NCBI GenBank assembly: GCA_015521685.1
Contig: WANT01000057.1
Coordinates: forward strand, 1 to 64,000
Length of the DNA: 64,000 nt
From: Aeropyrum sp.
GTDB taxonomy: Archaea > Thermoproteota > Thermoprotei_A > Sulfolobales > Acidilobaceae
Reading direction: 5' to 3'
The notes below the pieces were generated by a model. It saw only the letters and a list, made by a program, of their open reading frames with translations. It was not told the DNA's origin and did no database searches. Below are positions 1 to 64,000 of this stretch, piece by piece. Both the position numbers and the translations under genes were made by a program. How positions within the stretch are numbered: position 1 is the stretch's first letter; the number at the start of each line of letters is the position of its first letter.

Positions 1-737
1 TAGTCAGCGAGCTCGAACACGCCCATCGGCAGTCCCAGGAGGTATTTGGCAGTGGCGTCTACCTCCACAACCTTATATCCACCCCGCTCTACTAGGACGC
101 ATGCAGACTCCATCAGCCGCCCTAGGATCCTATTGACTATGAACCCTGGGACGTCCTTCTTGACGACAACAGTTTGCTTGCCCATCATCTTTGCCAGCTC
201 AACTGTAGCCTGGACTGTCTCCTCGCTTGTCTTCTCCCCCTTGACTACCTCTACGAGAGGCATTAGTACGGGTGGGTTAAAGAAGTGCATCCCCACGACC
301 TTATCTGGCCTCGAGGTCGCCGAGGCTATCTCAGTTATAGGAAGGCTGCTGGTATTAGAGGCTAGTATCGCGTGCTCTGGGGCCTTCCTGTCTGCGAAGG
401 CGAAGAGCTTTTGCTTGAGCTCCAGCTTCTCAGGTATAGCCTCTATCATGAAGTCAGACTCTGATAGGGCCTTTGCCAGTGCCTCGCTGTACTCCCCGTC
501 GCTACCCACACTCACTACGGGCGTGATTCTGGAGAGGACGGTCTCAACAGACTCCCTTAGAACCCCCTTGCTATGGAGCTTTTCAAGGCTCCACCTTATC
601 TTCTCGAGTGCATTCTTTAGTATCTCATCGCTAATGTCTGCTAGGTAGACCTTGAGGCCGGTCATGGCTGCTAGCTCTGCTATCCCGTGACCCATGGTCC
701 CTGCTCCTACTACAGTCACCACCCTTACTTCCGCCAA
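1..737 (-). CDS. 3-hydroxyacyl-CoA dehydrogenase, N-terminal part (cut by window edge)
   Basis: NAD-dependent oxidation of 3-hydroxyacyl-CoA in fatty-acid beta-oxidation, cytoplasmic. About 245 residues are visible before the gene leaves the window on the left. The N-terminus carries the Rossmann dinucleotide motif GAGTMGHGIAE at residues 11-21. This is followed by ADIS, by NTSSLPITEIA and by the HFFNPP motif that is diagnostic of the family. Further on come VVVKKDVPGFIVNR and the start of the C-terminal helical domain. I chose the TTG at 737; GTG codons a few residues later are also possible. Many archaeal members are fused to an enoyl-CoA hydratase domain, which would lie outside the window. 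The gene is divergent from the small gene at 869. The family call is secure; the full length and any fusion cannot be seen. Confidence 0.92.
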   Translation of the reverse strand, partial: MAEVRVVTVVGAGTMGHGIAELAAMTGLKVYLADISDEILKNALEKIRWSLEKLHSKGVLRESVETVLSRITPVVSVGSDGEYSEALAKALSESDFMIEAIPEKLELKQKLFAFADRKAPEHAILASNTSSLPITEIASATSRPDKVVGMHFFNPPVLMPLVEVVKGEKTSEETVQATVELAKMMGKQTVVVKKDVPGFIVNRILGRLMESACVLVERGGYKVVEVDATAKYLLGLPMGVFELAD

Positions 738-820
738 GGCTATCAGGCCATTAAGAATGATTTCTATGTGGAAGCTATTACCTCAAACACCTCTACACAG
801 TAGAACAAACACCTACAAAA

Positions 821-830
821 CCGTTTAATA
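821..830 (+). promoter_or_regulatory. TATA-type promoter for the small gene at 869
   Basis: An A/T-rich element CCGTTTAATA lies about 40 bases before the chosen ATG at 869. That would place a start of transcription near 850, just before the GGTGAT ribosome site. Assigned by position and composition only. Confidence 0.4.
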
Positions 831-868
831 GCCCTAGTGGACCCAGAGCCTAGTAGGTGATAGGAGAT

Positions 869-1132
869 ATGACCAACTATCTAGACGAACTAAAGGATAT
901 ACTCAGGCCTCACCTCTCGAAATACGGGCTGAAGATACTCCCCCGCGGGAGAAGCCAGTTCAGCCTAGTGAAGGGTGGAACGATAGTTATGACCGTGAGG
1001 GACGCACAGGAGACGGTCGAACTCTCCTACAAAGAGAAGAAGTACTCCTACGATAAGTGGTACACCAAACCGGAGCACCTGGCCCAGACCATAATAAACG
1101 TTCTAGAAGCGCAGGAGAAACCAGCAGAATAG
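869..1132 (+). CDS. Small hypothetical protein (87 aa)
   Basis: I do not recognise this family. The 87-residue product is soluble and rich in charged residues (start MTNYLDELKDILRPHL). It has a predicted amphipathic helix, then a beta-rich middle (KGGTIVMTVRD, ETVELSYKEKKYSYD) and a C-terminal helix. This looks like a compact folded domain with no signal peptide, membrane segment or cysteine. A GTG at 857 is in frame. I prefer the ATG at 869 because GGTGAT at 856-861 sits 7 bases before it and is complementary to the archaeal 16S tail, while the GTG overlaps that site. The gene stands alone between divergent fadB-like and co-directional thrC-like genes and is followed by two hairpins. Codon use matches the neighbours, so it is probably a conserved single-domain protein. 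Confidence 0.75.
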   Translation: MTNYLDELKDILRPHLSKYGLKILPRGRSQFSLVKGGTIVMTVRDAQETVELSYKEKKYSYDKWYTKPEHLAQTIINVLEAQEKPAE

Positions 1133-1134
1133 CC

Positions 1135-1213
1135 TAGTGGAGGCGTGCTCCCCACAACTGATCATACATCCAAGCCTGGGCCTCCACTACACCCACTCCC
1201 CCTAGTAGGGGAG
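1135..1213 (+). terminator. Two consecutive stem-loops downstream of the small gene (terminator or structured RNA)
   Basis: A perfect 10-base inverted repeat, TAGTGGAGGC at 1135-1144 and its complement at 1180-1189, encloses 35 bases. It is followed by a second stem, CTCCCC at 1196-1201 and GGGGAG at 1208-1213, around a six-base loop. The first stem begins two bases after the stop of the small gene, and ACA (1189-1191) directly abuts its 3' side. A strong 3'-end structure is the simple reading. A small structured RNA is an alternative, but I could not draw a convincing upper stem or kink-turn inside the loop. Confidence 0.4.
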
Positions 1214-1288
1214 GGCCCTGCCAATCTTATTTTAGTCAGCGCAACTCGGAAACACTTTGAGCCAATCTAGAAATATATCGGGGAATGA

Positions 1289-2308
1289 GTGTTGGACCTC
1301 ACATTCAAGCTGTGGTGCCCGCGGTGCGGCTTCCGCGGTAGCGCTGGAGAGTATCACCCCTGGTGCCCCAGGTGTCGGGGGCCGCTGGAGGGCGAGGACC
1401 TCCCGCCTCCAAGGCCTATCCTAGGGGAGGGAGGGACACCCCTAGTGGAGTTCCATAGCGGTGCTTACGCTAAGCTAGAATACCTTAACCCTTCTGGTAG
1501 CTTCAAAGACCGTGGGGTCGGATATAGCCTCTGGATAGCTAGGCGTTTGGGCTACAAGTGTGCAGTGGTGGATTCGAGCGGGAATACAGGTCTCTCAACA
1601 GCCGTCTACTCGGCGTACCTAGGGCTAGAAGCCAGGATCTATGTCCCCGCCAGCGCTGCCCCCGGGAAAAAGTCTCTCATAAGAGCTGTAGGTGCCAGGC
1701 TGATAGAGACTAGGACGAGGGACGAGGCCAGGATAATGGCAGAGAGAGAGGCGGACGAGTGCTTCCACATAGCCCACCCTACAAGCGCCCTCTTCCTCGA
1801 AGGAATGAAGACTGCTGGTACCGAATTGGCAGGCCACGCTGAAGGGGCAGACATCTTCGTCCCAACTAGCAGTGGGTCTCTCCTCATAGGTATAAACCGT
1901 GGCCTGAGGGAGGCTGGAGTAGGGGGTTATAGGCTGATAGCAGTGCAGTCCAAGAACGCCTACTCGCTGAAGGGGAGGGTGCCAGAGCTAGCCTCCATAG
2001 GAGGAGACCAAGCCAGCCTGCTTGACGCACTACTACTGCGAAACCCAGCCAGGCTAGAGGAGCTGGCAAGGGCTGTATTGGAGACAGGCGGGGGTGTGGT
2101 TGCGGTGGGTGATGAGGCCGCGGTGGCCGGATTTCGGGAGGCTCACGCCAAAGGACTGTTAGCGGAGCCCAGCAGCGCTGCTGCATTGGCGGCTTTTCTT
2201 AGTTTGAAGGAGAAGTTGGAGGCCCGGCGGGCAATCCTGGTCCTTACGGGCAGTAGCCTGAAGTATGTTGGCCTAATCGAGAACATAATATCTCGGAGGA
2301 AGCTGTGA
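1289..2308 (+). CDS. Threonine synthase-like PLP enzyme
   Basis: PLP-dependent enzyme of the threonine synthase group, which converts O-phosphohomoserine to threonine. The N-terminus is a zinc-ribbon-like segment with two CPRC pairs (residues about 9-31). The PLP lysine lies in NPSGSFKDRG (about residues 67-76). SSGNTG binds the substrate phosphate and PTSSGSLL is the PLP-phosphate loop. Length (339 aa) is normal for the archaeal short form. The GTG start at 1289 is followed immediately by TTG. The gene runs one base ahead of the precorrin-2 dehydrogenase and is probably co-transcribed with it. Because neighbours are siroheme genes, a role in sulfur amino acid or cysteate metabolism is an alternative, since PLP paralogues of threonine synthase do this in other archaea. 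The fold assignment is firm, the substrate less so. Confidence 0.8.
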   Translation: MLDLTFKLWCPRCGFRGSAGEYHPWCPRCRGPLEGEDLPPPRPILGEGGTPLVEFHSGAYAKLEYLNPSGSFKDRGVGYSLWIARRLGYKCAVVDSSGNTGLSTAVYSAYLGLEARIYVPASAAPGKKSLIRAVGARLIETRTRDEARIMAEREADECFHIAHPTSALFLEGMKTAGTELAGHAEGADIFVPTSSGSLLIGINRGLREAGVGGYRLIAVQSKNAYSLKGRVPELASIGGDQASLLDALLLRNPARLEELARAVLETGGGVVAVGDEAAVAGFREAHAKGLLAEPSSAAALAAFLSLKEKLEARRAILVLTGSSLKYVGLIENIISRRKL

Positions 2309-2309
2309 G

Positions 2310-3011
2310 ATGGCTACTCGCGGGGAGCACGATGGGAGCGCTGATGCCACGCTTTACCATCCACTTGTTCTGAGGATCGAGGGGCTCAGGGTCCTCGTAG
2401 TGGGTGGTGGAGGTGTAGGCTCGAGGAGGGCTATACTGCTAGCCGAGAAGGGCGCTGAAGTCAAAGTCGTGTCGCTAGAGTTCAGCCCTGAACTAGACAA
2501 TGCGAAAAAGCTGTATGGGGTGGAGTTGATAGAAGGAGGTATAGACAAGGCGCGGGAATACCTGGATTGGGCTAGCATGCTAATCATAGCTGTGCCCTGG
2601 AGCGGTGAGGCCGAGGACCTCGCCCGCGAGGCGCTCAGAAAGGGGAAGCTGGTTAACACCGCGCCGGAGGGCCGTCTAGGCAACGTGATATTCCCCTTCG
2701 CAGAAGACTTGTCGGGTCTCATAGTGGCCATCACCAGTCTGGGCGTTTCGGGTCTCGCGGCTAGAAGGGCTCTCGAGAGGGTTATTGAGGTCCTCAAGAA
2801 CGACCCCGAAATAGCTTGCCTCTACGAGACTCACGGGAGACTCAAGCTGAGGATGAAGAAGAGTATTCAAGACCCCACAATCAGGATGAGAATCCACATG
2901 GCGCTCTGGCAAGACGTGGAGTATAGGAGGCTGTGCGCCTCAGGGTTGCTAGGAGAGGCTTGGAGGAGGGCGTTGGAGGTGGCCAGGGATATTGCGGGGA
3001 GAGAAGTGTAG
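2310..3011 (+). CDS. Precorrin-2 dehydrogenase (siroheme synthase N-domain type)
   Basis: NAD-dependent oxidation of precorrin-2 to sirohydrochlorin, the step that leads to siroheme and, in archaea, to heme. The 233-residue protein begins with a Rossmann fold: LRVLVVGGGGVGSRRA at about residues 28-43, then the typical KGAEVKVVS strand and the NTAPEGRLGNVIFPF segment matching the conserved N-x-x-D/E...F.P region. GVSGLAARRALERVIE resembles the SPALARRLRE stretch of the family. The methyltransferase domain of bacterial CysG is absent, so precorrin-2 must come from a separate enzyme. One base separates it from the upstream thrC-like stop, and its end overlaps the uroporphyrinogen-III synthase by 20 bases, so the three genes form a tight operon. 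Confidence 0.88.
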   Translation: MATRGEHDGSADATLYHPLVLRIEGLRVLVVGGGGVGSRRAILLAEKGAEVKVVSLEFSPELDNAKKLYGVELIEGGIDKAREYLDWASMLIIAVPWSGEAEDLAREALRKGKLVNTAPEGRLGNVIFPFAEDLSGLIVAITSLGVSGLAARRALERVIEVLKNDPEIACLYETHGRLKLRMKKSIQDPTIRMRIHMALWQDVEYRRLCASGLLGEAWRRALEVARDIAGREV

Positions 3012-3711
3012 CCTTCTGCTGCTAACACCCAGCGAGGACCTAGCGCTAGAGATAAGCTCACTATTTGGAGGAGAGGTCATATGGATACCAATCCTAGGAT
3101 TCGAGCCAGTGGACGGCTGGGAGGAGAGGCTCGAAGAAGCTCTTAGAAGCTGCGGCGTGGTTGGATTCACTAGCCCGAGAGGGGTAGAGGTGGCGGCGAG
3201 CCGCAGGGATTTGTTCGAGGACGTCATAGTCTACGCTGTAGGCCCGACAACAGCCCAGGCCGTCTCTAGCCTTCTGGGTGTGGAGCCCAGGATGCCGAGT
3301 AGATACTACAGCGTTCAGGACCTGGTCGAGCAGGCTCGAGAAGACGGTGCTAAGTGCATAGTGCTGGCCAGGAGCCAGGCCGCAAGCTCCAAGCCCCAAG
3401 TCGAGGGGATAGAGGTGAGAGAGGTCGCCCTATATAGGCCCATAGTTAGGAGCGAGATGGTTAGAGAGGCAAGGTCTATCAGCGCGGATGTGGCCATAAT
3501 TACCAGCAGCTTGATAGCCAGGGCCTACTGCTCGGGCGACATCAACGCCAAGTCTATACTTGCAATCGGTAGGGAGACGGGAAGGGAGGTCCTCAGCAGG
3601 TGCCCGCCGCTCCCCACCTGCATACCCCGCAAACCAACAAGGAAGGGTATAGCCCGGTCAGCCCACTCGCTGTGCAGACTTGTAGAGGGACTCCACCCAG
3701 GCCGGGAGTAG
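2992..3711 (+). CDS. hemD: Uroporphyrinogen-III synthase
   Basis: Cyclises hydroxymethylbilane to uroporphyrinogen III, the common tetrapyrrole precursor. The 239-residue sequence is diverged, as usual for HemD. It shows the recognisable pattern of FTSPRGVEVAA (residues about 59-69), then VYAVGPTTAQAV, the hinge to the second domain, CIVLARSQAAS, VREVALYRP and ADVAIITSSLIARA, and near the C-terminus AIGRETGREV. The TTG start at 2992 overlaps the preceding gene by 20 bases, which suggests translational coupling. The last 54 bases overlap the 3' end of the convergent chelatase-like gene. Operon context with precorrin-2 dehydrogenase supports the call. Confidence 0.85.
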   Translation: MRGEKCSLLLLTPSEDLALEISSLFGGEVIWIPILGFEPVDGWEERLEEALRSCGVVGFTSPRGVEVAASRRDLFEDVIVYAVGPTTAQAVSSLLGVEPRMPSRYYSVQDLVEQAREDGAKCIVLARSQAASSKPQVEGIEVREVALYRPIVRSEMVREARSISADVAIITSSLIARAYCSGDINAKSILAIGRETGREVLSRCPPLPTCIPRKPTRKGIARSAHSLCRLVEGLHPGRE

Positions 3712-4263
3712 CTCTTCAATAGCCTCAAAGAGGTAGCCGACTGACTTGGCCGGTCCACACTTAGATATCGCCTTGGAGACTCTACCCGGGAAGAGGCTGG
3801 TCGCCGCCATGCACTCGGAACACTCCACCCTATCAATCTCGACTAATCTGACGTCGGCACCCAGTAGCTTGGACAGCTCCATAGATATCGCCTCGAGGTC
3901 CTCCCTCTGCTCCTTGACAAACCGCTTGGCAGGCCAGTAAACTAGAGAGACGCGGGAGCAGCCCGATAGCCTTCTAGCTAAGCCTTGGGCTATCACGTTG
4001 TATGGTATCGGGCCGAAGTGAAGGGCTCCCACCTCCCTAGCCGCCTCCACAACAGTATACAGATGGCCGCCCCTCGCCGGGAGTAGGCTCACTACTAGGT
4101 CTCCCTTCCTAAACCCGTGCTCCCCCTCCTCCACCCTCTTCATAGGCACAGCTATAGCCTCTACCCCTAGTGACTGTCCTATTCTAGAGGCTAGGGCTTC
4201 GACCATGTCAACGCCTCTAGGATCGCCCGGCTCGTGGTATACGATTACTATTCTCCCAACCAT
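3658..4263 (-). CDS. CbiX-like chelatase (putative sirohydrochlorin ferro/cobaltochelatase)
   Basis: Proposed to insert a metal into sirohydrochlorin. The 201-residue protein starts GRIVIVYHEPGDPRG, with His10 where CbiX proteins carry the HGS motif. Near residue 60 it has LVVSLLPARGGHL, which matches the vvP.fL..G.H element holding the second metal-ligand histidine. The C-terminal half has a CSEC pair and another cysteine (SKCGPAKS) that could hold an Fe-S centre; this is inference. It begins directly after the TAG of the aldo/keto reductase (TAGATG, no spacer), so the two are co-transcribed. Its 3' end overlaps hemD by 54 bases on the opposite strand. Position between siroheme genes strengthens an otherwise moderate sequence match. 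Confidence 0.5.
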   Translation of the reverse strand: MVGRIVIVYHEPGDPRGVDMVEALASRIGQSLGVEAIAVPMKRVEEGEHGFRKGDLVVSLLPARGGHLYTVVEAAREVGALHFGPIPYNVIAQGLARRLSGCSRVSLVYWPAKRFVKEQREDLEAISMELSKLLGADVRLVEIDRVECSECMAATSLFPGRVSKAISKCGPAKSVGYLFEAIEELLPAWVESLYKSAQRVG

Positions 4264-5253
4264 CTAAGCCACCCCAGATAGCCTCAGGCTCTTCAACGGA
4301 GCTTCTGGGCTACTCTCAACCTCTTCTAGATAAATCTCTCTTATCCGCCTTACTGCGCTGGGAGGCATAATCTCGAAGCTCTCTCTACCAACGTACTCTT
4401 CCAGCCTAGAGAGCTCATTAGAGATTACCACTATGATGTCTATGGGAGCGCTCGAGAATATGAAGGAGATCGCCTTCTGTCCAGGCGTTCCCGGGAGCCT
4501 GTCGAGGACCTCGTCCTTCATCTTGAGGTATGTTCTGAAGGCCCAGTCGTACCATCCAGCCCTCCTGAGGCTCCTGTGGTCTGATATACTCTTCACGTCC
4601 TCTGGAGATACGCTCTCGTCGAGAACCCCGCCAGCGTGGGGGACCCTAGCCACAGTGCTCACCCCATGCTTACGGCTCCACCTCGCAATAGTGTAGCCGG
4701 GCTCCTGCTCCAGCATGTTGTAGACGAACTGCAGGACCTCAACCTCGCTGTGGTTAAGAGCCTCCAGCGCCTCCTCAGCTATATCCGTCTCTGGGCCTAG
4801 GGCTACACCCGCCATACGCGCTAGGCCCTCCCTCCTAGCCCTCTTTAGGAACTCATACGCTGTTCTCCCCCTGAGGACCTCGATGGGTGGGTTGTGGAGG
4901 TATAGTATGTCAACGCTACTCCTCCCGAGCCTCCTCAGGCTGCGCCGAAGGGCCTCCCAAAGATAGTCTAGATCATACCTCCTCTTCGGATGCCCTTCAG
5001 AGTAGAAGTCGTAACCAACTTTGGTCGCGACTCTAACATCCCCCATAGTTCCGAGGGCCTTCACGAGAAGGGTCTCACCCCTACCCCTGCCGTAGACGTC
5101 TGCAGTATCGAAGCTGTTAATACCTAGCTTGTAGGCGCCCCTGAGGACCTTGATAGCCTCAGCCTCGCTTACTTCACCGTACATACCTGTTAGGCTGTAT
5201 ACCCCGAAGGATAAGCGTGAGTGCTCGACCCCTGCTAGGATGACTTTCTGCAA
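4264..5253 (-). CDS. Aldo/keto reductase family oxidoreductase
   Basis: NAD(P)H-dependent reduction of a carbonyl substrate by a TIM-barrel enzyme; substrate unknown. Visible signatures are GINSFDTADVYGRG (catalytic Asp and Tyr, about residues 45-58), VATKVGYD (catalytic Lys), VDILYLHNPP (His) and a C-terminal segment GTPGQKAISFIFSSAPID. The length of 329 aa is standard for the family. The TTG start at 5253 follows a GGTGGTAGG stretch. The downstream gene starts with no gap, so the reductase and the chelatase-like gene share a transcript; whether they share a pathway is not evident. It may be a general detoxification reductase. Confidence 0.88.
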   Translation of the reverse strand: MQKVILAGVEHSRLSFGVYSLTGMYGEVSEAEAIKVLRGAYKLGINSFDTADVYGRGRGETLLVKALGTMGDVRVATKVGYDFYSEGHPKRRYDLDYLWEALRRSLRRLGRSSVDILYLHNPPIEVLRGRTAYEFLKRARREGLARMAGVALGPETDIAEEALEALNHSEVEVLQFVYNMLEQEPGYTIARWSRKHGVSTVARVPHAGGVLDESVSPEDVKSISDHRSLRRAGWYDWAFRTYLKMKDEVLDRLPGTPGQKAISFIFSSAPIDIIVVISNELSRLEEYVGRESFEIMPPSAVRRIREIYLEEVESSPEAPLKSLRLSGVA

Positions 5254-5514
5254 CCTACCACCACTGTCCCAGTATTGGCCGGGGTGGTGTTTAGTTGAAG
5301 TAATTACTCGCTATTATCCTGAATGTGCAGCATATAAGGTGTTAGGGTCTAGGCAAAAATATTATATCCACAGGAAGTAAACTCAGCCACATGCCAGTAT
5401 TGCAGAAGAACCCGTCTACTACATGGCGAAACCCCCAGTATTACCCAGGTATCTACAACCGGAAATCCCCTAAATCAACCCGACTAGTAAAACCAAGGGC
5501 GGTGATGGGATAGG

Positions 5515-5733
5515 ATGCGGCTGATAACGGTCAAGATGCCCGAAATGTATGTGAAGGGAATAGACGAGCTCGTAAGGGCGGGTAGATACAGCAGTAGGAG
5601 CGAGGTTATCAGGATAGCGGTAAGAGAGCTTCTCAAGAGAGAGCTGTGGGGCACGGCCGTCCCTTCATTCGGTGCTCCGCTAGCACCTATAGAACACGTG
5701 GAGGGAGGGCCTGAGGACGCTGTAACGTACTAA
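5515..5733 (+). CDS. Ribbon-helix-helix (CopG/Arc type) DNA-binding protein
   Basis: Small transcription regulator of 72 residues. The N-terminus MRLITVKMPEMYVKGIDEL forms the DNA-binding ribbon and first helix. GRYSSRSEVIRIAVRELLKRE is the classic second helix, with the S-R-S-E-V-I-R signature of RHH proteins. The C-terminal 25 residues are a short Pro/Glu-containing tail of unknown use. The ATG at 5515 has GGTGAT at 5504-5509 upstream. No toxin-like partner follows directly: the next gene is convergent. It is therefore more likely a stand-alone regulator than an antitoxin. Confidence 0.85.
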   Translation: MRLITVKMPEMYVKGIDELVRAGRYSSRSEVIRIAVRELLKRELWGTAVPSFGAPLAPIEHVEGGPEDAVTY

Positions 5734-5770
5734 AAACCAGGCTCCTGCATAAGGGAAAGCCCTATCCAAC

Positions 5771-6790
5771 TCACCTCACATATCCTGGCTTCAGGTCCTC
5801 AAGACTGAATATAGCCATAACATCCCGCGGCCTACAGTACGCCTTAGCCTCATCCACAATCTCGTTTATCAGATCTCTATTCACAGCATGAGCCATAAAG
5901 TAGCAGACGTGCCTCCACGCTCCCGGCGGATAGCTCTCCCTCAGCACCACATGGGTACTATAGGGAAGCTCGGCGGCCTTAGCACACGTACCCTCCTCCC
6001 CGAGCTCCCCTGGCTCCATCACAACCATAGAGTTCTCTAGGAACCCAGCCCTATGCCCGTCTAGAGCAGCCCCCGGATCCATTAGCACGCCTTTGGAGAG
6101 GAGAAGGTTTACTGCATCTAGTACCTCATCAACACTCATACTTAGCCTCTCGGCTACGCTCTTGTAAGGATTAAGGTTAAGATGAAGTACTCTAACAAGC
6201 TTGGGTAGCCTCGGGTCCACACCCAGCTCCTCTGCTCGCGGAGGATTCTCAACCACCCTCCAATACCTGCCGCTCCTCGAAACACCAGATATGAGGTCGT
6301 ACTTGACGCTGAGCTTGTAGGTTTTCTTGCTGAAGAGGGCTATCCACCTATCAACCCCAGCCTTCTTCGCAGCCTCATCTGCATCCCTTAGAAGCTCCTC
6401 CCTAGTAGGCCGCTTCATTACTATCCAGACGTTGTATTCAGGGTGATCCCTGAGGTAGTTGTGTGTAACGTCGGGGTCCCCTCGGAAGATGTCGGCCAGA
6501 ACCTTGTAGTTGTCGCCGGCAGCGAACGCTATGAGAGCCGCCTTCTTGCCCTGTGCACGGTAGTTGTAATAAAATCCTATCCTCTTCAGTATACCAGACT
6601 TAGCCAGACTCCTAAGCCTCTCTACCGCGGCCTCGGGGCTCAGCCCTGCGGCTCTAGCAGCATCACCTATGGGATCTGGGCCTAGCTGGAAGTTGTACTG
6701 GAGCTCCATAAGGAGGTCAACATTCCTCTCATCGTGGAGTAGCCTATGTAGCCTACCCGCCATCAACCCTAAACATCTCCCAGCCACCAA
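5771..6790 (-). CDS. Siroheme decarboxylase, AhbA-AhbB-like two-domain fusion
   Basis: Siroheme decarboxylases (AhbA/AhbB, NirD/L/G/H family) remove acetate carboxyls from siroheme to give 12,18-didecarboxysiroheme in the alternative heme route. Each half of this 339-residue protein has a winged-helix region followed by an AsnC-like ligand domain. The first half shows ILKRIGFYYNYRAQGKKAA and THNYLRDHPEYNVWIVM, which match the family's H-N-Y-x-R...YN-x-W signature. The second half (from about residue 190) has a second HTH-like segment and THVVLRESYPPGAWRHVCYFMAH. Usually the two subunits are separate genes of about 160-170 aa. The TTG at 6790 is the longest start; an ATG ten codons in (MAGRLHRLL) is plausible. 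Siroheme genes 2-3 kb away agree. Confidence 0.75.
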   Translation of the reverse strand: MVAGRCLGLMAGRLHRLLHDERNVDLLMELQYNFQLGPDPIGDAARAAGLSPEAAVERLRSLAKSGILKRIGFYYNYRAQGKKAALIAFAAGDNYKVLADIFRGDPDVTHNYLRDHPEYNVWIVMKRPTREELLRDADEAAKKAGVDRWIALFSKKTYKLSVKYDLISGVSRSGRYWRVVENPPRAEELGVDPRLPKLVRVLHLNLNPYKSVAERLSMSVDEVLDAVNLLLSKGVLMDPGAALDGHRAGFLENSMVVMEPGELGEEGTCAKAAELPYSTHVVLRESYPPGAWRHVCYFMAHAVNRDLINEIVDEAKAYCRPRDVMAIFSLEDLKPGYVR

Positions 6791-6873
6791 ATGTTAGGTG
6801 CTGGTATCATTATTCCTAGGTAAATACCCCCCCGGAGGAGTCAATGCGTGTAATTCTATCGATATATACACGG

Positions 6874-8109
6874 CTAATCTACCACGAAGGGATAGCCCCT
6901 AAACCTCAGCTCCTCGAGAATCCTGAACACGGTTTCCCTGTCAGGAGTTTCAAATATAATCGTGACTCTCGCCATCCCCGGGCTAACTCTAGGGTGCAAC
7001 CTGTCATGTATAATGTCTACAACGTTACACCTAAACCTCGCTATAATGTCGAGTACTCCCATCAACTGCCCAGGCCTGTCAGGCACAACCCCCGTTATCC
7101 TAGCCACCCTACCCTCCCTAGCAAGACCAACTAGTATTACCTTCTCTATGCTGGTGAGGTCAGCGTTACCCCCGCTAACTACCACCAGAGTCCTACCCCT
7201 AGGCTTCACCTCCCGGCTTATGATAGCTGCTACACCAGCCGCCCCAGCACCCTCGACTAGGATCTTACCCCTCTCTAGCAGAAGATACATGGCCCGGGCC
7301 ACGTCGTGCTCGTCCACAGTCACAACCTTATCCACAAAGTGGGTCACTATCTGGAATGTCAGCTCCCCGGGAGACTTTGCTATCAGGCCATCGGCAAGAG
7401 AGTGGCTGGCCTCAACAGTGACTGGCTTACCCTCCTTGAGGCTCTCAACGAACTTGGGCGCTGCCTCACTCTCCACCCCGATCACCCTAACACCCGGCAT
7501 CAGCTTCCTAGCGACGCTTACTATACCAGAGATCAGTCCGCCACCACCAACCGGGACTATTATGGTGTCAAACCTACCGGCCTGCTCGCTGACCTCCCAA
7601 ACGATAGTCCCGTTACCCGCCATAATGTCCAGATCGTCGAATGGGTGAATGAACTCGAAACCCCTCTCCTCCGCTATCTCTAGAGCCCTCCTTAGGGACT
7701 CGTCAAAAACCTCTCCGTAGAGGACTACTTCGGCTCCATAAGCCTTGGTGGCTTTGACCTTAGCGACGGGAGCAGTTTCAGGCATTACTATGACGCTCTT
7801 CACACCGTAGGAGGCGGCGGCGTAGGCTACTCCCTGCGCATGGTTCCCAGCGGAGGCTGCGACAACGCCTTTAATCCCGTTCCTAGCTAGCTTGCCTATC
7901 TTGTAAAGCGGGCCTCTTACTTTGAAGCTCCCCGTTTTCTGAAGGTTCTCTAGTTTCAGGTAGACGTCTGTCCCGGCTATAGATGATATGGTTGAACTCC
8001 TGTCTACTGGGGTGTAGTGCGCTCTTCCCTCTATAAACCTTCTGGCTTCGCTACTCCTCCTGTAAATCTCCTCCGCCAGCTCAAGCGCTCTTACCTCGTC
8101 CTCCCGCAT
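6874..8109 (-). CDS. ilvA: Threonine ammonia-lyase with C-terminal ACT domain
   Basis: Converts threonine to 2-oxobutanoate plus ammonia via an enamine/imine, feeding isoleucine synthesis. The 411-residue protein has the PLP lysine in KTGSFKVRG (about residues 58-66) and the substrate loop ASAGNHAQG. The PLP-phosphate loop is VPVGGGGL, and VVVSGGNAD follows. From about residue 330, TGVVPDRPGQLMGVLDIIA begins a single ACT domain, as in the short archaeal/biodegradative form that is usually less sensitive to isoleucine. The start at 8109 overlaps the ridA stop region by 19 bases, so the two are translated from one message. IlvD elsewhere in the window belongs to the same pathway. Confidence 0.93.
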   Translation of the reverse strand: MREDEVRALELAEEIYRRSSEARRFIEGRAHYTPVDRSSTISSIAGTDVYLKLENLQKTGSFKVRGPLYKIGKLARNGIKGVVAASAGNHAQGVAYAAASYGVKSVIVMPETAPVAKVKATKAYGAEVVLYGEVFDESLRRALEIAEERGFEFIHPFDDLDIMAGNGTIVWEVSEQAGRFDTIIVPVGGGGLISGIVSVARKLMPGVRVIGVESEAAPKFVESLKEGKPVTVEASHSLADGLIAKSPGELTFQIVTHFVDKVVTVDEHDVARAMYLLLERGKILVEGAGAAGVAAIISREVKPRGRTLVVVSGGNADLTSIEKVILVGLAREGRVARITGVVPDRPGQLMGVLDIIARFRCNVVDIIHDRLHPRVSPGMARVTIIFETPDRETVFRILEELRFRGYPFVVD

Positions 8110-8498
8110 ATGTATACCACCGCCTCAACCTCAAGGGGGGCGTTAAGTGGCAGGTTTGAGACTTCAACGACGGCTCTCGCGGGATAGGGCGGGTCGAAGT
8201 ACTCTTTGTATACTTCGTTAAACTCCGGAAACTTCTTTATGTCTCTGATGTAGACTGTAACTTTGACGACATCACCCATACTTGCCCCCGACGCCTCCAC
8301 GATCGCCTTCAAGTTCTCCATCGCCCTACGCGCGGCTGCCCTAAAGTTGCCCATAACGGGTTTTCCTGTGTCGGGATATAGGGGTATTTGCCCAGATACG
8401 AAGAGTAGGCAGCCAGCGATGATTCCCTGGCTATAGGGTCCCACGGGAGCTGGGGCCTTGTCGGTTGTTATGGGCTTTTTTTCATGGATACCCTCCAT
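8091..8498 (-). CDS. ridA: RidA family 2-iminobutanoate/2-iminopropanoate deaminase
   Basis: Hydrolyses the reactive imine that IlvA-type enzymes release, protecting PLP enzymes. The 135-residue product is the normal length. It shows APVGPYSQGI near the N-terminus, FVSGQIPL, and DVVKVTVYIRDI. YPARAVVEVSNLP carries the catalytic Arg, and LEVEAVVYI closes the trimeric fold. The open frame continues 54 codons upstream without homology. I place the start at the ATG at 8498, which has GGAGG a short distance upstream on the same strand. Its 3' end overlaps ilvA by 19 bases, a direct physical coupling of the imine producer and its scavenger. Confidence 0.92.
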   Translation of the reverse strand: MEGIHEKKPITTDKAPAPVGPYSQGIIAGCLLFVSGQIPLYPDTGKPVMGNFRAAARRAMENLKAIVEASGASMGDVVKVTVYIRDIKKFPEFNEVYKEYFDPPYPARAVVEVSNLPLNAPLEVEAVVYICGRTR

Positions 8499-8629
8499 AT
8501 CCCTACAGCCTCCTGGATTGGAGATTTTGTCACGCGTGGACAATATATTATAGAACTCCTGACCTACATACGTATCAATCCTAAATTTATACGCCACAGA
8601 CCAATATATTACTGTAAATATGAGTTGGA

Positions 8630-9241
8630 ATGACGAGCAATTATGGAGAGGACCTCGCATTCCTAGGGTGGATCGCGTTGAGTCTAGGCTCCAATCCTCT
8701 AGTACCCTACGTCCCGACGAGGCCCGAACTAATACCCAAGATCCTAGAGCTACTCGAGCTTAAGGAGGGGGACGTCTTCTACGATCTTGGTTGTGGGGAC
8801 GGGAGGGTAGTTATAGAGGCTGCGAAGCGCTATCCCCTCAAGAAGGCTGTGTGCGTTGAGACCAGGGAGGACCTGATTAAGGAGGCTAGGAGAAAGGCTG
8901 AGGATAACTCTGTATCCGAGATTATAGAGTTCGTAAACAACGACTTCTTCAAAGTAGACATTAGTGAGGCCACAGCAGTATATATGTACCTACTTACGAG
9001 TGTAAATGAGAGCCTACGGCCCAAGCTCGGGAGGGAGTTGAAGGAGGGGGCCCGAATAGTTACCCTAGACTTCCCTATACCTGGCTGGAAGCCAGTAAGG
9101 GTGGAAACTGCTACCTCTGGGTGGCAGAGGAGCTTGTACCTCTACGTCAAAGGTCTCTCGGACTCTGGGTCGAGAGAGGAGAAGGAGGGCGGGAGAAGGA
9201 GGACGGAGACTCGTAGATTCCAGTACCATGATATACTTTGA
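8630..9241 (+). CDS. SAM-dependent methyltransferase, archaeal protein-lysine methyltransferase-like
   Basis: Class I methyltransferase of 203 residues. Motif I is FYDLGCGDGRVVIEAA (about residues 50-65). It is preceded by PYVPTRPELIPKILELL, an N-terminal pattern seen in the crenarchaeal broad-specificity lysine methyltransferase aKMT that modifies chromatin and other proteins in Sulfolobus. VNNDFFKVDISEATAVYMYLL supplies motifs III-IV. The last 25-30 residues (after LYVKGL) are a highly charged Arg/Glu tail beyond the usual aKMT length of about 160 aa. The gene is divergent from ridA. TATA-like sequences around 8581-8610 could serve it, and the ATG at 8630 has no clear ribosome site, which suggests a leaderless or near-leaderless message. 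Confidence 0.72.
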   Translation: MTSNYGEDLAFLGWIALSLGSNPLVPYVPTRPELIPKILELLELKEGDVFYDLGCGDGRVVIEAAKRYPLKKAVCVETREDLIKEARRKAEDNSVSEIIEFVNNDFFKVDISEATAVYMYLLTSVNESLRPKLGRELKEGARIVTLDFPIPGWKPVRVETATSGWQRSLYLYVKGLSDSGSREEKEGGRRRTETRRFQYHDIL

Positions 9242-9330
9242 ACCCTATTCTCAGCTACTCCCCCCACTTAGTAATCATGTTAATAATCCCAATCAAAGCA
9301 CAAACTAATTATTAGGAAGGTGTTTATGGC

Positions 9331-10074
9331 ATGGTCGATAGAGTGAAGACTGGAATCCCCGGAATGGACGAGATACTAAATGGCGGAATCCCCAGGCGTA
9401 ACGTTGTTCTCCTGAGTGGGGGCCCCGGAACGGGCAAATCTATTTTCTCTTACCAATATCTGTGGAATGGGCTGAGGCAGGGAGAGCCTGGGGTTTTCGT
9501 CGCTCTAGAGGAGCACCCTGTACAGGTCAGGATCAACATGTCTCAGTTCGGCTGGGATGTAAGGGAGTACGAGAGGCAGGGCATGTTCGCTGTAGTAGAC
9601 GCCTTCACAAGCGGTATTGGAGAGGCTGCAAAAAAGGAGAGATACGTTGTGACCGACCCCGAAGACGTGGGGCTCCTAGTCGACGCTCTTAAGGAGGCCA
9701 TCAGGGATGTCGGGGCTAAGAGGGTCGCTATAGATAGCGTGTCGACCTTATACCTAGCTAAACCTGCCCTAGCACGGAGGACTGTGATGCTTCTGAAGAG
9801 AGTCCTTTCTGGCTTAGGGACAACGAGTATATTGGTGAGCCAGGTTTCGGTCACTGAGAGAGGATTCGGCGGCCCAGGAGTTGAGCATGCGGCAGATGGC
9901 ATCATAAGGCTTGACCTGGATGAGGTTAATGGAGAGCTGGTTAGAAGCCTTATTGTTTGGAAGATGAGGGGGACGAGCCACAGCATGAGGAGACATCCCT
10001 TCGAGATCACCGATAGAGGCATAATCGTATACCATGATAGGGTAGTCAAGGTAGGCAGGAGATACGAGGTATAG
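9331..10074 (+). CDS. KaiC-like RecA-superfamily ATPase
   Basis: Single-domain archaeal KaiC-type ATPase of 247 residues. It opens with [20 protein letters not shown], the standard KaiC/RadA-like entry, then Walker A GGPGTGKS (residues 30-37). ALEEHP matches the catalytic-glutamate region, [11 protein letters not shown] is Walker B, and [13 protein letters not shown] follows. The C-terminus ends with [21 protein letters not shown], the KaiC C-terminal strand. Archaeal members are implicated in signalling and motility control, but no partner here fixes the role. ATG at 9331 follows GGAAGGTG at 9316-9323. It is a separate transcription unit upstream of the IMP dehydrogenase-like gene, and the spacing of 29 bases allows co-transcription. 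Confidence 0.85.
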
Positions 10075-10103
10075 TAACAAGTCTTAGATAGGGTAACGGG
10101 AGG

Positions 10104-11402
10104 TTGTCGGGCTTGGCTAGAGGCGTGGAGGAGAGGGTTATAACTTTCGATGACGTAGTCATCCTACCAGGCCTTAGCCGTCTCGAACCCTTGGAGGTCG
10201 ACATTACAGGCAAAGCGTCGAAATCGATAGCCATACACAATCCCATAGTCTCTAGCCCTATGGATACTGTTACAGAGTGGAGGATGGCGGTTAGCCTAGC
10301 CAGGCTGGGCGCTGTTGGTGTTATTCACCGCAACATGCCCCGGGAGGACCAGGCTGAGCAGGTCGGGTTAGCAAAGTCGAGCAGTCCTTCCCCGTGGAGC
10401 GAGATACCCAAAATTGATGTCGAGTATGATGCGAGGAACGCTAGATTTGTGCTCGAAGAGGTGGGTGCTGGAGCCGCTATCCTGGTTAGCAAAGGGGAGA
10501 TCCTTGGTTTCTTCGTACTCGACAGACCCGACGCCGGCCTGTGGCTCGAGAAAGCTCGATACACAAGCCTTTACATCTCCAGAATCAGACCCATGCCCAC
10601 TATAGACGGGGAGGGTAGAGTTGTTGTAGGAGCTGCTATAAGCCCATTCGATGTTGAAAGGGCTAAGAGCCTGGAGAAAGCTGGGGCGGACTTTCTCGTC
10701 GTTGACGTGGCACACCTACACAACAGCAACGCCCTCTCAGCCCTAGCTAAGCTAGTCAAAGAAGTCTCCATAGATGTTGTAGCAGGAAATCTAGGCACCA
10801 GGGAGGGGGTTCTGGACACTCTCTCCAGGGTAGAGGAGATTGGTGGAGTGAGGGTAGGTATATCGAGCGGTAGCATCTGCAGTACTGGCGAGGTTGCTGG
10901 AGCAGCAGTACCAACACTAACAGCCGTACTCAACGCTAGATCAGCCCTCGAAGAGCTCGGCCTTCACGGAAGGGTTCCTATTGTTGCCGATGGTGGCGTG
11001 AGAAACCCGGGTGACATTGCAAAAGCCCTGGTCGCTGGAGCCTCGAGTGTGATGACTGGTAGAATGCTTGCGGGGACGGAGGAGGCGGCTGCACCCAAGA
11101 TTAGGGTGGGAGACAAGGTATACAAGCCATACAGGGGCATGGCGAGCAGAGGGGCTATGGAGAAGAGGTATGCCTCTGACAGGTACGCAACTAGATCGAA
11201 AATGGTTGAGGAGGGGGTCGAGGGGCTAGTACCTTACAAGGGGCCAGTGGTGAAGGTCCTCTATGAGATAGCAGAGGGTCTAAAAGCCGCCCTCGGCTAT
11301 GCAGGGGCTGTGGACATACCCACGGCTTGGGAGGGCAGGCTAGCCCTAGTATCTCCAAGCGGGGGTAAGGAAGTTAAGCCCCACGATGTAATCCTTGGAT
11401 GA
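10104..11402 (+). CDS. guaB: IMP dehydrogenase (GuaB family)
   Basis: Oxidises IMP to XMP in guanine nucleotide synthesis. The 432-residue protein shows ITFDDVVILPG near the start, VSSPMDTVTEWRMA, VAGNLGTREG, the catalytic loop GISSGSICSTG (Cys at about residue 259), VADGGVRNPGDIAKALVAGA and the flap region YRGMASRGAMEKRY followed by EEGVEGLVPYKG. The usual tandem CBS insertion is replaced by a short degenerate segment (about residues 90-150). The catalytic loop reads S-S-G-S-I-C-S-T rather than the common G-P-G-S-I-C-T-T. The TTG at 10104 touches GGGAGG (10098-10103), so the TTG at 10113 (spacing 9) may be the real start. The stop overlaps the next gene by 8 bases. Confidence 0.85.
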   Translation: MSGLARGVEERVITFDDVVILPGLSRLEPLEVDITGKASKSIAIHNPIVSSPMDTVTEWRMAVSLARLGAVGVIHRNMPREDQAEQVGLAKSSSPSPWSEIPKIDVEYDARNARFVLEEVGAGAAILVSKGEILGFFVLDRPDAGLWLEKARYTSLYISRIRPMPTIDGEGRVVVGAAISPFDVERAKSLEKAGADFLVVDVAHLHNSNALSALAKLVKEVSIDVVAGNLGTREGVLDTLSRVEEIGGVRVGISSGSICSTGEVAGAAVPTLTAVLNARSALEELGLHGRVPIVADGGVRNPGDIAKALVAGASSVMTGRMLAGTEEAAAPKIRVGDKVYKPYRGMASRGAMEKRYASDRYATRSKMVEEGVEGLVPYKGPVVKVLYEIAEGLKAALGYAGAVDIPTAWEGRLALVSPSGGKEVKPHDVILG

Positions 11403-11874
11403 GAGGGTAACTGTCATGACCATAAGGTCCCTTGGATCTCAGGGCAGGGTTTTCTCGGTTAAGGTTGAGGAGGGCGAGAAGGTCCACGAAGCCCTTGCGA
11501 GGCTGGCAGAGGATCAGGATATAAGCCTTGCTATAGTATCGGGTATCGGAGGGTTCTCCAGAGCTGTTATAGCCTATTATAAGCCGGAGGAGGCGACGTA
11601 CTATACTGTGGAAGTGAGGCCTCCCACCGGGTTTGTGATAGAAGTCGCTAGCCTATCCGGCAATATAGTGAGGACCTCCAAAGGCCCATCTGTCCACCTA
11701 CACGCCGTCCTAGGCGTCAACCCTGAGAAAACACTTTCTGGCCACCTGGTCGAAGGGGTAGTAAAGCCCTTCCTAGAGTTGTTTGTGCAGGAGGTCTTAG
11801 TGGGAAGGGGGGAGGAGGTAAATGTATACAGTCATAGGGAGTCCTTTGAGGCAAGCTACAGACCATACGGCTAG
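11395..11874 (+). CDS. PPC/DUF296 domain protein (AT-hook-motif nuclear-localised-like)
   Basis: A single PPC (DUF296) domain of 159 residues, a trimeric fold found as stand-alone proteins in bacteria and archaea. The sequence shows LARLAEDQDISLAIVSGIGGFSRAV, then YYTVEVRPPTGFVIEVASLSGNIV. Next comes the conserved HLHAVLGVNPEKTLSGHLVEGVV with histidines typical of the putative metal site (about residues 101-120). Function in archaea is unknown; some act as DNA-binding or nucleotide-related proteins. The TTG start at 11395 lies inside the end of the IMP dehydrogenase gene. That indicates translational coupling and a possible link to purine metabolism, but this is context only. Confidence 0.8.
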   Translation: MDERVTVMTIRSLGSQGRVFSVKVEEGEKVHEALARLAEDQDISLAIVSGIGGFSRAVIAYYKPEEATYYTVEVRPPTGFVIEVASLSGNIVRTSKGPSVHLHAVLGVNPEKTLSGHLVEGVVKPFLELFVQEVLVGRGEEVNVYSHRESFEASYRPYG

Positions 11875-11955
11875 TACCCAGGAGTGGTCGTAGATGCCTT
11901 TTGGATATGGTGGGGGCAGTAGTGCTGAGTTTTGCCTGAATGAGCTACCTAATCT

Positions 11956-12729
11956 TTACCCTGCGGGTTTTAGGCGTGCTAGGGCCTCAATTATCATGGA
12001 CTCGTCCATATGGTGTATCGGCTGCCATCCAGCATTAATTACGACTACTCGGGTCGAAGTCTCCACCATTGCTGAGATAGCAGCCGATATGGGGGTTTCG
12101 CATCCAGCATAAACCTCTACAGGCTCCATAACACCGGATAGATCCTTTCCCTCTACAAGCCCCTTTAAAGCCGCCATGGAATCAGCGTAGCCTATGATAT
12201 AGGGCCCAGCACTCACAAGCACCGTCTGAACCCCTCTCTCCCCCATCACATATAGTACGTCATCAAGCCCAGCCTCGAGGCCGACAATAGGCAGCGTTCC
12301 GCCCACCAAGCCCGCTATAGGAGCGAGAACCTCCTCAGGTTCTACAGCCCGAAGGGCGTCCCACGCCGTGAATACCCCAAGGACTCCGCCAATATCTACA
12401 AGTAGCGTCGTATACCCTTCCCGAGCCATCATAGCGATTGCATCCCATACAATGGTAGACTCCTTGAGGAGTGGAGGCCTCGGCTTGGCTACCTCGGAGA
12501 GCCTCTTAAACCACACCCTCCTACCATAGACCCTATATAGCCCAGCAACATCTAATGGCTCTACAATCCCCTCAATGCGGGCACCCCTTCCAACAAGTAT
12601 TCTGTGTTTGTGGAGTGGGAGCAACTCGGATATCGCCTCGCCGAGGAGAGTCTCTGGTTCAAAGCTGATAGCGGGTGTCGAGGCGTAGAGAGAAACCTTA
12701 TCGGTAAGGGCCAATACCGGGCTACCCAT
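11956..12729 (-). CDS. CBS-domain protein (probably four CBS motifs)
   Basis: The 257-residue protein is built of repeated CBS-type units without another recognisable domain. Repeats begin near residues 10 (SLYASTPAISFEPETLLGEA), 75 (LSEVAKPRPPLLKESTIVWDA), 140 (TLPIVGLEAGLDDVLYVM) and 200 (VMEPVEVYAGCETPISAAI). Each is followed by a strand such as GVFTAWDALRA or GYADSMAAL. Proteins of this type bind adenosine nucleotides or SAM and act as energy or metabolite sensors. The gene is convergent with the PPC gene and divergent from the GHMP-kinase-like gene. It lies 554 bases from the IMP dehydrogenase, which itself lacks a clear CBS pair; a regulatory tie is possible but unproven. Confidence 0.75.
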   Translation of the reverse strand: MGSPVLALTDKVSLYASTPAISFEPETLLGEAISELLPLHKHRILVGRGARIEGIVEPLDVAGLYRVYGRRVWFKRLSEVAKPRPPLLKESTIVWDAIAMMAREGYTTLLVDIGGVLGVFTAWDALRAVEPEEVLAPIAGLVGGTLPIVGLEAGLDDVLYVMGERGVQTVLVSAGPYIIGYADSMAALKGLVEGKDLSGVMEPVEVYAGCETPISAAISAMVETSTRVVVINAGWQPIHHMDESMIIEALARLKPAG

Positions 12730-12805
12730 CCAAAAGAATAGGGTAATCGCGAGTGTTATATTGAAGGTTAAGCCGGCCGGAATCCACCTGCGCAGGTGGG
12801 CATTA

Positions 12806-13714
12806 TTGAGGGTTATAGTAGAGGGCGGCTCTAGGCTGCACGCCGGATTTCACACAATAGATCCGGCCTCCGGTATCTGGGGCGGCTCCGGATTCTACTC
12901 GCAGCGTCCTAGGGTAGTTGTCGAGGCTTGGGAGTGCAGTGAGCATGAGATTAGGGCGCCGGCCGACATCGCCACACTTGTCTCGAAGCTTGGATTCGAG
13001 GGAGGCTGCGCTCAGGTGGTGGAGGCTCCTCCAAGGCACTCCGGCCTAGGCTCTACTACACAAGTATCTCTGGCTCTTGCATATGCCCTCTCTAGGGTGG
13101 TCGGGGAAAATTTGGATTTATTTCGAGCCGCGGTGATGATGGGAAGGGGAAGATTCTCGTGGGTGGGAACGCTTCTCGCTAAGCACGGTGGGTTCGTCGT
13201 AGACGCAGGTAGTGGTGGGGAACCATCTGCAATAACGCTGTCACCCATTCCCAGCTCCTGGAGGCTACTAATAGTAATACCGGAGCTGGATCGAGGGCTG
13301 AGTGAAGAAGAGGAATCTATACTTATGAAGAGACTTCGCAGTCCCTCACCTAAACACGAGAGTATGATGGCTCGCGGTACCCTCAAGCTAGCGCTAGGCG
13401 TGGTTAGAGGCGACTTGGAGCTGGCATTGGTAGGTTTGAGAGAGGTGCAAATAGGTACAGGAATGTACTTTGCTAGCAGCCAGGGAGGAGTATACAGGGT
13501 TGATGCGGCTAGAATAGTTGATGAGGCCTCCAGGAGCGGGATATATTTGGCGCAATCGAGCTGGGGGCCCACACTCTACACCATAACGGATTCCGAGAAG
13601 GCTAGATCAGACGCATCTCTACTAAGAGGAATTCTAAGAGAGCTAGGATATAGAGGCGATATCATTATCTCCGAGCCGAGAAACACGGGCCTAAGCCTAG
13701 AAACCCTTGAGTAG
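12806..13714 (+). CDS. Beta-ribofuranosylaminobenzene 5'-phosphate synthase-like (GHMP kinase superfamily)
   Basis: This family joins p-hydroxybenzoate or p-aminobenzoate to PRPP in methanopterin-type cofactor synthesis. The protein has SRLHAGFHTIDPASG near the start, matching the RLH-F-G-L opening. It also has the GHMP ATP-loop-like PPRHSGLGSTTQVSLALAYAL (residues about 86-106 of the long form), and GRGRFSWVGTLLAKHGGFVVDAG. Crenarchaea contain modified folates, so the role fits. An in-frame TTG at 12761 would add 15 residues. I prefer the TTG at 12806 because AGGTGG at 12794-12799 lies 6 bases before it and homology starts right after. It is followed 26 bases later by the inositol-phosphate genes, but a functional tie to them is not obvious. 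Confidence 0.7.
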   Translation: MRVIVEGGSRLHAGFHTIDPASGIWGGSGFYSQRPRVVVEAWECSEHEIRAPADIATLVSKLGFEGGCAQVVEAPPRHSGLGSTTQVSLALAYALSRVVGENLDLFRAAVMMGRGRFSWVGTLLAKHGGFVVDAGSGGEPSAITLSPIPSSWRLLIVIPELDRGLSEEEESILMKRLRSPSPKHESMMARGTLKLALGVVRGDLELALVGLREVQIGTGMYFASSQGGVYRVDAARIVDEASRSGIYLAQSSWGPTLYTITDSEKARSDASLLRGILRELGYRGDIIISEPRNTGLSLETLE

Positions 13715-13740
13715 CCCCATGTATCGGAGGGTCAGACAGG

Positions 13741-14487
13741 TTGGGTGATGTTACTGGCGTAGTGCTTGCAGCGGGATTCTCAAAGAGGTTTAAACGGAGC
13801 CTGGGCTTCACAAAGGTCGCGGCCAGCATTGCCGGCATTCCCCTGGTTTGCTATCCTATAACCAGTATGGCTATGGCTGGCGTGGAACGCCTCATCATTG
13901 TGGCTTCACACTACAACCATGGAGAGGTCGAATCCTCTCTACGCTACTGTCACAGGCTAGCTGGATTGAAGCTCTCCTACTCCTATAAGTTCTACTTGGG
14001 CAATGGAGCCACGCTAGTCGACGCAATAGACTCTCTATCCCTGTCTAGTGGTAGCTGCGTCCTAGTCTCCATGGCAGACCACTTGTACACGCCGTCCATA
14101 GTCCACTCCGTCATAGCGAGAGGCTGCGGATCTCTCGGGGTCGATCCCAAGCCGAAATACGTGGACGTTAGGGAGGCCACCAAGGTTAGGTTTAACGGTG
14201 GAGTAGCATATTTAGGTAAGAAGCTTGAGGACTATTGCTGCGTGGATATAGGGCTCCACTTTCTCCCATTGGAATCACGCATCTATAGATGGTGTCTCTA
14301 CACCGCTCCAGAGGTGGGCCTAGCTGATTTGATAACATGCGCCTCTACTCGCGGTCTCGAGCTCCGCCCGGCTGAGGTTATCTCGGGATACTGGACTGAT
14401 GTTGACTCGGGCGAGGACCTAGATGAGGTCCTATCAGGGTCTAGAAGGGAAGTCTTGGAGGCTGTGAGGAGTGAGTGGGGATTCTAA
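13741..14487 (+). CDS. CTP:L-myo-inositol-1-phosphate cytidylyltransferase
   Basis: Activates inositol-1-phosphate to CDP-inositol for di-myo-inositol phosphate (DIP) synthesis. The 248-residue nucleotidyltransferase begins GVVLAAGFSKRF, the sugar-nucleotide transferase loop. It continues with FTKVAASIAGIPLVCYPI, SMADHLYTP (metal-binding Asp) and VDPKPKYVDVREATKVRF, and closes with GYWTDVDSGEDLDEV, a signature of the IPCT family. In Pyrococcus and Archaeoglobus this domain is fused to the next activity; here they are separate genes overlapping by 17 bases. The downstream transferase and myo-inositol-1-phosphate synthase confirm the pathway. Start is the TTG at 13741. Confidence 0.85.
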   Translation: MGDVTGVVLAAGFSKRFKRSLGFTKVAASIAGIPLVCYPITSMAMAGVERLIIVASHYNHGEVESSLRYCHRLAGLKLSYSYKFYLGNGATLVDAIDSLSLSSGSCVLVSMADHLYTPSIVHSVIARGCGSLGVDPKPKYVDVREATKVRFNGGVAYLGKKLEDYCCVDIGLHFLPLESRIYRWCLYTAPEVGLADLITCASTRGLELRPAEVISGYWTDVDSGEDLDEVLSGSRREVLEAVRSEWGF

Positions 14488-15112
14488 GCCTGTCGACGGG
14501 CCGGTATCGAGGATCCTTAATCGGCGTGTTGCCTCCCTCATTGTAGACCTCATTATAAAGCTTAACCTGCCGCTCACACCCAACCAGATGAGCTTCGCGG
14601 CCTTCCTCACCGCCCTGTCTGCCTCGGCACTTATAGCATTTGGATGGCTCAAACTAGGTGCAGTCCTCATCCAGACCAGCTCTATACTTGACGGTGTTGA
14701 CGGCATCCTAGCTAGGCGGCGGGGAATTGCGTCGAAAGCTGGGGGCTTTCTTGACACTATGCTCGACAGGTACGCTGATGTAATCATCTACGGCTCGATG
14801 GGATTTCACCTAGCTTCAAAGGGTGTAGACCCCACACTAGTGGCTTTAGCTGTGGTTTCAGCTCTCTCTGGAGACCTACTAGTTAGCTATCTCCACTCCA
14901 GAGGAGAGAAAGACCTAGGAATCCATCCGGCACTCGTCGGCCCGCTGGACTCCTTGGGCTCCCGTGATGTAAGGCTATTTATTCTTGCATTGCTAACGTT
15001 GGTTGGAAGGCCTTTAGAAGCTCTAGTTGTAGTCGCTGCTCTGTCCCATTCCTATGTTGCGGTGAAATCCTCGAGCATATACAGGCTTCTTTCTTCGGAG
15101 CGCACTGCCTAA
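14471..15112 (+). CDS. Di-myo-inositol-phosphate phosphate synthase (CDP-alcohol phosphatidyltransferase family)
   Basis: Condenses CDP-inositol with inositol-1-phosphate to give phosphorylated DIP, a compatible solute of hyperthermophiles. The 213-residue membrane protein shows the CDP-alcohol transferase signature: LDGVDGILARRRG...GGFLDTMLDRYAD, with all four conserved Asp residues (about residues 75-105). Several hydrophobic helices are visible: the MSFAAFLTALSASALIAFG stretch, VDPTLVALAVVSALSGDL and LFILALLTLV. The GTG start at 14471 lies within the cytidylyltransferase gene, so the pair is translationally coupled. The split arrangement replaces the single bifunctional IPCT/DIPPS enzyme of other hyperthermophiles. 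Confidence 0.85.
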   Translation: MSGDSKPVDGPVSRILNRRVASLIVDLIIKLNLPLTPNQMSFAAFLTALSASALIAFGWLKLGAVLIQTSSILDGVDGILARRRGIASKAGGFLDTMLDRYADVIIYGSMGFHLASKGVDPTLVALAVVSALSGDLLVSYLHSRGEKDLGIHPALVGPLDSLGSRDVRLFILALLTLVGRPLEALVVVAALSHSYVAVKSSSIYRLLSSERTA

Positions 15113-15271
15113 CCAAGTCCCCAAGATATGGGCGCCGGGTTTTTGAGTTGATAATGCTTAAATCCTCCACCGAGCCATTATTTTTACAAGGCTGATTTAA
15201 TTTTTACGGGCCTCCTGCGACCTCGGCTCTCAGCCCGTCTTAAATCCAATCCGGAAATATCCGTGGGGTGA

Positions 15272-16450
15272 GTGGTTGTGGTAAGGATAGTGGTTCTCGG
15301 GCAGGGCCTCGTGGCTGCGCACCTCGCAATAGGGATTGAGAGAATAAAGATGGGAGAGCTCGAGCCTATAGGAGTTCCTCTAGCTAAGCTCGACTTCGAA
15401 ATACCCATAGAGAGTCTAGAGATCGTGGGCAGCTTTGACGTAGATCCCTCCAAGGTTGGCAGGACACTATATGAGGTTTCCAAAGAGGCCGTAAGCGGAG
15501 GCCTACCTATCCCGGAGAGCCTAACGAAGATTAGGGTCGAGAGGGGAATACACGCTGGTAGTGTTAGGGGTTTGATTAAGGGGGCTTGGGGTCTCGACGA
15601 CGAGCTGGGCATGGAGGAGGCTATAGAGAGGGTGGCTGACAGGCTCTCGGAGCTCAGGCCCGACGTCATAATAGATATAATAACGACAGAGGAGGCGGCC
15701 CCCTTCCAGAGCGTTGAAGAGATTAATAGGAGAGTTGGTGAGGGAAGGGTAAGCGCTAGCCAAGCCTACGCACTAGCTGCTCTAAGATACGCTGAGAGGG
15801 AGGCGAGGAGGATCGCATTCATAAATGGGATTCCAGCTCCCCTAGCTAATGACGGCGTCTTGGTGAGGATGTTTGAAGAGCAGAATAGCCTAATCCTTGG
15901 GGACGACGGTGCTACAGGAGCCACACCCCTCACCGCAGACCTCCTAGAGCACTTGGCAGAGAGGAATAGGAGGGTATTGTCCATAGCCCAGTTCAATATA
16001 GGTGGCAACCTAGACTTCCTAGCGCTAACCCTTCCTGAGAAGAATAGGATGAAGGAGTACACTAAGAGCAGCATAGTCCGAGACATACTCGGCTATGAGG
16101 CACCACACTATATCAAGCCGACAGGATACCTCGAGCCCCTTGGAGACAAGAAGTTTGTCTCAATGCACATCGCTTGGAAGACGTTCAACGGGCTAGAGGA
16201 CGAGCTCGTCGTTAACATGAGAATAAACGACAGCCCAGCACTGGCTGGATTGCTAGTGGACTTAGCGAGGATAGGCTACAGTCTGCTTGAAAGGGGTTAC
16301 AAGGGTACAGTGTACGAGGTTAACGCGTTCTTCATGAAGAAGCCTGGCCCTCCCGGCTCAACTAACATGCCGAGGATCAGAGCGTACTACAGCCTGGTTA
16401 AGCTGCTCGAAGGTATAGGTGCTCTAAAAACCAGCGGCAGCCCCCTCTAG
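15272..16450 (+). CDS. myo-Inositol-1-phosphate synthase
   Basis: NAD-dependent cyclisation of glucose-6-phosphate to L-myo-inositol-1-phosphate, first step to DIP and inositol lipids. The 392-residue protein has VVLGQGLVAAHLAIGIERI as the Rossmann loop. It also has VGSFDVDPSKVGRTL, IIDIITTEEAAPF, FINGIPAPLAND, GDDGATGATPLTADLLEHLA and the catalytic-domain stretch FNIGGNLDFLAL. The length is typical for archaeal synthases. The start at 15272 (GTG GTT GTG) follows GGGGTGAG. It is 159 bases after the transferase gene and probably has its own promoter in that AT-rich gap, so inositol supply may be tuned apart from DIP assembly. Confidence 0.92.
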   Translation: MVVVRIVVLGQGLVAAHLAIGIERIKMGELEPIGVPLAKLDFEIPIESLEIVGSFDVDPSKVGRTLYEVSKEAVSGGLPIPESLTKIRVERGIHAGSVRGLIKGAWGLDDELGMEEAIERVADRLSELRPDVIIDIITTEEAAPFQSVEEINRRVGEGRVSASQAYALAALRYAEREARRIAFINGIPAPLANDGVLVRMFEEQNSLILGDDGATGATPLTADLLEHLAERNRRVLSIAQFNIGGNLDFLALTLPEKNRMKEYTKSSIVRDILGYEAPHYIKPTGYLEPLGDKKFVSMHIAWKTFNGLEDELVVNMRINDSPALAGLLVDLARIGYSLLERGYKGTVYEVNAFFMKKPGPPGSTNMPRIRAYYSLVKLLEGIGALKTSGSPL

Positions 16451-16460
16451 TAAACTCTTC

Positions 16461-16778
16461 CTACTTTTCCCTATCTTTGAAAACCTGTTCTAGGCAGGAG
16501 TCCATGCATCTCTGTACTTCCTCATTGCCTATACCATGCTCTGATATGCACTTCTTAAGACATCTGCACTCCTCCGGCCCGAGGCTACCAGTCTCCAGAA
16601 TGGTGTTGGATGAAGGGTTGAAGGCTACTACTCCACAGTCTTCGAAGACGAGCTCTAGTGTATAAAGACTAACAGCTACCCCAACCAGCCTTCTCCCGAT
16701 AAGTCTGCTAATGTCGTCGACAACTCTCTCTAGCTTTGCGGTTATATTATTCTCGCCTCCATTATCGGATACTCCCAG
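16461..16778 (-). CDS. Cysteine-rich small protein with a probable CTG start (105 aa)
   Basis: I do not recognise the family. The open frame closes at TAG 16461-16463 and runs back to a TAA at 16779-16784 region; it contains no ATG, GTG or TTG until residue 92. The first codon after the in-frame TAA is CTG at 16778, and GGGTGG at 16784-16789 stands 5 bases before it. The 105-residue product looks coding. It has an amphipathic N-terminal helix (KLERVVDDISRLIGRRL), a beta segment VGVAVSLYTLELVFEDCG, then a cysteine array C48, C71, C73, C77, C91, C95 in the pattern CRCLKKC and CMDSC. Paired CxxxC helices suggest metal or disulfide stabilisation. It lies between convergent inositol synthase and the YjbQ gene, with its own TATA-like element. 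Confidence 0.65.
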   Translation of the reverse strand: MGVSDNGGENNITAKLERVVDDISRLIGRRLVGVAVSLYTLELVFEDCGVVAFNPSSNTILETGSLGPEECRCLKKCISEHGIGNEEVQRCMDSCLEQVFKDREK

Positions 16779-16783
16779 TTACG

Positions 16784-16822
16784 CCACCCACTGTCTCTTG
16801 GGGGCCTTATCATAATTATAAG
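16784..16822 (-). promoter_or_regulatory. TATA-like element and ribosome site for the cysteine-rich gene
   Basis: On the minus strand CTTATAATTATG (16822-16811) is a good TATA box. About 25 bases downstream falls GGGTGG (16789-16784), then five bases, then CTG at 16778. The spacing makes a short-leader transcript and supports initiation at the CTG. Confidence 0.45.
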
Positions 16823-16852
16823 AGTGCCCCCCATCCTCTCCAGCCCTAAGCT

Positions 16853-17263
16853 TCACTGACCTATGAAGACGAGTTGTAGCGTTCTCTCCCTGGGCCCGTC
16901 CATTTCGATAAAGAGGAGTCTCTGCCACGTCCCGAGGGATAGCTTGCCGCCCGTGACTGGTATGACTCTGCTGTCACCGAGTATTATGTTCCCTAGGTGG
17001 GCGTGGGCGTTTACATCTATCATATTATGCTTCCATTGAGCTCCTGGCTTCGTCAGGTCTCGGAGAAACTGTATGATGTCCTCCATGAGGCGGGGCTCCC
17101 CCTCGTTCACCACGATGGCAGCAGTGGTGTGGGGCACGTATGCTAGGAGTAACCCGTCCCCCACGCCTAGTGATTCCACCCAGCTTCCTACATCTTGTGT
17201 AACGTCAATCACTTCAAACCTCCTTGTAGTCTTTATAGTGAGGCTTCCCCTCTCCACTATCAA
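16853..17263 (-). CDS. YjbQ (UPF0047) family protein
   Basis: A 136-residue member of the YjbQ family, widespread small homotrimers with an incompletely known function; some show weak thiamin-phosphate synthase activity. The sequence follows the family closely. It begins with a beta strand ERGSLTIKTTRRFEVIDVTQDV, then GLLLAYVPHTTAAIVVNEGEPRLMEDI with the conserved H-T-T-A motif (about residues 45-48). It then has NAHAHLGNIILGDSRVIPV, whose histidines form the presumed metal site, and GTWQRLLFIEMDGPRERT. The TTG start at 17263 follows GAGGTG. It is divergent from the rfcS gene. No operon partner except the cysteine-rich gene 75 bases downstream. Confidence 0.88.
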   Translation of the reverse strand: MIVERGSLTIKTTRRFEVIDVTQDVGSWVESLGVGDGLLLAYVPHTTAAIVVNEGEPRLMEDIIQFLRDLTKPGAQWKHNMIDVNAHAHLGNIILGDSRVIPVTGGKLSLGTWQRLLFIEMDGPRERTLQLVFIGQ

Positions 17264-17352
17264 GTGGCCAACACCTCATAGTCTAGTGGTGGGGTGACTG
17301 CCACTATTTATTGGAACGTGAATCAAAAGGTTATCTTGGGGTGTATCCCTGA

Positions 17353-18330
17353 TTGTCCAGCGCACTCGAGCTACTGTGGGTCGAGAAGTATAGGCCCAAA
17401 AGCCTCGACGACATCGTGAATCAGAAGGAGGTTGTAGAGAGGCTTAAAGTCTTCGTCAAGGAGAGAAACATGCCTCACCTCCTATTCGCAGGCCCGCCAG
17501 GTACTGGTAAAACTACCGCTGCCCACGCACTAGCCCACGATCTTTTCGGCGAGGGATACAGGCAGTTCATGCTCGAGCTCAACGCCTCCGACGAGAGGGG
17601 AATCAACGTTATAAGGGAGAAAGTAAAAGAGTTCGCCCGAAGCCGCACACCGGGAGATATTCCCTTCAAGATTGTGCTACTCGATGAGGCTGACAACATG
17701 ACTAGCGACGCCCAGCAGGCGCTCAGGAGGCTTATGGAGCTCTACAGTAGCGTTACAAGGTTCATACTAATAGCCAACTATCCCAGCAAGATCATAGACC
17801 CTATACAGAGCAGGTGCGCCTTCTTCCGCTTCCAGCCATTGAGGAAGGAGGATGTCGTCGAGAGGCTTAGATTCATTCTGGAGAACGAGGGTGTGGACTA
17901 CGACGAGGGAGCTCTAGACGCTATATACGAGATAAGCGAGGGCGATATGCGGAAGGCCATCAACGTACTCCAAGCCGCGAGCTACATTGGGAGGGTGACC
18001 GTTGACCAGGTTTACAGGGTCGTGGGGATGGCCAAGCCCAAGGAGGTGAGGGACATGCTAAACGCAGCCATTAGCGGAGACTTCACTACTGCTAGGAGCA
18101 TGCTCAGGAAGATCATGATCGAGTATGGTATGAGCGGAGAAGACGTCGCGAGACAGCTACACAGGGAGCTGTTCAGCAGCGACGTCAAAATGCCAGAGGA
18201 GATGAGAGTACTCGCCGCAGACTACCTTGGAGAAGTCCACTTCAGGCTTGTAGAGGGCAGCGACGACGACATCCAGCTCTCAGCATTCCTAGCATGGCTG
18301 GCGATGATGTCGAAACGGTTGGGGGTATAA
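17353..18330 (+). CDS. rfcS: Replication factor C small subunit
   Basis: AAA+ subunit of the clamp loader that places PCNA on DNA. The 325-residue protein starts LLWVEKYRPKSLDDIVNQ, with Walker A GPPGTGKT (residues 47-54), ELNASDERGI, Walker B VLLDEADNM, sensor 1 ANYPSKI and the SRC arginine-finger motif in DPIQSRCAFFRF. The GDMRKAINVLQAAS sensor 2 segment and the C-terminal collar follow. Length is as in other archaea. The TTG start at 17353 gives the standard N-terminus. The last 37 bases overlap rfcL, so the 4:1 complex is encoded from one message, with the large subunit perhaps translated by reinitiation. Confidence 0.97.
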   Translation: MSSALELLWVEKYRPKSLDDIVNQKEVVERLKVFVKERNMPHLLFAGPPGTGKTTAAHALAHDLFGEGYRQFMLELNASDERGINVIREKVKEFARSRTPGDIPFKIVLLDEADNMTSDAQQALRRLMELYSSVTRFILIANYPSKIIDPIQSRCAFFRFQPLRKEDVVERLRFILENEGVDYDEGALDAIYEISEGDMRKAINVLQAASYIGRVTVDQVYRVVGMAKPKEVRDMLNAAISGDFTTARSMLRKIMIEYGMSGEDVARQLHRELFSSDVKMPEEMRVLAADYLGEVHFRLVEGSDDDIQLSAFLAWLAMMSKRLGV

Positions 18331-19748
18331 GGGGATTGCCGCCCATAAGAACCCGGTCCAGCCTAGTTCCCTGGGTCATCAAGTATAGGCCCAGGAGGAT
18401 AGATGAGGTTGTAAACCAAGACCAGGCCAAGAAGATCCTAGTCCCCTGGATCAAGTCTTGGCTGGCGGGCAGAAAGCCCGAAAAGAGGGCTGCACTCCTA
18501 CACGGTCCCCCTGGCGTCGGCAAAACGAGTCTCGTAGAGGCGATTGCAGGCGAGTTCAGCCTAGAAGTAGTAGAGCTAAACGCCAGCGACTATAGGAGGA
18601 GAAGTGATATCGAGAGGATCGTGGGAGCCGCCGCAAGGAAGAGGAGCATGTTCAAGAAGGGGGTCCTAATTCTGCTCGACGAGGTGGACGGGATCAACCC
18701 ACGGGAGGACGCCGGAGGCATAGAGGCACTAGTATCCATCATTAAGACAACAGACAACCCCATAATAATGACGGCCAACGACCCCTGGAAGGACTTCCTA
18801 AGACCTCTGAGAGACGTCTCTATAATGGTCGAGTTCAAACCGCTCACCCTAACCCAGCTCGTCTCACTACTTCAGAGGATATGCGACGCTGAGAAGCTCG
18901 AGTGCGAGAGAGAGGCCCTAAGATACATAGCAGAGCGTTCTGAAGGCGATGTGAGGGCCGCCATAAACGATCTCCAAGCGGTAGCCCAGGGGTACGGCCG
19001 GGTGACCATATCCATCGTTAGAGAGGTTGTGAGGGGTAGGGAGAAGAGCGTCGACATATGGAGGACTCTCAACCAAGTCTTCTACAAGCCCAGATACGCC
19101 TGGATCGCCAGGAAGGCCGTATCCCAGAGCGAGAAGGACTACGAGGAGCTACTAGCATGGATCAACGACAACCTCCCACGAAAGTACGGAGAGCCAGGCG
19201 ACGTGTTTAGAGCCTGGGACGCCCTAGCCAGAGCAACCACGTTCCTCAACAGGGCGAAATTCGGGGGGAGGTGGGAGCTCCTATCCTACGTATTCGACCT
19301 CATGGGTGCAGGAGTCGCATACGCAAGGCAGGAGGGAGAGGTTCTTAAGGCTAGGTACTCATACCCCGAGAAGATACGCCTTCTAGCACAGCTAAGAGCA
19401 AAGAGAGAGGTCAGAGAAAAGCTGGCGGAGATACTAGCGAAGAGAGTACTGACGAGCAAGTCGACCGTGAAAAACGAAGTGCTCCCCATACTCTCAGCCA
19501 TATTCAAGAACGCCAAAGACCCCACAAAGCCTGCACAAATTGCCCTAGCCTACGGGCTCGACGAAAAAATGATTGAATACCTCGCGGGTCCACAAAAGCA
19601 CGAAATAGTAAGAGCCATAGCACTACTAAAGAAAGCCAGGGCGCAAGAGAAATCCAAAGTTGAAGGTAAATCATCCAAAAAACCTTCGAGAAGAGGAAAA
19701 GAACAAAAGAAAACACAGCGGAATGTAGGATTGGATTTCTATTTCTAG
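18294..19748 (+). CDS. rfcL: Replication factor C large subunit
   Basis: Large subunit of the archaeal clamp loader, 484 residues. After a short N-terminal tail come VPWVIKYRPRRIDEVVNQ, Walker A GPPGVGKT (71-78), ELNASDYRR, Walker B LILLDEVDGI, the TANDPWK sensor 1 segment and EGDVRAAINDLQA. The SRC motif of the small subunit is absent, as expected for the large one. The C-terminal 50 residues are Lys-rich (KSSKKPSRRGKEQKK) and end in QRNVGLDFYF, a PCNA-interacting peptide of the Q-x-x-L-x-x-F-F type. The ATG at 18294 lies inside rfcS. The PIP box at the extreme C-terminus matches the known mode of clamp binding. Confidence 0.97.
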   Translation: MAGDDVETVGGIRGLPPIRTRSSLVPWVIKYRPRRIDEVVNQDQAKKILVPWIKSWLAGRKPEKRAALLHGPPGVGKTSLVEAIAGEFSLEVVELNASDYRRRSDIERIVGAAARKRSMFKKGVLILLDEVDGINPREDAGGIEALVSIIKTTDNPIIMTANDPWKDFLRPLRDVSIMVEFKPLTLTQLVSLLQRICDAEKLECEREALRYIAERSEGDVRAAINDLQAVAQGYGRVTISIVREVVRGREKSVDIWRTLNQVFYKPRYAWIARKAVSQSEKDYEELLAWINDNLPRKYGEPGDVFRAWDALARATTFLNRAKFGGRWELLSYVFDLMGAGVAYARQEGEVLKARYSYPEKIRLLAQLRAKREVREKLAEILAKRVLTSKSTVKNEVLPILSAIFKNAKDPTKPAQIALAYGLDEKMIEYLAGPQKHEIVRAIALLKKARAQEKSKVEGKSSKKPSRRGKEQKKTQRNVGLDFYF

Positions 19749-19769
19749 GAGCTTGCTGTATCGTGTCCT

Positions 19770-21116
19770 TCAGGGGCTAAATCCACTGGCCGGGGAAATT
19801 AGGACCTCCAAGAATGCAGGGTTATCATCTTTGAACCACCAGTAATACCAAGGATGCCCTCTGCCGCTAACATCTCTTATTGAAACATATGGTGTTGTAT
19901 ATTGATTGTCCTGTCTGATAGATGCATATAAATGTACCGCTAGGAGATATTCCCACCCCTCGGGAGATACAAACAATACGTTGCTTGTCGATATTATATC
20001 ATCACCCACTTTAGTATCGACGCCGAATATTATTTCAATATCGCCTTTTGCTATGAAAGCGTATTCTGGTGGTGATAGAAGTTCATAGTTCACTATACCA
20101 TAATCTTTTGACTCTCCCAAGTTGTCGGCCCTTTCGATACCTCCTATATGAGAAGGATAAAGTATCCAATACTTAAACCGAAAACCATTATGGGAGTCCT
20201 CTATAGTATATGTCTCGTATATGTATTTCACCATGAAGTAAATTCTTACCTTTCTATCGCCGCTGAGCCATGGTGTAATTTCAGCTTCAATATACGACGG
20301 AGTGCCCTTCTTACCTGCATACATCCATTCAGGATTAACATTGCTACAATCATAGTTATTACATGATGTTATATCGAAGAAGGACTCCATGTATAACAAT
20401 GTCTTAGTAGGGTAATTTCGAATTCCATATGTCACCTCAAGACCTCTTATGCTATATAAATAAGGTCCGCCTACTAAAGTTACACAAACTCCTCTTCCAT
20501 CTGTTAGGCTGATCTCACATTTTGAATTAAGAGACGAAATACCTTCCACAAGCTTTGATGATTTTGCTGCCTCACCATAATAATCAGCTTTATCGTATAA
20601 TTTTCTGATATCGATGAATTCCTTGTGGACAAGGCTTTTAGGGAATATCTCAACAGTTCTACCAGCTTTATAGACCAGATTTCCATTATTAACACAGGCA
20701 GACACAACGAATACTTCTTGAGGCTCGTAATAGCTTATCTTATAATAGCCTTCCTCATCAGTCTCGAGCTTAACTGGTATAGCTGGTATTTCAATCCTAA
20801 CTTCTACGGTATCGCCTGGTTTCACAAATCCTACAAACATCCTCTCAGTCAAACCTCTCTCAGTTGGGAGGAACATAGAAGGAAACCTATGAACTGCGAG
20901 AAAACAATTATCAGCGTCTACGTCGGGAGAGACAACTTTTAATAACACCAATGCAACATTTTCTCTAAATAGCCATCTATCTATTATTATACCTAAGCGT
21001 TCATCTATTGTACTAAAAGCTGTCACAGAATAAGCAAAAACTACAGCTAGACCCACCAAAACTACTGTTATCATAACCTTTGATGTTTTGAATTCACGTT
21101 TCATTATAAAAATCAC
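19770..21116 (-). CDS. Low-GC exported or membrane-anchored protein of unknown function
   Basis: Not recognised. The 448-residue protein (443 aa if the ATG at 21104 is used) begins MKREFKTSKVMITVVLVGLAVVFAYSVTAF, written here only to residue about 30 as a charged start plus one hydrophobic signal anchor. The rest is extracellular in character, with many Tyr, Ser and beta-strand patterns and several Cys, including NCFLAV, SCNNYDCSN and GVCVTL. Sampled lines have about one third G+C, against more than half in the neighbours, and codons are A/T-rich, so it was probably acquired horizontally or evolves under different pressure. No ribosome site is visible and the start region is AT-rich. A surface glycoprotein, adhesin or solute-binding role is possible but unsupported. 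Confidence 0.7.
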   Translation of the reverse strand: MIFIMKREFKTSKVMITVVLVGLAVVFAYSVTAFSTIDERLGIIIDRWLFRENVALVLLKVVSPDVDADNCFLAVHRFPSMFLPTERGLTERMFVGFVKPGDTVEVRIEIPAIPVKLETDEEGYYKISYYEPQEVFVVSACVNNGNLVYKAGRTVEIFPKSLVHKEFIDIRKLYDKADYYGEAAKSSKLVEGISSLNSKCEISLTDGRGVCVTLVGGPYLYSIRGLEVTYGIRNYPTKTLLYMESFFDITSCNNYDCSNVNPEWMYAGKKGTPSYIEAEITPWLSGDRKVRIYFMVKYIYETYTIEDSHNGFRFKYWILYPSHIGGIERADNLGESKDYGIVNYELLSPPEYAFIAKGDIEIIFGVDTKVGDDIISTSNVLFVSPEGWEYLLAVHLYASIRQDNQYTTPYVSIRDVSGRGHPWYYWWFKDDNPAFLEVLISPASGFSP

Positions 21117-21286
21117 AATATTCTATATTTAATTACATCACTTTTAACCTTTTATCAATTTGTTAGGATACTCACAATCTATTAAACTCTTTCTCCAACG
21201 TCGACATAGGTATAAATATGCAACGTAAATTTTCTTTTACCTCCCTCTAACTGAAATCAATGCATAATTCTATTTCTATATATTGG

Positions 21287-21868
21287 TTACCCTAAAAACC
21301 GGTATATTCTAGCAAATCTCTCTATAACAGTTAGCCATATGAGAGCTGCAACAGCTGCAGATAGCGCATTCATATATTGGGGGATTGTTAGGGATACCAT
21401 CATTATTAAGATGAGCGCTATTGATCTATCAGCCCTCTCCATGAGACCAACTCCCGATAATTTGAGCCCTAATGACTCTCCTTTGGCTCTAAGATAGGGC
21501 ACAGCCATCGACCCCCCCAGCATAAGGAGTACTATGAGTGGGTTGACACCCAATATTAGAATTATGACATGGTATGCTACGTCTGAAAGCCTATCTAGTG
21601 AGGAGTCTAGAAACGCTCCTCGCGGTGTACTCCTGCCTGTGTGCCTCGCTATCACTCCATCTACCGCATCCATAGCCATGGAGAAGGCAACTAGCACTAT
21701 AGCTAGGGCTGGGAGCCCGGCTATTGCTGATACTAGAGCGGCGACGGCTAGGAGGAACCCTCCCACCGTGTAAACGTTTGGGTTGGGTGATAAGTTAGTT
21801 AGGAGGCGTGCTATTGTTGGCGCCATCCTCTCCTCATAGATGCCTCTAAGCTTGTTTACTAACCCCAA
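21287..21868 (-). CDS. Archaetidylinositol phosphate synthase-like CDP-alcohol phosphatidyltransferase
   Basis: Membrane enzyme of 193 residues. It probably joins inositol-1-phosphate to CDP-archaeol to make archaetidylinositol phosphate, an abundant lipid head group in Aeropyrum-type archaea. The signature is DAVDGVIARHTGRSTPRGAF followed by LDSSLDRLSD, carrying the four conserved Asp (about residues 67-93). Hydrophobic helices include VGGFLLAVAALVSAIAGL, VIILILGVNPLIVLLML and ALILIMMVSLTI. It resembles the transferase at 14471 but is a separate branch with a longer N-terminal amphipathic lead (LVNKLRGIYEERMAPTIARLL). Inositol phosphate from the synthase at 15272 would be the common substrate. 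Other head-group alcohols cannot be excluded from sequence alone. Confidence 0.78.
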   Translation of the reverse strand: MGLVNKLRGIYEERMAPTIARLLTNLSPNPNVYTVGGFLLAVAALVSAIAGLPALAIVLVAFSMAMDAVDGVIARHTGRSTPRGAFLDSSLDRLSDVAYHVIILILGVNPLIVLLMLGGSMAVPYLRAKGESLGLKLSGVGLMERADRSIALILIMMVSLTIPQYMNALSAAVAALIWLTVIERFARIYRFLG

Positions 21869-21988
21869 ATCAGGCTTAACACCCAGCTTATCCCTCTATA
21901 TCTTCGGAGGCTAGAATAGCTTTAGAAGCATAACGGGTCATACTTTGGATCTGGTGGTTCCTAGAGGGCTGGAGGTCTTGATGGCGTC

Positions 21989-23155
21989 TTGGGGCTTAAG
22001 ATAGCATTCGTGTCCAGATACCCCCCGGTTCACTGCGGTGTCGGAGAGTACACGAGAATGCTTTCGTCTGGCATCAAGACTGTGATGCCCTCGGCCTCGA
22101 TACAAGTGTTCTCGACTGGTGAGGCTGGGTGGGATAAATACTATGATGAATCGATCGGTGTCGAGATCATCCCCTCCTATCAGAGGGGTGCGGACGACTA
22201 TCAAGGTCTTGTGGAGCAGCTAGAGGCCGTTGGCGGTGCTGACATTGTGCACTTGCAGCACGAGTACGGTATCTACGGGCACACTCCCGCTATAATGGAA
22301 GCCCTGATAGAGGCGAGGAAGAGGGGTCTCGCTTCGGCTATCGTAGTCACCTTCCACACAGTCCTCCACAAGCTTGGAGTGAGGTCCTCACGCCAGCTTG
22401 AAGTGCAGCATACAGCCAGCAGCTTCGATGCAGCGATAGCGCACAGCGTCCTTATGGAGTTCGAGCTCCAGGCCCAGGGAGTGAACCCAAATGTTATCGT
22501 GAAGATACCCCACGGAACCCTCGTGAACCCCTACCTAGGCTATCCTAGGGGAAGTCTGGCGGACAAGCTGGGGATATCGGTAGAGGACGACGAGTTTATG
22601 ATAGTCACTCCCGGGTTTCTGAGGCCCGATAAAGGTCTTGACGTCCTGATGAGCGCTATCGCTCTAACAAACTCGAGGATGAGGCTTGTTGTAGCTGGAG
22701 AGCCAATGGGGGTCTCAATAGAGGAGATCCCAGCGCTGGGAGGGCGGGTGACTGTGCTGGAGAGGTATCTCTCTACTGAGGAGATATTGATGCTAGCTGC
22801 TATGTCCGACGCTATAGTGTTACCGTACAAGGATAGGCCAGGCAAGTACTCCGTCAGCGGGGTACTCCACCTAAGTATGGGTAGCCTCAAACCCGTTGTT
22901 GGAACGAGAGTGCCGCGACTAGTAGAGCTATATGAGTATGCAAACATCCTTACAGTTCCTCCCAGGAGCCCGGAGCTCCTCGCCAAGAAGGTAGAGTGGG
23001 TGACTAGGAATTATGAGATCGCGGCGTCAGCCAGCGCTAGCCTCTACTCCTACGCAGCCTCCACCCAATGGCCGCTCATAGCAAGCCAGCACCTAGCGCT
23101 ATATAGGGGGGTAATTGAGGGGCGGCCGCCCGCCTACTACGAGTCGTGGCGCTAG
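21989..23155 (+). CDS. Glycosyltransferase, GT4-type
   Basis: GT-B fold glycosyltransferase of 388 residues acting on nucleotide sugars in the cytoplasm or at the membrane face. The N-terminal domain shows KIAFVSRYPPVHCGVGEYTRML, then GADIVHLQHEYGIYG and VVTFHTVLH. The C-terminal domain has TPGFLRPDKGLDVLMSAIAL (the R-x-x-x-K-G site), VVAGEP and the SDAIVLPYKDRPGKYSVSGVLHLSMG stretch that replaces the E-x7-E element. The TTG at 21989 is the only start before the homology begins; GGAGGT lies farther upstream than usual. The gene ends 4 bases inside the convergent FUN14-like gene. The substrate is not predictable; trehalose or surface glycan synthesis are options. Confidence 0.85.
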   Translation: MGLKIAFVSRYPPVHCGVGEYTRMLSSGIKTVMPSASIQVFSTGEAGWDKYYDESIGVEIIPSYQRGADDYQGLVEQLEAVGGADIVHLQHEYGIYGHTPAIMEALIEARKRGLASAIVVTFHTVLHKLGVRSSRQLEVQHTASSFDAAIAHSVLMEFELQAQGVNPNVIVKIPHGTLVNPYLGYPRGSLADKLGISVEDDEFMIVTPGFLRPDKGLDVLMSAIALTNSRMRLVVAGEPMGVSIEEIPALGGRVTVLERYLSTEEILMLAAMSDAIVLPYKDRPGKYSVSGVLHLSMGSLKPVVGTRVPRLVELYEYANILTVPPRSPELLAKKVEWVTRNYEIAASASASLYSYAASTQWPLIASQHLALYRGVIEGRPPAYYESWR

Positions 23156-23481
23156 CCATACTTGAAGCCTAGCGCGAAGCCCAGCATGAAGCTGCCTGCA
23201 AAGGGGACTGAGGCTAGAACGTAGGACTTGAGGCTAGCGGCTGCAGCCTGGCTCCCCGAGATCGCCCTCTCAATATACAGGGCTAGCTTCCCCCAATTCA
23301 CAGTAATTATTCCATAGTATGACAGGCCTAAGAGGCCCATCATGAATGCTCCGAGGACAATGAGGAGAACCTTTACAGCCTTCTTGACCGCGTAGCCTGC
23401 GGCGAACCCAAGCACCGCCCCTCCGCCAGCCTGGAGTACGACAGCCGTTATAACATCGCCACTAGTGATATCCTGAGTCAC
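23152..23481 (-). CDS. FUN14-family small membrane protein
   Basis: A 109-residue protein with the FUN14 pattern. A glycine-rich first membrane helix (AGGGAVLGFAAGYAVKKAVKV) carries the conserved G-F-x-x-G-Y-x-x-K-K. It is followed by a second helix (VLLIVLGAFMMGLLGLSYYGI), the VNWGKLALYIERA segment and a third hydrophobic stretch at the C-terminus (LASVPFAGSFMLGFALGF). Mitochondrial FUNDC1 relatives are mitophagy receptors, but archaeal members have no assigned function. The start is ATG at 23481, after a short soluble lead. It converges with the glycosyltransferase with 4 bases of overlap. Confidence 0.8.
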   Translation of the reverse strand: MTQDITSGDVITAVVLQAGGGAVLGFAAGYAVKKAVKVLLIVLGAFMMGLLGLSYYGIITVNWGKLALYIERAISGSQAAAASLKSYVLASVPFAGSFMLGFALGFKYG

Positions 23482-23597
23482 TGGCCCCCACCTACAAGCC
23501 TTCGAAAGCCTACTTCCAACTCATTGTAGTTATTGTTCTAGCGAAATATTACTATATTATGCGTTCACCCAGTATATGGAGCAGACATGCACTAATC

Positions 23598-24989
23598 TCA
23601 CACTACTGTATAGGTTTTGGACCTTAGGTCGAAGAACGTATAGTCCTCCACCCTAGCCCTAACCCGCCTGCCTATAGCGTCGGGATCCAGTGGAAGCACT
23701 AGGGGTGTATAGTTGTCTAGCCTAGCTGTCATGCTCCCCTCCCTCCAGGACCTCTCAACAACCAAGGCGTCAACAACCTTCCCTAGATACTTCTCGTTAA
23801 TCTCTTCTCCAACCTCGGCCACCACCCTCGTCATAATCTTGCTCCTCTCCTTCTTCACAGGATCCGGGATCTGTGGCATCGAGGCAGCGGCTGTATGGGG
23901 TCTAAGGCTGTACTGGGCTAGATGAACTTTCTCAAACTTTAGCTCCTTCACTAGCTTGACAGTATTCCAGAAGGCCTCCCAACTCTCTCCCGGGTGACCA
24001 ACTATTATGTCCGTCGCTATCATCGCCTCAGGATACACGGCCTTGATCTTCCTATGCATAGCCTTGAACTCGGCTACTGTGTAGTTTCTCTTCATGATCT
24101 TGAGGACCTCGTCATCCCCGCTCTGGACTGGTAGGTGGAAGTACTTGTAGACCCTCTCATCCCTGTATACGTCCAGGAGGCTGTCGAGGAAGTCTATTGT
24201 CTGGTCAGGAGTCATCATGCCCACACGTATCCTGTAGTCGCCCTCGACCTTGTCCAATATCATAGCAACTAAGTCCGCAATAGTAGGCCTGCCCGGAAGA
24301 TCCACACCGTATACTGCTACATCGGTACCAGTTAGCCTGATCTCCCTAGCCCCCCTCTTTATGGCATCCTCGACCTTCTCCACTACAAGCCTGGGTGGAA
24401 AACTCTTCACCTGCCTCCTAGCCACCTTTGTAATGCAGAAGCTACAGTCCCCTAGGCAGCCCTCCTGAACCATTATGGTTACAGCCGCGTCCACGACTGG
24501 AGGCGGTGGCATGTAGCTTGTGTCCCGCCGTGCATCTAGGATAACGAGCCTGCCTCCAGCCTCCAACTCTCTAACTGCATCAACAACCCTATCAACAGCT
24601 TGAGGGGCTAGGAGGCTCGCGTCGGGAGCCAGCCTCGATACGAGGCCGGGCCTTGCTTTGACCAGACAGCCAGCAACTACCATTTTCTTCCCGGGAAGCT
24701 TCAGCCTGAGTTCCTCGATCCTCTCAGCTATCCTCTGCTCCGTGTCGAGCCTTACAGCACAAGTGTTGATGACTATCAGATCTGCCTCCTCAGCCCTCTC
24801 AGTCCTTGCATAGCCTTCGGACTCCAGCATCTCAGCCATAACTAGCGCGTCGAACTCCGAGAGGCTACAGCCGTATATCTCGAGGTAGTACCTTCTCTTA
24901 TGACCTCCATTAGCTGTGCTCTTAATGGCGGCCTTACTATTACCTCCGCAGCCTTCCCGCATAGACGCCCTCACCCTGCTCCCTCTCAA
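23598..24989 (-). CDS. tRNA threonylcarbamoyladenosine methylthiotransferase (archaeal MtaB/CDKAL1-like radical SAM)
   Basis: Adds a methylthio group to t6A at tRNA position 37 (ms2t6A). The 463-residue protein has the N-terminal UPF0004 domain with YLEIYGCSLSEFDA, INTCAVR and VVAGCLVKA supplying the auxiliary-cluster cysteines. It has the radical SAM motif MVQEGCLGDCSFCITKVARR (C-x3-C-x2-C), TGTDVAVYG, YFHLPVQSGDDEVLKIMKR and a C-terminal TRAM-like domain ending at FFDLRSKTYTVV. The longest start at 24989 adds about 30 Arg/Gly/Ser-rich residues before homology (KRRYYLEIYG). A later start is likely, and the reading upstream overlaps nothing. Divergent from the aIF2-beta gene. Confidence 0.9.
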   Translation of the reverse strand: MRGSRVRASMREGCGGNSKAAIKSTANGGHKRRYYLEIYGCSLSEFDALVMAEMLESEGYARTERAEEADLIVINTCAVRLDTEQRIAERIEELRLKLPGKKMVVAGCLVKARPGLVSRLAPDASLLAPQAVDRVVDAVRELEAGGRLVILDARRDTSYMPPPPVVDAAVTIMVQEGCLGDCSFCITKVARRQVKSFPPRLVVEKVEDAIKRGAREIRLTGTDVAVYGVDLPGRPTIADLVAMILDKVEGDYRIRVGMMTPDQTIDFLDSLLDVYRDERVYKYFHLPVQSGDDEVLKIMKRNYTVAEFKAMHRKIKAVYPEAMIATDIIVGHPGESWEAFWNTVKLVKELKFEKVHLAQYSLRPHTAAASMPQIPDPVKKERSKIMTRVVAEVGEEINEKYLGKVVDALVVERSWREGSMTARLDNYTPLVLPLDPDAIGRRVRARVEDYTFFDLRSKTYTVV

Positions 24990-25041
24990 TAACGTAGTTT
25001 GCAGGGGGTTTGGAAATGGATTCCCGTATTATAAGGCCTCG

Positions 25042-25521
25042 ATGGGGGATATAACGTTGAGGGTGGTGTCAAGGTTGCAGAGGGCTGTCGACGAGGAGGC
25101 CAAGCTGTTGATGGACTATGAGTACCTTCTCGAGAAGCTATACAAGAAGGTCCCGCCGAAGAGCGGCACTGCGGAGTATAAGATACCGGAGCCCCAGATA
25201 ATACGGATAGGCTCCCAAACCGTCATCAGAAACTTCAGAGATATTTCTAACGCTCTCAAGAGGGATCCCAAGCTAGTCGCCAGATATCTACAGAGAGAGC
25301 TCGCCACAGCTGCCAGCTACGAGGCCGACAGCGGCCAGCTCATACTAAATGTTAAAGTGTCTAGGAAGGTTGTTAACCAGTTCCTACAGCTATTCCTAAA
25401 ACAATACGTCCGCTGCCCCACATGCAACAGCATAGACACAAAGCTAATCCGAACTACTGGCAGGACCTACATTCTCAAGTGTGAGGCGTGCGGCGCAGAA
25501 CAGCCAGTCAAGCCGATCTAG
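25042..25521 (+). CDS. Translation initiation factor aIF2 beta subunit
   Basis: Subunit of the trimeric aIF2 that brings initiator tRNA to the ribosome. I use the ATG at 25042 (MGDITLRVV), giving 159 residues; upstream in-frame codons lack homology. The N-terminal helix region includes MDYEYLLEKLYKKVPPK, the alpha-beta core has RNFRDISNALKRDPKLVARYLQREL, and the C-terminal zinc ribbon has RCPTCNS and KCEACGAEQPVKPI. It is slightly longer at the N-terminus than the 140-residue Pyrococcus protein. Its last four bases overlap the convergent GNAT gene. A TATA-like stretch (TATTATAAGG) precedes the start closely. Confidence 0.95.
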   Translation: MGDITLRVVSRLQRAVDEEAKLLMDYEYLLEKLYKKVPPKSGTAEYKIPEPQIIRIGSQTVIRNFRDISNALKRDPKLVARYLQRELATAASYEADSGQLILNVKVSRKVVNQFLQLFLKQYVRCPTCNSIDTKLIRTTGRTYILKCEACGAEQPVKPI

Positions 25522-26399
25522 CCAGCCCATGGAAGCCTTGCATCCAGTATGTCATCCAGTCTCCTCTTCACCAAGACTACATAGCCCCTACCCACGCTAT
25601 CCCTAGTATAGTCGACGCCAACGAAACCCCTGGAGAGGAGTCTAGTTATCACAGTCCTCGTCGCCCTCCTCCACTCTGCCGCCGCTCCAATACCCACCTC
25701 CCTCCTCACCCTAACTATATCTCTGGGGAGAGCCACCAACGCTATATCAGAATCCACGGCCACCCTAGCCGAGCCAGGCTTCTCGCCCTCCCCACCATGG
25801 GCTAGAGCAATCTCACCGCCATACTCCCTTACCAGGACCTCAGCAGGCGGCGGCCGCAGCTTCCCCCTCACCTTCAGGTCGACTAGACGCGAGTCCAGCC
25901 ACCACTCCGCCTTCACTCTATCGCTCCCCAAACCCCTGTTGATCTCGTCCGTCATCTCACCGTAGTAGTTCACGTGGTACTCCCTGTACACGGCTCCCAG
26001 CTTTCCAAGATTGAACCTAGTGTTGAGGCTCTGAAGGGGGTCGAAGGTCCACTTCACTAGCCTTATACCCATGGCTAGGACCTCTTCTCTTTGCTTGAGC
26101 TTGAGGGCGAATCCCACACCCTTGTACTTGTGCCCCTCCTCTACGCCTGTAGCATGGCTATAGAAGTATCTATTCCTCTCTCCGCACACTACCCATCCGT
26201 AGCTTGCTCCTACCATCTTACCCTCGACGAACGCGCCTAGTACGAGGCCTCCGTGCTCGGACAACGCCCTCAGTATGTGGGGGGCGACCACCTCTCTATA
26301 GTCCCTGCTACCCCACGCCCTAGCATGCACCTCAACAGCCTCCTCTAGCTCCTCTGGCCTTACTAGCCTCCTAACAACGACCCCTGCCAGCCCGACCAC
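25518..26399 (-). CDS. Predicted GNAT-superfamily acetyltransferase (COG3375 type)
   Basis: A 293-residue protein with an N-terminal GNAT fold. EAVEVHARAWG, LVLGAFVEGKMVGASYGWV, YFYSHATGVEEGHKYKGVGFALKLKQREE (acetyl-CoA loop variant) and VKWTFDPLQSLNTRFNLGKLGAVYREYHVNYYG are the family's hallmark segments. The C-terminal half continues as a second alpha-beta domain (residues about 190-293). Members of this group sit near menaquinone genes in some bacteria, but the substrate is not established. The start is at 26399 (GTG GTC GGG) or a few codons later. It is convergent with the aIF2-beta gene and divergent from the radical SAM gene. Confidence 0.78.
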   Translation of the reverse strand: MVGLAGVVVRRLVRPEELEEAVEVHARAWGSRDYREVVAPHILRALSEHGGLVLGAFVEGKMVGASYGWVVCGERNRYFYSHATGVEEGHKYKGVGFALKLKQREEVLAMGIRLVKWTFDPLQSLNTRFNLGKLGAVYREYHVNYYGEMTDEINRGLGSDRVKAEWWLDSRLVDLKVRGKLRPPPAEVLVREYGGEIALAHGGEGEKPGSARVAVDSDIALVALPRDIVRVRREVGIGAAAEWRRATRTVITRLLSRGFVGVDYTRDSVGRGYVVLVKRRLDDILDARLPWAG

Positions 26400-26558
26400 A
26401 CCCCTACCAATGTATGTAGGGCCTGCCTCAGAGGGGCTCTAAAGTCATCCCGCCCAGCAGCACATGGTCTCTAGTCAACGCCCTCCTCACCAGCAGGCCC
26501 AACCTATATTGAGTTTGGCATGTTTAGGCTTTAGCATACGCGAATCAAAAATATAAAT

Positions 26559-27722
26559 ATGGGGTGGGCCATGCCTGTTTGGGCTTCCAGCGAGTGGTAT
26601 GTTGTCAGGCCAGACGCAATTTACGTATGGAGAAGGTATCCCCAGCTAGAGGAGAAGCTCGGCTGGTATCTCAGGGTCATGAGGGGCGAGGCTCCACCAA
26701 AGTTTAGGATCGTTCGCGCCTTCGAGGCCGGCCTGGACCGGGCTGAGGACCTCGAGAGCGTATCTATAGACGAGTTATGGAGGCTCCACAATAGGGTATC
26801 GCTGGAGTTTAGGAGGGAATTTCGACGCTTGAGGGAGGGGGAAGTCTGGGAGGACCCTCTCACCGACGCTAAGCCAAGCCTCCTCGACCTGAAGATAGAG
26901 CTTGTCAAGCGGTTGACCAGCCCATGCGTGCTTTGTGAGAGGAGGTGCGGGGTTGAGAGGGCTAAGGGAAGGAGGGGTGCTTGCAGGCTGGCTTGGGATG
27001 TCTATATACACAGCGCGTTCCTCCACCTCGGGGAGGAGGCGCCTTTAGTCCCTAGCGGGACAATATTCTACGGCGGATGCAACTATACCTGCGTCTTCTG
27101 CCAGAACTGGGACGTAAGCCAGTGGAAGGCGTCGCAGGCGATGAAGGTAACACCAAAGATGCTGGCGGAGATACAGGACTCCCTGGCGCTGGAGGGCGCT
27201 AGAAACATAAACCATGTAGGCGGCGACCCAGTCCCCAGCCTACACTATATTGTCGAGAGCATGAAATACGCTAGCCACTCTAAGCCCCAGCTCTGGAACA
27301 GCAACATGTATATGACGCTAGAGGCGCTCGAGATACTGGTGGACTTGATTGACATATGGCTACCAGACCTGAAGTTCGGGAATGACAAGTGCTCTATGAG
27401 ACTCGCAGCAGTACCTAGATACTGGGAGGCTACCACAAGGAACATAAGGATAGCCGCCGAGCACGGAGACATGATCGTAAGACACCTTGTCATGCCAGGC
27501 CACCTGGAGTGCTGCACCAAACCAGTGCTCCGCTGGATCGCCGAGAATCTTGGAGATGGGGTCTTGGTGAACGTGATGGACCAGTACCACCCAGATAACC
27601 TAGTGGTTAGAATGCCGCATAAGTGGCCAGAGATAGCTAGAAGGCCGAGTAGGGAGGAGATTGAGGAGGCCTGGAGATATGCGTCAGAGCTGGGGTTAGA
27701 CTGGGAGCCCGTTACCAGGTGA
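26559..27722 (+). CDS. Radical SAM protein, PflA/PflX-like (COG1313 type)
   Basis: Uncharacterised radical SAM enzyme of 387 residues. A cysteine cluster CVLCERRCG...GACRL (residues about 126-147) precedes the SAM motif GGCNYTCVFCQNWDVS (C-x3-C-x2-C, about residues 172-187). Downstream lie HVGGDPVPSLHYIVESM, LWNSNMYMTLEALEIL, DIWLPDLKFGNDKC, VRHLVMPGHLECC and a C-terminal MDQYHPDN, all typical of PflX-like proteins. The first 110 residues are an extra charged helical region. The ATG at 26559 directly follows a TATA-rich run; the ATG at 26571 with GGGGTGGG before it may be the true start. The substrate is unknown. Confidence 0.82.
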   Translation: MGWAMPVWASSEWYVVRPDAIYVWRRYPQLEEKLGWYLRVMRGEAPPKFRIVRAFEAGLDRAEDLESVSIDELWRLHNRVSLEFRREFRRLREGEVWEDPLTDAKPSLLDLKIELVKRLTSPCVLCERRCGVERAKGRRGACRLAWDVYIHSAFLHLGEEAPLVPSGTIFYGGCNYTCVFCQNWDVSQWKASQAMKVTPKMLAEIQDSLALEGARNINHVGGDPVPSLHYIVESMKYASHSKPQLWNSNMYMTLEALEILVDLIDIWLPDLKFGNDKCSMRLAAVPRYWEATTRNIRIAAEHGDMIVRHLVMPGHLECCTKPVLRWIAENLGDGVLVNVMDQYHPDNLVVRMPHKWPEIARRPSREEIEEAWRYASELGLDWEPVTR

Positions 27723-27901
27723 TACTCAGATTAAGCCCTTAACACTTATAGTTCGAGCCAGTGTTTTTACGAGCGGGTTATTTTATAACGCGTTACTTAC
27801 CAGCTCGCCAAAGGCCTGGGTCTTCGGGTGATGTTCACATTATGTGAGTCCTGCTAATTAAGCCAGATTATGCATAGTATAATCTATACGGGGCTTTAGA
27901 G

Positions 27902-28219
27902 ATGTACGAGGCTTTTATTCTCAATGCGGCCCTCCTAGACGGGGCCGTTAATGGTCAGAATGGTAGTGAGTGGTGTCCGTGTATGATGGGGTTTGGTGGG
28001 TTCATGGGAGGATTCTTCGGCCTCATATGGATGCTCTTGTGGATAGTCATAATAGTAGCTATAATATATGCTATAATCGTGTTCGTGAGGAACCTCTCCG
28101 CACCTAGAGGGGGAGCGGAGCCCAGGCAGGAGGACCTGAGCTACGAGCTCAGATCCCTTAAGAGAGAGTTGGAGGAGTTGAGGCGAAAGCTAGACGAGAA
28201 GGGCGAGAGGGAGAGATAG
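27902..28219 (+). CDS. Small membrane protein with C-terminal coiled coil
   Basis: The 105-residue product is not a recognised family. An N-terminal 35 residues contain CPCMM and a Gly/Phe/Met-rich patch. One strong membrane helix follows (about residues 40-62: GLIWMLLWIVIIVAIIYAII), then a basic stop-transfer and a charged heptad region (DLSYELRSLKRELEELRRKLDEK) that should form a coiled coil. The layout resembles short bacterial SHOCT or phage-shock-like membrane anchors, but this is only architecture. ATG at 27902. It stands alone with AT-rich flanks that carry TATA-like elements, so it is probably monocistronic. Topology and partner are unknown. Confidence 0.68.
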   Translation: MYEAFILNAALLDGAVNGQNGSEWCPCMMGFGGFMGGFFGLIWMLLWIVIIVAIIYAIIVFVRNLSAPRGGAEPRQEDLSYELRSLKRELEELRRKLDEKGERER

Positions 28220-28360
28220 AGTCTACCCTAATTTACCTAGATCCAAGGGACTCGCAGTGTGTAGCTATACAATTTTTAGAGCCGGTCTAAACACTCTTTT
28301 TCCACCAGATTACTAGGTTCTAAGGGAATATTACTTAGGAGGCGTGACGTTAATTCCCTT

Positions 28361-28366
28361 GGTGAT
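28361..28366 (+). promoter_or_regulatory. Ribosome binding site that decides a CTG start for triosephosphate isomerase
   Basis: GGTGAT is fully complementary to the archaeal 16S 3' tail and lies 5 bases before CTG at 28372. Spacing to the nearest ordinary start (GTG at 28390) would be 23 bases, too far. The TGA inside this motif is in frame, so the protein cannot begin farther upstream. Confidence 0.6.
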
Positions 28367-28371
28367 CTGCT

Positions 28372-29043
28372 CTGAAACCTATCCTCGCAGTGAATATGAA
28401 AGCCTATAAAAACGCCTTTGGAGAGGGCTCCCTAGAAATAGCCAGAGCTGCCGTGAGTGTTTCTTCCCAGGTTGATGTCCGTATCATCTTGGTAGCCCCT
28501 GCCCTCAGCGCTGCTAAAGTTAATAGCGTGTATCCTGACGTCTACCTCCAGCACGCCGATCCCCTCGGCTTTGGAGCCTATACAGGCTTCATCCCAGTGG
28601 AGGCTGCCAGCATTGAGGGCCTCAAGGGTGTTATGGCTAACCATAGCGAGCACAAGCTTGTATATAGGGATGTCTCGCGCATTGTGGCGATGGCGGTCGG
28701 TGCTGGGCTTGAGACATTACTCTGCGCGGACACTCCTGGTGAGGCCGCTGGGTTAGCGTACCTATCTCCCACTATGATAGCGGTTGAGCCCCCAGAGCTC
28801 ATTGGGACGGGTATCCCGGTTTCGAAGGCTAGGCCAGAGGTTATATCGAAGGCTGTGGAAGCCGTTGCTAGCGTAAGCAATAAAATACCGGTGCTGGCGG
28901 GGGCTGGAATTACTAGTGGTGAAGACGCAGCCAGGTCCATAGAGTTGGGTGCTCGAGGCGTCCTCGTCGCGAGCGCGGTAATGAAGGCTGACAGCCCTCG
29001 GGATAAGCTACTCGAGCTTGCCGAGGGCTTAACTAGAAGATAG
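28372..29043 (+). CDS. tpiA: Triosephosphate isomerase, probable CTG start (223 aa)
   Basis: Interconverts dihydroxyacetone phosphate and glyceraldehyde-3-phosphate. Archaeal TIMs begin with a strand of the type K-P-x-x-A-V-N-x-K; here it reads [12 protein letters not shown]. That strand starts at CTG 28372, after an in-frame TGA at 28363, and carries the substrate-binding Asn and Lys. A start at GTG 28390 would cut this strand in half (leaving MNMKAY, 217 aa). From CTG the length is 223, normal for archaeal tetrameric TIM. Other features are GAYTGFIP, the catalytic His in MANHSEHK, the catalytic Glu in [12 protein letters not shown] and [14 protein letters not shown], with the phosphate loop GVLVASAV. 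Monocistronic, 54 bases before the ECF transporter. Confidence 0.92.
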
Positions 29044-29096
29044 TCGTTACCACTGCTAAGGATAAATACTCTGCATACGAGTAAAAAGATTACATC

Positions 29097-29885
29097 ATGG
29101 AACCCCGCTTGGCCCAGGAGGTGCAGGGTGTGAGGCCTGCCAGCATAGTGGAGGCCGCCGTCTACACGGCAATAACCTTCACGGCAACAGTCCTCCTCGC
29201 GGTGAGTACCCCCGCCACTGGAGGGTACTTCAACCTTGGAGAAGCCGCCATATACGCCATAGCAGTGCTCGCCTCAACCCCCCTAGTAGCAGCGGTTGCT
29301 GCCGGGCTAGGTCCAGCTATAGCTGATATTGTTCTAGGTTACGGCTACTTCGCTCCCGCCACTCTCGTGATAAAGTTTGCTGAGGGATTCATAGTCGCAT
29401 ACCTAGTCGGGAAGATAAGAGAAGGGTCCCTCCCGCAGTGGGCCCCTCTTGGGAGCGCTGCCCTCTCGATAGCCATGGCTTTAATCTTAATTATAGGATT
29501 AGGGGGCCTGGGGGGTGAGGCCGGAGTAAACGTGTACTGGACTGAGGCTAGGCTTCTAGGAGTCACCCTACCATTGCCTACACTAGAGCTCGCCCTTCCA
29601 CCAATTGTGTGGTGGATTGTAGCCCTTGGGGTCGTGGCGGTAGGCCTCCTCCCGCTCGTAGCCAGAGGTGAAAAGCCCTTAGTTGCGGCTATGGCTACCG
29701 GTGGCGTTGTTATGATTACCGGCTACTTCCTATACGAGTTCTTCATCAGCAACCCGATAATCCTGGGCCGCGACCCCCTGGGGGCAATATTCGAGATCCC
29801 GGTTAACGTGGGCCAGGTGGCTGCTGGCATCCTCTTATCATACCCAGTGGTGCGCTTTGTTGAGAAGGCCCGGGGCCACCGCTAG
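29097..29885 (+). CDS. ECF transporter substrate-binding (S) component-like membrane protein
   Basis: A 262-residue integral membrane protein with about six to eight helices: AAVYTAITFTATVLLAVS, AIYAIAVLASTPLVAAVAAG, ALSIAMALILIIGLGGL, WWIVALGVVAVGLLPLV, and a C-terminal pair ending at VRFVEKARGHR. The GYFNLGEAAIYAIA and GLGPAIADIVLGYGYFAPATLVIKFAEG stretches match the loop-and-helix pattern of S components of the COG4720 type. Its end overlaps the double ATPase by 29 bases and the T component follows, so the three make a complete group-I-like ECF uptake system for a vitamin or related micronutrient. The ligand cannot be read from sequence. ATG at 29097 after a TATA-like stretch. Confidence 0.75.
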   Translation: MEPRLAQEVQGVRPASIVEAAVYTAITFTATVLLAVSTPATGGYFNLGEAAIYAIAVLASTPLVAAVAAGLGPAIADIVLGYGYFAPATLVIKFAEGFIVAYLVGKIREGSLPQWAPLGSAALSIAMALILIIGLGGLGGEAGVNVYWTEARLLGVTLPLPTLELALPPIVWWIVALGVVAVGLLPLVARGEKPLVAAMATGGVVMITGYFLYEFFISNPIILGRDPLGAIFEIPVNVGQVAAGILLSYPVVRFVEKARGHR

Positions 29886-31083
29886 GGGCGTCATTGTTAC
29901 GGCTGGAGGTAGAAACATAGTCCGCGTCGAGGACTTCCATGTTGAGGGAGGCGAGCTAGTAGCAGTCATAGGGCCGAGCGGGACAGGCAAGACCACATTC
30001 CTCCGAGCCCTATCGAGAATACGTAGAAGAGGTATCCGTGTTTCGGGAAGCATTACTGTTGAGGGCTCTGTAACCATTATACCTCAAGAGCCTTGGTACG
30101 GAGTTTCCTCTCCCTACGTTGCTACAGAACTCTCCTTCTCGGGGCTGAGGATTGAGGAGCTGACCTCTCTACTCAGAGAGCTGGAGCTCGAAGGGAAGGA
30201 GTTTAAGGCCACTACTTCTCTAAGCGCGGGAGAGGCCATGAGGCTGGCCATAGCTTCAGCTATGGCCAGCGGCTCTGAGGTCCTGCTAGTAGACGAGTTC
30301 TCCAGCTATCTGGATAGCGAGAGTAGAGATGCCTCAATAGAGCTACTCAGGAGGGAGGCCGATTCCGGGAAGGCGGTAGTCGTCGTGGACCATAGCCCAT
30401 GGATAGTGGACTACGCCGACAGAGTCTATGTTAGCATTGGATCAACGATAAGGGAGTACAGCGCTAAGGATGTGATGGAGGCTTACAGAGACGTCTATAA
30501 ACTGTTGGAAGAGCTAGCCCCGCCCAAACCTCTGGATGATATTGTGTTAGAGGCTAGGGACCTGAAATACCGTTATCCAGACTCACAGGAGATCCTCAAG
30601 GGCGTAGATGTAGAGTTAGCGAAGGGGAGCATAGCAGTGGTCAGGGGTAGGTCCGGGTCAGGGAAGTCAACTCTGTTGAAGGTTCTAGCAGGAGTGTACA
30701 AGCCCAGCGGCGGGAAGCTCTCCTGCATGTGCAAACGGCTACTTGTCCCCGAAAACCCGCTGTTCTTCCTCAGCGAGCCAACGGTAGCCGAGGAGCTTGG
30801 AGGCGACAAGGCTCTGGCCAGCATGGTTGGCCTCGAGAAGGCATTCAGCAACCCCATAGGCGTTATAAGCTCGGGTGAGAGGAGGAGGCTCGCACTCGCA
30901 TCAGCCTTCAAGAGGGGCGGGGAGGTTATTCTCGTTGACGAGCCCACCGTGGGCTTGGATCCCTGGAGCGCTGCTAAAATCCTGCGTCTTTTGGTCGAGC
31001 TGGCATTGTCAGGTGTAGGTATAGTTGTGGCTAGCCATTCTGAGGTCCTCGCTAGGATCGCTAATAGAGTCATAGAAATGTGA
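29857..31083 (+). CDS. ECF transporter energising ATPase, two ABC domains fused
   Basis: The 408-residue protein carries two ABC domains, so a single chain replaces EcfA1 and EcfA2. Domain 1 has Walker A GPSGTGKT (about residues 43-50), a signature-like SLSAGEAMRLAIASAMA, and Walker B VLLVDEFSSYLD. Domain 2 (from residue about 230) has DLKYRYPDSQEILKGVDVELAKG, Walker A GRSGSGKS, signature ISSGERRRLALA and VILVDEPTVGLDPWS. Domain 1's signature has lost the canonical L-S-G-G-Q form (LSAGE), and domain 2 reads SSGE, as ECF ATPases often do. The start is TTG at 29857 within the S-component gene, indicating coupling. The adjacent T-component gene completes the unit. Confidence 0.85.
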   Translation: MLRRPGATARGVIVTAGGRNIVRVEDFHVEGGELVAVIGPSGTGKTTFLRALSRIRRRGIRVSGSITVEGSVTIIPQEPWYGVSSPYVATELSFSGLRIEELTSLLRELELEGKEFKATTSLSAGEAMRLAIASAMASGSEVLLVDEFSSYLDSESRDASIELLRREADSGKAVVVVDHSPWIVDYADRVYVSIGSTIREYSAKDVMEAYRDVYKLLEELAPPKPLDDIVLEARDLKYRYPDSQEILKGVDVELAKGSIAVVRGRSGSGKSTLLKVLAGVYKPSGGKLSCMCKRLLVPENPLFFLSEPTVAEELGGDKALASMVGLEKAFSNPIGVISSGERRRLALASAFKRGGEVILVDEPTVGLDPWSAAKILRLLVELALSGVGIVVASHSEVLARIANRVIEM

Positions 31084-31096
31084 AGGTGACAGGAGG

Positions 31097-31795
31097 TTGC
31101 TAGAGAGGATTCTACTAGTTGTGGTGAGGGCTCTATTCCTTCACGACCTGAGGATGCTGAGGATGGGTAGCCTAGCACTCACACTACCCCACACGGCCCT
31201 AGTGTACCTCACCCTATCACAGCCTAGCATATCTCTGGTCATGATACTCGTCCAGCACTCTACCTACATAATCTCTGGCATGACAGGCCTAGTTCTCTAC
31301 TCCAGCGTGCTAGCCTCGATACCTGCATCCTGGATGGCGTTCACCCAAGCGCTACTCGACGCGGCTTCAGGCGGGCCCGGGAGCCCAGCGAGGTACGTAG
31401 AGATATGGGCTAGGTCTTACGCTGCAAGCTCCGCCATCCTATACCTAGTCCACACCCTCAACCCTAGCGAGATTTCCTACACTCTATGGCGGTTGACCCA
31501 GTCCTGCTCAACAGCCCTCTCTCCACTACTCATCTATAGAGCCATATCCGGCCTGCTGTCAGAGGCGTTCGAGACAATCACCACTCACAGGCTCAAAGGA
31601 GTACCCCCGTGGAGGACCCTGGCAATACTAATCTTCAGGAGTGCAGAGGTGTCTGAGATGATGGAGGAGGGGTCCTACTCCCACATCTCTAGGTGTAGGC
31701 CTAGACCCCTATATAGCGCTCGAGGTCTCGCTCTCCAAGCCCTTATACTGGCTATCGACGCCGTCCTCTTCATCGCCAGCCAGCATCTCTATTAG
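31097..31795 (+). CDS. ECF transporter T component-like transmembrane protein
   Basis: A 232-residue membrane protein with five or six helices. It includes LALTLPHTALVYLTL, LVLYSSVLASIPASWMAF and ILYLVHTLNPSEISYTLWRLT, with a long cytoplasmic loop (residues about 160-205) holding FRSAEVSEMMEEGSYSH. This loop position corresponds to the coupling helices with A-R-x motifs of EcfT. The match is weaker than for the other two subunits, and the assignment rests on topology plus gene order. The TTG at 31097 abuts AGGAGG, so a start a few codons later (GTG) may be used. The final 87 bases are antisense to the end of the gene on the other strand. Confidence 0.68.
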   Translation: MLERILLVVVRALFLHDLRMLRMGSLALTLPHTALVYLTLSQPSISLVMILVQHSTYIISGMTGLVLYSSVLASIPASWMAFTQALLDAASGGPGSPARYVEIWARSYAASSAILYLVHTLNPSEISYTLWRLTQSCSTALSPLLIYRAISGLLSEAFETITTHRLKGVPPWRTLAILIFRSAEVSEMMEEGSYSHISRCRPRPLYSARGLALQALILAIDAVLFIASQHLY

Positions 31796-33088
31796 CAAGT
31801 CTAAATTCCTTAGTGCCACGGCTGCAATAGCCCTCTCGATATCATCCCTCCCTGCTACGACGCCAAGACGCCATAACCTGTTCTCTACCAAGTCAAGAGG
31901 GCTTCCCACAACTAGGTCGAAGAACCTCTCAACCTCAGAGGCAAGTGGAGCGACCGACTCACCATCGTCTATACCTATTCCGTCGAATGTAATGACTCCT
32001 GACTCCTCTAGGAGCGACTTCAGCTGGCTAGGTATCTTGTGCATGCTAACAAGGATAACCGCCTCGGGCTTGTAGAAGCTGGCGTAAAGCTTTACGAGAT
32101 CTGCCTCCCTAACCCTCACCCCACTCCTTCTCTGAGGCTTGTAGTCCGGCGTTCTATAGCCCAGTATGTCGGCGAGACCAAGCTTCAACCCCTCGAACCA
32201 CCTAGAATACCACTCCTCCGCCGTGAACCTATCGACCAGGGGGCCCTTTAGATAGCGAGTCCTCACATACCAGTCTGGCATCTCCTTAAACTCAATGATC
32301 GCTGACGGCCTCCTAACACCAGGCTTCCCGCCCTTCCATTCAACCATGTCAACGACTCTACCCCTATAGACGACCATATCAGGCCTTAGGCTCGTGTAGA
32401 GGCTCCACGCCTTCTCTAGGTCCTTAGAGTCCCCCCACCCTATAGGTCTTGGGGCCTCCAGGTAGAAGCTGGCCTCCCTGGCTCCGGGAAGCCTTATCAC
32501 CGCGTTGGCTGGGATGCTGCCTCCTCTCTGCCTTCCCTGCCTGTCTAGGTGGAGGTAACCGTGGTCGGGGTAAACCAGCCTGCCTCCCTTATCCGCGTAG
32601 ATCGATATCATTTGCAGGAAAACCCAGTGCTGATAGAGGCTTCGGTAGTTGGTCGCAAGGCTCGTCTGGATAGCGCTGCGCGCCTTGGAGGCGAACCCGG
32701 CTGGATCTAGACTTCCCCTAGCTAGGTCTATGCTGTACTGGTAGAGCTTCTTTGCAAGGTGTCTCCTAGGGTTTCTAATGAAACTGTTGAACTCCTTGGG
32801 AAACAATATCCCCCTAAGGCCCGCCTTCTCAAGAACATTATCTACCAACTGCGAGAATCCTTCCACCAGGCGCTCGACAACAAGGAGCTGCTCTCCAGCC
32901 ACAAGCTCCACGGACTTTAGCCTTAACTCCTCGAGCCTAGCCGAAAGCCCTTCGCTTATAGTCGGGACGTCTCTAATCCTCCCGGCCGAAGAGTAGCATC
33001 CTGCCGCCTCAACTGCAATTGTGTCGACCAGCTTAGTAGGGCTTGGTCTCACCAGCATTCTACCCGGTATTACCCTTGGTGACCTCAC
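31709..33088 (-). CDS. Conserved hypothetical protein with a PD-(D/E)XK nuclease-like core
   Basis: I do not recognise a named family for this 459-residue protein. A helical N-terminal half (ARLEELRLKSVELVAGEQLLVVERL, then SLYQHWVFLQMISIYADKGGRLVYP) precedes a segment with SLRPDMVVYRG and, about 30 residues later, SAIIEFKEMPDWY. The spacing P-D...E-x-K fits the catalytic core of PD-(D/E)XK nucleases (about residues 237-275). Another alpha-beta region follows with AVILVSMHKIP. No signal or membrane helix. The GTG start is at 33088 and an ATG lies ten codons in. The 3' end overlaps the ECF T gene by 87 bases, an unusually long antisense overlap. A restriction-like or repair nuclease role is inference. 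Confidence 0.6.
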   Translation of the reverse strand: MRSPRVIPGRMLVRPSPTKLVDTIAVEAAGCYSSAGRIRDVPTISEGLSARLEELRLKSVELVAGEQLLVVERLVEGFSQLVDNVLEKAGLRGILFPKEFNSFIRNPRRHLAKKLYQYSIDLARGSLDPAGFASKARSAIQTSLATNYRSLYQHWVFLQMISIYADKGGRLVYPDHGYLHLDRQGRQRGGSIPANAVIRLPGAREASFYLEAPRPIGWGDSKDLEKAWSLYTSLRPDMVVYRGRVVDMVEWKGGKPGVRRPSAIIEFKEMPDWYVRTRYLKGPLVDRFTAEEWYSRWFEGLKLGLADILGYRTPDYKPQRRSGVRVREADLVKLYASFYKPEAVILVSMHKIPSQLKSLLEESGVITFDGIGIDDGESVAPLASEVERFFDLVVGSPLDLVENRLWRLGVVAGRDDIERAIAAVALRNLDLLIEMLAGDEEDGVDSQYKGLESETSSAI

Positions 33089-33190
33089 CCGGGTTAAATG
33101 GTATTACATCTACATGGAAAATAACGTGATGAATAGCCTTCTAGCCTGGGATATGGCCTCTACTGGCCGTGGAGCATCCAGAGGTTAGCA

Positions 33191-33207
33191 TATAAGATAT
33201 TATAAAT
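33191..33207 (+). promoter_or_regulatory. TATA box region of the HTH-TRASH regulator
   Basis: TATAAGATATTATAAAT holds two overlapping TATA-like boxes 41-57 bases before the GTG start. A short interrupted dyad, CACC and GGTG (33211-33224 region), lies just downstream, where a repressor could block transcription. Position and composition only. Confidence 0.45.
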
Positions 33208-33247
33208 CACACCTTTAGGGTGGGATGCAGGTTCAGGTAGATTCAAA

Positions 33248-33871
33248 GTGTCCAAGGGCATACACCTTGACGCAATAGACATTCACATACTGAAGATCCT
33301 GGCGAGGGATTGTACTGTCGGCACCAGAACTATATCTGAAGAGGTGGGGATTAGCCAGCCTATGGTGAGGAGGAGGATAAAGCGGATGAAGAGTCTTGGC
33401 TTGATTAGGGGGTGTAAGGCCGATATAGACCCCTCTGTTGCCGGAGCCCTCACATACCTCATAATCTTCGAAGGGATGCCTGAGGGAAGGCTTGAGGACC
33501 TGAAGAGAGAGTTCTGGGAGATAGAAAGGATATACTATTCCACAGCAAGGAAGGTTGGGGCTCTCATAGCCAGAATAATAGACTTGAAGTCCGCGGACGA
33601 GATAGCAAGATGGCTCGAGGAGAGAGGTCTCAAAGTTAACTCGACCACACTGATAGACGTAGAGTACGGAGAGGGGCCGTGGGTCCCCGAGAAGCCAAGG
33701 GAGCGTGTTCAGCCAAGGTGCGCCTTCTGCAAGATGGTAATAGTAGGCGAGCCTATTAGGGCGGAGCTGGATGACGGGACAACGCTCTACTTCTGCAGCC
33801 ATGAGTGTGAGACGGCCTACTTCAAGCTAGTCCATATGCACCACGGCCACGCGCACCACCACCAAATGTGA
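33248..33871 (+). CDS. Lrp/AsnC-type HTH regulator with C-terminal TRASH metal-binding domain
   Basis: A 207-residue metal-responsive regulator. The N-terminal winged helix is IDIHILKILARDCTVGTRTISEEVGISQPMVRRRIKRM in pattern (residues about 9-47), Lrp-like. The middle alpha-beta part (residues 60-140) resembles a degenerate Lrp ligand domain. The C-terminal TRASH domain shows RCAFCKMVIVGEPI, then LYFCSHECETAYFK, supplying four cysteines for Cu, Hg or similar ions. The tail is His-rich (HMHHGHAHHHQM). Such proteins control copper or mercury resistance genes in archaea. The downstream gene 117 bases on is a MerA-like reductase, which makes mercury the likelier signal. GTG start at 33248. Confidence 0.85.
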   Translation: MSKGIHLDAIDIHILKILARDCTVGTRTISEEVGISQPMVRRRIKRMKSLGLIRGCKADIDPSVAGALTYLIIFEGMPEGRLEDLKREFWEIERIYYSTARKVGALIARIIDLKSADEIARWLEERGLKVNSTTLIDVEYGEGPWVPEKPRERVQPRCAFCKMVIVGEPIRAELDDGTTLYFCSHECETAYFKLVHMHHGHAHHHQM

Positions 33872-33898
33872 TTTTGCTAGAGTGAAAATAGTGGGCTA

Positions 33899-33910
33899 GA
33901 AATTTTTTAC
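33899..33910 (+). promoter_or_regulatory. A/T-rich promoter-like element before the MerA-like gene
   Basis: AGAAATTTTTTAC lies about 90 bases upstream of the reductase start and may act as its TATA box or as a T-rich 3' end for the regulator transcript. Between it and the gene a small hairpin CGC-GAAAAA-GCG occurs near 33914-33925. Confidence 0.3.
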
Positions 33911-33994
33911 TAGCGCGAAAAAGCGTGTCCAGCTGATTATCGCCCCACAGATAACACGAGATGAGAGCTACTCATTACCCTTAGGAGTGTGAGC

Positions 33995-35368
33995 ATGCGG
34001 GCAAAGTACGATCTTGTTGTTATAGGGGGAGGAGCTGCTGGTTTCTCTGCTGTAACCGTCGCCGCAGAGCGTGGAGCGAACACCCTTCTTATCTCAAAAG
34101 GGCCACTAGGAGGTACTTGTGTTAACTTTGGGTGCGTTCCAACCAAGCGCCTCCTAAGCACGCTAGCTATAAGCAAGAAGTCGGGAAGGAAGTACACGTT
34201 GCCAGATCTAATTAAAGATGCAATGGATTTATCGTCAGAGCTTAGAGAAGAGAAATACGAGTCTCTCCTACAATCCCTAGGTGTAGAGTATGTGAGGGGC
34301 TCCGCTAAGTTCGTCTCAAAAGGTGTTATAGAAGTTGATGGGCTGCAGGTGGAATACGATAAGGCGATAATTGCTGTAGGAGCCAAACCATGGAGGCCTC
34401 CAATACCCGGGATAGACAGGGCTGAGGATAGGATTATAGATAACGAGAAGCTATTTTCAGAAACCTACAATCCCTCGAAAATAGTTGTTATAGGTGGTAG
34501 GGCGCAAGGCCTAGAGATAGCCCAAATCATGGCTAGAAGCGGTGTTGAGACCGTCTTAATCCAGCGTAGCAGAAGGCTCCTGCCGGAGGAGGAGCCAGAG
34601 GCTGGAATTTATGCCGAGCAGGTTCTCAGGGATGACGGCGTGATAGTCCAGACTGGCGCGAAGATCGAAGGCGTTAAGGCTAACACTAACAGCGTGCGAG
34701 TGCTATTCTCCACTACTAACAGTATCGAAGTTGAGGAGGCCGACTACATCTACCTAGCTACTGGAAGGAGGCCTAGACTCGACGGGATGGGCTTGGAGAG
34801 GATCGGGGTGAGGGTCTCCCGGAGAGGATTTATACTAGTAGACGAGTATCTAAGAGCCTCCGACAATGTGTATGCGGCAGGTGATTGTATAGGCCCCCCG
34901 ATGCTAGAGCCTGTTGCAGCTAAGGAGGGATACATCGCTGCACTTAACGCCCTCGAGAAAGAGCCTAGGCATAAGATGGATTATACCGTGGTCCCGAGGG
35001 CAGTTTTCATAGACCCAGAGTTTGCTAGTGTTGGGATAACTGAGAGGGAATTAGCCAGAAGGCTGGGTGTGTGCGCCTGTAGAACAGTACATCTTAGCGA
35101 GCTCCCTAAAGCTAGGATACTAGGCTACGACAAGGGGTTCTTCAAGATAGTAGTTAATCCTAGAGACAAGAGGATAGTGGGAGTCCATATGATGGCGCCA
35201 GGCGCTGCAGAGGCCATCCACGAGGCAGCCATGGCCCTAAAGGCGGGGCTTACGGTTGATGACATCATCGACACAATACACGTCTTCCCAACAATATCTG
35301 AGGGCATTAAGTATGCGGCCCTCGCATTCTACCGCGACGTGTCCAAAATGCCCTGCTGCCTCATCTAA
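33995..35368 (+). CDS. merA: MerA-like pyridine nucleotide-disulfide oxidoreductase (probable mercuric reductase)
   Basis: FAD/NAD(P)H flavoprotein, probably reducing Hg(II) to Hg(0). FAD loop DLVVIGGGAAGFSAV is at the N-terminus. The redox-active disulfide is GGTCVNFGCVPTK, the NAD(P) loop is VVIGGRAQGLEIAQ, and VYAAGDCIG, then the dimer domain HVFPTISEGIKYAA. The C-terminus ends KMPCCLI: the vicinal Cys pair near the end is diagnostic of mercuric reductase and absent from dihydrolipoamide dehydrogenase. No N-terminal HMA domain is present, as in short archaeal MerA. The start is the ATG at 33995 with GGAG seven bases upstream; the GTG at 33989 is weaker. It is paired with the TRASH regulator upstream. 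Confidence 0.82.
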   Translation: MRAKYDLVVIGGGAAGFSAVTVAAERGANTLLISKGPLGGTCVNFGCVPTKRLLSTLAISKKSGRKYTLPDLIKDAMDLSSELREEKYESLLQSLGVEYVRGSAKFVSKGVIEVDGLQVEYDKAIIAVGAKPWRPPIPGIDRAEDRIIDNEKLFSETYNPSKIVVIGGRAQGLEIAQIMARSGVETVLIQRSRRLLPEEEPEAGIYAEQVLRDDGVIVQTGAKIEGVKANTNSVRVLFSTTNSIEVEEADYIYLATGRRPRLDGMGLERIGVRVSRRGFILVDEYLRASDNVYAAGDCIGPPMLEPVAAKEGYIAALNALEKEPRHKMDYTVVPRAVFIDPEFASVGITERELARRLGVCACRTVHLSELPKARILGYDKGFFKIVVNPRDKRIVGVHMMAPGAAEAIHEAAMALKAGLTVDDIIDTIHVFPTISEGIKYAALAFYRDVSKMPCCLI

Positions 35369-35394
35369 GCCCTAGACTCTACAAATAGATTCCA

Positions 35395-37515
35395 TCAACC
35401 GTACTTAGACAGGTAGGATGAGATCAATTTCCTAAGCCCAGAATCAATAACATCCACCGCCTCATCTAGCCCTACCCCCAGTATAGAAGCTACTTCACTG
35501 TATGGCTTGCCCTGTACAACCTTAGCTATAATTCCCGCCAGCAATCTCGAATCGATGTCGATCCGCCGCTCATTCAGCAGGATTTCAGCTATAGCTATAA
35601 ACACGGCGTCGAACACGCTCTCCAGCATAGACTCACCCCTAAGAAACATTTCTAGGTGGCGTCGCTGCACCTCCGTCATCACAAGGCCCCCCTTCTGGGG
35701 CGGAGTACTTAGTAGAAGCCTCGCAATCTTCTCCGCAGCCAGATCCCTATACACGCTCGAACCTGCCAGGACTAGCTTGCGGGCGAGAGTCTTGGAGGCC
35801 CTCTCCAGCAGCCTACGACCCTCAGGTCTTAGAGGCTTGGCTAGAGCTATGTTCTTTTCCCCAGTGACCTTGTTATACCTGGGGCTCGCGTAGTACGGCG
35901 TGTACCCGTTCTTGAGCCAGAACTCGAGGACCTCGTGTCTAGAGAAGATGGTGGTCACTAGACTAGCGCCGCTACTCCTAGCCTCATCCTCTATATGTTG
36001 GAGGAGGCGCGAGCCATAGCCCCTTCTCTGGAGCCCGCTGGCTACAGCAATCCTAGACACGCGCCATGACTTTATGTTCTCATAGCTGGCCCCTGCCATG
36101 AATAGTAGTCTGTCTAGAGCCAGCCTCGCCTCCGGATCGCCATGGGGAGACTCGACCACGACGTCAGCAACTGCTATAGGGGTGCCTGAAGCCTCTAACG
36201 CGTACAGCGAGTGGTTCGGGCTCTCTAAGAGTAGTAGCAAGTCATCGGGAGTGTTCCGGTAGTGAGCCTCGACTAATATAGAGTACAAGGCTTTGAGCCT
36301 AGCCCGGTCCACAGCGAGGTCCTCAGCCCGAACCCTAACCGGGTTCGGCTCGCCAACCATCCTTAGGTGTGGAGCCTCAGCCTTCAGCAGGAACGTCTCG
36401 TATAGCCACCTCTCAAGCGGGTCTCCGGGTCGATATCTTATAGGCGTTGAGAGCTCCGCCTCCAACACTGGTTTAGGCAGGATATTATGGATAAGGTTCT
36501 GGAAGGTCCTCCCACTGCCCTCATAGCCGTGGACGGTTGTGGAGACAATAGTTTTTCCGCCCCTCCAAGAGAGGCGCCTAACCCTCGCAACACCTACCGC
36601 CGCTGCCTCGTCGATAACCGTTACAGGCGCAGGCTCAGCCTGGTCAGGCCTCTCATAGGAGACCCTGAACCAAGACCCCGACACTCGTACAACATCTCCG
36701 CCCTCACTCCTCCTAACCTTAACTCCTTTGATGCCCAGCCTGCCTAGACCGTCGAGAAGCCCCCGCATCACACTCTGGACAGAAAGGGGGGTAGGCCCAA
36801 CAACGACAGCCCGCCCTATCATCTTCCTCGAGGCCATCAGAGCTAGACCCAAACCCACAACATAGCTCTTACCTCTACCTCTGTCACCTCTTACCAGCAG
36901 GCTCCTATACCTACCCCTCGCGAACCTATATATCTCCCCTAGAACCCTAGCCTGGTCTGGGGTCCTGGCAGCCGCCACTAGAGCCCTGGGGACACCATCC
37001 ACTCTAATGGTCTTGAGGTCCTCAGCCGCCCTCGCCAGCTTCGGGGGCTCCAGCTTCTCGCTTATAACTCCCTCCTCCTCGTCAATCCAGAGGTGGATAT
37101 CGCAGCGAGGTATCGACTCTCTAAGATATTTAGAGTATAAGCCGCGGCCTCCCTCAGGACCTGGATTCCATCTAGCCGCGGGCCTTGACAGTAGTGCTAG
37201 GAAGCCGCCAGCCCTGACAGTCTCGCCTGCCGCCGCTATTATGGAAGGCCTTATCAAGCCGTCTACAGCCAAAATCGCCGCACTATACTCGCCGCCCAAC
37301 ACCTTCTCTATTCCCGCGGGGCTAGCTTCCGCTCCGCAACGGCCCGAGCCTCTGAACTCCTTGCTGGAGACTAGAAGACAGTCTCCTCCCACCAGCCCTG
37401 AAAGTAGCCTTATCCAGCCGGCCCAGTCATCAGAGCCCACCACTACCAGGCTCCTATAACCCGTTTTAGAAGCCCTCTCGACCCACCGCTGCAGAGTGGT
37501 GGCTATGTGGGACAT
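35395..37515 (-). CDS. tmcA: tRNA(Met) cytidine acetyltransferase
   Basis: ATP-dependent acetylation of cytidine (ac4C) in tRNA and, in hyperthermophilic archaea, rRNA. The 706-residue protein has an N-terminal DUF1726-like domain (residues 1-180). The helicase-like ATPase has Walker A RGDRGRGKS (about residue 210) and Walker B-like VTVIDEAAAV, with VHGYEGSGRTF following. The GNAT domain has SWRVSRIAVASGLQRRGYGSRLLQHIE and FWLKNGYTPYYASPRYNKVTGEKN, and a helical C-terminal tail closes it. Length and order match archaeal TmcA/Nat10. ATG-type start at 37515 (GTG). The CopD-like membrane gene lies 21 bases upstream in the same direction. Confidence 0.95.
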   Translation of the reverse strand: MSHIATTLQRWVERASKTGYRSLVVVGSDDWAGWIRLLSGLVGGDCLLVSSKEFRGSGRCGAEASPAGIEKVLGGEYSAAILAVDGLIRPSIIAAAGETVRAGGFLALLSRPAARWNPGPEGGRGLYSKYLRESIPRCDIHLWIDEEEGVISEKLEPPKLARAAEDLKTIRVDGVPRALVAAARTPDQARVLGEIYRFARGRYRSLLVRGDRGRGKSYVVGLGLALMASRKMIGRAVVVGPTPLSVQSVMRGLLDGLGRLGIKGVKVRRSEGGDVVRVSGSWFRVSYERPDQAEPAPVTVIDEAAAVGVARVRRLSWRGGKTIVSTTVHGYEGSGRTFQNLIHNILPKPVLEAELSTPIRYRPGDPLERWLYETFLLKAEAPHLRMVGEPNPVRVRAEDLAVDRARLKALYSILVEAHYRNTPDDLLLLLESPNHSLYALEASGTPIAVADVVVESPHGDPEARLALDRLLFMAGASYENIKSWRVSRIAVASGLQRRGYGSRLLQHIEDEARSSGASLVTTIFSRHEVLEFWLKNGYTPYYASPRYNKVTGEKNIALAKPLRPEGRRLLERASKTLARKLVLAGSSVYRDLAAEKIARLLLSTPPQKGGLVMTEVQRRHLEMFLRGESMLESVFDAVFIAIAEILLNERRIDIDSRLLAGIIAKVVQGKPYSEVASILGVGLDEAVDVIDSGLRKLISSYLSKYG

Positions 37516-37536
37516 GTACAGCCCTCCCTGTGACGA

Positions 37537-37953
37537 TCAGATGTATAGCCCAAACCTGAGTAGAGTCCCCATTATTATCAGGACCACCGTTATGATGATT
37601 GCGAACACTAGCCCCGCCTTGGTCCTGCCACTCATAACACCCTCTCTAAGTAGTTTTCTCTCCTTCGACACGAAATAGTGTCCTACGACTCCAGAAGCCG
37701 CCAAGACTAGGAAGACCACGATCTTAACTATCACCCCCCAATCGAGACCGCGGAGGTATCCCAAGCCCAGCCCACTTAAACCAGCGACTAGTAGTCCTGC
37801 AGTCGCTGGCCATCCAGTTAGCCTTAGAAGGGTTATGGCGTTGTTGTCCGCACCCCTAAAGATAGGCCACAGCACTGCGATCAGGGGGCCTGCCCATAGA
37901 GCAGCTCCCAATATGTGGGCAATCTTCAGCAGAAGATAGAGGTCTTGGCTCAA
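37537..37953 (-). CDS. Small four-helix membrane protein (CopD/DUF2269-like)
   Basis: A 138-residue integral membrane protein. The first helix carries IAHILGAALWAGPLIAVLWPIF, with the conserved H-x-x-x-x-x-x-W-x-G pattern seen in CopD-like and DUF2269 proteins, where the histidine can bind metal or heme. Helices 2-4 are TAGLLVAGLSGLGLGYLRGL, VIVKIVVFLVLAASGVVGHYF and AGLVFAIIITVVLIIMGTLL. A copper or heme link is therefore possible but weak. Start is TTG or GTG at 37953. It precedes TmcA with 21 bases between them and is probably co-transcribed. Confidence 0.65.
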   Translation of the reverse strand: MSQDLYLLLKIAHILGAALWAGPLIAVLWPIFRGADNNAITLLRLTGWPATAGLLVAGLSGLGLGYLRGLDWGVIVKIVVFLVLAASGVVGHYFVSKERKLLREGVMSGRTKAGLVFAIIITVVLIIMGTLLRFGLYI

Positions 37954-38062
37954 GCCCTACACCCTACCATCATCATACAAGCCCTCGAAAGTTATGACTA
38001 CCACTAACATTTGCTATGCAATGCTCGAGCTAGTATTGAGTATGTTATGGATCAAAGAGCTG

Positions 38063-39736
38063 CTACATCTCCCCCGTAGTCACGGCACCCTCGTCGGCTT
38101 GAGACACGAGCCTCCTGTACTTGGCGAGGAGTCCTCCAACCCCCCTCTCAGGCCTAGCCCACTTCTCCCGCCTATCCTCCAGCTCCTCAGCCTCAACTTG
38201 TAGATCCAGTATTCCTCGCTCGCCGTCAATCAGGATCTCATCTCCGTCCTGGACAAGGGCGATAGGCCCGCCCACATAGGCCTCCGGGGAGACGTGGCCA
38301 ACCATGATACCCCTCGTCGCCCCGCTAAACCTTCCGTCTGTGACTAAGGCGACTGACGCGCCCAGACCAGCCCCCACTATGGCTGCCGTTACCTTTAACA
38401 TCTCCGGCATGCCGGGAGCTCCCTTGGGGCCCATATACCTTATTACAACAACCTCTCCCTCACCCACTCTGCCTTCCGCCACAGCGTCGAAAGCCTCCCT
38501 CTCACTATCGAAAACCTTAGCGTGCCCCCGAAACCGTGTTTTCTCCGCGGCGCCGATCTTCATTACAGCTCCGCGGGGAGCTAGGCTGCCTCTTAGGATC
38601 CGAAAGCCCGGAGTCTTTTTGTAGGGGTTATCCACCTCGAACACCACGCCTGGTAGCCTAGGCTTGGGATCCCACTTCTTTAGCAGGACGCCTATCTCCT
38701 CCCCCTCAATAGTAAGCGCCTCGCCCCTCAGAAACCCGGCCTCCAAGAGTCTTCTCAATATTAGAGGAGCTCCACCGGCCTCGTGTAGGTCCACCATGGT
38801 GTAGGGGCCTGCAGGCTTGAGCGCAGCGATAACAGGCACTCCTCTAGTAGCCTCCTCGATATCCTCAAGCGAGAACTTGACCCCCGCCTCCCTGGCGATT
38901 GCCAGCAGGTGGAGTATCCCATTCGTTGAGCCAGACGTGGCTGCTAGGGTAACCGCAGCATTGTAGAGTGAATCCCACGTTACGATTCTCCTCGGAGTCA
39001 GGCCATCCTCCAACGCTTTTACGGCTAGCGCGCCTGCCTTCCTAGCCTCGGCCAGCCTTAGCGAGCTCGTCGCCGGGGGTGTTGAGCTTCCCAGGGGGGC
39101 TAAACCCAGAGCCTCGGATAGGATCGCCATAGTGTTAGCGGTGAACAATCCCTGGCACGTACCGGCTGTAGGCATCGCTAGCTTCTCAACAAGCCTCAGG
39201 GTGTCTATACCTATCCTCCCCCTCCTGTAGGAGCCTACTGCCTCGAAGGCCTCCTGAACAGTAATCTTCCTCCCATCAAGCACCCCGTGTTCCGCGGTAC
39301 CGTGGTAGAGGTAGACTGACGGCATGTCGAGCCTGACCATAGCCATAATTATGCCTGGCTGAGTCTTGTCACACCCACCTATACCGACCATCGCGTCGAA
39401 GCCATGACTCGCCACCTGAGCCTCGATAGTATCGGCGATTAAATCCCTACTAATCAAGCTATACCTCATACCATCCGTCCCCATGTTTATGCCATCATTG
39501 ACCACAATCGTAGGCACCGTTAGAGCCACTCCACCAGCCTCCCTAACACCCTCCTTAACCGCTGAAGCCAGGTTTAGGGAGTTTATATTGCAGGGGCCCG
39601 CCTCGCTCCAGGAGGCAGCAACTGCTACGAGCGGCTTCGCAAAGTCGGCATCGTCAAAGCCTATTGCACGCAGGTAGACCCTGTGGGGGGAGTTATCCAC
39701 GCCTCCATACCACTCGGAACTCCTAAGGCCCACCAT
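38063..39736 (-). CDS. ilvD: Dihydroxy-acid dehydratase
   Basis: Fe-S dehydratase forming 2-oxo acids in valine and isoleucine synthesis. The 557-residue enzyme shows [49 protein letters not shown] and [15 protein letters not shown], whose three cysteines hold the cluster. The C-terminal part has [12 protein letters not shown] and [13 protein letters not shown], the usual Mg/substrate region. Full length, ATG at 39736, TATA-like ACATATGTATAAGCC just upstream on the minus strand. It is monocistronic here. Together with the threonine ammonia-lyase at 6874 it serves the isoleucine branch. Confidence 0.96.
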
Positions 39737-39881
39737 AACCCCACCTACACATATGTATAAGCCTATTGGGGAGAGAAAAAGCTAGGGACAGCAGGATGCC
39801 TAGCCAGCTGGCTCTAAGGAGTAGGATGGGGGTGGGAGTCTGATGCTAGGCTCAGTGTGCAAACCCTGCTTAGATGTTGGG

Positions 39882-41681
<1,800 letters not shown>

Positions 41682-41893
41682 TCATGCTGACACTTTATAG
41701 GTTTGGGCTTATGACCCGGAGGCTTACGTGATTATAAAAACTCCCTAGCGAAACCCCTCCGATTATCTACAACTAAGAGATATAGATATATGGAGCTTGT
41801 TTCCCGAGAACTACCAACGCTAATAATACCTAGAGCTCATATGGTCCTGCTAAACAGTCGGTATACTCTATCCATTAAGCTCTGTTTAGGCCT

Positions 41894-42352
41894 CTATACT
41901 TGCGAGAAGACGCCGATCTCATCGCCTTTAAAGTAGTATATTGTAAAAGGTCTCGCCTGTTCTCCCGGCATTCCTGGCGATCCCGGCGGCATTCCAGGGA
42001 GGGCAATTCCGTCCACATCTGGCTCGTTCTCGAGTAGTTTATCTATAGCTTCTACTGGCACGTGGCCTATGACGTAGTAACCGTTCATCTCCACTAAATG
42101 GCAACTCCAAAGCCTTCTTGGAGCCACCTCCATTAGACTGTAGAGCTCTCCCTGAGACACAACTATCTTCTCAACTCTGTAGCCCTGGGACTCGAGATAT
42201 GAGGCGTATGCACCGCAACACCCGCATTCAGGCGTCAAGTATATAGTGGCCTCACTCACTTCAGCCTGCTCTTGTTTATTGTAGTATAGACCTGCGGCGA
42301 CGGCTATGGCAAACCCAAGAATTATAGCGAGAGCTAGCACACGCGCCCTCAA
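41894..42352 (-). CDS. DUF411 metal-binding protein with N-terminal membrane anchor
   Basis: A 152-residue protein of the DUF411 family, small Cys-rich proteins found with copper or heavy-metal resistance genes. An N-terminal hydrophobic signal anchor (VLALAIILGFAIAVAAGLYY) places it outside the membrane. The domain shows LTPECGCCGAYASYLESQGY, LWSCHLVEMNGYYVIGHVPVEAI and GIALPGMPPGSPGM, with C-G-C-C, a C-H pair and the Met-rich loop as likely ligands. It sits between the peptidase and the sugar ABC transporter without an obvious partner. The MerA and copper ATPase genes elsewhere in the window are functionally related. GTG start at 42352. Confidence 0.85.
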   Translation of the reverse strand: MRARVLALAIILGFAIAVAAGLYYNKQEQAEVSEATIYLTPECGCCGAYASYLESQGYRVEKIVVSQGELYSLMEVAPRRLWSCHLVEMNGYYVIGHVPVEAIDKLLENEPDVDGIALPGMPPGSPGMPGEQARPFTIYYFKGDEIGVFSQV

Positions 42353-42570
42353 CCTCCTACACCTAACTCAAAGGACAATTATCCATTCCTAAGGTTCGAC
42401 ACTTAGACGTTTAAAGCCTGCTATTAACGATGCTTGCTGGTTTCTAGAGGCTTGTTCCTCGCACCAGTTTATGGGTTGAGAACGGAGATGCACTATGTTG
42501 CTATCGGAGTTTCTTCCGGTGTTGTGAGGATGTCTTTGTTTATCGTTTTGTTATACATGTTTCTTACATT

Positions 42571-42595
42571 AATATTTTAAATATCACTATATTTA
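42571..42595 (+). promoter_or_regulatory. Promoter of the sugar ABC transporter operon
   Basis: AATATTTTAAATAT (42571-42584) and TATATTTA (42588-42595) are strong TATA-like runs 12-50 bases before the first start. The 210 bases upstream (42353-42570) hold no gene; I see no clear dyad operator in them. Confidence 0.45.
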
Positions 42596-42621
42596 TCAAC
42601 GTAAAGTTGAAGGGAGTAGCC

Positions 42622-43995
42622 TTGGCCTCAGACAACAGATTCGCCCTAGCTGCCTTGGCCCTAGCCATTATTGCAATCCTAATCTCCCTCGCCGCCTTCG
42701 TCAATACAAGCTCAAAGATCTCAAGTATCGAGGATGACGTCTCCGCCATCAGCGAGGCTATAGAGGGGCTGGAGGAGAAGATTGCCAGATCCCCCGAGGT
42801 ACAGACGGAGACTGTAACTAAGACTGAGGTGGAGACTGAAACCGAGACTGTCGTTACTGAGAGGGTATCACTCACAGTGATAGGGCCTTGGGCTGGTGAT
42901 GAGGCCAAGTATTTCCAGGCCGTGCTAGACGAGTATATGAGGAGGAATCCCAACGTAGAGATAAAGTACGTCACTATGAGAGCTGAGGATGTGGCTACAG
43001 CCCTGCCCATACAGTTCGAGGCTGGCACCTCGCCAGCTGACGTAATCATAACTCCATGGGCTTGGTGGATTGTTGAGATGGCAAAGAAGGGGTATGTTGA
43101 GGACGTCAGCCGCCTTATAGATCCGGCGGACTACGTGCAGGGGACCGTAGAGAATGTAATGTGGGATGGTAAGGTGTGGGGGGCGCCTTTCACGATGTGG
43201 CTCAAGCCAGGCTTCTGGTATAAGAAGTCCTTCTTCGAGCAGTACGGCCTCAGCGAGCCCGAGAATCTTGACGAGTTTATGAATCTCCTCGCCACTCTCT
43301 CGCAGATAGAGGATCTCAAGAATCCGATAGTAACTGGGGATGGCGTAGGCTGGCCCATTAGCGATGTGGTAGAGCACTTCATAATAAATGTAGGGGGTCC
43401 TGATCTCCAGCTAGCCCTAATAGAAGGGGAGGCGAGATTCACAGACCCCGAGGTTAGGGCGGTATTCGAAAATTACATAGTGCCTATGATAGAGAACGGC
43501 TACTTCAGCGAGCCAATAGAGTGGACCCAAGCGATAACATTATGGTGGAACGGAGACTACGCCCTTTACTTCATGGGAACTTGGATAACTGGCATGGTAG
43601 ATGACCCGAACGACCTAGGCTTCTTCCCCCTACCTGGAGCTAAGGGTGTAGTCGGGGGAGCAGACTATATATTCGTTCCCAAATCAGCTCCTAACAAGGA
43701 GATGGCCCTAGACCTCCTCAAGTTCTTGGCTACCGAGGGACAGGCAGTCCATGTATCCCAGCCAGCTGGTAAGATACCGACGTGGCTGGAGGTCCCAACA
43801 GAGCAGCTCTGGGCTCCAATGCAGGGAGTCTACGCCAAGGTGAAGGAGCTAAACCTGCAGATTCTACCCGATCTGGACGATAGCGTTGGAGGAGATTGGC
43901 AGACACTCTTCTGGGACCAGCTTAAGCTGTTGTGGGTCAGCCCTGACAAGCTGGACCAGGTCCTGCAGACGCTTGACCAGGAGTTCCCCAGTTAG
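42622..43995 (+). CDS. Sugar ABC transporter, substrate-binding protein
   Basis: Extracytoplasmic solute-binding lipid- or helix-anchored protein of family 1. From the TTG at 42622 (GGGAG six bases before it) it reads ASDNRFALAALALAIIAILI, a membrane anchor. A coiled coil follows (SSKISSIEDDVSAISEAIEGLEE), then a Thr/Glu-rich stalk (TETVTKTEVETETETVV). The binding domain starts SLTVIGPWAGDEAKYFQAVLDEY and includes SPADVIITPWAWWIVEMAKKG, WGAPFTMWLKPGFWYKK and YALYFMGTWITG. The TTG at 42607 would add five residues. The stalk is typical of crenarchaeal binding proteins outside the S-layer zone. Trehalose, maltose or glucose are possible ligands; the sequence does not decide. Confidence 0.88.
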   Translation: MASDNRFALAALALAIIAILISLAAFVNTSSKISSIEDDVSAISEAIEGLEEKIARSPEVQTETVTKTEVETETETVVTERVSLTVIGPWAGDEAKYFQAVLDEYMRRNPNVEIKYVTMRAEDVATALPIQFEAGTSPADVIITPWAWWIVEMAKKGYVEDVSRLIDPADYVQGTVENVMWDGKVWGAPFTMWLKPGFWYKKSFFEQYGLSEPENLDEFMNLLATLSQIEDLKNPIVTGDGVGWPISDVVEHFIINVGGPDLQLALIEGEARFTDPEVRAVFENYIVPMIENGYFSEPIEWTQAITLWWNGDYALYFMGTWITGMVDDPNDLGFFPLPGAKGVVGGADYIFVPKSAPNKEMALDLLKFLATEGQAVHVSQPAGKIPTWLEVPTEQLWAPMQGVYAKVKELNLQILPDLDDSVGGDWQTLFWDQLKLLWVSPDKLDQVLQTLDQEFPS

Positions 43996-44111
43996 GGTTG
44001 AAATTCTGAGACTAGTGTATTCTAAGTCGTTAGCCACGGTTTTTTACACAATATCCTTTAGGAAGCTCTAGATATGAGTAGTGAGGCCCGGGGGCTACGT
44101 AGCTAAATGTT

Positions 44112-45080
44112 TTGGCATGGACTCGCTTTGAGGCGGAGCGGGGTAGGTCGTGTTTGTCTCGTGTTGGAGACTCGCCTCTTTCCCTGAAGATTAAGGAGCA
44201 TGTTAGGGCCTACCTATTCCTCCTTCCTGCCTTGGCTCTCCTGTCAGTTTTCGTCATCTACCCTATCGCCGGAACTATTTCAATAAGCCTGCGTAGTGAG
44301 GAAGGCTTCACGCTAGGGAACTATATTGCAGTCGTAACTGAGAGATCGCCTACCAAGGCTTTGATAATATCCGAGAATCTAGGAGGCGCTCCGCCTTGGG
44401 GCGCGCTTCTGCATAACGCGGTTTGGATTCTAGTACATGTCCCAGCAACTACAGCTCTGGGGCTTGTTCTAGCCTACATGCTAACCCACGTTTATGGCAG
44501 GAGCGTGGTTAAGAGCCTCATCTTCGTAAGCATGGTTATACCTATGGTTGTCGGCGGGCTCATAATCAGGTTTATCTTCGATGGGCAGGTGGGCGTTATA
44601 CCTAGGCTGATGGGAGGCCTAGGTTTGGAGGACCTCGCGAGGACTTGGACAGCCTATCCTGAGACTTCCCTCGCCAGCTTGATAATCGGTTCTATCTGGC
44701 TCTGGCTAGGCTTCAGCCTCACTATACACTCGGCGGCCGTCGACAACATACCTAGGAGTTATATCGAGGCTGCTAGGATAGATGGGGCGTCTGAGCTACA
44801 GATATTCAGATACATTGTGGTCCCAGCCGTATGGCCCGCTACCCTCACAGTCGCGGTCATGACACTCCTCTGGGACCTAAAGATATTCGATATTGTCTAC
44901 GCCGCAACACAGGGAGGCCCAGGGGGCTCTTCAACTGTTCTCGCCTACGTTATGTGGTTATATTTCGCTAGAGCCTTGGACTATGGGAAGGCCGCGGCTA
45001 CTGCTGTTATACTAACCATCCTAACGCTGGTGGCTGCTGCCTACCTGGTTAGAAGGTCTTTGGGGGTGGAGAAGAGGTGA
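44112..45080 (+). CDS. Sugar ABC transporter permease (MalF-like)
   Basis: A 322-residue permease with six main helices. The first is AYLFLLPALALLSVFVIYPIAGT, and the others lie at ALLHNAVWILVHVPATTALGLVL, LIFVSMVIPMVVGGLIIRFIF, LIIGSIWLWLGFSL, LTVAVMTLLW and AATAVILTILTLVAAAYLV. The ATPase-coupling EAA loop is YIEAARIDGASELQIFRYIVVP. The TTG at 44112 lacks a ribosome site; the TTG at 44154, with GGTAGGT six bases upstream, is a good alternative that removes 14 residues. The gene ends with a GTGA overlap to the second permease. Confidence 0.9.
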   Translation: MAWTRFEAERGRSCLSRVGDSPLSLKIKEHVRAYLFLLPALALLSVFVIYPIAGTISISLRSEEGFTLGNYIAVVTERSPTKALIISENLGGAPPWGALLHNAVWILVHVPATTALGLVLAYMLTHVYGRSVVKSLIFVSMVIPMVVGGLIIRFIFDGQVGVIPRLMGGLGLEDLARTWTAYPETSLASLIIGSIWLWLGFSLTIHSAAVDNIPRSYIEAARIDGASELQIFRYIVVPAVWPATLTVAVMTLLWDLKIFDIVYAATQGGPGGSSTVLAYVMWLYFARALDYGKAAATAVILTILTLVAAAYLVRRSLGVEKR

Positions 45081-45925
45081 GGCTGAAGCATGTGCTGAGG
45101 CCTGCTGTTATAATTAGCAACTTAGTGGCGTGGCTAGTAGCCCTACTATGGCTACTGCCCTTCGTCGGCCTCTTCATGACATCGACGAGGCCCTTCGAGG
45201 AGGTTGTACTGCAGGGCTGGTGGTCCCTCGCGGGGAATTATACTCTAGCCAACTATGTTGAGGTCCTCACAGATCCACAATACGACCTAGCTACGGGCTT
45301 CAAGAACTCCTTCATAGTCGCACTACCAAGCACACTAGCCCCACTGCTAATAGCTGCTCTAGCTGCATACGCCTTCTCCCGGTTCAGCTTCACAATGCGC
45401 AATCTTCTCTTCGTCACGATACTGGTGATCATGGCTATACCTCAGCAGACTATGGTAATCCCCCTCTTTTTCCTACTAAAGTCTATGGGCCTTCTAGACC
45501 AGCTGCTGGGCGTAATACTTATCCACAGCTCCTGGGGGATTGCCTGGATTACGTTCTTCATGAGAAACTACTTCTCCATGCTGCCCCGCGACGTGGAAGA
45601 GGCTGCGAGAGTCGATGGAGCCTCCTACGCCACGATCTTTTTCAGGATTATACTGCCCTTGAGCCTCCCCGCCCTAGCAGCAGCCGCCGCTATCCAGTTC
45701 ACCTGGGTGTGGGCCGACTTCTTCTTCGCACTCATATTCCTCTACTCCCCCGAGAACATGGTCATAACTCAGAAGGTAGTTACCATTAAGGGGCAGTACC
45801 AGATCGATTGGGGTCTGCTCTCCGCAGGCTCCATACTGGCTATGATACCACCAGTCTTAGTTTACGCTGCCCTCCAGAAGTACTATCTAAGAGGGATGGC
45901 GGGCTGGGTCACGGGTAAGGGGTGA
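45077..45925 (+). CDS. Sugar ABC transporter permease (MalG-like)
   Basis: Second permease of the importer, 282 residues. Helices include LVAWLVALLWLLPFVGLFM, LIAALAAYAFSRFSF, LLFVTILVIMAIPQQTMVIPLFFLL, VILIHSSWGIAWITFFM, ALAAAAAIQFTWVWADFFFALI and ILAMIPPVLVYAALQ. The EAA motif is DVEEAARVDGASYATIFFRIILP, which contacts the ATPase. The start GTG overlaps the preceding stop by four bases (GTGA), and its own stop overlaps the ATPase start in the same way. The three genes therefore form a translationally coupled block behind the binding protein. Confidence 0.92.
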   Translation: MRLKHVLRPAVIISNLVAWLVALLWLLPFVGLFMTSTRPFEEVVLQGWWSLAGNYTLANYVEVLTDPQYDLATGFKNSFIVALPSTLAPLLIAALAAYAFSRFSFTMRNLLFVTILVIMAIPQQTMVIPLFFLLKSMGLLDQLLGVILIHSSWGIAWITFFMRNYFSMLPRDVEEAARVDGASYATIFFRIILPLSLPALAAAAAIQFTWVWADFFFALIFLYSPENMVITQKVVTIKGQYQIDWGLLSAGSILAMIPPVLVYAALQKYYLRGMAGWVTGKG

Positions 45926-47043
45926 CTAGTGGGATGGCGAGTGTTAGGCTGGAGTCCGTTGTGAAGAGGTTCGGCAGGACTATTGCGGTGGATAGAGTCT
46001 CGCTCGAGATTGGGGATGGAGAGTTCTTCGTCCTACTCGGGCCCAGTGGGTGCGGGAAGACCACGACGCTCCGCCTCATAGCGGGGCTAGAGTACCCTGA
46101 TGAGGGGAGGGTCTACATTGGAGGTGAGGACGTAACATATCGAGAGCCTGGTGAGAGGAACGTAGCGATGGTTTTCCAGAACTATGCTCTCTACCCCAAC
46201 ATGAATGTATACGACAACATAGCCTTCCCCCTCAAGGTCAGGAGGAGGAAGCTGGGTCTAAGCAACTCTGATATTAGAGAGAGGGTGCTCGAGGTTGCCA
46301 GGATGCTGAGGATAGAGGAACTGCTAGACAGGAAGCCCGGCCAGCTGAGCGGGGGCCAGCAGCAGAGAGTCGCTCTAGCCAGGGCCCTGGTAAGGAGGCC
46401 CAGCGTCTGGCTTATGGACGAGCCTCTAAGCAACCTCGACGCCCTTCTTAGAATTGCAATGAGGGCCGAGCTGAAGAGGCTACAGAAGGAGCTAGGTATA
46501 ACCACGATATATGTAACCCACGACCAGGCAGAGGCGCTTAGCATGGCGGACAGGATCGCGGTAATGGATAGGGGTAGGGTTATGCAGGTAGGCAGCCCCC
46601 AAGAAGTATTCCTAGAGCCTAGACACGTGTTCGTTGCCACTTTCCTCGGCTCTCCACCCATGAATATAGTGAGGTGCCGCATATCCTATAGCCAGGAGAC
46701 GGCGCAGATCTCCTGCCCGGGCTTCACGAGGATAGTACCCCAAACTGTAGGTGAGGGGGAGGTCTACCTTGGCATAAGGCCAGAATTCATAAAGATAGCC
46801 CCCCATAGCGGGGAGGGAGCTTTGAGAGCCGAGGTCCTCGTCGTAGAGCCCCTAGGTGTAGAGAAGATAATCACCGCATCCCTCGACGGCGAGACTCAGA
46901 TAAAGATTAAGACAGCCCTAGACGTTGAGGTCAAGCCGGGAGACACCATCTATCTCGAGTTGGACTGGAGCCGTGTTAGTGTGTTCGACGCTGAAAGTGG
47001 GAGAATCCTCGAAACACTGACAAAAGAGCTTAGAGAACCCTAG
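45922..47043 (+). CDS. Sugar ABC transporter ATPase (MalK/MsmX/GlcV-like)
   Basis: A 373-residue ATPase. Walker A GPSGCGKT (about residue 40), Q-loop VFQNYALYPNMNVYDN, signature [19 protein letters not shown], Walker B VWLMDEPLSNLDA and the H-loop TIYVTHDQAEALSMAD. The C-terminal regulatory OB-fold domain (residues about 240-373) includes YLGIRPEFIKIAP and VEPLGVEKIITA. A 70-base piece of this gene (46337-46406, spanning the signature) recurs exactly 2.3 kb downstream as an isolated fragment. GTG start at 45922 overlaps the permease stop. Confidence 0.95.
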   Translation: MTSGMASVRLESVVKRFGRTIAVDRVSLEIGDGEFFVLLGPSGCGKTTTLRLIAGLEYPDEGRVYIGGEDVTYREPGERNVAMVFQNYALYPNMNVYDNIAFPLKVRRRKLGLSNSDIRERVLEVARMLRIEELLDRKPGQLSGGQQQRVALARALVRRPSVWLMDEPLSNLDALLRIAMRAELKRLQKELGITTIYVTHDQAEALSMADRIAVMDRGRVMQVGSPQEVFLEPRHVFVATFLGSPPMNIVRCRISYSQETAQISCPGFTRIVPQTVGEGEVYLGIRPEFIKIAPHSGEGALRAEVLVVEPLGVEKIITASLDGETQIKIKTALDVEVKPGDTIYLELDWSRVSVFDAESGRILETLTKELREP

Positions 47044-47090
47044 AACAAAAAGGAGGGAAGGACTATTCAAGAATCCACCAGCTACTGGAA

Positions 47091-47273
47091 CTACTTTGAT
47101 GACTCCCTGGAGCTGAGGAGAGACCCGGCAATCATAAGAATGACGCCGAGATAGCCTAGAACCAGCACAATGAGGCCGCTAAAGTCGGCCCCAGCCTCCG
47201 TAACCAGCTCGAACAGGCCTAGTGTGGCGGCACCGAGCCAAACCGCCAGTCCTAGCCTCCACATGTCCACCAT
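47091..47273 (-). CDS. Small two-helix membrane protein (60 aa)
   Basis: Not recognised. The 60-residue product starts MVDMWRLGLAVWLGAATLGL, a first membrane helix. Then come an acidic turn (TEAGADFSG) and a second helix LIVLVLGYLGVILMIAGSLL with a short polar tail (SSRESSK). This hairpin layout is common in small archaeal membrane subunits. It converges with the ABC operon, ending 48 bases after the ATPase stop. No strong ribosome site; an internal ATG at codon 4 is possible. Given its length it could be spurious, but the hydrophobic pattern and G+C-matched codons favour a gene. Confidence 0.5.
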   Translation of the reverse strand: MVDMWRLGLAVWLGAATLGLFELVTEAGADFSGLIVLVLGYLGVILMIAGSLLSSRESSK

Positions 47274-47325
47274 GAGGTGTGGACCCCCCGAGACGTCGTG
47301 TATATGGATCTACCCTATACTCATA

Positions 47326-47450
47326 TTTAATGAAAGCCCTCTTAACGAAGAGAGTATTAGAGCCCTAACCAACACCACGCCTCCTAAGCGCATCTCGAGC
47401 CAGGACGGCCCTAACCAGGGCCTCTCTCACAATATCCTCTAAATCCTACG
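47326..47450 (-). pseudogene. Remnant copy of the 3' end of the small partner gene at 48833-49084
   Basis: A 29-base block at 47357-47385 is identical to 48825-48853. Weaker similarity extends on both sides (about 47326-47445 against 48793-48911). Read on the minus strand, 47430-47365 encodes VREALVRAVLARDALRRRGVG and a stop. This matches the C-terminus of the small protein at 48833 with three changes, and a TAG interrupts the frame a few codons upstream. The promoter-proximal part is gone. I read it as a decayed second copy of the accessory module. The rest of 47451-47583 shows nothing recognisable. Confidence 0.7.
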
Positions 47451-47583
47451 CTACTCTCCCTCTAGTAGCCTGAGCAAACCCCTCAGCCGGCTTCATTGTT
47501 TCAGTATTCCCGGCTCAGCTCTAATTCAAAGCCTCATGGATGTTTTAGGCTAGCTAGTTTCTCTCGTTTCTTGCTATTTTCGT

Positions 47584-48051
47584 TTATAGTGTTATTTTGA
47601 ATAGTTCGCTATGGGTTAATATTTTTGTAATTTCTAAGTTTTGCTGTTTTATGAAATTCTTGAGTTTTCTATCTAGTGTGAGAAATATCAATTTGCGGGT
47701 GGATGCTGTTGCGTAGAGGATGTTATCAATCATGTCGCCGTGGCCTAGTAGTTTCATTTCATAGGCTATAGAATAGGCTTGTGGATTTGGGTGGATGGCT
47801 TCCAGATAGTCCGACTGCTCTATTATCTTAATTGTGGCTTTGATCTCGTGGGGCTTGGGACCTTGTCTTCTACGTTGGGATTCTCGGGCGATCTTGGAGA
47901 CTACCTCTATGAATGATACTGGAGAGTAGTATATCTTTATCTTGCCCTCCAATGCCAGAGAACGCAATTCCAGCAAATCCGAGCCAGTCACACCCTCAAC
48001 CTCTATTCCAAATACTGGTAGGAGGTACGTGGAGTCTAGAAGTATATGCAA
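47584..48051 (-). CDS. VapC-type PIN-domain toxin
   Basis: PIN ribonuclease of a type II toxin-antitoxin pair. From the TTG at 48051 the product is 155 residues: HILLDSTYLLPVFGIEV with the first catalytic Asp, YSPVSFIEVVSKIARES with the Glu, HGDMIDNILYATASTRKLIFLTLDRKL with the two further Asp residues. The open frame continues 19 codons upstream inside the antitoxin gene, but that part is Lys/Arg/Ser-rich and without homology. Starting at 48051 gives a four-base gap after the antitoxin stop, the usual VapBC arrangement. The G+C content is clearly lower than in flanking housekeeping genes. An RNase target is not predictable. Confidence 0.82.
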   Translation of the reverse strand: MHILLDSTYLLPVFGIEVEGVTGSDLLELRSLALEGKIKIYYSPVSFIEVVSKIARESQRRRQGPKPHEIKATIKIIEQSDYLEAIHPNPQAYSIAYEMKLLGHGDMIDNILYATASTRKLIFLTLDRKLKNFIKQQNLEITKILTHSELFKITL

Positions 48052-48055
48052 CCTA

Positions 48056-48331
48056 TTATCGGACCCACTCTTTTTGCTCACTTTCACTTTCCTCCTCGAA
48101 CTCCTCAACAGTCGTTCTCGACCACATCCTTCTTCTTACTACAAGCAAGAATGGGTCTGGAGCCCTCTCAATTACAATATGCTCCCCCTCAGCCCTCACA
48201 ATAACTTGGTCACCCTCACTGAGCCCTACAGCATCCAACACTTCCCTAGGCAGATATATAGCTCTCTTCTTACCCACTCTAAGCTTCCTCACAACTGGCA
48301 GCTTCCCCTTACCTGGCATAGTGTCTGGCAC
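48056..48331 (-). CDS. VapB-type antitoxin, SpoVT-AbrB fold
   Basis: The 91-residue antitoxin has an N-terminal swapped-hairpin AbrB domain: VRKLRVGKKRAIYLPREVLDAVGLSEGDQVIVRAEGEH in pattern (residues about 14-52). A C-terminal acidic region ends in TTVEEFEEESESEQKEW, which should wrap the PIN toxin and block its active site. It binds its own promoter as a dimer in other systems. The start used here is ATG-type at 48331 (MPDTMPGKGK); the ATG at codon 5 is an alternative. Immediately followed by the PIN gene, so the pair is an operon read leftward. Confidence 0.85.
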   Translation of the reverse strand: MPDTMPGKGKLPVVRKLRVGKKRAIYLPREVLDAVGLSEGDQVIVRAEGEHIVIERAPDPFLLVVRRRMWSRTTVEEFEEESESEQKEWVR

Positions 48332-48624
48332 CAGGTAACAATGTAGAGCCTGGCATATTTAAGATTATTAGAAGGTGGAGTGCACGAACACAATTGTGGC
48401 CGGCGAACTAACATATGTCCTGCATCGTGGCCTAACATCCTCACAATTTAGAAATGTAACACCTTAGCATAATCGAATAAAATGTGGCGTGACTATATTG
48501 TTTAAAATTATGACCTACATCTAAACTCAATATAAAAATCTGCAACATAGTCCTACTTCTTCAAGGTAAAGACAAGATGTAGAGTTAACTCACAGATGTT
48601 AGCGCAATAAACGAGCTACCATGT
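48332..48624. other. Non-coding stretch upstream of the antitoxin
   Basis: About 290 bases without a supported gene. It holds A/T-rich TATA-like runs (for example near 48500-48535) that could drive the antitoxin operon leftward. I see no repeat array or tRNA. Confidence 0.4.
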
Positions 48625-48720
48625 AGGAAGCCGGCCAGCTGAGCGGGGGCCAGCAGCAGAGAGTCGCTCTAGCCAGGGCCCTGGTAAGGAGGCCCAGCGT
48701 TCAGCCTAATGACGAGCCTC
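48625..48720 (+). pseudogene. Isolated fragment copied from the sugar ABC ATPase gene
   Basis: Bases 48631-48700 are identical to 46337-46406 of the ATPase gene, covering the codons for the ABC signature and the following helix. Similarity continues at lower level to 48719. One C is missing at the left end (48630/48631 against 46336/46337), which breaks the frame, and nothing else of the gene is nearby. The copy is in the same orientation as its source, 2.3 kb downstream. The near-perfect identity means a recent event or conservation by gene conversion. No terminal repeats are visible at its edges. Confidence 0.85.
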
Positions 48721-48832
48721 CATAGGTCTATCATAGGGAGTGAACACCCTTCCCTCCAGACTCCGGAAAAATGAACCTACCTCCACACTTCCAATTTAAG
48801 TGAAGCTTCCCAAACAAAAAAGTGTTAGAGCC

Positions 48833-49084
48833 CTAACCAACACCACGCCTCCTGAGCCTATCCCTAGCCATAATAGCTCTAACCAAAGCCTCCCTCACAG
48901 CAGGTATCCTCCACATTTCCCTATCAGCCCTCCAAGCCTCCAGGAGCCACCTATCCCTAATCTCAAACCACCTCTTACCCAGCTTTCTAACCATTTCAGC
49001 CTCCCACCTAGCCTGCCTCATAACATCCTCCATATTCCTACGCCTCTCATCCCTGAGCTGTCTAAGCAACCTATTTCTTGCCAT
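48833..49084 (-). CDS. Small Arg-rich helical protein, partner of the nucleotidyltransferase
   Basis: An 83-residue protein of unknown family (start MARNRLLRQLRDERRRNME). It is almost wholly helical and very rich in Arg, Glu, Met and Trp (EAEMVRKLGKRWFEIRDRW, LLEAWRADREMWRIPAVRE), ending ARDRLRRRGVG. The ATG at 49084 has GGTGA seven bases upstream, formed by the stop of the preceding gene, so its translation is coupled. Gene pairs of a nucleotidyltransferase-fold protein and a small helical protein often act as toxin-antitoxin modules, which is a plausible reading here. A remnant of its 3' end occurs at 47365-47430, showing that this module was once duplicated. Confidence 0.65.
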   Translation of the reverse strand: MARNRLLRQLRDERRRNMEDVMRQARWEAEMVRKLGKRWFEIRDRWLLEAWRADREMWRIPAVREALVRAIMARDRLRRRGVG

Positions 49085-49090
49085 CAAAAT

Positions 49091-49735
49091 TCACCCTTCC
49101 AGAATACTACAATCAACCTGTAATACCATACACCAATTCTTTAGCTCGTCTTTGTTGATGGCATCTACCAATAGCGTATACAGAAAGACTGCATCACCTA
49201 TGTCTTTGTCTGATCCTAATTTCAGCTTATAGGCTATTTGTAGTTCAATTGGTGAAATTCTAATTCTAAACTTGCCATTTACAATGACTGTAACGTTGTT
49301 ATTCAGCGCGTATCTGTGAATATCAGTCCTCGCAAGCTTTGCTTCGATGTTTGGGAGCAAGCTATCTTCATAAATGAATCTCACACCGTACCCCTCAGCA
49401 AGGTAATGTCTGTAAAGTTGTCTTAGGGATTCCTCAGCCTCTATACTCCCTTGTAGTAGTGTGAAACCTTCCATACGGGCCAACCTGCATAACTCTAGAA
49501 AATCTTCTTCATCTAAATACTCCAAAATAAAATATAAGTCATCACTCCTCCTACTCCTGCCAAAAAGGATTGCTATATATCCAGCAACCACAACATATCT
49601 AATGCCAAAATCTTCGAGAAGCTTCGCAAATCTAAACGCTTAATCGTCCTCCGGCAGCAACATCCATTTTGACAGCCATACCATCCTTCTGCCCTTGTCA
49701 TAGACCAAGGCGTCGCTAGAATCGCGTACAGGCAA
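49091..49735 (-). pseudogene. Nucleotidyltransferase-fold protein interrupted by an in-frame TAA
   Basis: The frame from TTG 49735 encodes 31 residues (containing LVYDKGRRMVWLSKWMLLP), stops at TAA 49642-49640, then continues in the same frame as RFAKLLEDFGIRYVVVAGYI and ILFGRSRRSDD to TGA 49091. The second part alone has no start before GTG 49591, which would cut off the conserved VVVAGYIAILFGRSR entry of MNT/DUF6036-type nucleotidyltransferases. The metal motif reads S-D-D-L-Y where D-x-D is expected, so the second Asp is lost. The rest (LLPNIEAKLARTDIHRY, RIRISPIELQIAYKLKLGSDKDIGDAVFLYTLL) fits the family. It is probably an inactivated toxin-like enzyme; readthrough would be the alternative. 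Confidence 0.65.
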
Positions 49736-49742
49736 TCACAAT

Positions 49743-50110
49743 TACCTCGGATTTACTACTCAAATATATTTGATATTCTAGAGCACTGTATAATTTAAAT
49801 TCAAGCTCAAACATCAGATTATCTTCAGTAAATAAGCATAAGATAATTAAAATAATAACCCCTTCATACCTTATCTCTTCAAAAATTTTTGAAAATCTAG
49901 AAAAATTGTTTATATTTTAAAATTAAGTATTACTAGACTTTTATAATATAAATATGTATAAGTAATGAATTTTTCTTAATACAATTTTTATAATATTAGT
50001 AAACAAGCCATTTAGCTTAAGCGGTGTTGTAAATTTAAAGCTCATGACCGCATTCATGGCAGTTTTCGAATAACGTATACTATTGATCTTAACGAAGTTA
50101 TAGCAATGTA
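49743..50110. other. Extremely AT-rich intergenic island
   Basis: No gene is supported between 49736 and 50137. Counting G and C per 60-base line gives 15, 12, 8 and 15 for the four lines 49801-50040, i.e. 13-25% against well over half in most of the window. Runs of A and T (AAAAATTTTTGAAAAT near 49880) suggest curved or easily melted DNA. It may hold promoters for the neighbouring genes, be a scar of an inserted element, or act in chromatin or replication; nothing in it decides. Confidence 0.6.
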
Positions 50111-50137
50111 AATAGCACCTAATTCTCTCAGACTAGA

Positions 50138-50689
50138 TTGAGTGTGAGCCTTATGCTTCTGGCTAGGCTTATTGTTTCAGCTGTTGTTGTTTTGGTTGTG
50201 TTCATTGTGTTTACTGTGGTGGTTGCGGCCTGGTTCATGGTTGAGAGGTTTTCCGGGGAGGGTTCGAGTGCTGTTGTGACGGTTACTTCTGTCTATACTG
50301 TGACTCATACGGTCACAGCTGGGGGGTTCTCTGGGGGTGAAGGGTGGGTTCCCCTCTCTGTGGAAGGTGGTGTTGTGTGGCTGGGGGTTGAGGAGGGGAG
50401 TGTGGATGCCGATGGTGTTGGTGGTGAGGATCTGTATGTGCTTGAGGCCTCTCTATACAACTATGGTGACGCGGCTCTCGAGGTTGAGGTTGTTATGATA
50501 GGTGGTGCTAAGGGTTTTATGCCGAAGCCCGTGGTGGTGGAGCCTGGTAGTTTCTCGACTCTAAGGGCCTATTTCCACGGCTTGAGGGTTGAGCCGGGTG
50601 GGGAGGTTGGTTTTGTGGTTGTTGTATCTGGCGTTCCCGTTGGAGGGGTTGCCTCTGTTGTTAGTTCGGTGAGTACACTGAATCGGTAG
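50138..50689 (+). CDS. Membrane-anchored extracytoplasmic protein with Thr/Val stalk
   Basis: Not a recognised family. The 183-residue product has an N-terminal hydrophobic helix (LLARLIVSAVVVLVVFIVFTVVVAAWFMV). It is followed by a Thr/Val-rich stalk (AVVTVTSVYTVTHTVTAGG) and a beta-rich domain with EDLYVLEASLYNYGDAALEVEVVMIGG and PVVVEPGSFSTLRAYFHGLRVEPGGEVGFVVVV, a pattern reminiscent of an immunoglobulin-like fold. Codon use is unusual, with very many GTG/GTT and GGT/GGG codons, unlike most neighbours. The start at 50138 (GTG AGT GTG) follows AT-rich DNA; the start choice is uncertain. It may be a secreted surface protein or an archaeal type IV pilin relative without a clear class III signal cleavage site. 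Confidence 0.62.
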   Translation: MSVSLMLLARLIVSAVVVLVVFIVFTVVVAAWFMVERFSGEGSSAVVTVTSVYTVTHTVTAGGFSGGEGWVPLSVEGGVVWLGVEEGSVDADGVGGEDLYVLEASLYNYGDAALEVEVVMIGGAKGFMPKPVVVEPGSFSTLRAYFHGLRVEPGGEVGFVVVVSGVPVGGVASVVSSVSTLNR

Positions 50690-50783
50690 CCACGTATATA
50701 GTGAAGAGTTCTTTGATGTGGTAGTAAGGCTTATTAGGTAGTCATTGCAAATCTATTCTTTTCCGCGTCCAGGTGGTAGGTGT

Positions 50784-51269
50784 TTGGGGAGGCGGATTTT
50801 TAGCCTTAAACTCGACTTCGTTTTTAAAGTCTCTGGAGACAACCCGGCCGACCGGGTGTTTATATTCTTGTGGGACACCGCCGGGACCCACATAGTTGAC
50901 GCCGACTTTTCCAATATTGAGTGGCTGGATCTAGAGGTGGAGGGCGCGGGAGATCGGGTACTTAGGATGGCTATAAAGTTAAACGGCGTAGACGGCGGTA
51001 GGGCTAGGGAGATCATATCGAGCCTCTCAAACAAAACCGGAGTCAAGGCTTACGGCGTAGAGCTTGAAAAGTTCAACGCGTCTATGGAGATAGAGGAAGT
51101 ATTCAGGGACGGCTATAGCCGCAATAGCATGGACGACGATGATGACGACGACTTACTTTACTTGCTCTCGGAGGACTCGACGGGAGAGCCCGATGACTGC
51201 GAGAATTACTGCGTAATCGAGGAAATCCGCGTGAGACCTAGCGATACTGATGATGACGAGGACATATAA
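50784..51269 (+). CDS. Acidic hypothetical protein with Asp-rich run
   Basis: Not recognised. I favour TTG 50784 (then GRRIFSLKLDFVFKV) over the longer TTG 50745, because AGGTGGTAGGTG precedes it and the folded-looking sequence begins there. The 161 residues form a beta-rich N-terminal domain (FVFKVSGDNPADRVFIFLW, IVDADFSNIEWLDLEV, RVLRMAIKLNG), a helix (GRAREIISSLSNKTGV) and an acidic tail with seven consecutive Asp residues (about residue 116) and a final DTDDDEDI. A CENYC pair sits in the tail. Acidic tails often bind metal or a basic partner such as DNA-binding proteins. It follows the stalk protein by 94 bases and may be in the same unit. Confidence 0.6.
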   Translation: MGRRIFSLKLDFVFKVSGDNPADRVFIFLWDTAGTHIVDADFSNIEWLDLEVEGAGDRVLRMAIKLNGVDGGRAREIISSLSNKTGVKAYGVELEKFNASMEIEEVFRDGYSRNSMDDDDDDDLLYLLSEDSTGEPDDCENYCVIEEIRVRPSDTDDDEDI

Positions 51270-51430
51270 GGGAGCCAGACTCCAACGCTCAAGAACCATT
51301 CCAACCTAAGAAGCCTGCCATCCAGGGGGTAGCCCTACCTCTACCCGCTTTTTCCTAGACTCCTATATTCGCCGAACAGGCCACCCTTTTGTTTTATTTG
51401 TTATATTTGATGTTATAACGACTCTATCAA

Positions 51431-52384
51431 TCAATTATCTTCACGGTTCCTAGCCTTGTTTAGCCTCTCAGCCTCTCTGACGCGCTGCTCAGCTATTCTA
51501 GCGTACTCCTCGTTTATGTCAACACATATGAAGTGGCGGCCTGTCTTCAGGGCGGCTACGCAGGTTGTTCCAGAGCCGGCGAAGGGGTCTAGAACCACGT
51601 CTCCAGAGAATGTGTATAGCTGTATGCACCTGTAGGGCAGTTCCTCGGGAAAGGGTGCTGGGTGCCCTACCCGCTTGGCGCTCTCTGGTTGGAATCTCCA
51701 CACGCTCCGGGTGTACTCTAGGAACTCCTCCCTCGAAATTGTGTCCTTCCTCCCCTGAGGTCTTCTCCTCTTATAGGCTCCCTTGCTTAATATAATGATA
51801 TACTCGTGCTGGTCCCTCAACATAGGATTCACGGCGCTCATCCACGAGCCCCAAGCCGTGCTGGCGCTCGAAACTGCATCACCCTTATCCCAAACCACCT
51901 CCCCCCTGAGGAGGAATCCTATCGCCTCAAAGCGCTGGATTAGGTATGCGTGGAGAGGTAGATAGGGCCTTCTACCCAGATTAGCGACGTTGAAGCACAC
52001 ACGCCCACCCCACACTAGCACCCTATAGACCTCCCTCATCACCTCCTCAATGAAGTCTAGGTACTCCCCCAGCGTCAAGTCCTCATCATACTCCTTCCCA
52101 ACATTGTATGGCGGCGAGGTCACCATCAAGTGCACACTGCTGTCAGGGAGCCTCCTCAAAACCTCGCGGGCATCACCTACTACAATCCTATCTAATAACT
52201 CCTCGGGAATTGGATTCTCCAGGAGATCTTTCTGCGAGGGTTCAGGCATCTGTATATCCTTATATAGCTTCCTTGAGTAAAAGGGAGTTGCATCATGGGC
52301 TACCCTACCCGGAGCTCCGAAGCTACTAGTCCTCGTCCTCCTTCTACTACCCCATCTACCAGCTGCCAAATCTCCACCTTCCAC
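51431..52384 (-). CDS. Site-specific DNA methyltransferase, beta-class (N4-cytosine or N6-adenine)
   Basis: Exocyclic amino methyltransferase of 317 residues. Motif IV TSPPYNVGKEYDEDL (about residue 90) comes before motif I DPFAGSGTTCVAALKTGRHFICVD near residue 275, the beta-class order. Between them lie EVYRVLVWGGRVCFNVAN, VVWDKGD, HEYIIILSKG and HPAPFPEELPYRCIQLYTFSGD, typical of archaeal N4-cytosine enzymes. The GTG start at 52384 is supported by a TATA box at 52399-52412; TTG 52369 with GGTGGA before it is the alternative. An ATG at 52249 would drop a conserved-looking ATPFYSRKLY segment. No cognate restriction enzyme is adjacent, so it appears solitary. Confidence 0.88.
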   Translation of the reverse strand: MEGGDLAAGRWGSRRRTRTSSFGAPGRVAHDATPFYSRKLYKDIQMPEPSQKDLLENPIPEELLDRIVVGDAREVLRRLPDSSVHLMVTSPPYNVGKEYDEDLTLGEYLDFIEEVMREVYRVLVWGGRVCFNVANLGRRPYLPLHAYLIQRFEAIGFLLRGEVVWDKGDAVSSASTAWGSWMSAVNPMLRDQHEYIIILSKGAYKRRRPQGRKDTISREEFLEYTRSVWRFQPESAKRVGHPAPFPEELPYRCIQLYTFSGDVVLDPFAGSGTTCVAALKTGRHFICVDINEEYARIAEQRVREAERLNKARNREDN

Positions 52385-52398
52385 TAGTATTTCAGGCT

Positions 52399-52412
52399 CT
52401 TTATACTATAAG
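52399..52412 (-). promoter_or_regulatory. TATA box of the DNA methyltransferase gene
   Basis: On the minus strand CTTATAGTATAAAG is a strong archaeal TATA box. A start of transcription about 25 bases on falls near 52380, i.e. at the GTG 52384 or just before TTG 52369, so the message is leaderless or nearly so. Confidence 0.5.
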
Positions 52413-52731
52413 GGATCTAGTTGAACTTACCAATGTCACCAACTGAACTTTAGAGATGCTCGCAAATTCGGCTCCTAGCTTCGGGACGCCTTAGAAGTAT
52501 AACACTTATGCCCTTGTTTTCGGCGGCTTTATGATGATGCTGGAGTTAAATTCTTAAGATTTGATAGTGGTGTATAGGAGGTTGGTTGTGTCTAGCTGCT
52601 CTACAAAGAGTGGATTAACATTTTGTAATTAACATTTGTATATGAGATGTGTAGTAGTGGGAGAGAGGAGCCCGATACTATTTGCAATGCAAGTGTATAG
52701 TGGGGCATTTGGAGTTCTTGCTTTTGAGGAG
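52413..52731. other. Gene-free stretch before the tRNA
   Basis: No coding frame with recognisable content lies in these 320 bases. ATGATGA at 52530-52536 looks like a C box, but I see no D box (CTGA) at a suitable distance, so I do not call an sRNA. A/T-rich TATA-like words are present near 52620-52640. Confidence 0.4.
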
Positions 52732-52810
52732 TGGTGCGGCCGCCGGGATTTGAACCCGGGACCACCGGCTTGGGAGGCCGGCGTCCTAGTCCAGGCTAGA
52801 CGACGGCCGC
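52732..52810 (-). tRNA. tRNA-Gly (anticodon CCC), CCA encoded
   Basis: On the minus strand the acceptor GCGGCCG (52810-52804) pairs perfectly with CGGCCGC (52742-52736). The anticodon stem CCGGC/GCCGG encloses CTCCCAA, giving anticodon CCC for GGG codons. The T-arm GGTTCAAATC with stem CCGGG/CCCGG is canonical. Discriminator A (52735) and CCA (52734-52732) are in the DNA. No intron is present. The high-G+C stems suit a hyperthermophile. Confidence 0.95.
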
Positions 52811-52847
52811 TCCGTATTGTGTTTGTTTGTGTGGGGGGTTTTAGGGT

Positions 52848-53462
52848 TTAGCATTTGGCTTTCATGTATGCTAGTGTTCTTGCTAGTAGTAGTGTGAGTC
52901 CCGCTGTCTTGGCTAGGTTGGCTGCCAGCGGGATTATGGCTACTCTGCTGTCTATTATTACCGGTGGCAGGCTTAGGATGAAGGCTGCCATCCCCGCCAC
53001 GAATAGGATTGCGCCGAGCCTGCTGGTGTCTTTTATGTCGTGGTAGAGTTTGACTCCTACAGCGAGCTCTGCTAGGTATACTGTGCTTATGAGTACCATT
53101 GGTAGGGTGGAGCCTGGCGAGGCCAAGGTTAGGAGGTAGGCTACGAACGCGCCGGCTATGCCCGGCGGGAGCAGGAGGTTTGTGGGGGTCCTGGCTGCTA
53201 CTACGAAGCCTCTGAGGCTATGCCATACTAGCGTGGCTATGAATACTAACGGCAGGAATAGGTGGCTGGCTGGCGGCGAGAACGTTGCTGGGGCACCCCT
53301 AGAGTAGGCTACCAGCAGGAGGTATTCTATGATGAAGGCGGCTAGTATGCTTAGGGTGAAGGCTGAGGCCATGTAGCGCGCCTTCCTGCAGCAGACCTCG
53401 CAGCGGCCAGCCTCCAACTCTAGTGAGCACCTCCAGCCTCGCGCCAGCCTTGCGCGATTCAC
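52848..53462 (-). CDS. Polytopic membrane protein of unknown function
   Basis: A 204-residue protein with about six hydrophobic helices: AFTLSILAAFIIEYLLLVAYS, HLFLPLVFIATLVWHSL, LLLPPGIAGAFVAYLLTLA, LPMVLISTVYLAELAVGV, LGAILFVAGMAAFILSLPPV and AIIPLAANLAKTAGLTLLLA. The N-terminal 28 residues before the first helix contain four cysteines (CSLELEAGRCEVCCRK), an unusual cytoplasmic cluster that could bind metal; alternatively translation starts at the ATG in ARYMASAF and the cluster is not made. No family recognised. It lies just upstream of tRNA-Gly on the same strand, so read-through transcription into the tRNA is possible. Confidence 0.65.
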   Translation of the reverse strand: MNRARLARGWRCSLELEAGRCEVCCRKARYMASAFTLSILAAFIIEYLLLVAYSRGAPATFSPPASHLFLPLVFIATLVWHSLRGFVVAARTPTNLLLPPGIAGAFVAYLLTLASPGSTLPMVLISTVYLAELAVGVKLYHDIKDTSRLGAILFVAGMAAFILSLPPVIIDSRVAIIPLAANLAKTAGLTLLLARTLAYMKAKC

Positions 53463-53574
53463 AGTATACTCCCGTCTATTTCTGGAGCCTTACTTTGGGA
53501 GTCTAGACCTCTCAACACGTTTACCGCTAATCGCCTCCCACAACCACTCTAACACCATCGTTGGGGCGCCATAT

Positions 53575-54498
53575 TTGGTGGAGGTCAAGCTAATCCAAGG
53601 CCCGGGCGGCGGCAGGTTCCCGTACTCGAACTGCCTCCTGATGGAGGATAGGGGCTTCAAACTGCTAGTAGATACCGGCTGCGAGCCTCACACGGTAGGG
53701 TTGGAGAGGGTAGACGTACTCCTATTCACACACTTCCACCCAGACCACATCAGGGGCCACCACAGGGTTAGGGCCGAGAAGGTCCTCGCGCCCGAAGGTG
53801 AAGAACCCTATGGGAGGCTTGAGGACTTGGCGCGGAGATTCGCAGGAGAGAGGTTCAGGAACTGGCTGGAAATGGCTAGGCTGATGCTAGATCTCTCCAC
53901 AGTCCCCAGAGCCAGCGAGTACTTCAAGCCGGGGGAAGATGTTTGCTTCCGGGGATGGTGCATCTCAACCATACCAGCCAGGGGTCACCTACTCACCCAC
54001 ACCCTCCTAGAGCCCCCCGGAGGCTATGTCCACCTCGTGGACATAGACCTCACCGGGTTCGGTCCTTGGTATGCAAACCCCGAATCCAGTCCCACGCTAT
54101 TTCTAGAGGACATAAAGATGGCGTCTAGGATAGAAGCAAAAACCTACATCACCTCACACAAGGAGGGACTCTATCAAAGGGGTAAGGTCCTCCAGCTCCT
54201 AGCCCGGTATGCTTCTAGGCTCTTCGAGCAGGCGGGCCAGGTCCTCGCGAGCCTCCCCGAGGTGGGCGGGGGTGTTAGGCCGTGGGAGCTTGTGGGCAGG
54301 GGGATAATATACAGGAGGTATTTGGGTGGGCTCGAGAGGATTATGAGCTATTTTGAGGGGATGATGATAGAGAAGCTGTTGGGCATGCTCTCCTTCGTGG
54401 GGTGTGTTAGGGAGACTAGGAGTGGGTTCTACCGGATACCCTGCGATCTAGACGAGATAAGGGAGAAGCATGTAGGAGAGATACTAAGCGAGGGGTGA
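53575..54498 (+). CDS. Metallo-beta-lactamase fold hydrolase
   Basis: A 307-residue MBL-fold protein. The N-terminal strands KLLVDTGCEP and VDVLLFTHFHPDHIRGHH carry the H-x-H-x-D-H zinc motif (about residues 53-59). STIPARGHLLTHTLL supplies the third-site histidine, YVHLVDIDLTGFG the bridging Asp and TYITSHKEG the last His. The C-terminal 110 residues are helical and may bind a partner or nucleic acid. The specific substrate, whether a thioester, a cyclic nucleotide or RNA, cannot be assigned. TTG start at 53575 (TTG GTG GAG GTC). It is 21 bases from the metallopeptidase-like gene and is likely its operon partner. Confidence 0.82.
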   Translation: MVEVKLIQGPGGGRFPYSNCLLMEDRGFKLLVDTGCEPHTVGLERVDVLLFTHFHPDHIRGHHRVRAEKVLAPEGEEPYGRLEDLARRFAGERFRNWLEMARLMLDLSTVPRASEYFKPGEDVCFRGWCISTIPARGHLLTHTLLEPPGGYVHLVDIDLTGFGPWYANPESSPTLFLEDIKMASRIEAKTYITSHKEGLYQRGKVLQLLARYASRLFEQAGQVLASLPEVGGGVRPWELVGRGIIYRRYLGGLERIMSYFEGMMIEKLLGMLSFVGCVRETRSGFYRIPCDLDEIREKHVGEILSEG

Positions 54499-54519
54499 AG
54501 GGCGGCTGGTGGGGGAGGC

Positions 54520-54936
54520 GTGCCTAGAGGTGTCTCCTACAGCAGGGCTCCCGAGGTGTGCGAGGCGCTCAGGATAATCGTGGAGGAGCTGGGCTTCAAG
54601 CACATAGACGTGGCGAGGCTCTACTGCGTGAGGAGCCGGGGATCTAGGTCTAGAGCCTACGCCAGGATCTACGGAACCCCGGGGGCTTGGAAGGCTGCCC
54701 TCGGCTATAACCCCGGCTACGTTATCGAGGTCCTCTCAGAGAACTTCGAGAGGCTGAGCCTCGAGCTCAAAGTCAAGACTCTAATCCACGAGCTCCTCCA
54801 CATACCCTCAACCTTCAGCGGGGGCCTGAGGCCTCACGGGAGGCTAGTTAATGGGCGGGTGGTCCACGGCCTGTACAGGAGGCTGGCGAGGAGGGAGGAG
54901 GTTATCGACAGGCTCTCCCGGCTCCTAGGACCTTGA
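54520..54936 (+). CDS. Putative metallopeptidase (HExxH, COG4900-like)
   Basis: A 138-residue protein whose only clear motif is LKVKTLIHELLHIPSTFSGG (residues about 86-105). HELLH is an HExxH zinc site, and a downstream H in LRPHGRL or VVHGLYRR could be the third ligand. The N-terminal half (APEVCEALRIIVEELGFKHIDVARLYCVRSRGS) matches the archaeal predicted metallopeptidase family with an R-S-R-G-S element. Small stand-alone members have no proven substrate. GTG start at 54520, 21 bases after the MBL gene. Its end overlaps the exported protein on the other strand by 35 bases. Confidence 0.75.
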   Translation: MPRGVSYSRAPEVCEALRIIVEELGFKHIDVARLYCVRSRGSRSRAYARIYGTPGAWKAALGYNPGYVIEVLSENFERLSLELKVKTLIHELLHIPSTFSGGLRPHGRLVNGRVVHGLYRRLARREEVIDRLSRLLGP

Positions 54937-55576
54937 CATCCACTACGAGTAGGAGGGCTGCGAGTAGAAGGCTCGCGGCTATGACTCCTGCCCACAACAC
55001 CCGATCTTCATCTTCGCCGCCGCTTCCCACTGGTCTAGGCGAGTCTAGGTCCTCGACACCATTGACTTCATCTCCTTCACCAGCATGCCTAGCCATAAGG
55101 AGTATGGCTTCTGCGTCCTGGAAGGCTATCGTTAAAGATATGATCCTCCTCCCGGCGAGAAGGCTGTTCTCAGCAAGCGATAGATCCACCCAGACCGTCA
55201 CACCAACTCCTTCTTGGCAGTCTAGGCCCAAGTATGCAAGCGCTATGGGAGTCACATCAACCCTTCCAGCGTATGACCTCGACACCATCTCCTCGCCGCA
55301 CCCAACTCCTCGGAAGTGTATTTTGAGGTCCTCGTCCTCGAGGCTCGCTCTAACGTTGTCGGCCTGTGCTAGAACTAGAATCTTGAGGTCCTGGGATGAG
55401 GCTCGAAGGATTAGCCTGAATACTCCCCCTATGGATGAATATATTCGAGCTTCCTCGCCGTCCACGCTAGTGTCGTTAACCCCCCGGTTGACAACCAGTC
55501 TTGTCACGTCCTCAAGCACCGCCCCGCTCGCGGCTAACACTAGTATTGTGATGGCGGCGAGGAGGCTACTCTTCAA
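54902..55576 (-). CDS. Exported protein with C-terminal membrane anchor
   Basis: A 224-residue hypothetical protein. The N-terminus (KSSLLAAITILVLAASGAVLE) is a signal peptide. An extracytoplasmic beta-rich domain follows (residues about 25-165), with two cysteines (GVGCGEEM, LGLDCQEG) that could form a disulfide. An acidic linker (GEGDEVNGVEDLDSPRPVGSGGEDED) leads to a C-terminal helix WAGVIAASLLLAALLLVVDV. This type I layout is common in archaeal surface proteins. The start overlaps the end of the RNA-ligase partner by 11 bases, so it is the third gene of that leftward operon, although no functional link is apparent. Confidence 0.65.
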   Translation of the reverse strand: MKSSLLAAITILVLAASGAVLEDVTRLVVNRGVNDTSVDGEEARIYSSIGGVFRLILRASSQDLKILVLAQADNVRASLEDEDLKIHFRGVGCGEEMVSRSYAGRVDVTPIALAYLGLDCQEGVGVTVWVDLSLAENSLLAGRRIISLTIAFQDAEAILLMARHAGEGDEVNGVEDLDSPRPVGSGGEDEDRVLWAGVIAASLLLAALLLVVDVKVLGAGRACR

Positions 55577-56207
55577 CAGATTTTACCTCCTCCTCGAGCG
55601 CCAGAATGTACTCGAGGAGCTCTACAGGCGTTAGAACCGTGAGCCCGAGGTCCTCGCCAGCCCTCCTAAGCCCCTCATCACTCGTCACAAGAGCAGCCCC
55701 CAGCTCTAGGGCTAGCAGCAGGGTGTCGACGTCCTCAACACTATCGAGTATACCCTTCCTAGTATGCTCCCTATACTTCTCCCTCAGAGACCTAACGACA
55801 CTCCCCTCCTCCTCGCCCCTAACAGCCCTCCTAACATGCTCCTCGGCAACCCTCAGCCCCCTATCCAGCCTGCTCCTAACGCTCTCCACATACCTCCTGA
55901 AAACCGCGGCGGGAAGCCGCAGGTCGTGGGTGGCAGGCGGCTTGACCCTTATCCATGCCAGGAGCCTCGAAACCGAGGAGGGTTGCACCCCGTTCCCCTC
56001 TAGGAACCTCTCTAGCTCGCTTCTCGAGCTGGGAGCCATATAGACTACAAGGCCTATCCTCGACGCCCTCGCGAGCACCCTAGACATTATCCTCACAGCC
56101 TCCTCCAGGCTCCTCGCTCCTAGAATCTCCCTGAGCTTGGAGTCCGTGAACATTGTGGTATCAGCTACCACCACGCTCCCGACGCTCGGAGGCGGCTTCC
56201 CAGACAC
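55566..56207 (-). CDS. RNA ligase partner protein (UPF0278, PIN-like)
   Basis: A 213-residue member of the UPF0278 family. These proteins are found beside the archaeal ATP-dependent RNA ligase and have a PINc-like fold. VVVADTTMFTDSKLREILG carries the first acidic residues and YMAPSSRSELERFLEGNG follows. DSVEDVDTLLLALELGAALVTSDEGLRRAGEDLGL contains the conserved D...D-T-L...T-S-D-E-G of PIN nucleases. This suggests an RNA processing pair, with cleavage by one protein and sealing by the other. GTG start at 56207, 37 bases downstream of the ligase gene on the same strand. Confidence 0.9.
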   Translation of the reverse strand: MSGKPPPSVGSVVVADTTMFTDSKLREILGARSLEEAVRIMSRVLARASRIGLVVYMAPSSRSELERFLEGNGVQPSSVSRLLAWIRVKPPATHDLRLPAAVFRRYVESVRSRLDRGLRVAEEHVRRAVRGEEEGSVVRSLREKYREHTRKGILDSVEDVDTLLLALELGAALVTSDEGLRRAGEDLGLTVLTPVELLEYILALEEEVKSVEE

Positions 56208-56244
56208 GTCCCTCCACCCACGACACGCGTACAGCTGGGAACCC

Positions 56245-57396
56245 CTAGTCTAGGGGGCTCAAGCCCGTCCTGAGTATCCAGGAGATCTCTGCACCGCTCT
56301 TCCTAGGCTTCCTGAAGACAGCCCTGACACCGTCCCTGCCCCGCTCTACCCTAACAACCTCTAGAGAGACGCCCAGGCTAGCGAAAAACGTGAGGACCTC
56401 CTCGCTCTCCTCCACCCCACCAAGCTCTAGCTCAAACTCCTCATAAACCCCTTCACCCCTAGAAACCCTATCTATACTCTCTATCGCTGGCTCTAGGATT
56501 GCGCTCCCGAGCTCATAGTACCTCCTAGCACCTTCCTCCCACTCCTTGAACGCCTCCCTCAGTATTCTCGAGAAGAGGAAGGAGCGCCCCTCCTCGAATG
56601 GGAACTGCATGCCCAGCCGCAGGTCACCTATGTTTGTGTGGCTGGTGGTGTATTTCAGGGGCTCTACCCTAGACTCGGGGTCCTTAAGAACTACGCCCTC
56701 CCTCCCCTCTCTCTCTAACTCCTCTACTATAGCCTTGAGCCTCTCGGCCCCGTCCTCGCCTGCCTTTATCTCACCCAGCATTCTCACCGTTCGAAGGCCA
56801 TACTCGGGCGCTATTCTATACTTCTCCCTGGGCGCGAGCCTTTCTCGGCCGCGGAATATGTCGAAGACGAAGTAGCCGAACCTCGGCGACTCCTCGTAGT
56901 AGTACCTAGTGTACGGGTTCTCGAGGCCCACAACCTCTCCCGCAACATAGTGGTCGGGCCCCAGGTCCTCGAGCATGCTGGCCAGGCCGTCGCCGTGGAG
57001 GCGTCGCAGCCTGCGGGTAGTATAGGGGCATATCAAGCCTCCCCGGGTCACAGCGTAAATCTTGCCGCCGGCCTCGAACACCCTCACGTTATACCCGTTC
57101 ATCTTCTCCTCAACCACAACACTGGGCCCTGGAAACCACTTGGGGATCGCGACCCGAGGTAGGAGGACCCTCCGTATCGGAGGATAACCCCAAACTATTC
57201 TTGACTCGCCGCCCGCGAAGACGACAGCACTGCCTTCAGGTACACCCCTGAACTGGCGCCTGAAGCTAACGTAGTGGAGGTCCTCGAACCTCCCAACCCT
57301 GAATATTCGACGAGATGCAGCGCTCTCCAAATCCACCCCTTCAGTATCCACACCAACCTCAGCTAGCGCCTTAGCAAGGAGCTCGACTACCCCCAA
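56245..57396 (-). CDS. ATP-dependent RNA ligase (archaeal Rnl, MTH1221 family)
   Basis: A 383-residue homodimeric RNA ligase that adenylates and joins or circularises RNA ends. The nucleotidyl lysine lies in VEEKMNGYNVRVFEAGG (K-x-N-G, about residue 97). Other ligase motifs are the RGG region (YAVTRGGLI), the YVAGEVVGLENPY segment, FGYFVFDIF, EGVVLKDP and PLKYTTSH. The C-terminal dimerisation domain (residues about 255-383) is as in the Pyrococcus and Methanothermobacter enzymes. Start is near 57396 (TTG GGG GTA GTC). Operon with its PIN-like partner downstream. Its natural substrates in archaea are still unclear. Confidence 0.93.
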   Translation of the reverse strand: MGVVELLAKALAEVGVDTEGVDLESAASRRIFRVGRFEDLHYVSFRRQFRGVPEGSAVVFAGGESRIVWGYPPIRRVLLPRVAIPKWFPGPSVVVEEKMNGYNVRVFEAGGKIYAVTRGGLICPYTTRRLRRLHGDGLASMLEDLGPDHYVAGEVVGLENPYTRYYYEESPRFGYFVFDIFRGRERLAPREKYRIAPEYGLRTVRMLGEIKAGEDGAERLKAIVEELEREGREGVVLKDPESRVEPLKYTTSHTNIGDLRLGMQFPFEEGRSFLFSRILREAFKEWEEGARRYYELGSAILEPAIESIDRVSRGEGVYEEFELELGGVEESEEVLTFFASLGVSLEVVRVERGRDGVRAVFRKPRKSGAEISWILRTGLSPLD

Positions 57397-57618
57397 CCCT
57401 CACTGGCCCAAATATGATTATTGATTTGTCGCCCCTTACATTCTACCCGTCCATCTAAGCACTAACACCACAAAACCTTCGGTGGACTCCCTAGCTTCGA
57501 TTCCAGAACAGATTACCCAAGGCGCTTCAAACCATGATTATATAGACTGGTGGGGGTAGGGCCACTATACGCCCTCCACCTAACTAAATGTATACTCGGA
57601 GGGTGAACGCTACCCTAG

Positions 57619-59376
57619 ATGGGTGCTTTGGGGGTGGGGATAGATAGGAAAGCCGTATTGAAGATAGCAAGCATAATCTTCACAATGGCAGCATTCACAT
57701 CTCTACTCGCAGTGCTAGACCCCTCCCACGACCAATACCCGCCTCCCCCAGATATAGATCCAGGGGTCTTTGAAAAGCTCTGGTCATTTGACTGGGGCAA
57801 GGACCTGAACTTAACTATTGAGCAACTCGACGAGTGGAGCTATAGCGGGACGGAGATAATGGAGACTAGGGTTGAGTTTAGCCTAAAACCAGACACGCCA
57901 GAATGTAGGATCTCAGGGTTCATTTACAGCTCGAAGTCCAGCTCGCCCTCCGACTGGGTCATACTAGTCCATGGACTAGGGGGAGACCACACATTCTTCG
58001 AAGAGGAGATAGGCGGAGTAATCCTGCCTTTAGAGCTGGCCAGCCTCGGATATACGGTTATGGCAATCGACGCCGCCGGCCATGGAGAGTCGTGCATACC
58101 CGGAGGCGAGTCCTGGGTGGATAGGGCTGGCGTTCTAGAGCCGGGAGAGTTCTTCCTATACTACGTCTACCTAAGCGGCGTCAGGGCTGTTGAGGCCGCT
58201 CTCGCTCTGGGGGCGGAGGAGGGGAGGATAGCGGTTTCCGGAGTCTCTATGGGAGGCCTGACGTCCTACGCCGTGGCCTCTCTCCACCCCGCAGTTAGCC
58301 TCGCAATACCTATAGTCGCCTCGGGCTGCTTCAACTGCATGATACTCTCCGGAGGGCTGGCCAACCTCGTGGGGCCTGCTGACGCAGCCTTCAGCGAGGA
58401 GACAGCACTGAGCCTAGCATATGTGGATCCCCTCACCTACATCAGCGAGGGCAGTGTTGACGGAAAGCTATTCTACATACTATTCTCTGGCCACGACGAA
58501 TTCTTCCCCACAGAGGGACTAGCCGCCACTGTCGATGGCCTTAGGGCTGCCGGGGCTAGCGTGTATTTGGCCTTCGATGGAAACAACAACCACTACAAAG
58601 CTCCACCGGAGTGGGTATCCTCAGCCATCGAGGTCCTCAAGGCCTTCAAGGAGGGAGGAGTAGAGGAGGCAGAAGAGGCTTTAGGCTCCCGAGCCGCAAG
58701 CGCCCCTGGCCTCACATCATTCCTGACTGGCGGGGGCGAGTGGAGGCCAGCGGCTGACGGCCTCTACTATCTGCCTGGAGTTCCCATCCTCCCCCTCCTC
58801 CTCTCTGGGGAGGTTGTCGATAAATCCAAGGATATCCCCATAACAGCCTCGACTCCAGAAGCTGTACCCGCACCTCTTAAGTACATCGCCACGCTAGCCT
58901 GGTTCGCTCTAGCCTACATGGCTGCCACTCACTCGGGTGTCCCTAGGAGGAGGGTTCAGGCTATGCTCGCCCTCACTCTAGCCGCAGCACTCCTCTACTC
59001 CCTGCCCTTCTGGGCCTGGAGCGGTAGGTTCTCTCTTGGAATCCTCAGCCTCATGGAGCGATACGCAGTCACCCCGCAAGACGCATTGGGCCTGCCTACA
59101 AGCCCGATCCTGACGCTACTGATACTAGCGGCGCCCGCAGCCATAGCAGTCCAGCACACTACAGGGAGGAGGGCGGTGATTGTGGTAACAGCCATCATAC
59201 TACTCTTGGCAACCTTAGCCCCATTCATCCTTATGAGGCTAGTGTTGGGCGAGATAGAGGCTAGATCACCCCAGGACCTCCCAACCCAGATCTACCCCCT
59301 GGAGCTTGCCGGAATACTACTAGCAGGCCTCTCGACACTATTGGCCCTGAGGTTTGCCAAGCGAGAATCAACATGA
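57619..59376 (+). CDS. Membrane-bound alpha/beta hydrolase
   Basis: A 585-residue protein with a signal anchor (VLKIASIIFTMAAFTSLLAVL). A large extracytoplasmic alpha/beta hydrolase domain follows: VILVHGLGGDHTFFEEEI as oxyanion loop, MAIDAAGHGES, nucleophile elbow VSGVSMGGLTSY, acidic residue in FSGHDEFFPTEG, and His in DGNNNHYKAPPEW. The C-terminal 190 residues hold four or five membrane helices (IATLAWFALAYMAATHS, MLALTLAAALLYSLPFWAW, PILTLLILAAPAAIAVQ, VIVVTAIILLLATLAPFIL, LELAGILLAGLSTLLAL). The fusion of an outside hydrolase to a membrane domain suggests action on lipids or peptides at the surface; the substrate is unknown. ATG at 57619. Confidence 0.78.
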   Translation: MGALGVGIDRKAVLKIASIIFTMAAFTSLLAVLDPSHDQYPPPPDIDPGVFEKLWSFDWGKDLNLTIEQLDEWSYSGTEIMETRVEFSLKPDTPECRISGFIYSSKSSSPSDWVILVHGLGGDHTFFEEEIGGVILPLELASLGYTVMAIDAAGHGESCIPGGESWVDRAGVLEPGEFFLYYVYLSGVRAVEAALALGAEEGRIAVSGVSMGGLTSYAVASLHPAVSLAIPIVASGCFNCMILSGGLANLVGPADAAFSEETALSLAYVDPLTYISEGSVDGKLFYILFSGHDEFFPTEGLAATVDGLRAAGASVYLAFDGNNNHYKAPPEWVSSAIEVLKAFKEGGVEEAEEALGSRAASAPGLTSFLTGGGEWRPAADGLYYLPGVPILPLLLSGEVVDKSKDIPITASTPEAVPAPLKYIATLAWFALAYMAATHSGVPRRRVQAMLALTLAAALLYSLPFWAWSGRFSLGILSLMERYAVTPQDALGLPTSPILTLLILAAPAAIAVQHTTGRRAVIVVTAIILLLATLAPFILMRLVLGEIEARSPQDLPTQIYPLELAGILLAGLSTLLALRFAKREST

Positions 59377-59434
59377 TGCCCAGTGACCGTCTACCCTAAA
59401 CTATGTGTTGTAAAAACCTCCAGTGTATGTTATT

Positions 59435-59449
59435 CCACCATTATGGTGG
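59435..59449. promoter_or_regulatory. 15-base dyad upstream of the metal ATPase
   Basis: CCACCAT and ATGGTGG form a perfect 7-base inverted repeat with one base between, 92 bases before the ATPase start and 59 bases after the hydrolase stop. TATA-like words follow at 59473-59481 and 59511-59518. It could be an operator for a metal-responsive regulator or a short 3'-end hairpin of the upstream gene. Confidence 0.4.
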
Positions 59450-59540
59450 TGTGATCGTCGGCAGAGGCTCCTAAACGATATAGCGAAGCGCTGTTACGAA
59501 TATGATGTCAGATATATAGCCTTGGGGGCAGGAGGCTCCA

Positions 59541-61772
59541 TTGAGTAGTAGAGAGACGAGAGTTCTCGTAGCAAAGGTTAAGGGGGTTCAGTGCTCATTC
59601 TGCGAGTCCACTATAAGAAAGGCTCTAGAGCAGATCCCCGGGGTTAGAGAGGTCAGCTTCAGCATTGCCCATGAAGAGCTCCTGGTTAGGTATGTCGAGG
59701 GAGTGGTGGAGCCGGCTGAGATAGAAAGGACCTTGGAGAGCCTTGGCTTCAGCCTCTCCAAGCCGGGAGAGGATTTTGGGTATGAGGATGAGCTTAGAGC
59801 TGAGTTAAGGCGGCTAGTATCGTCGCTGGCACTCTCCTTATCATCTGGAGTGATCATGGTCTACATGTGGCTGCTCGGCCAGCCCAACACCCTCCTAGCC
59901 ATAACATCGGGGGTCCTAGCCTCGGTTAATCTCTTCGCTTTCGGAGGCCATTACCTTGCAATGGCGTTCCAGGCGCTCCGGAGGAGGATACTAAACCAGC
60001 ACGTCCTGATGGCTGCCACAGCTCTGGCGGGAATGGCTGGAGGCATACTAGGCCTAGCTATAGACCCGAGGACCTTCCCTCCAGGAGAGTTCTTCGGCGT
60101 AGCATCCTTCGTCACGACATACCACATTCTAGGCGGGTTCGCGGGGCTCTACGTGAGAAAGAGGTCCTCAGACGCCATTAGGCGCCTACTATCACTCCAG
60201 CCTCAGGCAGCGTTGGTCCGCAGGGGAGGGGTGTGGAGGCCGGAGCCAGTTGAGAGGGTTCGGCCTGGAGACCTCGTCATGGTCAGGCCTGGAGACAGGA
60301 TTCCGCTTGACGGAGTGGTTGTTGAGGGTTCTTCGGCTGTTGACGAGAGCGTCGTTACCGGGGAGTCCATCCCCGTGGATAAGTCTCCTGGCTCTGAGGT
60401 GGTTGCGGGCTCGATAAACTTAACGGGCTACCTGGTAATCAGGGTTTCCCGGCCAGCTAGCGACTCGTACCTAGCAAGGGTTGCAAGGCATATGAGAGAG
60501 GTTAGGGCACTCAAGCCCGGAGTCCTCCAGCTCCTAGACACGGTGCTTAAATTCTATGTACCAGGCGTCCTAGCCGTAGCATCCGCCGCCCTCATGCTGT
60601 GGATCGCTCTCTACTGGCTGGGCGTTGTTGATAGCGTGGAGAGAGGGTTCTACGCCTTCCTCGCCGCCCTCGTTATGGGCTATCCCTGCGCACTAGGCAT
60701 GTCTGTACCTCTAGCCATGATCAAAGGGGGCTACATGGCGGCTGAGAAGGGGATCCTTTTTAGAGGTAGCGAGGTTTTCCACGCCCTCTCGAAGCCCAGC
60801 GTGATAGTGTTCGACAAGACGGGCACCCTCACCAAGGGCAAGCCTAGCGTGGTGGCGGTTAGGCCGCTTGACGGCTTCGACACCAGTGGTTTGCTGTCCC
60901 TTACGGCGTGCCTAGAAGCCTACTCGAGCCACCCAATCGCTCTAGCCATAGTGGAGCACGCCGCATCCAGTTTGGGAGAGCTGAAGTGTGGGGAGGTGAA
61001 GGGCTTCAGAGAGCACCACGGCAAGGGTGTTGTGGGCATGGTGGATGGAAGGCTCGTGGCAGTGGGTCGGCCAGACTTCCTCAAGGATTTAGGCTTTGAG
61101 GATCCGAGAGGATTTGATAGACTATTCAAGGAGCTAGAGTCTAGAGGCTTCACTATTGTTGGTGTGGGCGTGGATAGAAGGGTGGCGGGCGTCATAGCTC
61201 TCTCTGACGAGCCGAAGCCCGAGGCCAAGAGGGCGGTGGATGAGTTGCGGCTGATGGGGTTCAGGGTCGGCATGCTCACCGGTGACAACCCTAGTGTCGC
61301 GGCTAGGATTGCTAGGGATCTGGGGCTAGACTTCTACGAGGCCGGCCTAATGCCGCATGAGAAGACCGAGAGGATCATGCGCCTCCAGCGCCGGGGTGAG
61401 AGGGTTGTCATGGTGGGTGATGGAGTCAACGACGCTCCAGCACTCAGCGTTGCCGATGTAGGCATTGCTCTTGGGACGGGGTCAAATATAGCTGTTGAGT
61501 CTGCCGACGTCGTCATAACTTCGCCGCATGTAACCCGTGTGGTGGAGGCGGTTAGGATAGCAAGGTACATGTATAGGACTACAAAGGAGAATCTAGCTAT
61601 CGCCTTCTCGCTGAACGGTCTAGGCGTTCCAATAGCCGCGACAGGAATACTCAAGCCCTACTGGGCTATGGTGGCGATGATAGTTAGCGTTACCCTCATT
61701 CTAGCAAACACCTTCCTACTGCGAAGACCACGGGTTGGTGGTGCGGAGCTCGAGAATCCCACAGGAGAATAA
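59541..61772 (+). CDS. Heavy-metal P1B-type ATPase with N-terminal HMA domain
   Basis: Metal-exporting ATPase of 743 residues. The HMA domain has VKGVQCSFCEST (C18, C21). Transport helices, the actuator motif VVTGESIPVDKSPGSE, phosphorylation motif VFDKTGTLTKGKP, EAYSSHPIALAI (the H-P site) and MVGDGVNDAPALS are present. The ion-binding helix 6 reads GYPCALGMSVPLA where copper pumps have C-P-C, and the later helices read FSLNGLGVPIAATG and AMIVSVTLILANTF instead of the usual Y-N and M-S-S. Metal specificity may therefore differ from CopA. TTG start at 59541 with GGAGG five bases upstream. An HMA chaperone gene follows. Confidence 0.9.
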   Translation: MSSRETRVLVAKVKGVQCSFCESTIRKALEQIPGVREVSFSIAHEELLVRYVEGVVEPAEIERTLESLGFSLSKPGEDFGYEDELRAELRRLVSSLALSLSSGVIMVYMWLLGQPNTLLAITSGVLASVNLFAFGGHYLAMAFQALRRRILNQHVLMAATALAGMAGGILGLAIDPRTFPPGEFFGVASFVTTYHILGGFAGLYVRKRSSDAIRRLLSLQPQAALVRRGGVWRPEPVERVRPGDLVMVRPGDRIPLDGVVVEGSSAVDESVVTGESIPVDKSPGSEVVAGSINLTGYLVIRVSRPASDSYLARVARHMREVRALKPGVLQLLDTVLKFYVPGVLAVASAALMLWIALYWLGVVDSVERGFYAFLAALVMGYPCALGMSVPLAMIKGGYMAAEKGILFRGSEVFHALSKPSVIVFDKTGTLTKGKPSVVAVRPLDGFDTSGLLSLTACLEAYSSHPIALAIVEHAASSLGELKCGEVKGFREHHGKGVVGMVDGRLVAVGRPDFLKDLGFEDPRGFDRLFKELESRGFTIVGVGVDRRVAGVIALSDEPKPEAKRAVDELRLMGFRVGMLTGDNPSVAARIARDLGLDFYEAGLMPHEKTERIMRLQRRGERVVMVGDGVNDAPALSVADVGIALGTGSNIAVESADVVITSPHVTRVVEAVRIARYMYRTTKENLAIAFSLNGLGVPIAATGILKPYWAMVAMIVSVTLILANTFLLRRPRVGGAELENPTGE

Positions 61773-61782
61773 ATACAAGCCA

Positions 61783-61788
61783 TATATA
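61783..61788 (+). promoter_or_regulatory. TATA box of the HMA chaperone gene
   Basis: CATATATAGCC lies just after the ATPase stop, 60 bases before the GTG at 61849. The chaperone can therefore be transcribed independently of the pump. Confidence 0.4.
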
Positions 61789-61848
61789 GCCTTCTAGAGG
61801 AGCAGAGGCGCGATATCGACGATGGATTCTAGGCCGGGTGGAGACGCG

Positions 61849-62067
61849 GTGAGCTTGAGAGTGAAAACCTTCAAAGTCTCGGGGATACACTGCGAAGGCT
61901 GCGCCATAACAATCAAAACCGCACTAGCAACAATACCAGGAGTTAAAAACGTAAACATAGCAACATGGGAAAACAAAGTCATAGTTACCTATGACCCGCA
62001 GCAAACAACTCCCGATGTAATAGCGGAAAAAATAGAAACACTAGGATATAGTGTCGTTGAAAAATGA
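61849..62067 (+). CDS. HMA-domain metallochaperone (CopZ-like)
   Basis: A single heavy-metal-associated domain of 72 residues. It starts SLRVKTFKVSGIHCEGCAIT with the metal pair C-x-x-C, followed by VKNVNIATWENKVIVTYDPQ and VIAEKIETLGYSVVEK, the standard beta-alpha-beta-beta-alpha-beta order. It would deliver Cu(I) or another soft metal to the ATPase encoded 50 bases upstream. An ATG at 61822 is in frame and adds nine residues. I prefer GTG 61849 because GGTGGA ends six bases before it and homology begins there. The second half of the gene is A-rich compared with the ATPase. Confidence 0.85.
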   Translation: MSLRVKTFKVSGIHCEGCAITIKTALATIPGVKNVNIATWENKVIVTYDPQQTTPDVIAEKIETLGYSVVEK

Positions 62068-62097
62068 ATAGAGACCAATACTCCAAACTACAATAAT

Positions 62098-62112
62098 ATA
62101 TTTTATATTATT
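62098..62112 (+). promoter_or_regulatory. TATA box region of the phosphoesterase gene
   Basis: An uninterrupted A/T run (ATATTTTATATTATT) lies about 40-50 bases before the ATG at 62151, followed by the ribosome site GGTGA at 62135-62139. Confidence 0.45.
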
Positions 62113-62150
62113 ACTATGCAATATCTTTTAGAAAGGTGAAAGCAAAACCT

Positions 62151-63134
62151 ATGAGAATTATGATTATATCGGATGTTACAACATACCAGGGATTATCGTG
62201 GCTAGTGGAAAACCTTAGACCAACCCATATTGTTGTAGCCGGCGATGTACTGCACGACGGTAAGAACCTAATATACATGGATGATGATGGGTCGATCATC
62301 TCTGGGCTATCTATGGAAGACGGGAGGCTACGTGAACTGCATGCGGAGGCATTCAAAGAATTCGTTTCCACTTCTGCAAGCTATGTGGAAAAGATTCTCT
62401 TGCTGTACGGGGATCACGACATATACGAAGATGTGAATTTCTCTAAGCTCGTTAAGCAATGGAATTTAGATGATAGTAAAGTGGTCGATGTCCGTGAGCC
62501 AACAACCTTCGAGCTAGGTGAAATATCTTTCTTCCTGCTATCATATGTAGATCCCTACGAGGAATTCAAGGCTGTAATTCGAGACGAAATAGATAATATC
62601 GTATCATCTGCTGTAATAATAACTCATCTCGAATCGTTTAAACTTAGGGTTCTCATAAGAACGCTGCAACTCAAGAGAAGCAAACATGTTCTGTTGGTTA
62701 GCGGCCACAACAAGTTTGGATACTTCCCTCCGGGAGAGGCTTGGAGAAGCCTGGTTGCCGATCCTTTAAGGATTGCTATTCTCGCTCTATTAAGGCTGAA
62801 GCCAGGCAAGATTAACCCTAGTGAATACCGGGCTACGGCAACAACTGTAGAAAAAGAAGAGCTAGAAAGGTTTGAATGGCTGAGAAAGGACAAGATTGTC
62901 CATCTAGCGAGGGTAGACCGCTCTCCCACCAGCTTTCTCCTGCTAGAGGGCAACACTACAGAGCTGAGGGGCTCTCTCTACTTTTTAGACGACAGATTGA
63001 TGCGCTCCCGAGGAGTAGAGTTCTGTAGAGTAAAAGATACGGATCTCAGGCTTCTTCACCCCTTAAAAGAGATCTTTAGAAGGTACAGTTACTCGGATCA
63101 CTATAAAGCCTGTGAATTCAAACTACAGGTATAA
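62151..63134 (+). CDS. Calcineurin-like metallophosphoesterase, divergent
   Basis: A 327-residue protein from the ATG at 62151 (the GTG at 62136 overlaps the ribosome site). The dimetal motifs are recognisable but altered. RIMIISDVTTYQG has the first Asp but not the usual D-x-H. VVAGDVLHDG is the G-D element, LLYGDHDIYED stands where G-N-H-D/E is usual, AVIITHLESF gives the next His, and LVSGHNKFGYFPP replaces G-H-x-H. The C-terminal 120 residues are charged and unassigned. The Asn-to-Asp change in the GNHD motif and the missing last His mean that activity must be tested. G+C is lower than in the genes to the left. The next gene is convergent, 11 bases away. Confidence 0.68.
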   Translation: MRIMIISDVTTYQGLSWLVENLRPTHIVVAGDVLHDGKNLIYMDDDGSIISGLSMEDGRLRELHAEAFKEFVSTSASYVEKILLLYGDHDIYEDVNFSKLVKQWNLDDSKVVDVREPTTFELGEISFFLLSYVDPYEEFKAVIRDEIDNIVSSAVIITHLESFKLRVLIRTLQLKRSKHVLLVSGHNKFGYFPPGEAWRSLVADPLRIAILALLRLKPGKINPSEYRATATTVEKEELERFEWLRKDKIVHLARVDRSPTSFLLLEGNTTELRGSLYFLDDRLMRSRGVEFCRVKDTDLRLLHPLKEIFRRYSYSDHYKACEFKLQV

Positions 63135-63145
63135 CAGCTTGTCCT

Positions 63146-64000
63146 CTATTTCTTCTCGCCTCCCAACACTCTCTCGCCTAATAAGGATTCCAGAGTCTCC
63201 GCGAACATTAGGCTAGTGCCATCAAACACTCCACATCTCCTTACCTCCTTGGGAGTTACTATCAATACCCCTCTCAGTCCGTTGACCATATGGCACACAT
63301 CTGATTCTTCCATGAGTGGGGCCACTATTACATCCTGCCTAACTAGTGGTAGGTGCGATATTGTGGGTAGTAGATTCAAGCATACATTCATCCTTTTAGA
63401 GTTCTGGGCTACCCGATAACAGACTATATTCTTGTGCTCTGAGTGTAGTTCCCTAACTTTTATTCCATGTATTTCTTTAGCCAGTACTTTTATTGCTTCC
63501 TCGAACACCACTCTCAGCTCGCCTAGAAATGAGTGTAGTCTTAGGGCCGTTTCGGCGAGGGAGTCCTTAAGGGATGGGAAAACCAGTTCCCCATTATCGT
63601 CTATTAAAGAATCTATTATGGCCTGGTATTTGTAGATTGGTGTGGCGTACTCTTCTCTAGGTAGCCGAAATTCTCGGTCGCCGAAGTAGGCTCGATATAT
63701 TTTAGATAATCTCCGAGTATCCCAATCCTCATACGCCTCGACCAAGGCCTTTCTTACTTCCTCTGAGACTCTACCCAGAATCCTATTACTCTCGACTATG
63801 TAATTCATTATAAATTCTAGTCCTTCCACTGGGACATAGCATTTATGCGTGTATCCACTGGTAGTTACCCAGCTCAGCTTGTTGGCTAGTCCCGTCTTAA
63901 CGTTTAAGCCAATTATCTCTCCTGGAGTGGTTTCGATGCCCGATAGCGTTCTTATCCTGCGTGTTAGATCCCACAGCCTCTCCGAGTATTTAGACTTAGA
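63146..64000 (-). CDS. Unrecognised protein, 5' part beyond the window edge
   Basis: The frame is open from TGA-type stop near 63146 to the right end at 64000, so the start lies outside; at least 284 residues are visible. The GTG at 63829 is in frame but the 57 codons before it also read as protein (YSERLWDLTRRIRTLSG, TTPGEIIGLNVKTGLANKLS), so it is not the start. The middle is helical (IVESNRILGRVSEEVRKALVEAYEDWDTRRLSKIYRAYFGD), and the later part alternates strands with NIVCYRVAQNSKRMNVCLNLLP, a few Cys and QDVIVAPLMEE. No motif identifies it. G+C is low. With the convergent odd phosphoesterase it may belong to an accessory set that continues to the right. Confidence 0.65.
   Translation of the reverse strand, partial: SKSKYSERLWDLTRRIRTLSGIETTPGEIIGLNVKTGLANKLSWVTTSGYTHKCYVPVEGLEFIMNYIVESNRILGRVSEEVRKALVEAYEDWDTRRLSKIYRAYFGDREFRLPREEYATPIYKYQAIIDSLIDDNGELVFPSLKDSLAETALRLHSFLGELRVVFEEAIKVLAKEIHGIKVRELHSEHKNIVCYRVAQNSKRMNVCLNLLPTISHLPLVRQDVIVAPLMEESDVCHMVNGLRGVLIVTPKEVRRCGVFDGTSLMFAETLESLLGERVLGGEKK

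Follow-up and report, generated by a model that had tools for sequence, protein, structure and literature searches.

The gene encoding triosephosphate isomerase (TIM) in an Aeropyrum species very probably begins with CTG, at position 28372 of the window, the 64,000-nucleotide stretch of DNA analysed here. This initiation codon had been proposed in a first-pass annotation made from the letters alone, and comparison with related genomes lends it good support: the codon stands in the column where relatives carry a conventional start, a GGTG motif precedes it at the modal spacing of the organism, no ribosome-binding site precedes GTG 28390, the earliest conventional start available to the frame, and a start at that GTG would cost the protein part of the first β-strand of the barrel.

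The window comes from a 1.44 Mb draft genome of the genus Aeropyrum in 68 contigs (G000), for which five genomes of the same genus were available. Two of the relatives are represented by a single contig each, with genome sizes of 1,669,696 bp (G005) and 1,595,994 bp (G003). The Orc1/Cdc6 protein of the larger one is identical over 84 residues to PDB entry 2v1u, which is the A. pernix protein, and this genome was therefore taken as that of A. pernix; the 1,595,994 bp genome is presumably that of A. camini. The coordinates of the features discussed below are collected in Table 1.

Table 1. Features of the tpiA start region and candidate non-standard starts in Aeropyrum. Plain numbers are window positions; other positions are given as genome:contig:position (G000, window genome; G005, A. 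pernix; G003, A. camini).
Feature	Position	Strand	Remark
GGTGATC, Shine-Dalgarno site	28361..28367	+	sequence; spacer from GGTG to CTG 7 nt
TGA, stop in the TIM frame, bars earlier starts	28363..28365	+	sequence
CTG, proposed TIM initiation codon	28372..28374	+	aligned with TTG/ATG starts of relatives
tpiA, archaeal-type triosephosphate isomerase, 223 codons and stop	28372..29043	+	
GTG, earliest conventional start in the TIM frame, read as internal Val7	28390..28392	+	no Shine-Dalgarno site; a start here would lose part of strand 1
Second putative CTG-initiated ORF, 105 aa, no Pfam family	16461..16778	-	CTG 16778-16776; GGTG 16788-16785
Uncharacterised protein with apparent CTG start	G000:C13:8180; G005:C1:593888; G003:C1:554342	- (all three)	
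Orc1/Cdc6 with candidate CTG start	G005:C1:331435; G003:C1 near 332822		
TYW1	G000:C30 near 18220; G005:C1 near 681285	- (both)	
PTPS-like ORF	G000:C8, segment 61157-61496 of the reverse complement of the first 100 kb	-	

The tpiA start region and its counterparts in relatives

Direct reading of the frame finds TGA at 28363, followed by TCT GCT and then CTG 28372; the codons AAA CCT ATC CTC GCA lead from there to GTG 28390, which is followed by AAT ATG AAA, and the frame continues uninterrupted until it closes at TAG 29041-29043. Between the TGA and GTG 28390 the frame contains no ATG, GTG or TTG, and no conventional start thus lies between the stop and the conserved N-terminus of TIM, with LKPILAV encoded from CTG 28372 onward. 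The reading confirms what had been noted earlier about the in-frame stop, about GTG 28390 as the first ordinary start, about the LKPILAVN peptide spelled from the CTG and about the 5 nt that separate GGTGAT from this codon; measured from the end of GGTG, the distance to the CTG is 7 nt. Pfam, NCBIfam and PDB comparisons identify the frame over its full length as an archaeal-type triosephosphate isomerase (NCBIfam PRK04302, residues 2-220, E 4e-73; Pfam TIM, E 2e-34; PDB matches 1hg3, 2h6r and 1w0m).

CTG 28372 aligns with a TTG in both A. pernix and A. camini, where the sequence then reads LKPVLAVNMK, so that the comparison of tpiA 5′ ends suggested in the first-pass annotation yields a conventional first codon, TTG, in the very column of the CTG. 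The GGTG motif lies 7 nt upstream of this TTG in A. pernix and 8 nt upstream in A. camini, and in A. pernix the 20 codons preceding the TTG include no ATG, GTG or TTG. In three further relatives this column is occupied by ATG or TTG, and the window species shares the LKPxLAV motif with A. pernix and A. camini. Elsewhere in the genus, TIM starts a few codons further upstream, at TTG in genome G002 and at GTG in G004; the start site is therefore conserved only in the group formed by A. pernix, A. camini and the window species. The simplest history would derive CTG 28372 from TTG by one T-to-C transition in the window lineage. An exchange of TTG and CTG is also synonymous for leucine, and the TIM column alone would look alike if the codon were internal; the upstream stop and the Shine-Dalgarno (SD) site disfavour this internal-leucine reading.

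GGTG is the ribosome-binding motif reported for A. pernix (PMC2848648). In conserved genes of the window genome, the distance between GGTG and the start codon peaks at 7 nt (114 cases), with elevated counts from 6 to 10 nt, and the spacer of tpiA equals this modal value, placing the ribosome-binding motif of the organism at its usual distance. A search with RF01959 found no 16S rRNA gene in the window assembly and also missed that of Sulfolobus acidocaldarius, one of the controls, so the SD motif rests on the published GGTG usage and the measured spacing. Pairing was calculated with AUCACCUCA, the archaeal 16S tail sequence; the duplex upstream of CTG 28372 reaches -7.8 kcal/mol, a strength attained by about 4% of random window positions, versus -0.9 kcal/mol upstream of GTG 28390. 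Folding of the mRNA around the tpiA start gave structure no better than shuffles.

In the proposed mechanism, the crenarchaeal SD sequence GGTGATC, with its GGTG 7 nt upstream, would position the initiator tRNA (anticodon CAU) on CUG, which is a first-position near-cognate codon like the UUG and GUG starts common in Aeropyrum, and the TIM protein would presumably begin with methionine. Initiation at CTG, methionine as the first residue and any effect on the level of expression are what we infer from sequence comparison. An initiator tRNA was not identified in the scanned stretches of the window genome, by a scan that may miss intron-containing tRNAs; introns are present in the tRNA-Met(CAU) genes of A. 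pernix (PMC4307357).

Further upstream, a block AATATTACTTAGGAGGCG at window positions 28327-28349 resembles CCTTAACAGAGGCGGCG, which is similarly placed in A. pernix and A. camini. It is possibly the promoter or transcript-start region of tpiA, which would imply a short 5′ leader. The AGGAGG at 28337-28342 was considered as the SD site of a mini-ORF beginning at GTG 28344 and rejected for its spacing of 1 nt; given the similar block in a similar place in the two relatives, a promoter or transcript-start element would fit it better.

Competing readings of the tpiA start

The C at 28372 could be an assembly error or a minor variant, the true codon being TTG. The origin of the sequence, a draft genome of 68 contigs, and the TTG found at this place in A. 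pernix and A. camini would agree with such an account, but it is very improbable, as errors arising at random would not cluster at CTG codons that follow GGTG, and it is made unnecessary by a second TTG-to-CTG case in the window and by CTG candidates in the single-contig genomes of A. pernix and A. camini. The second case, a minus-strand ORF running from 16778 to 16461, is most likely the companion case mentioned in the earlier annotation. Its CTG directly follows a TAA, the first ATG, GTG or TTG occurs 91 codons into the frame, the GGTG spacer is 6 nt, and in A. pernix the orthologous ORF, 54% identical, carries TTG in the CTG column. The claim that the window holds two such cases thus stands, and the identical spacing ascribed to them is inexact, the values of 6 nt here and 7 nt at tpiA being similar only.

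Translation from GTG 28390 would produce a TIM of 217 residues without LKPILA. This codon is a conventional start, and the resulting protein would keep both substrate-binding residues, Asn8 and Lys10 (in the order M-N-M-K), which are invariant in 30 sequences. At the same time, in the AlphaFold2 model of TIM, built with 30 homologues (mean pLDDT 93.6), strand 1 of the barrel comprises residues 4-8, ILAVN, and the GTG start would delete residues 1-6, including part of this strand, together with residues of the LKPxLAV motif that the window species has in common with A. pernix and A. camini. The earlier argument from the conserved first strand is therefore upheld as regards the strand itself and needs correction as regards Asn and Lys, since both survive a start at GTG 28390; the catalytic-residue argument is accordingly weaker than the strand argument. 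The region before GTG 28390 also has no SD site, the strong one lying 25 nt upstream of it and at the right distance for the CTG, and initiation at this GTG seems very unlikely.

A single-base assembly indel that hides a start at TTG 28359 or GTG 28362, which lie just upstream and one base out of frame, is barely credible even with a comparable event being a live possibility in another ORF of the window genome (the PTPS-like ORF, see below), for these codons have no SD site at a working distance and are overlapped by GGTGATC, which suits the CTG, and the TTG behind GGTG in A. pernix and A. camini shares the column of the CTG and does not lie further upstream.

CTG and other near-cognate codons behind GGTG in the genus

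Recurrence of CTG starts was assessed with 798 orthologous ORFs, comparing 1.13 Mb of the window genome with 1.2 Mb of the A. pernix genome; the codons counted were those near a conserved N-terminus with no ATG, GTG or TTG upstream in frame and with GGTG 6-8 nt upstream. CTG was the most enriched codon behind GGTG in the window genome (4 of 20, odds ratio 14, uncorrected Fisher p 4.6e-4) and likewise in A. pernix (3 of 22, odds ratio 10, uncorrected Fisher p 5.6e-3); with a Bonferroni factor for about 61 codons, p becomes ~0.03 for the window genome, and the A. pernix value would not stand alone. Recurrence in conserved genes above chance is hence seen in two genomes with small counts (4 and 3), and the four window-genome cases include TIM itself, which prompted the test, and an ambiguous one with an ATG three codons later. 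Plain CTG enrichment near N-termini was rejected as evidence because codons adjoining real starts share such enrichment. An initial, loosely defined screen for start-less genes returned mainly antisense ORFs and chance similarity upstream, and was discarded.

Individual candidates differ in clarity. An uncharacterised conserved protein with a basic N-terminus has no Pfam or NCBIfam match and was found in 43 of the 48 genomes in the taxonomic family. In A. pernix, in A. camini and in the window species, its gene shows CTG with GGTG 7-8 nt before it; the window species has an ATG five codons downstream of the CTG, and genome G002 has ACG at the corresponding place, with GGTG 7 nt upstream. Perhaps such a conserved non-standard start could be regulatory. 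In the DUF2139 gene, A. pernix and A. camini share CTG where the window species and G002 carry GTG; as an exchange of CTG and GTG is non-synonymous, this codon is easier to reconcile with a start than with an internal position. For Orc1/Cdc6, both A. pernix and A. camini carry CTG, preceded by GGTG at 7 nt, where the window species carries TTG; this is a weaker case, since a TTG lies four codons downstream in A. pernix and a GTG upstream in A. camini; the crystallised A. pernix chain (2v1u) begins 12 residues downstream of the CTG.

The gene for TYW1 (4-demethylwyosine synthase; TIGR03972, E 6e-123) encodes conserved residues upstream of its first ATG in both the window species and A. pernix, and GGTG stands 7 nt before ATC in the former and before ATT in the latter, which suggests that translation may start at AUC or AUU. 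A further ORF, named 6-pyruvoyl-tetrahydropterin-synthase-like (PTPS-like) by resemblance, has no usual start for about 31 codons; either it would start at TTA, which GGTG precedes by 7 nt, or a G-run differs in length by one base with respect to an ATG frame just upstream. Candidate near-cognate starts other than CTG would thus include ACG, in the uncharacterised family of G002, and ATT or ATC, in TYW1 of A. pernix and the window species. It is conceivable, at somewhat short of an even chance, that Aeropyrum ribosomes generally accept near-cognate starts with GGTG about 7 nt upstream and that evolution has kept some of these starts.

Known systems and implications for Aeropyrum

In A. pernix, 52% of starts are TTG, 28% ATG and 20% GTG (Yamazaki 2006, as cited in PMC5911459), and the reason for the TTG preference of Aeropyrum is unknown according to PMC5911459. 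The proposed start of the window tpiA would share with TTG and GTG initiation in A. pernix the GGTG site, its spacing and near-cognate pairing with the initiator tRNA at the first position; it differs in its first base, C, and PMC5911459 and PMC2848648 do not list CTG as a start codon of A. pernix. Prodigal considers only ATG, GTG and TTG and excludes CTG (PMC2848648), while a codon that is synonymous with TTG or GTG incurs a penalty in StartLink (PMC9581028), so annotation pipelines would hide CTG starts. The open-licence literature yielded no report of CTG starts in Aeropyrum.

CTG-initiated small ORFs have been described in Haloferax volcanii (PMC12482152), and in Methanosarcina mazei CTG accounts for the starts of 5% of unannotated small ORFs (PMC11456600). 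These cases resemble tpiA as archaeal CTG starts, backed there by mass spectrometry or Ribo-seq and here by sequence comparison. They concern small ORFs of euryarchaea, whereas the window presents a conserved glycolytic enzyme, along with further conserved genes, in a genus of crenarchaea. CTG starts are hence already known as a rare event in archaea, and what appears to be new is the use of one by a central metabolic enzyme and the apparent recurrence across the genus. Among bacteria, infC and pcnB of E. coli have ATT starts with regulatory roles. The sigR gene of Streptomyces has a GTC start with a regulatory role (PMC5472188). Like tpiA, these bacterial genes combine a non-standard start with a conserved gene and offer a precedent for lowered or regulated initiation; unlike them, TIM has a housekeeping role, and translation of its relatives begins at ordinary starts. 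By analogy with the ATT of infC, conserved weak starts in Aeropyrum could be regulatory.

Taken together, the comparison suggests that Aeropyrum uses CTG as a rare fourth start codon, which standard gene-finding software would overlook. The tolerance of CTG points to relaxed selection on the first position of the start codon, with a strong GGTG site as backing. Should CTG be a regular minor start in Aeropyrum, conserved genes, including that of TIM and perhaps that of Orc1/Cdc6, would be mis-annotated at their N-termini or missed.
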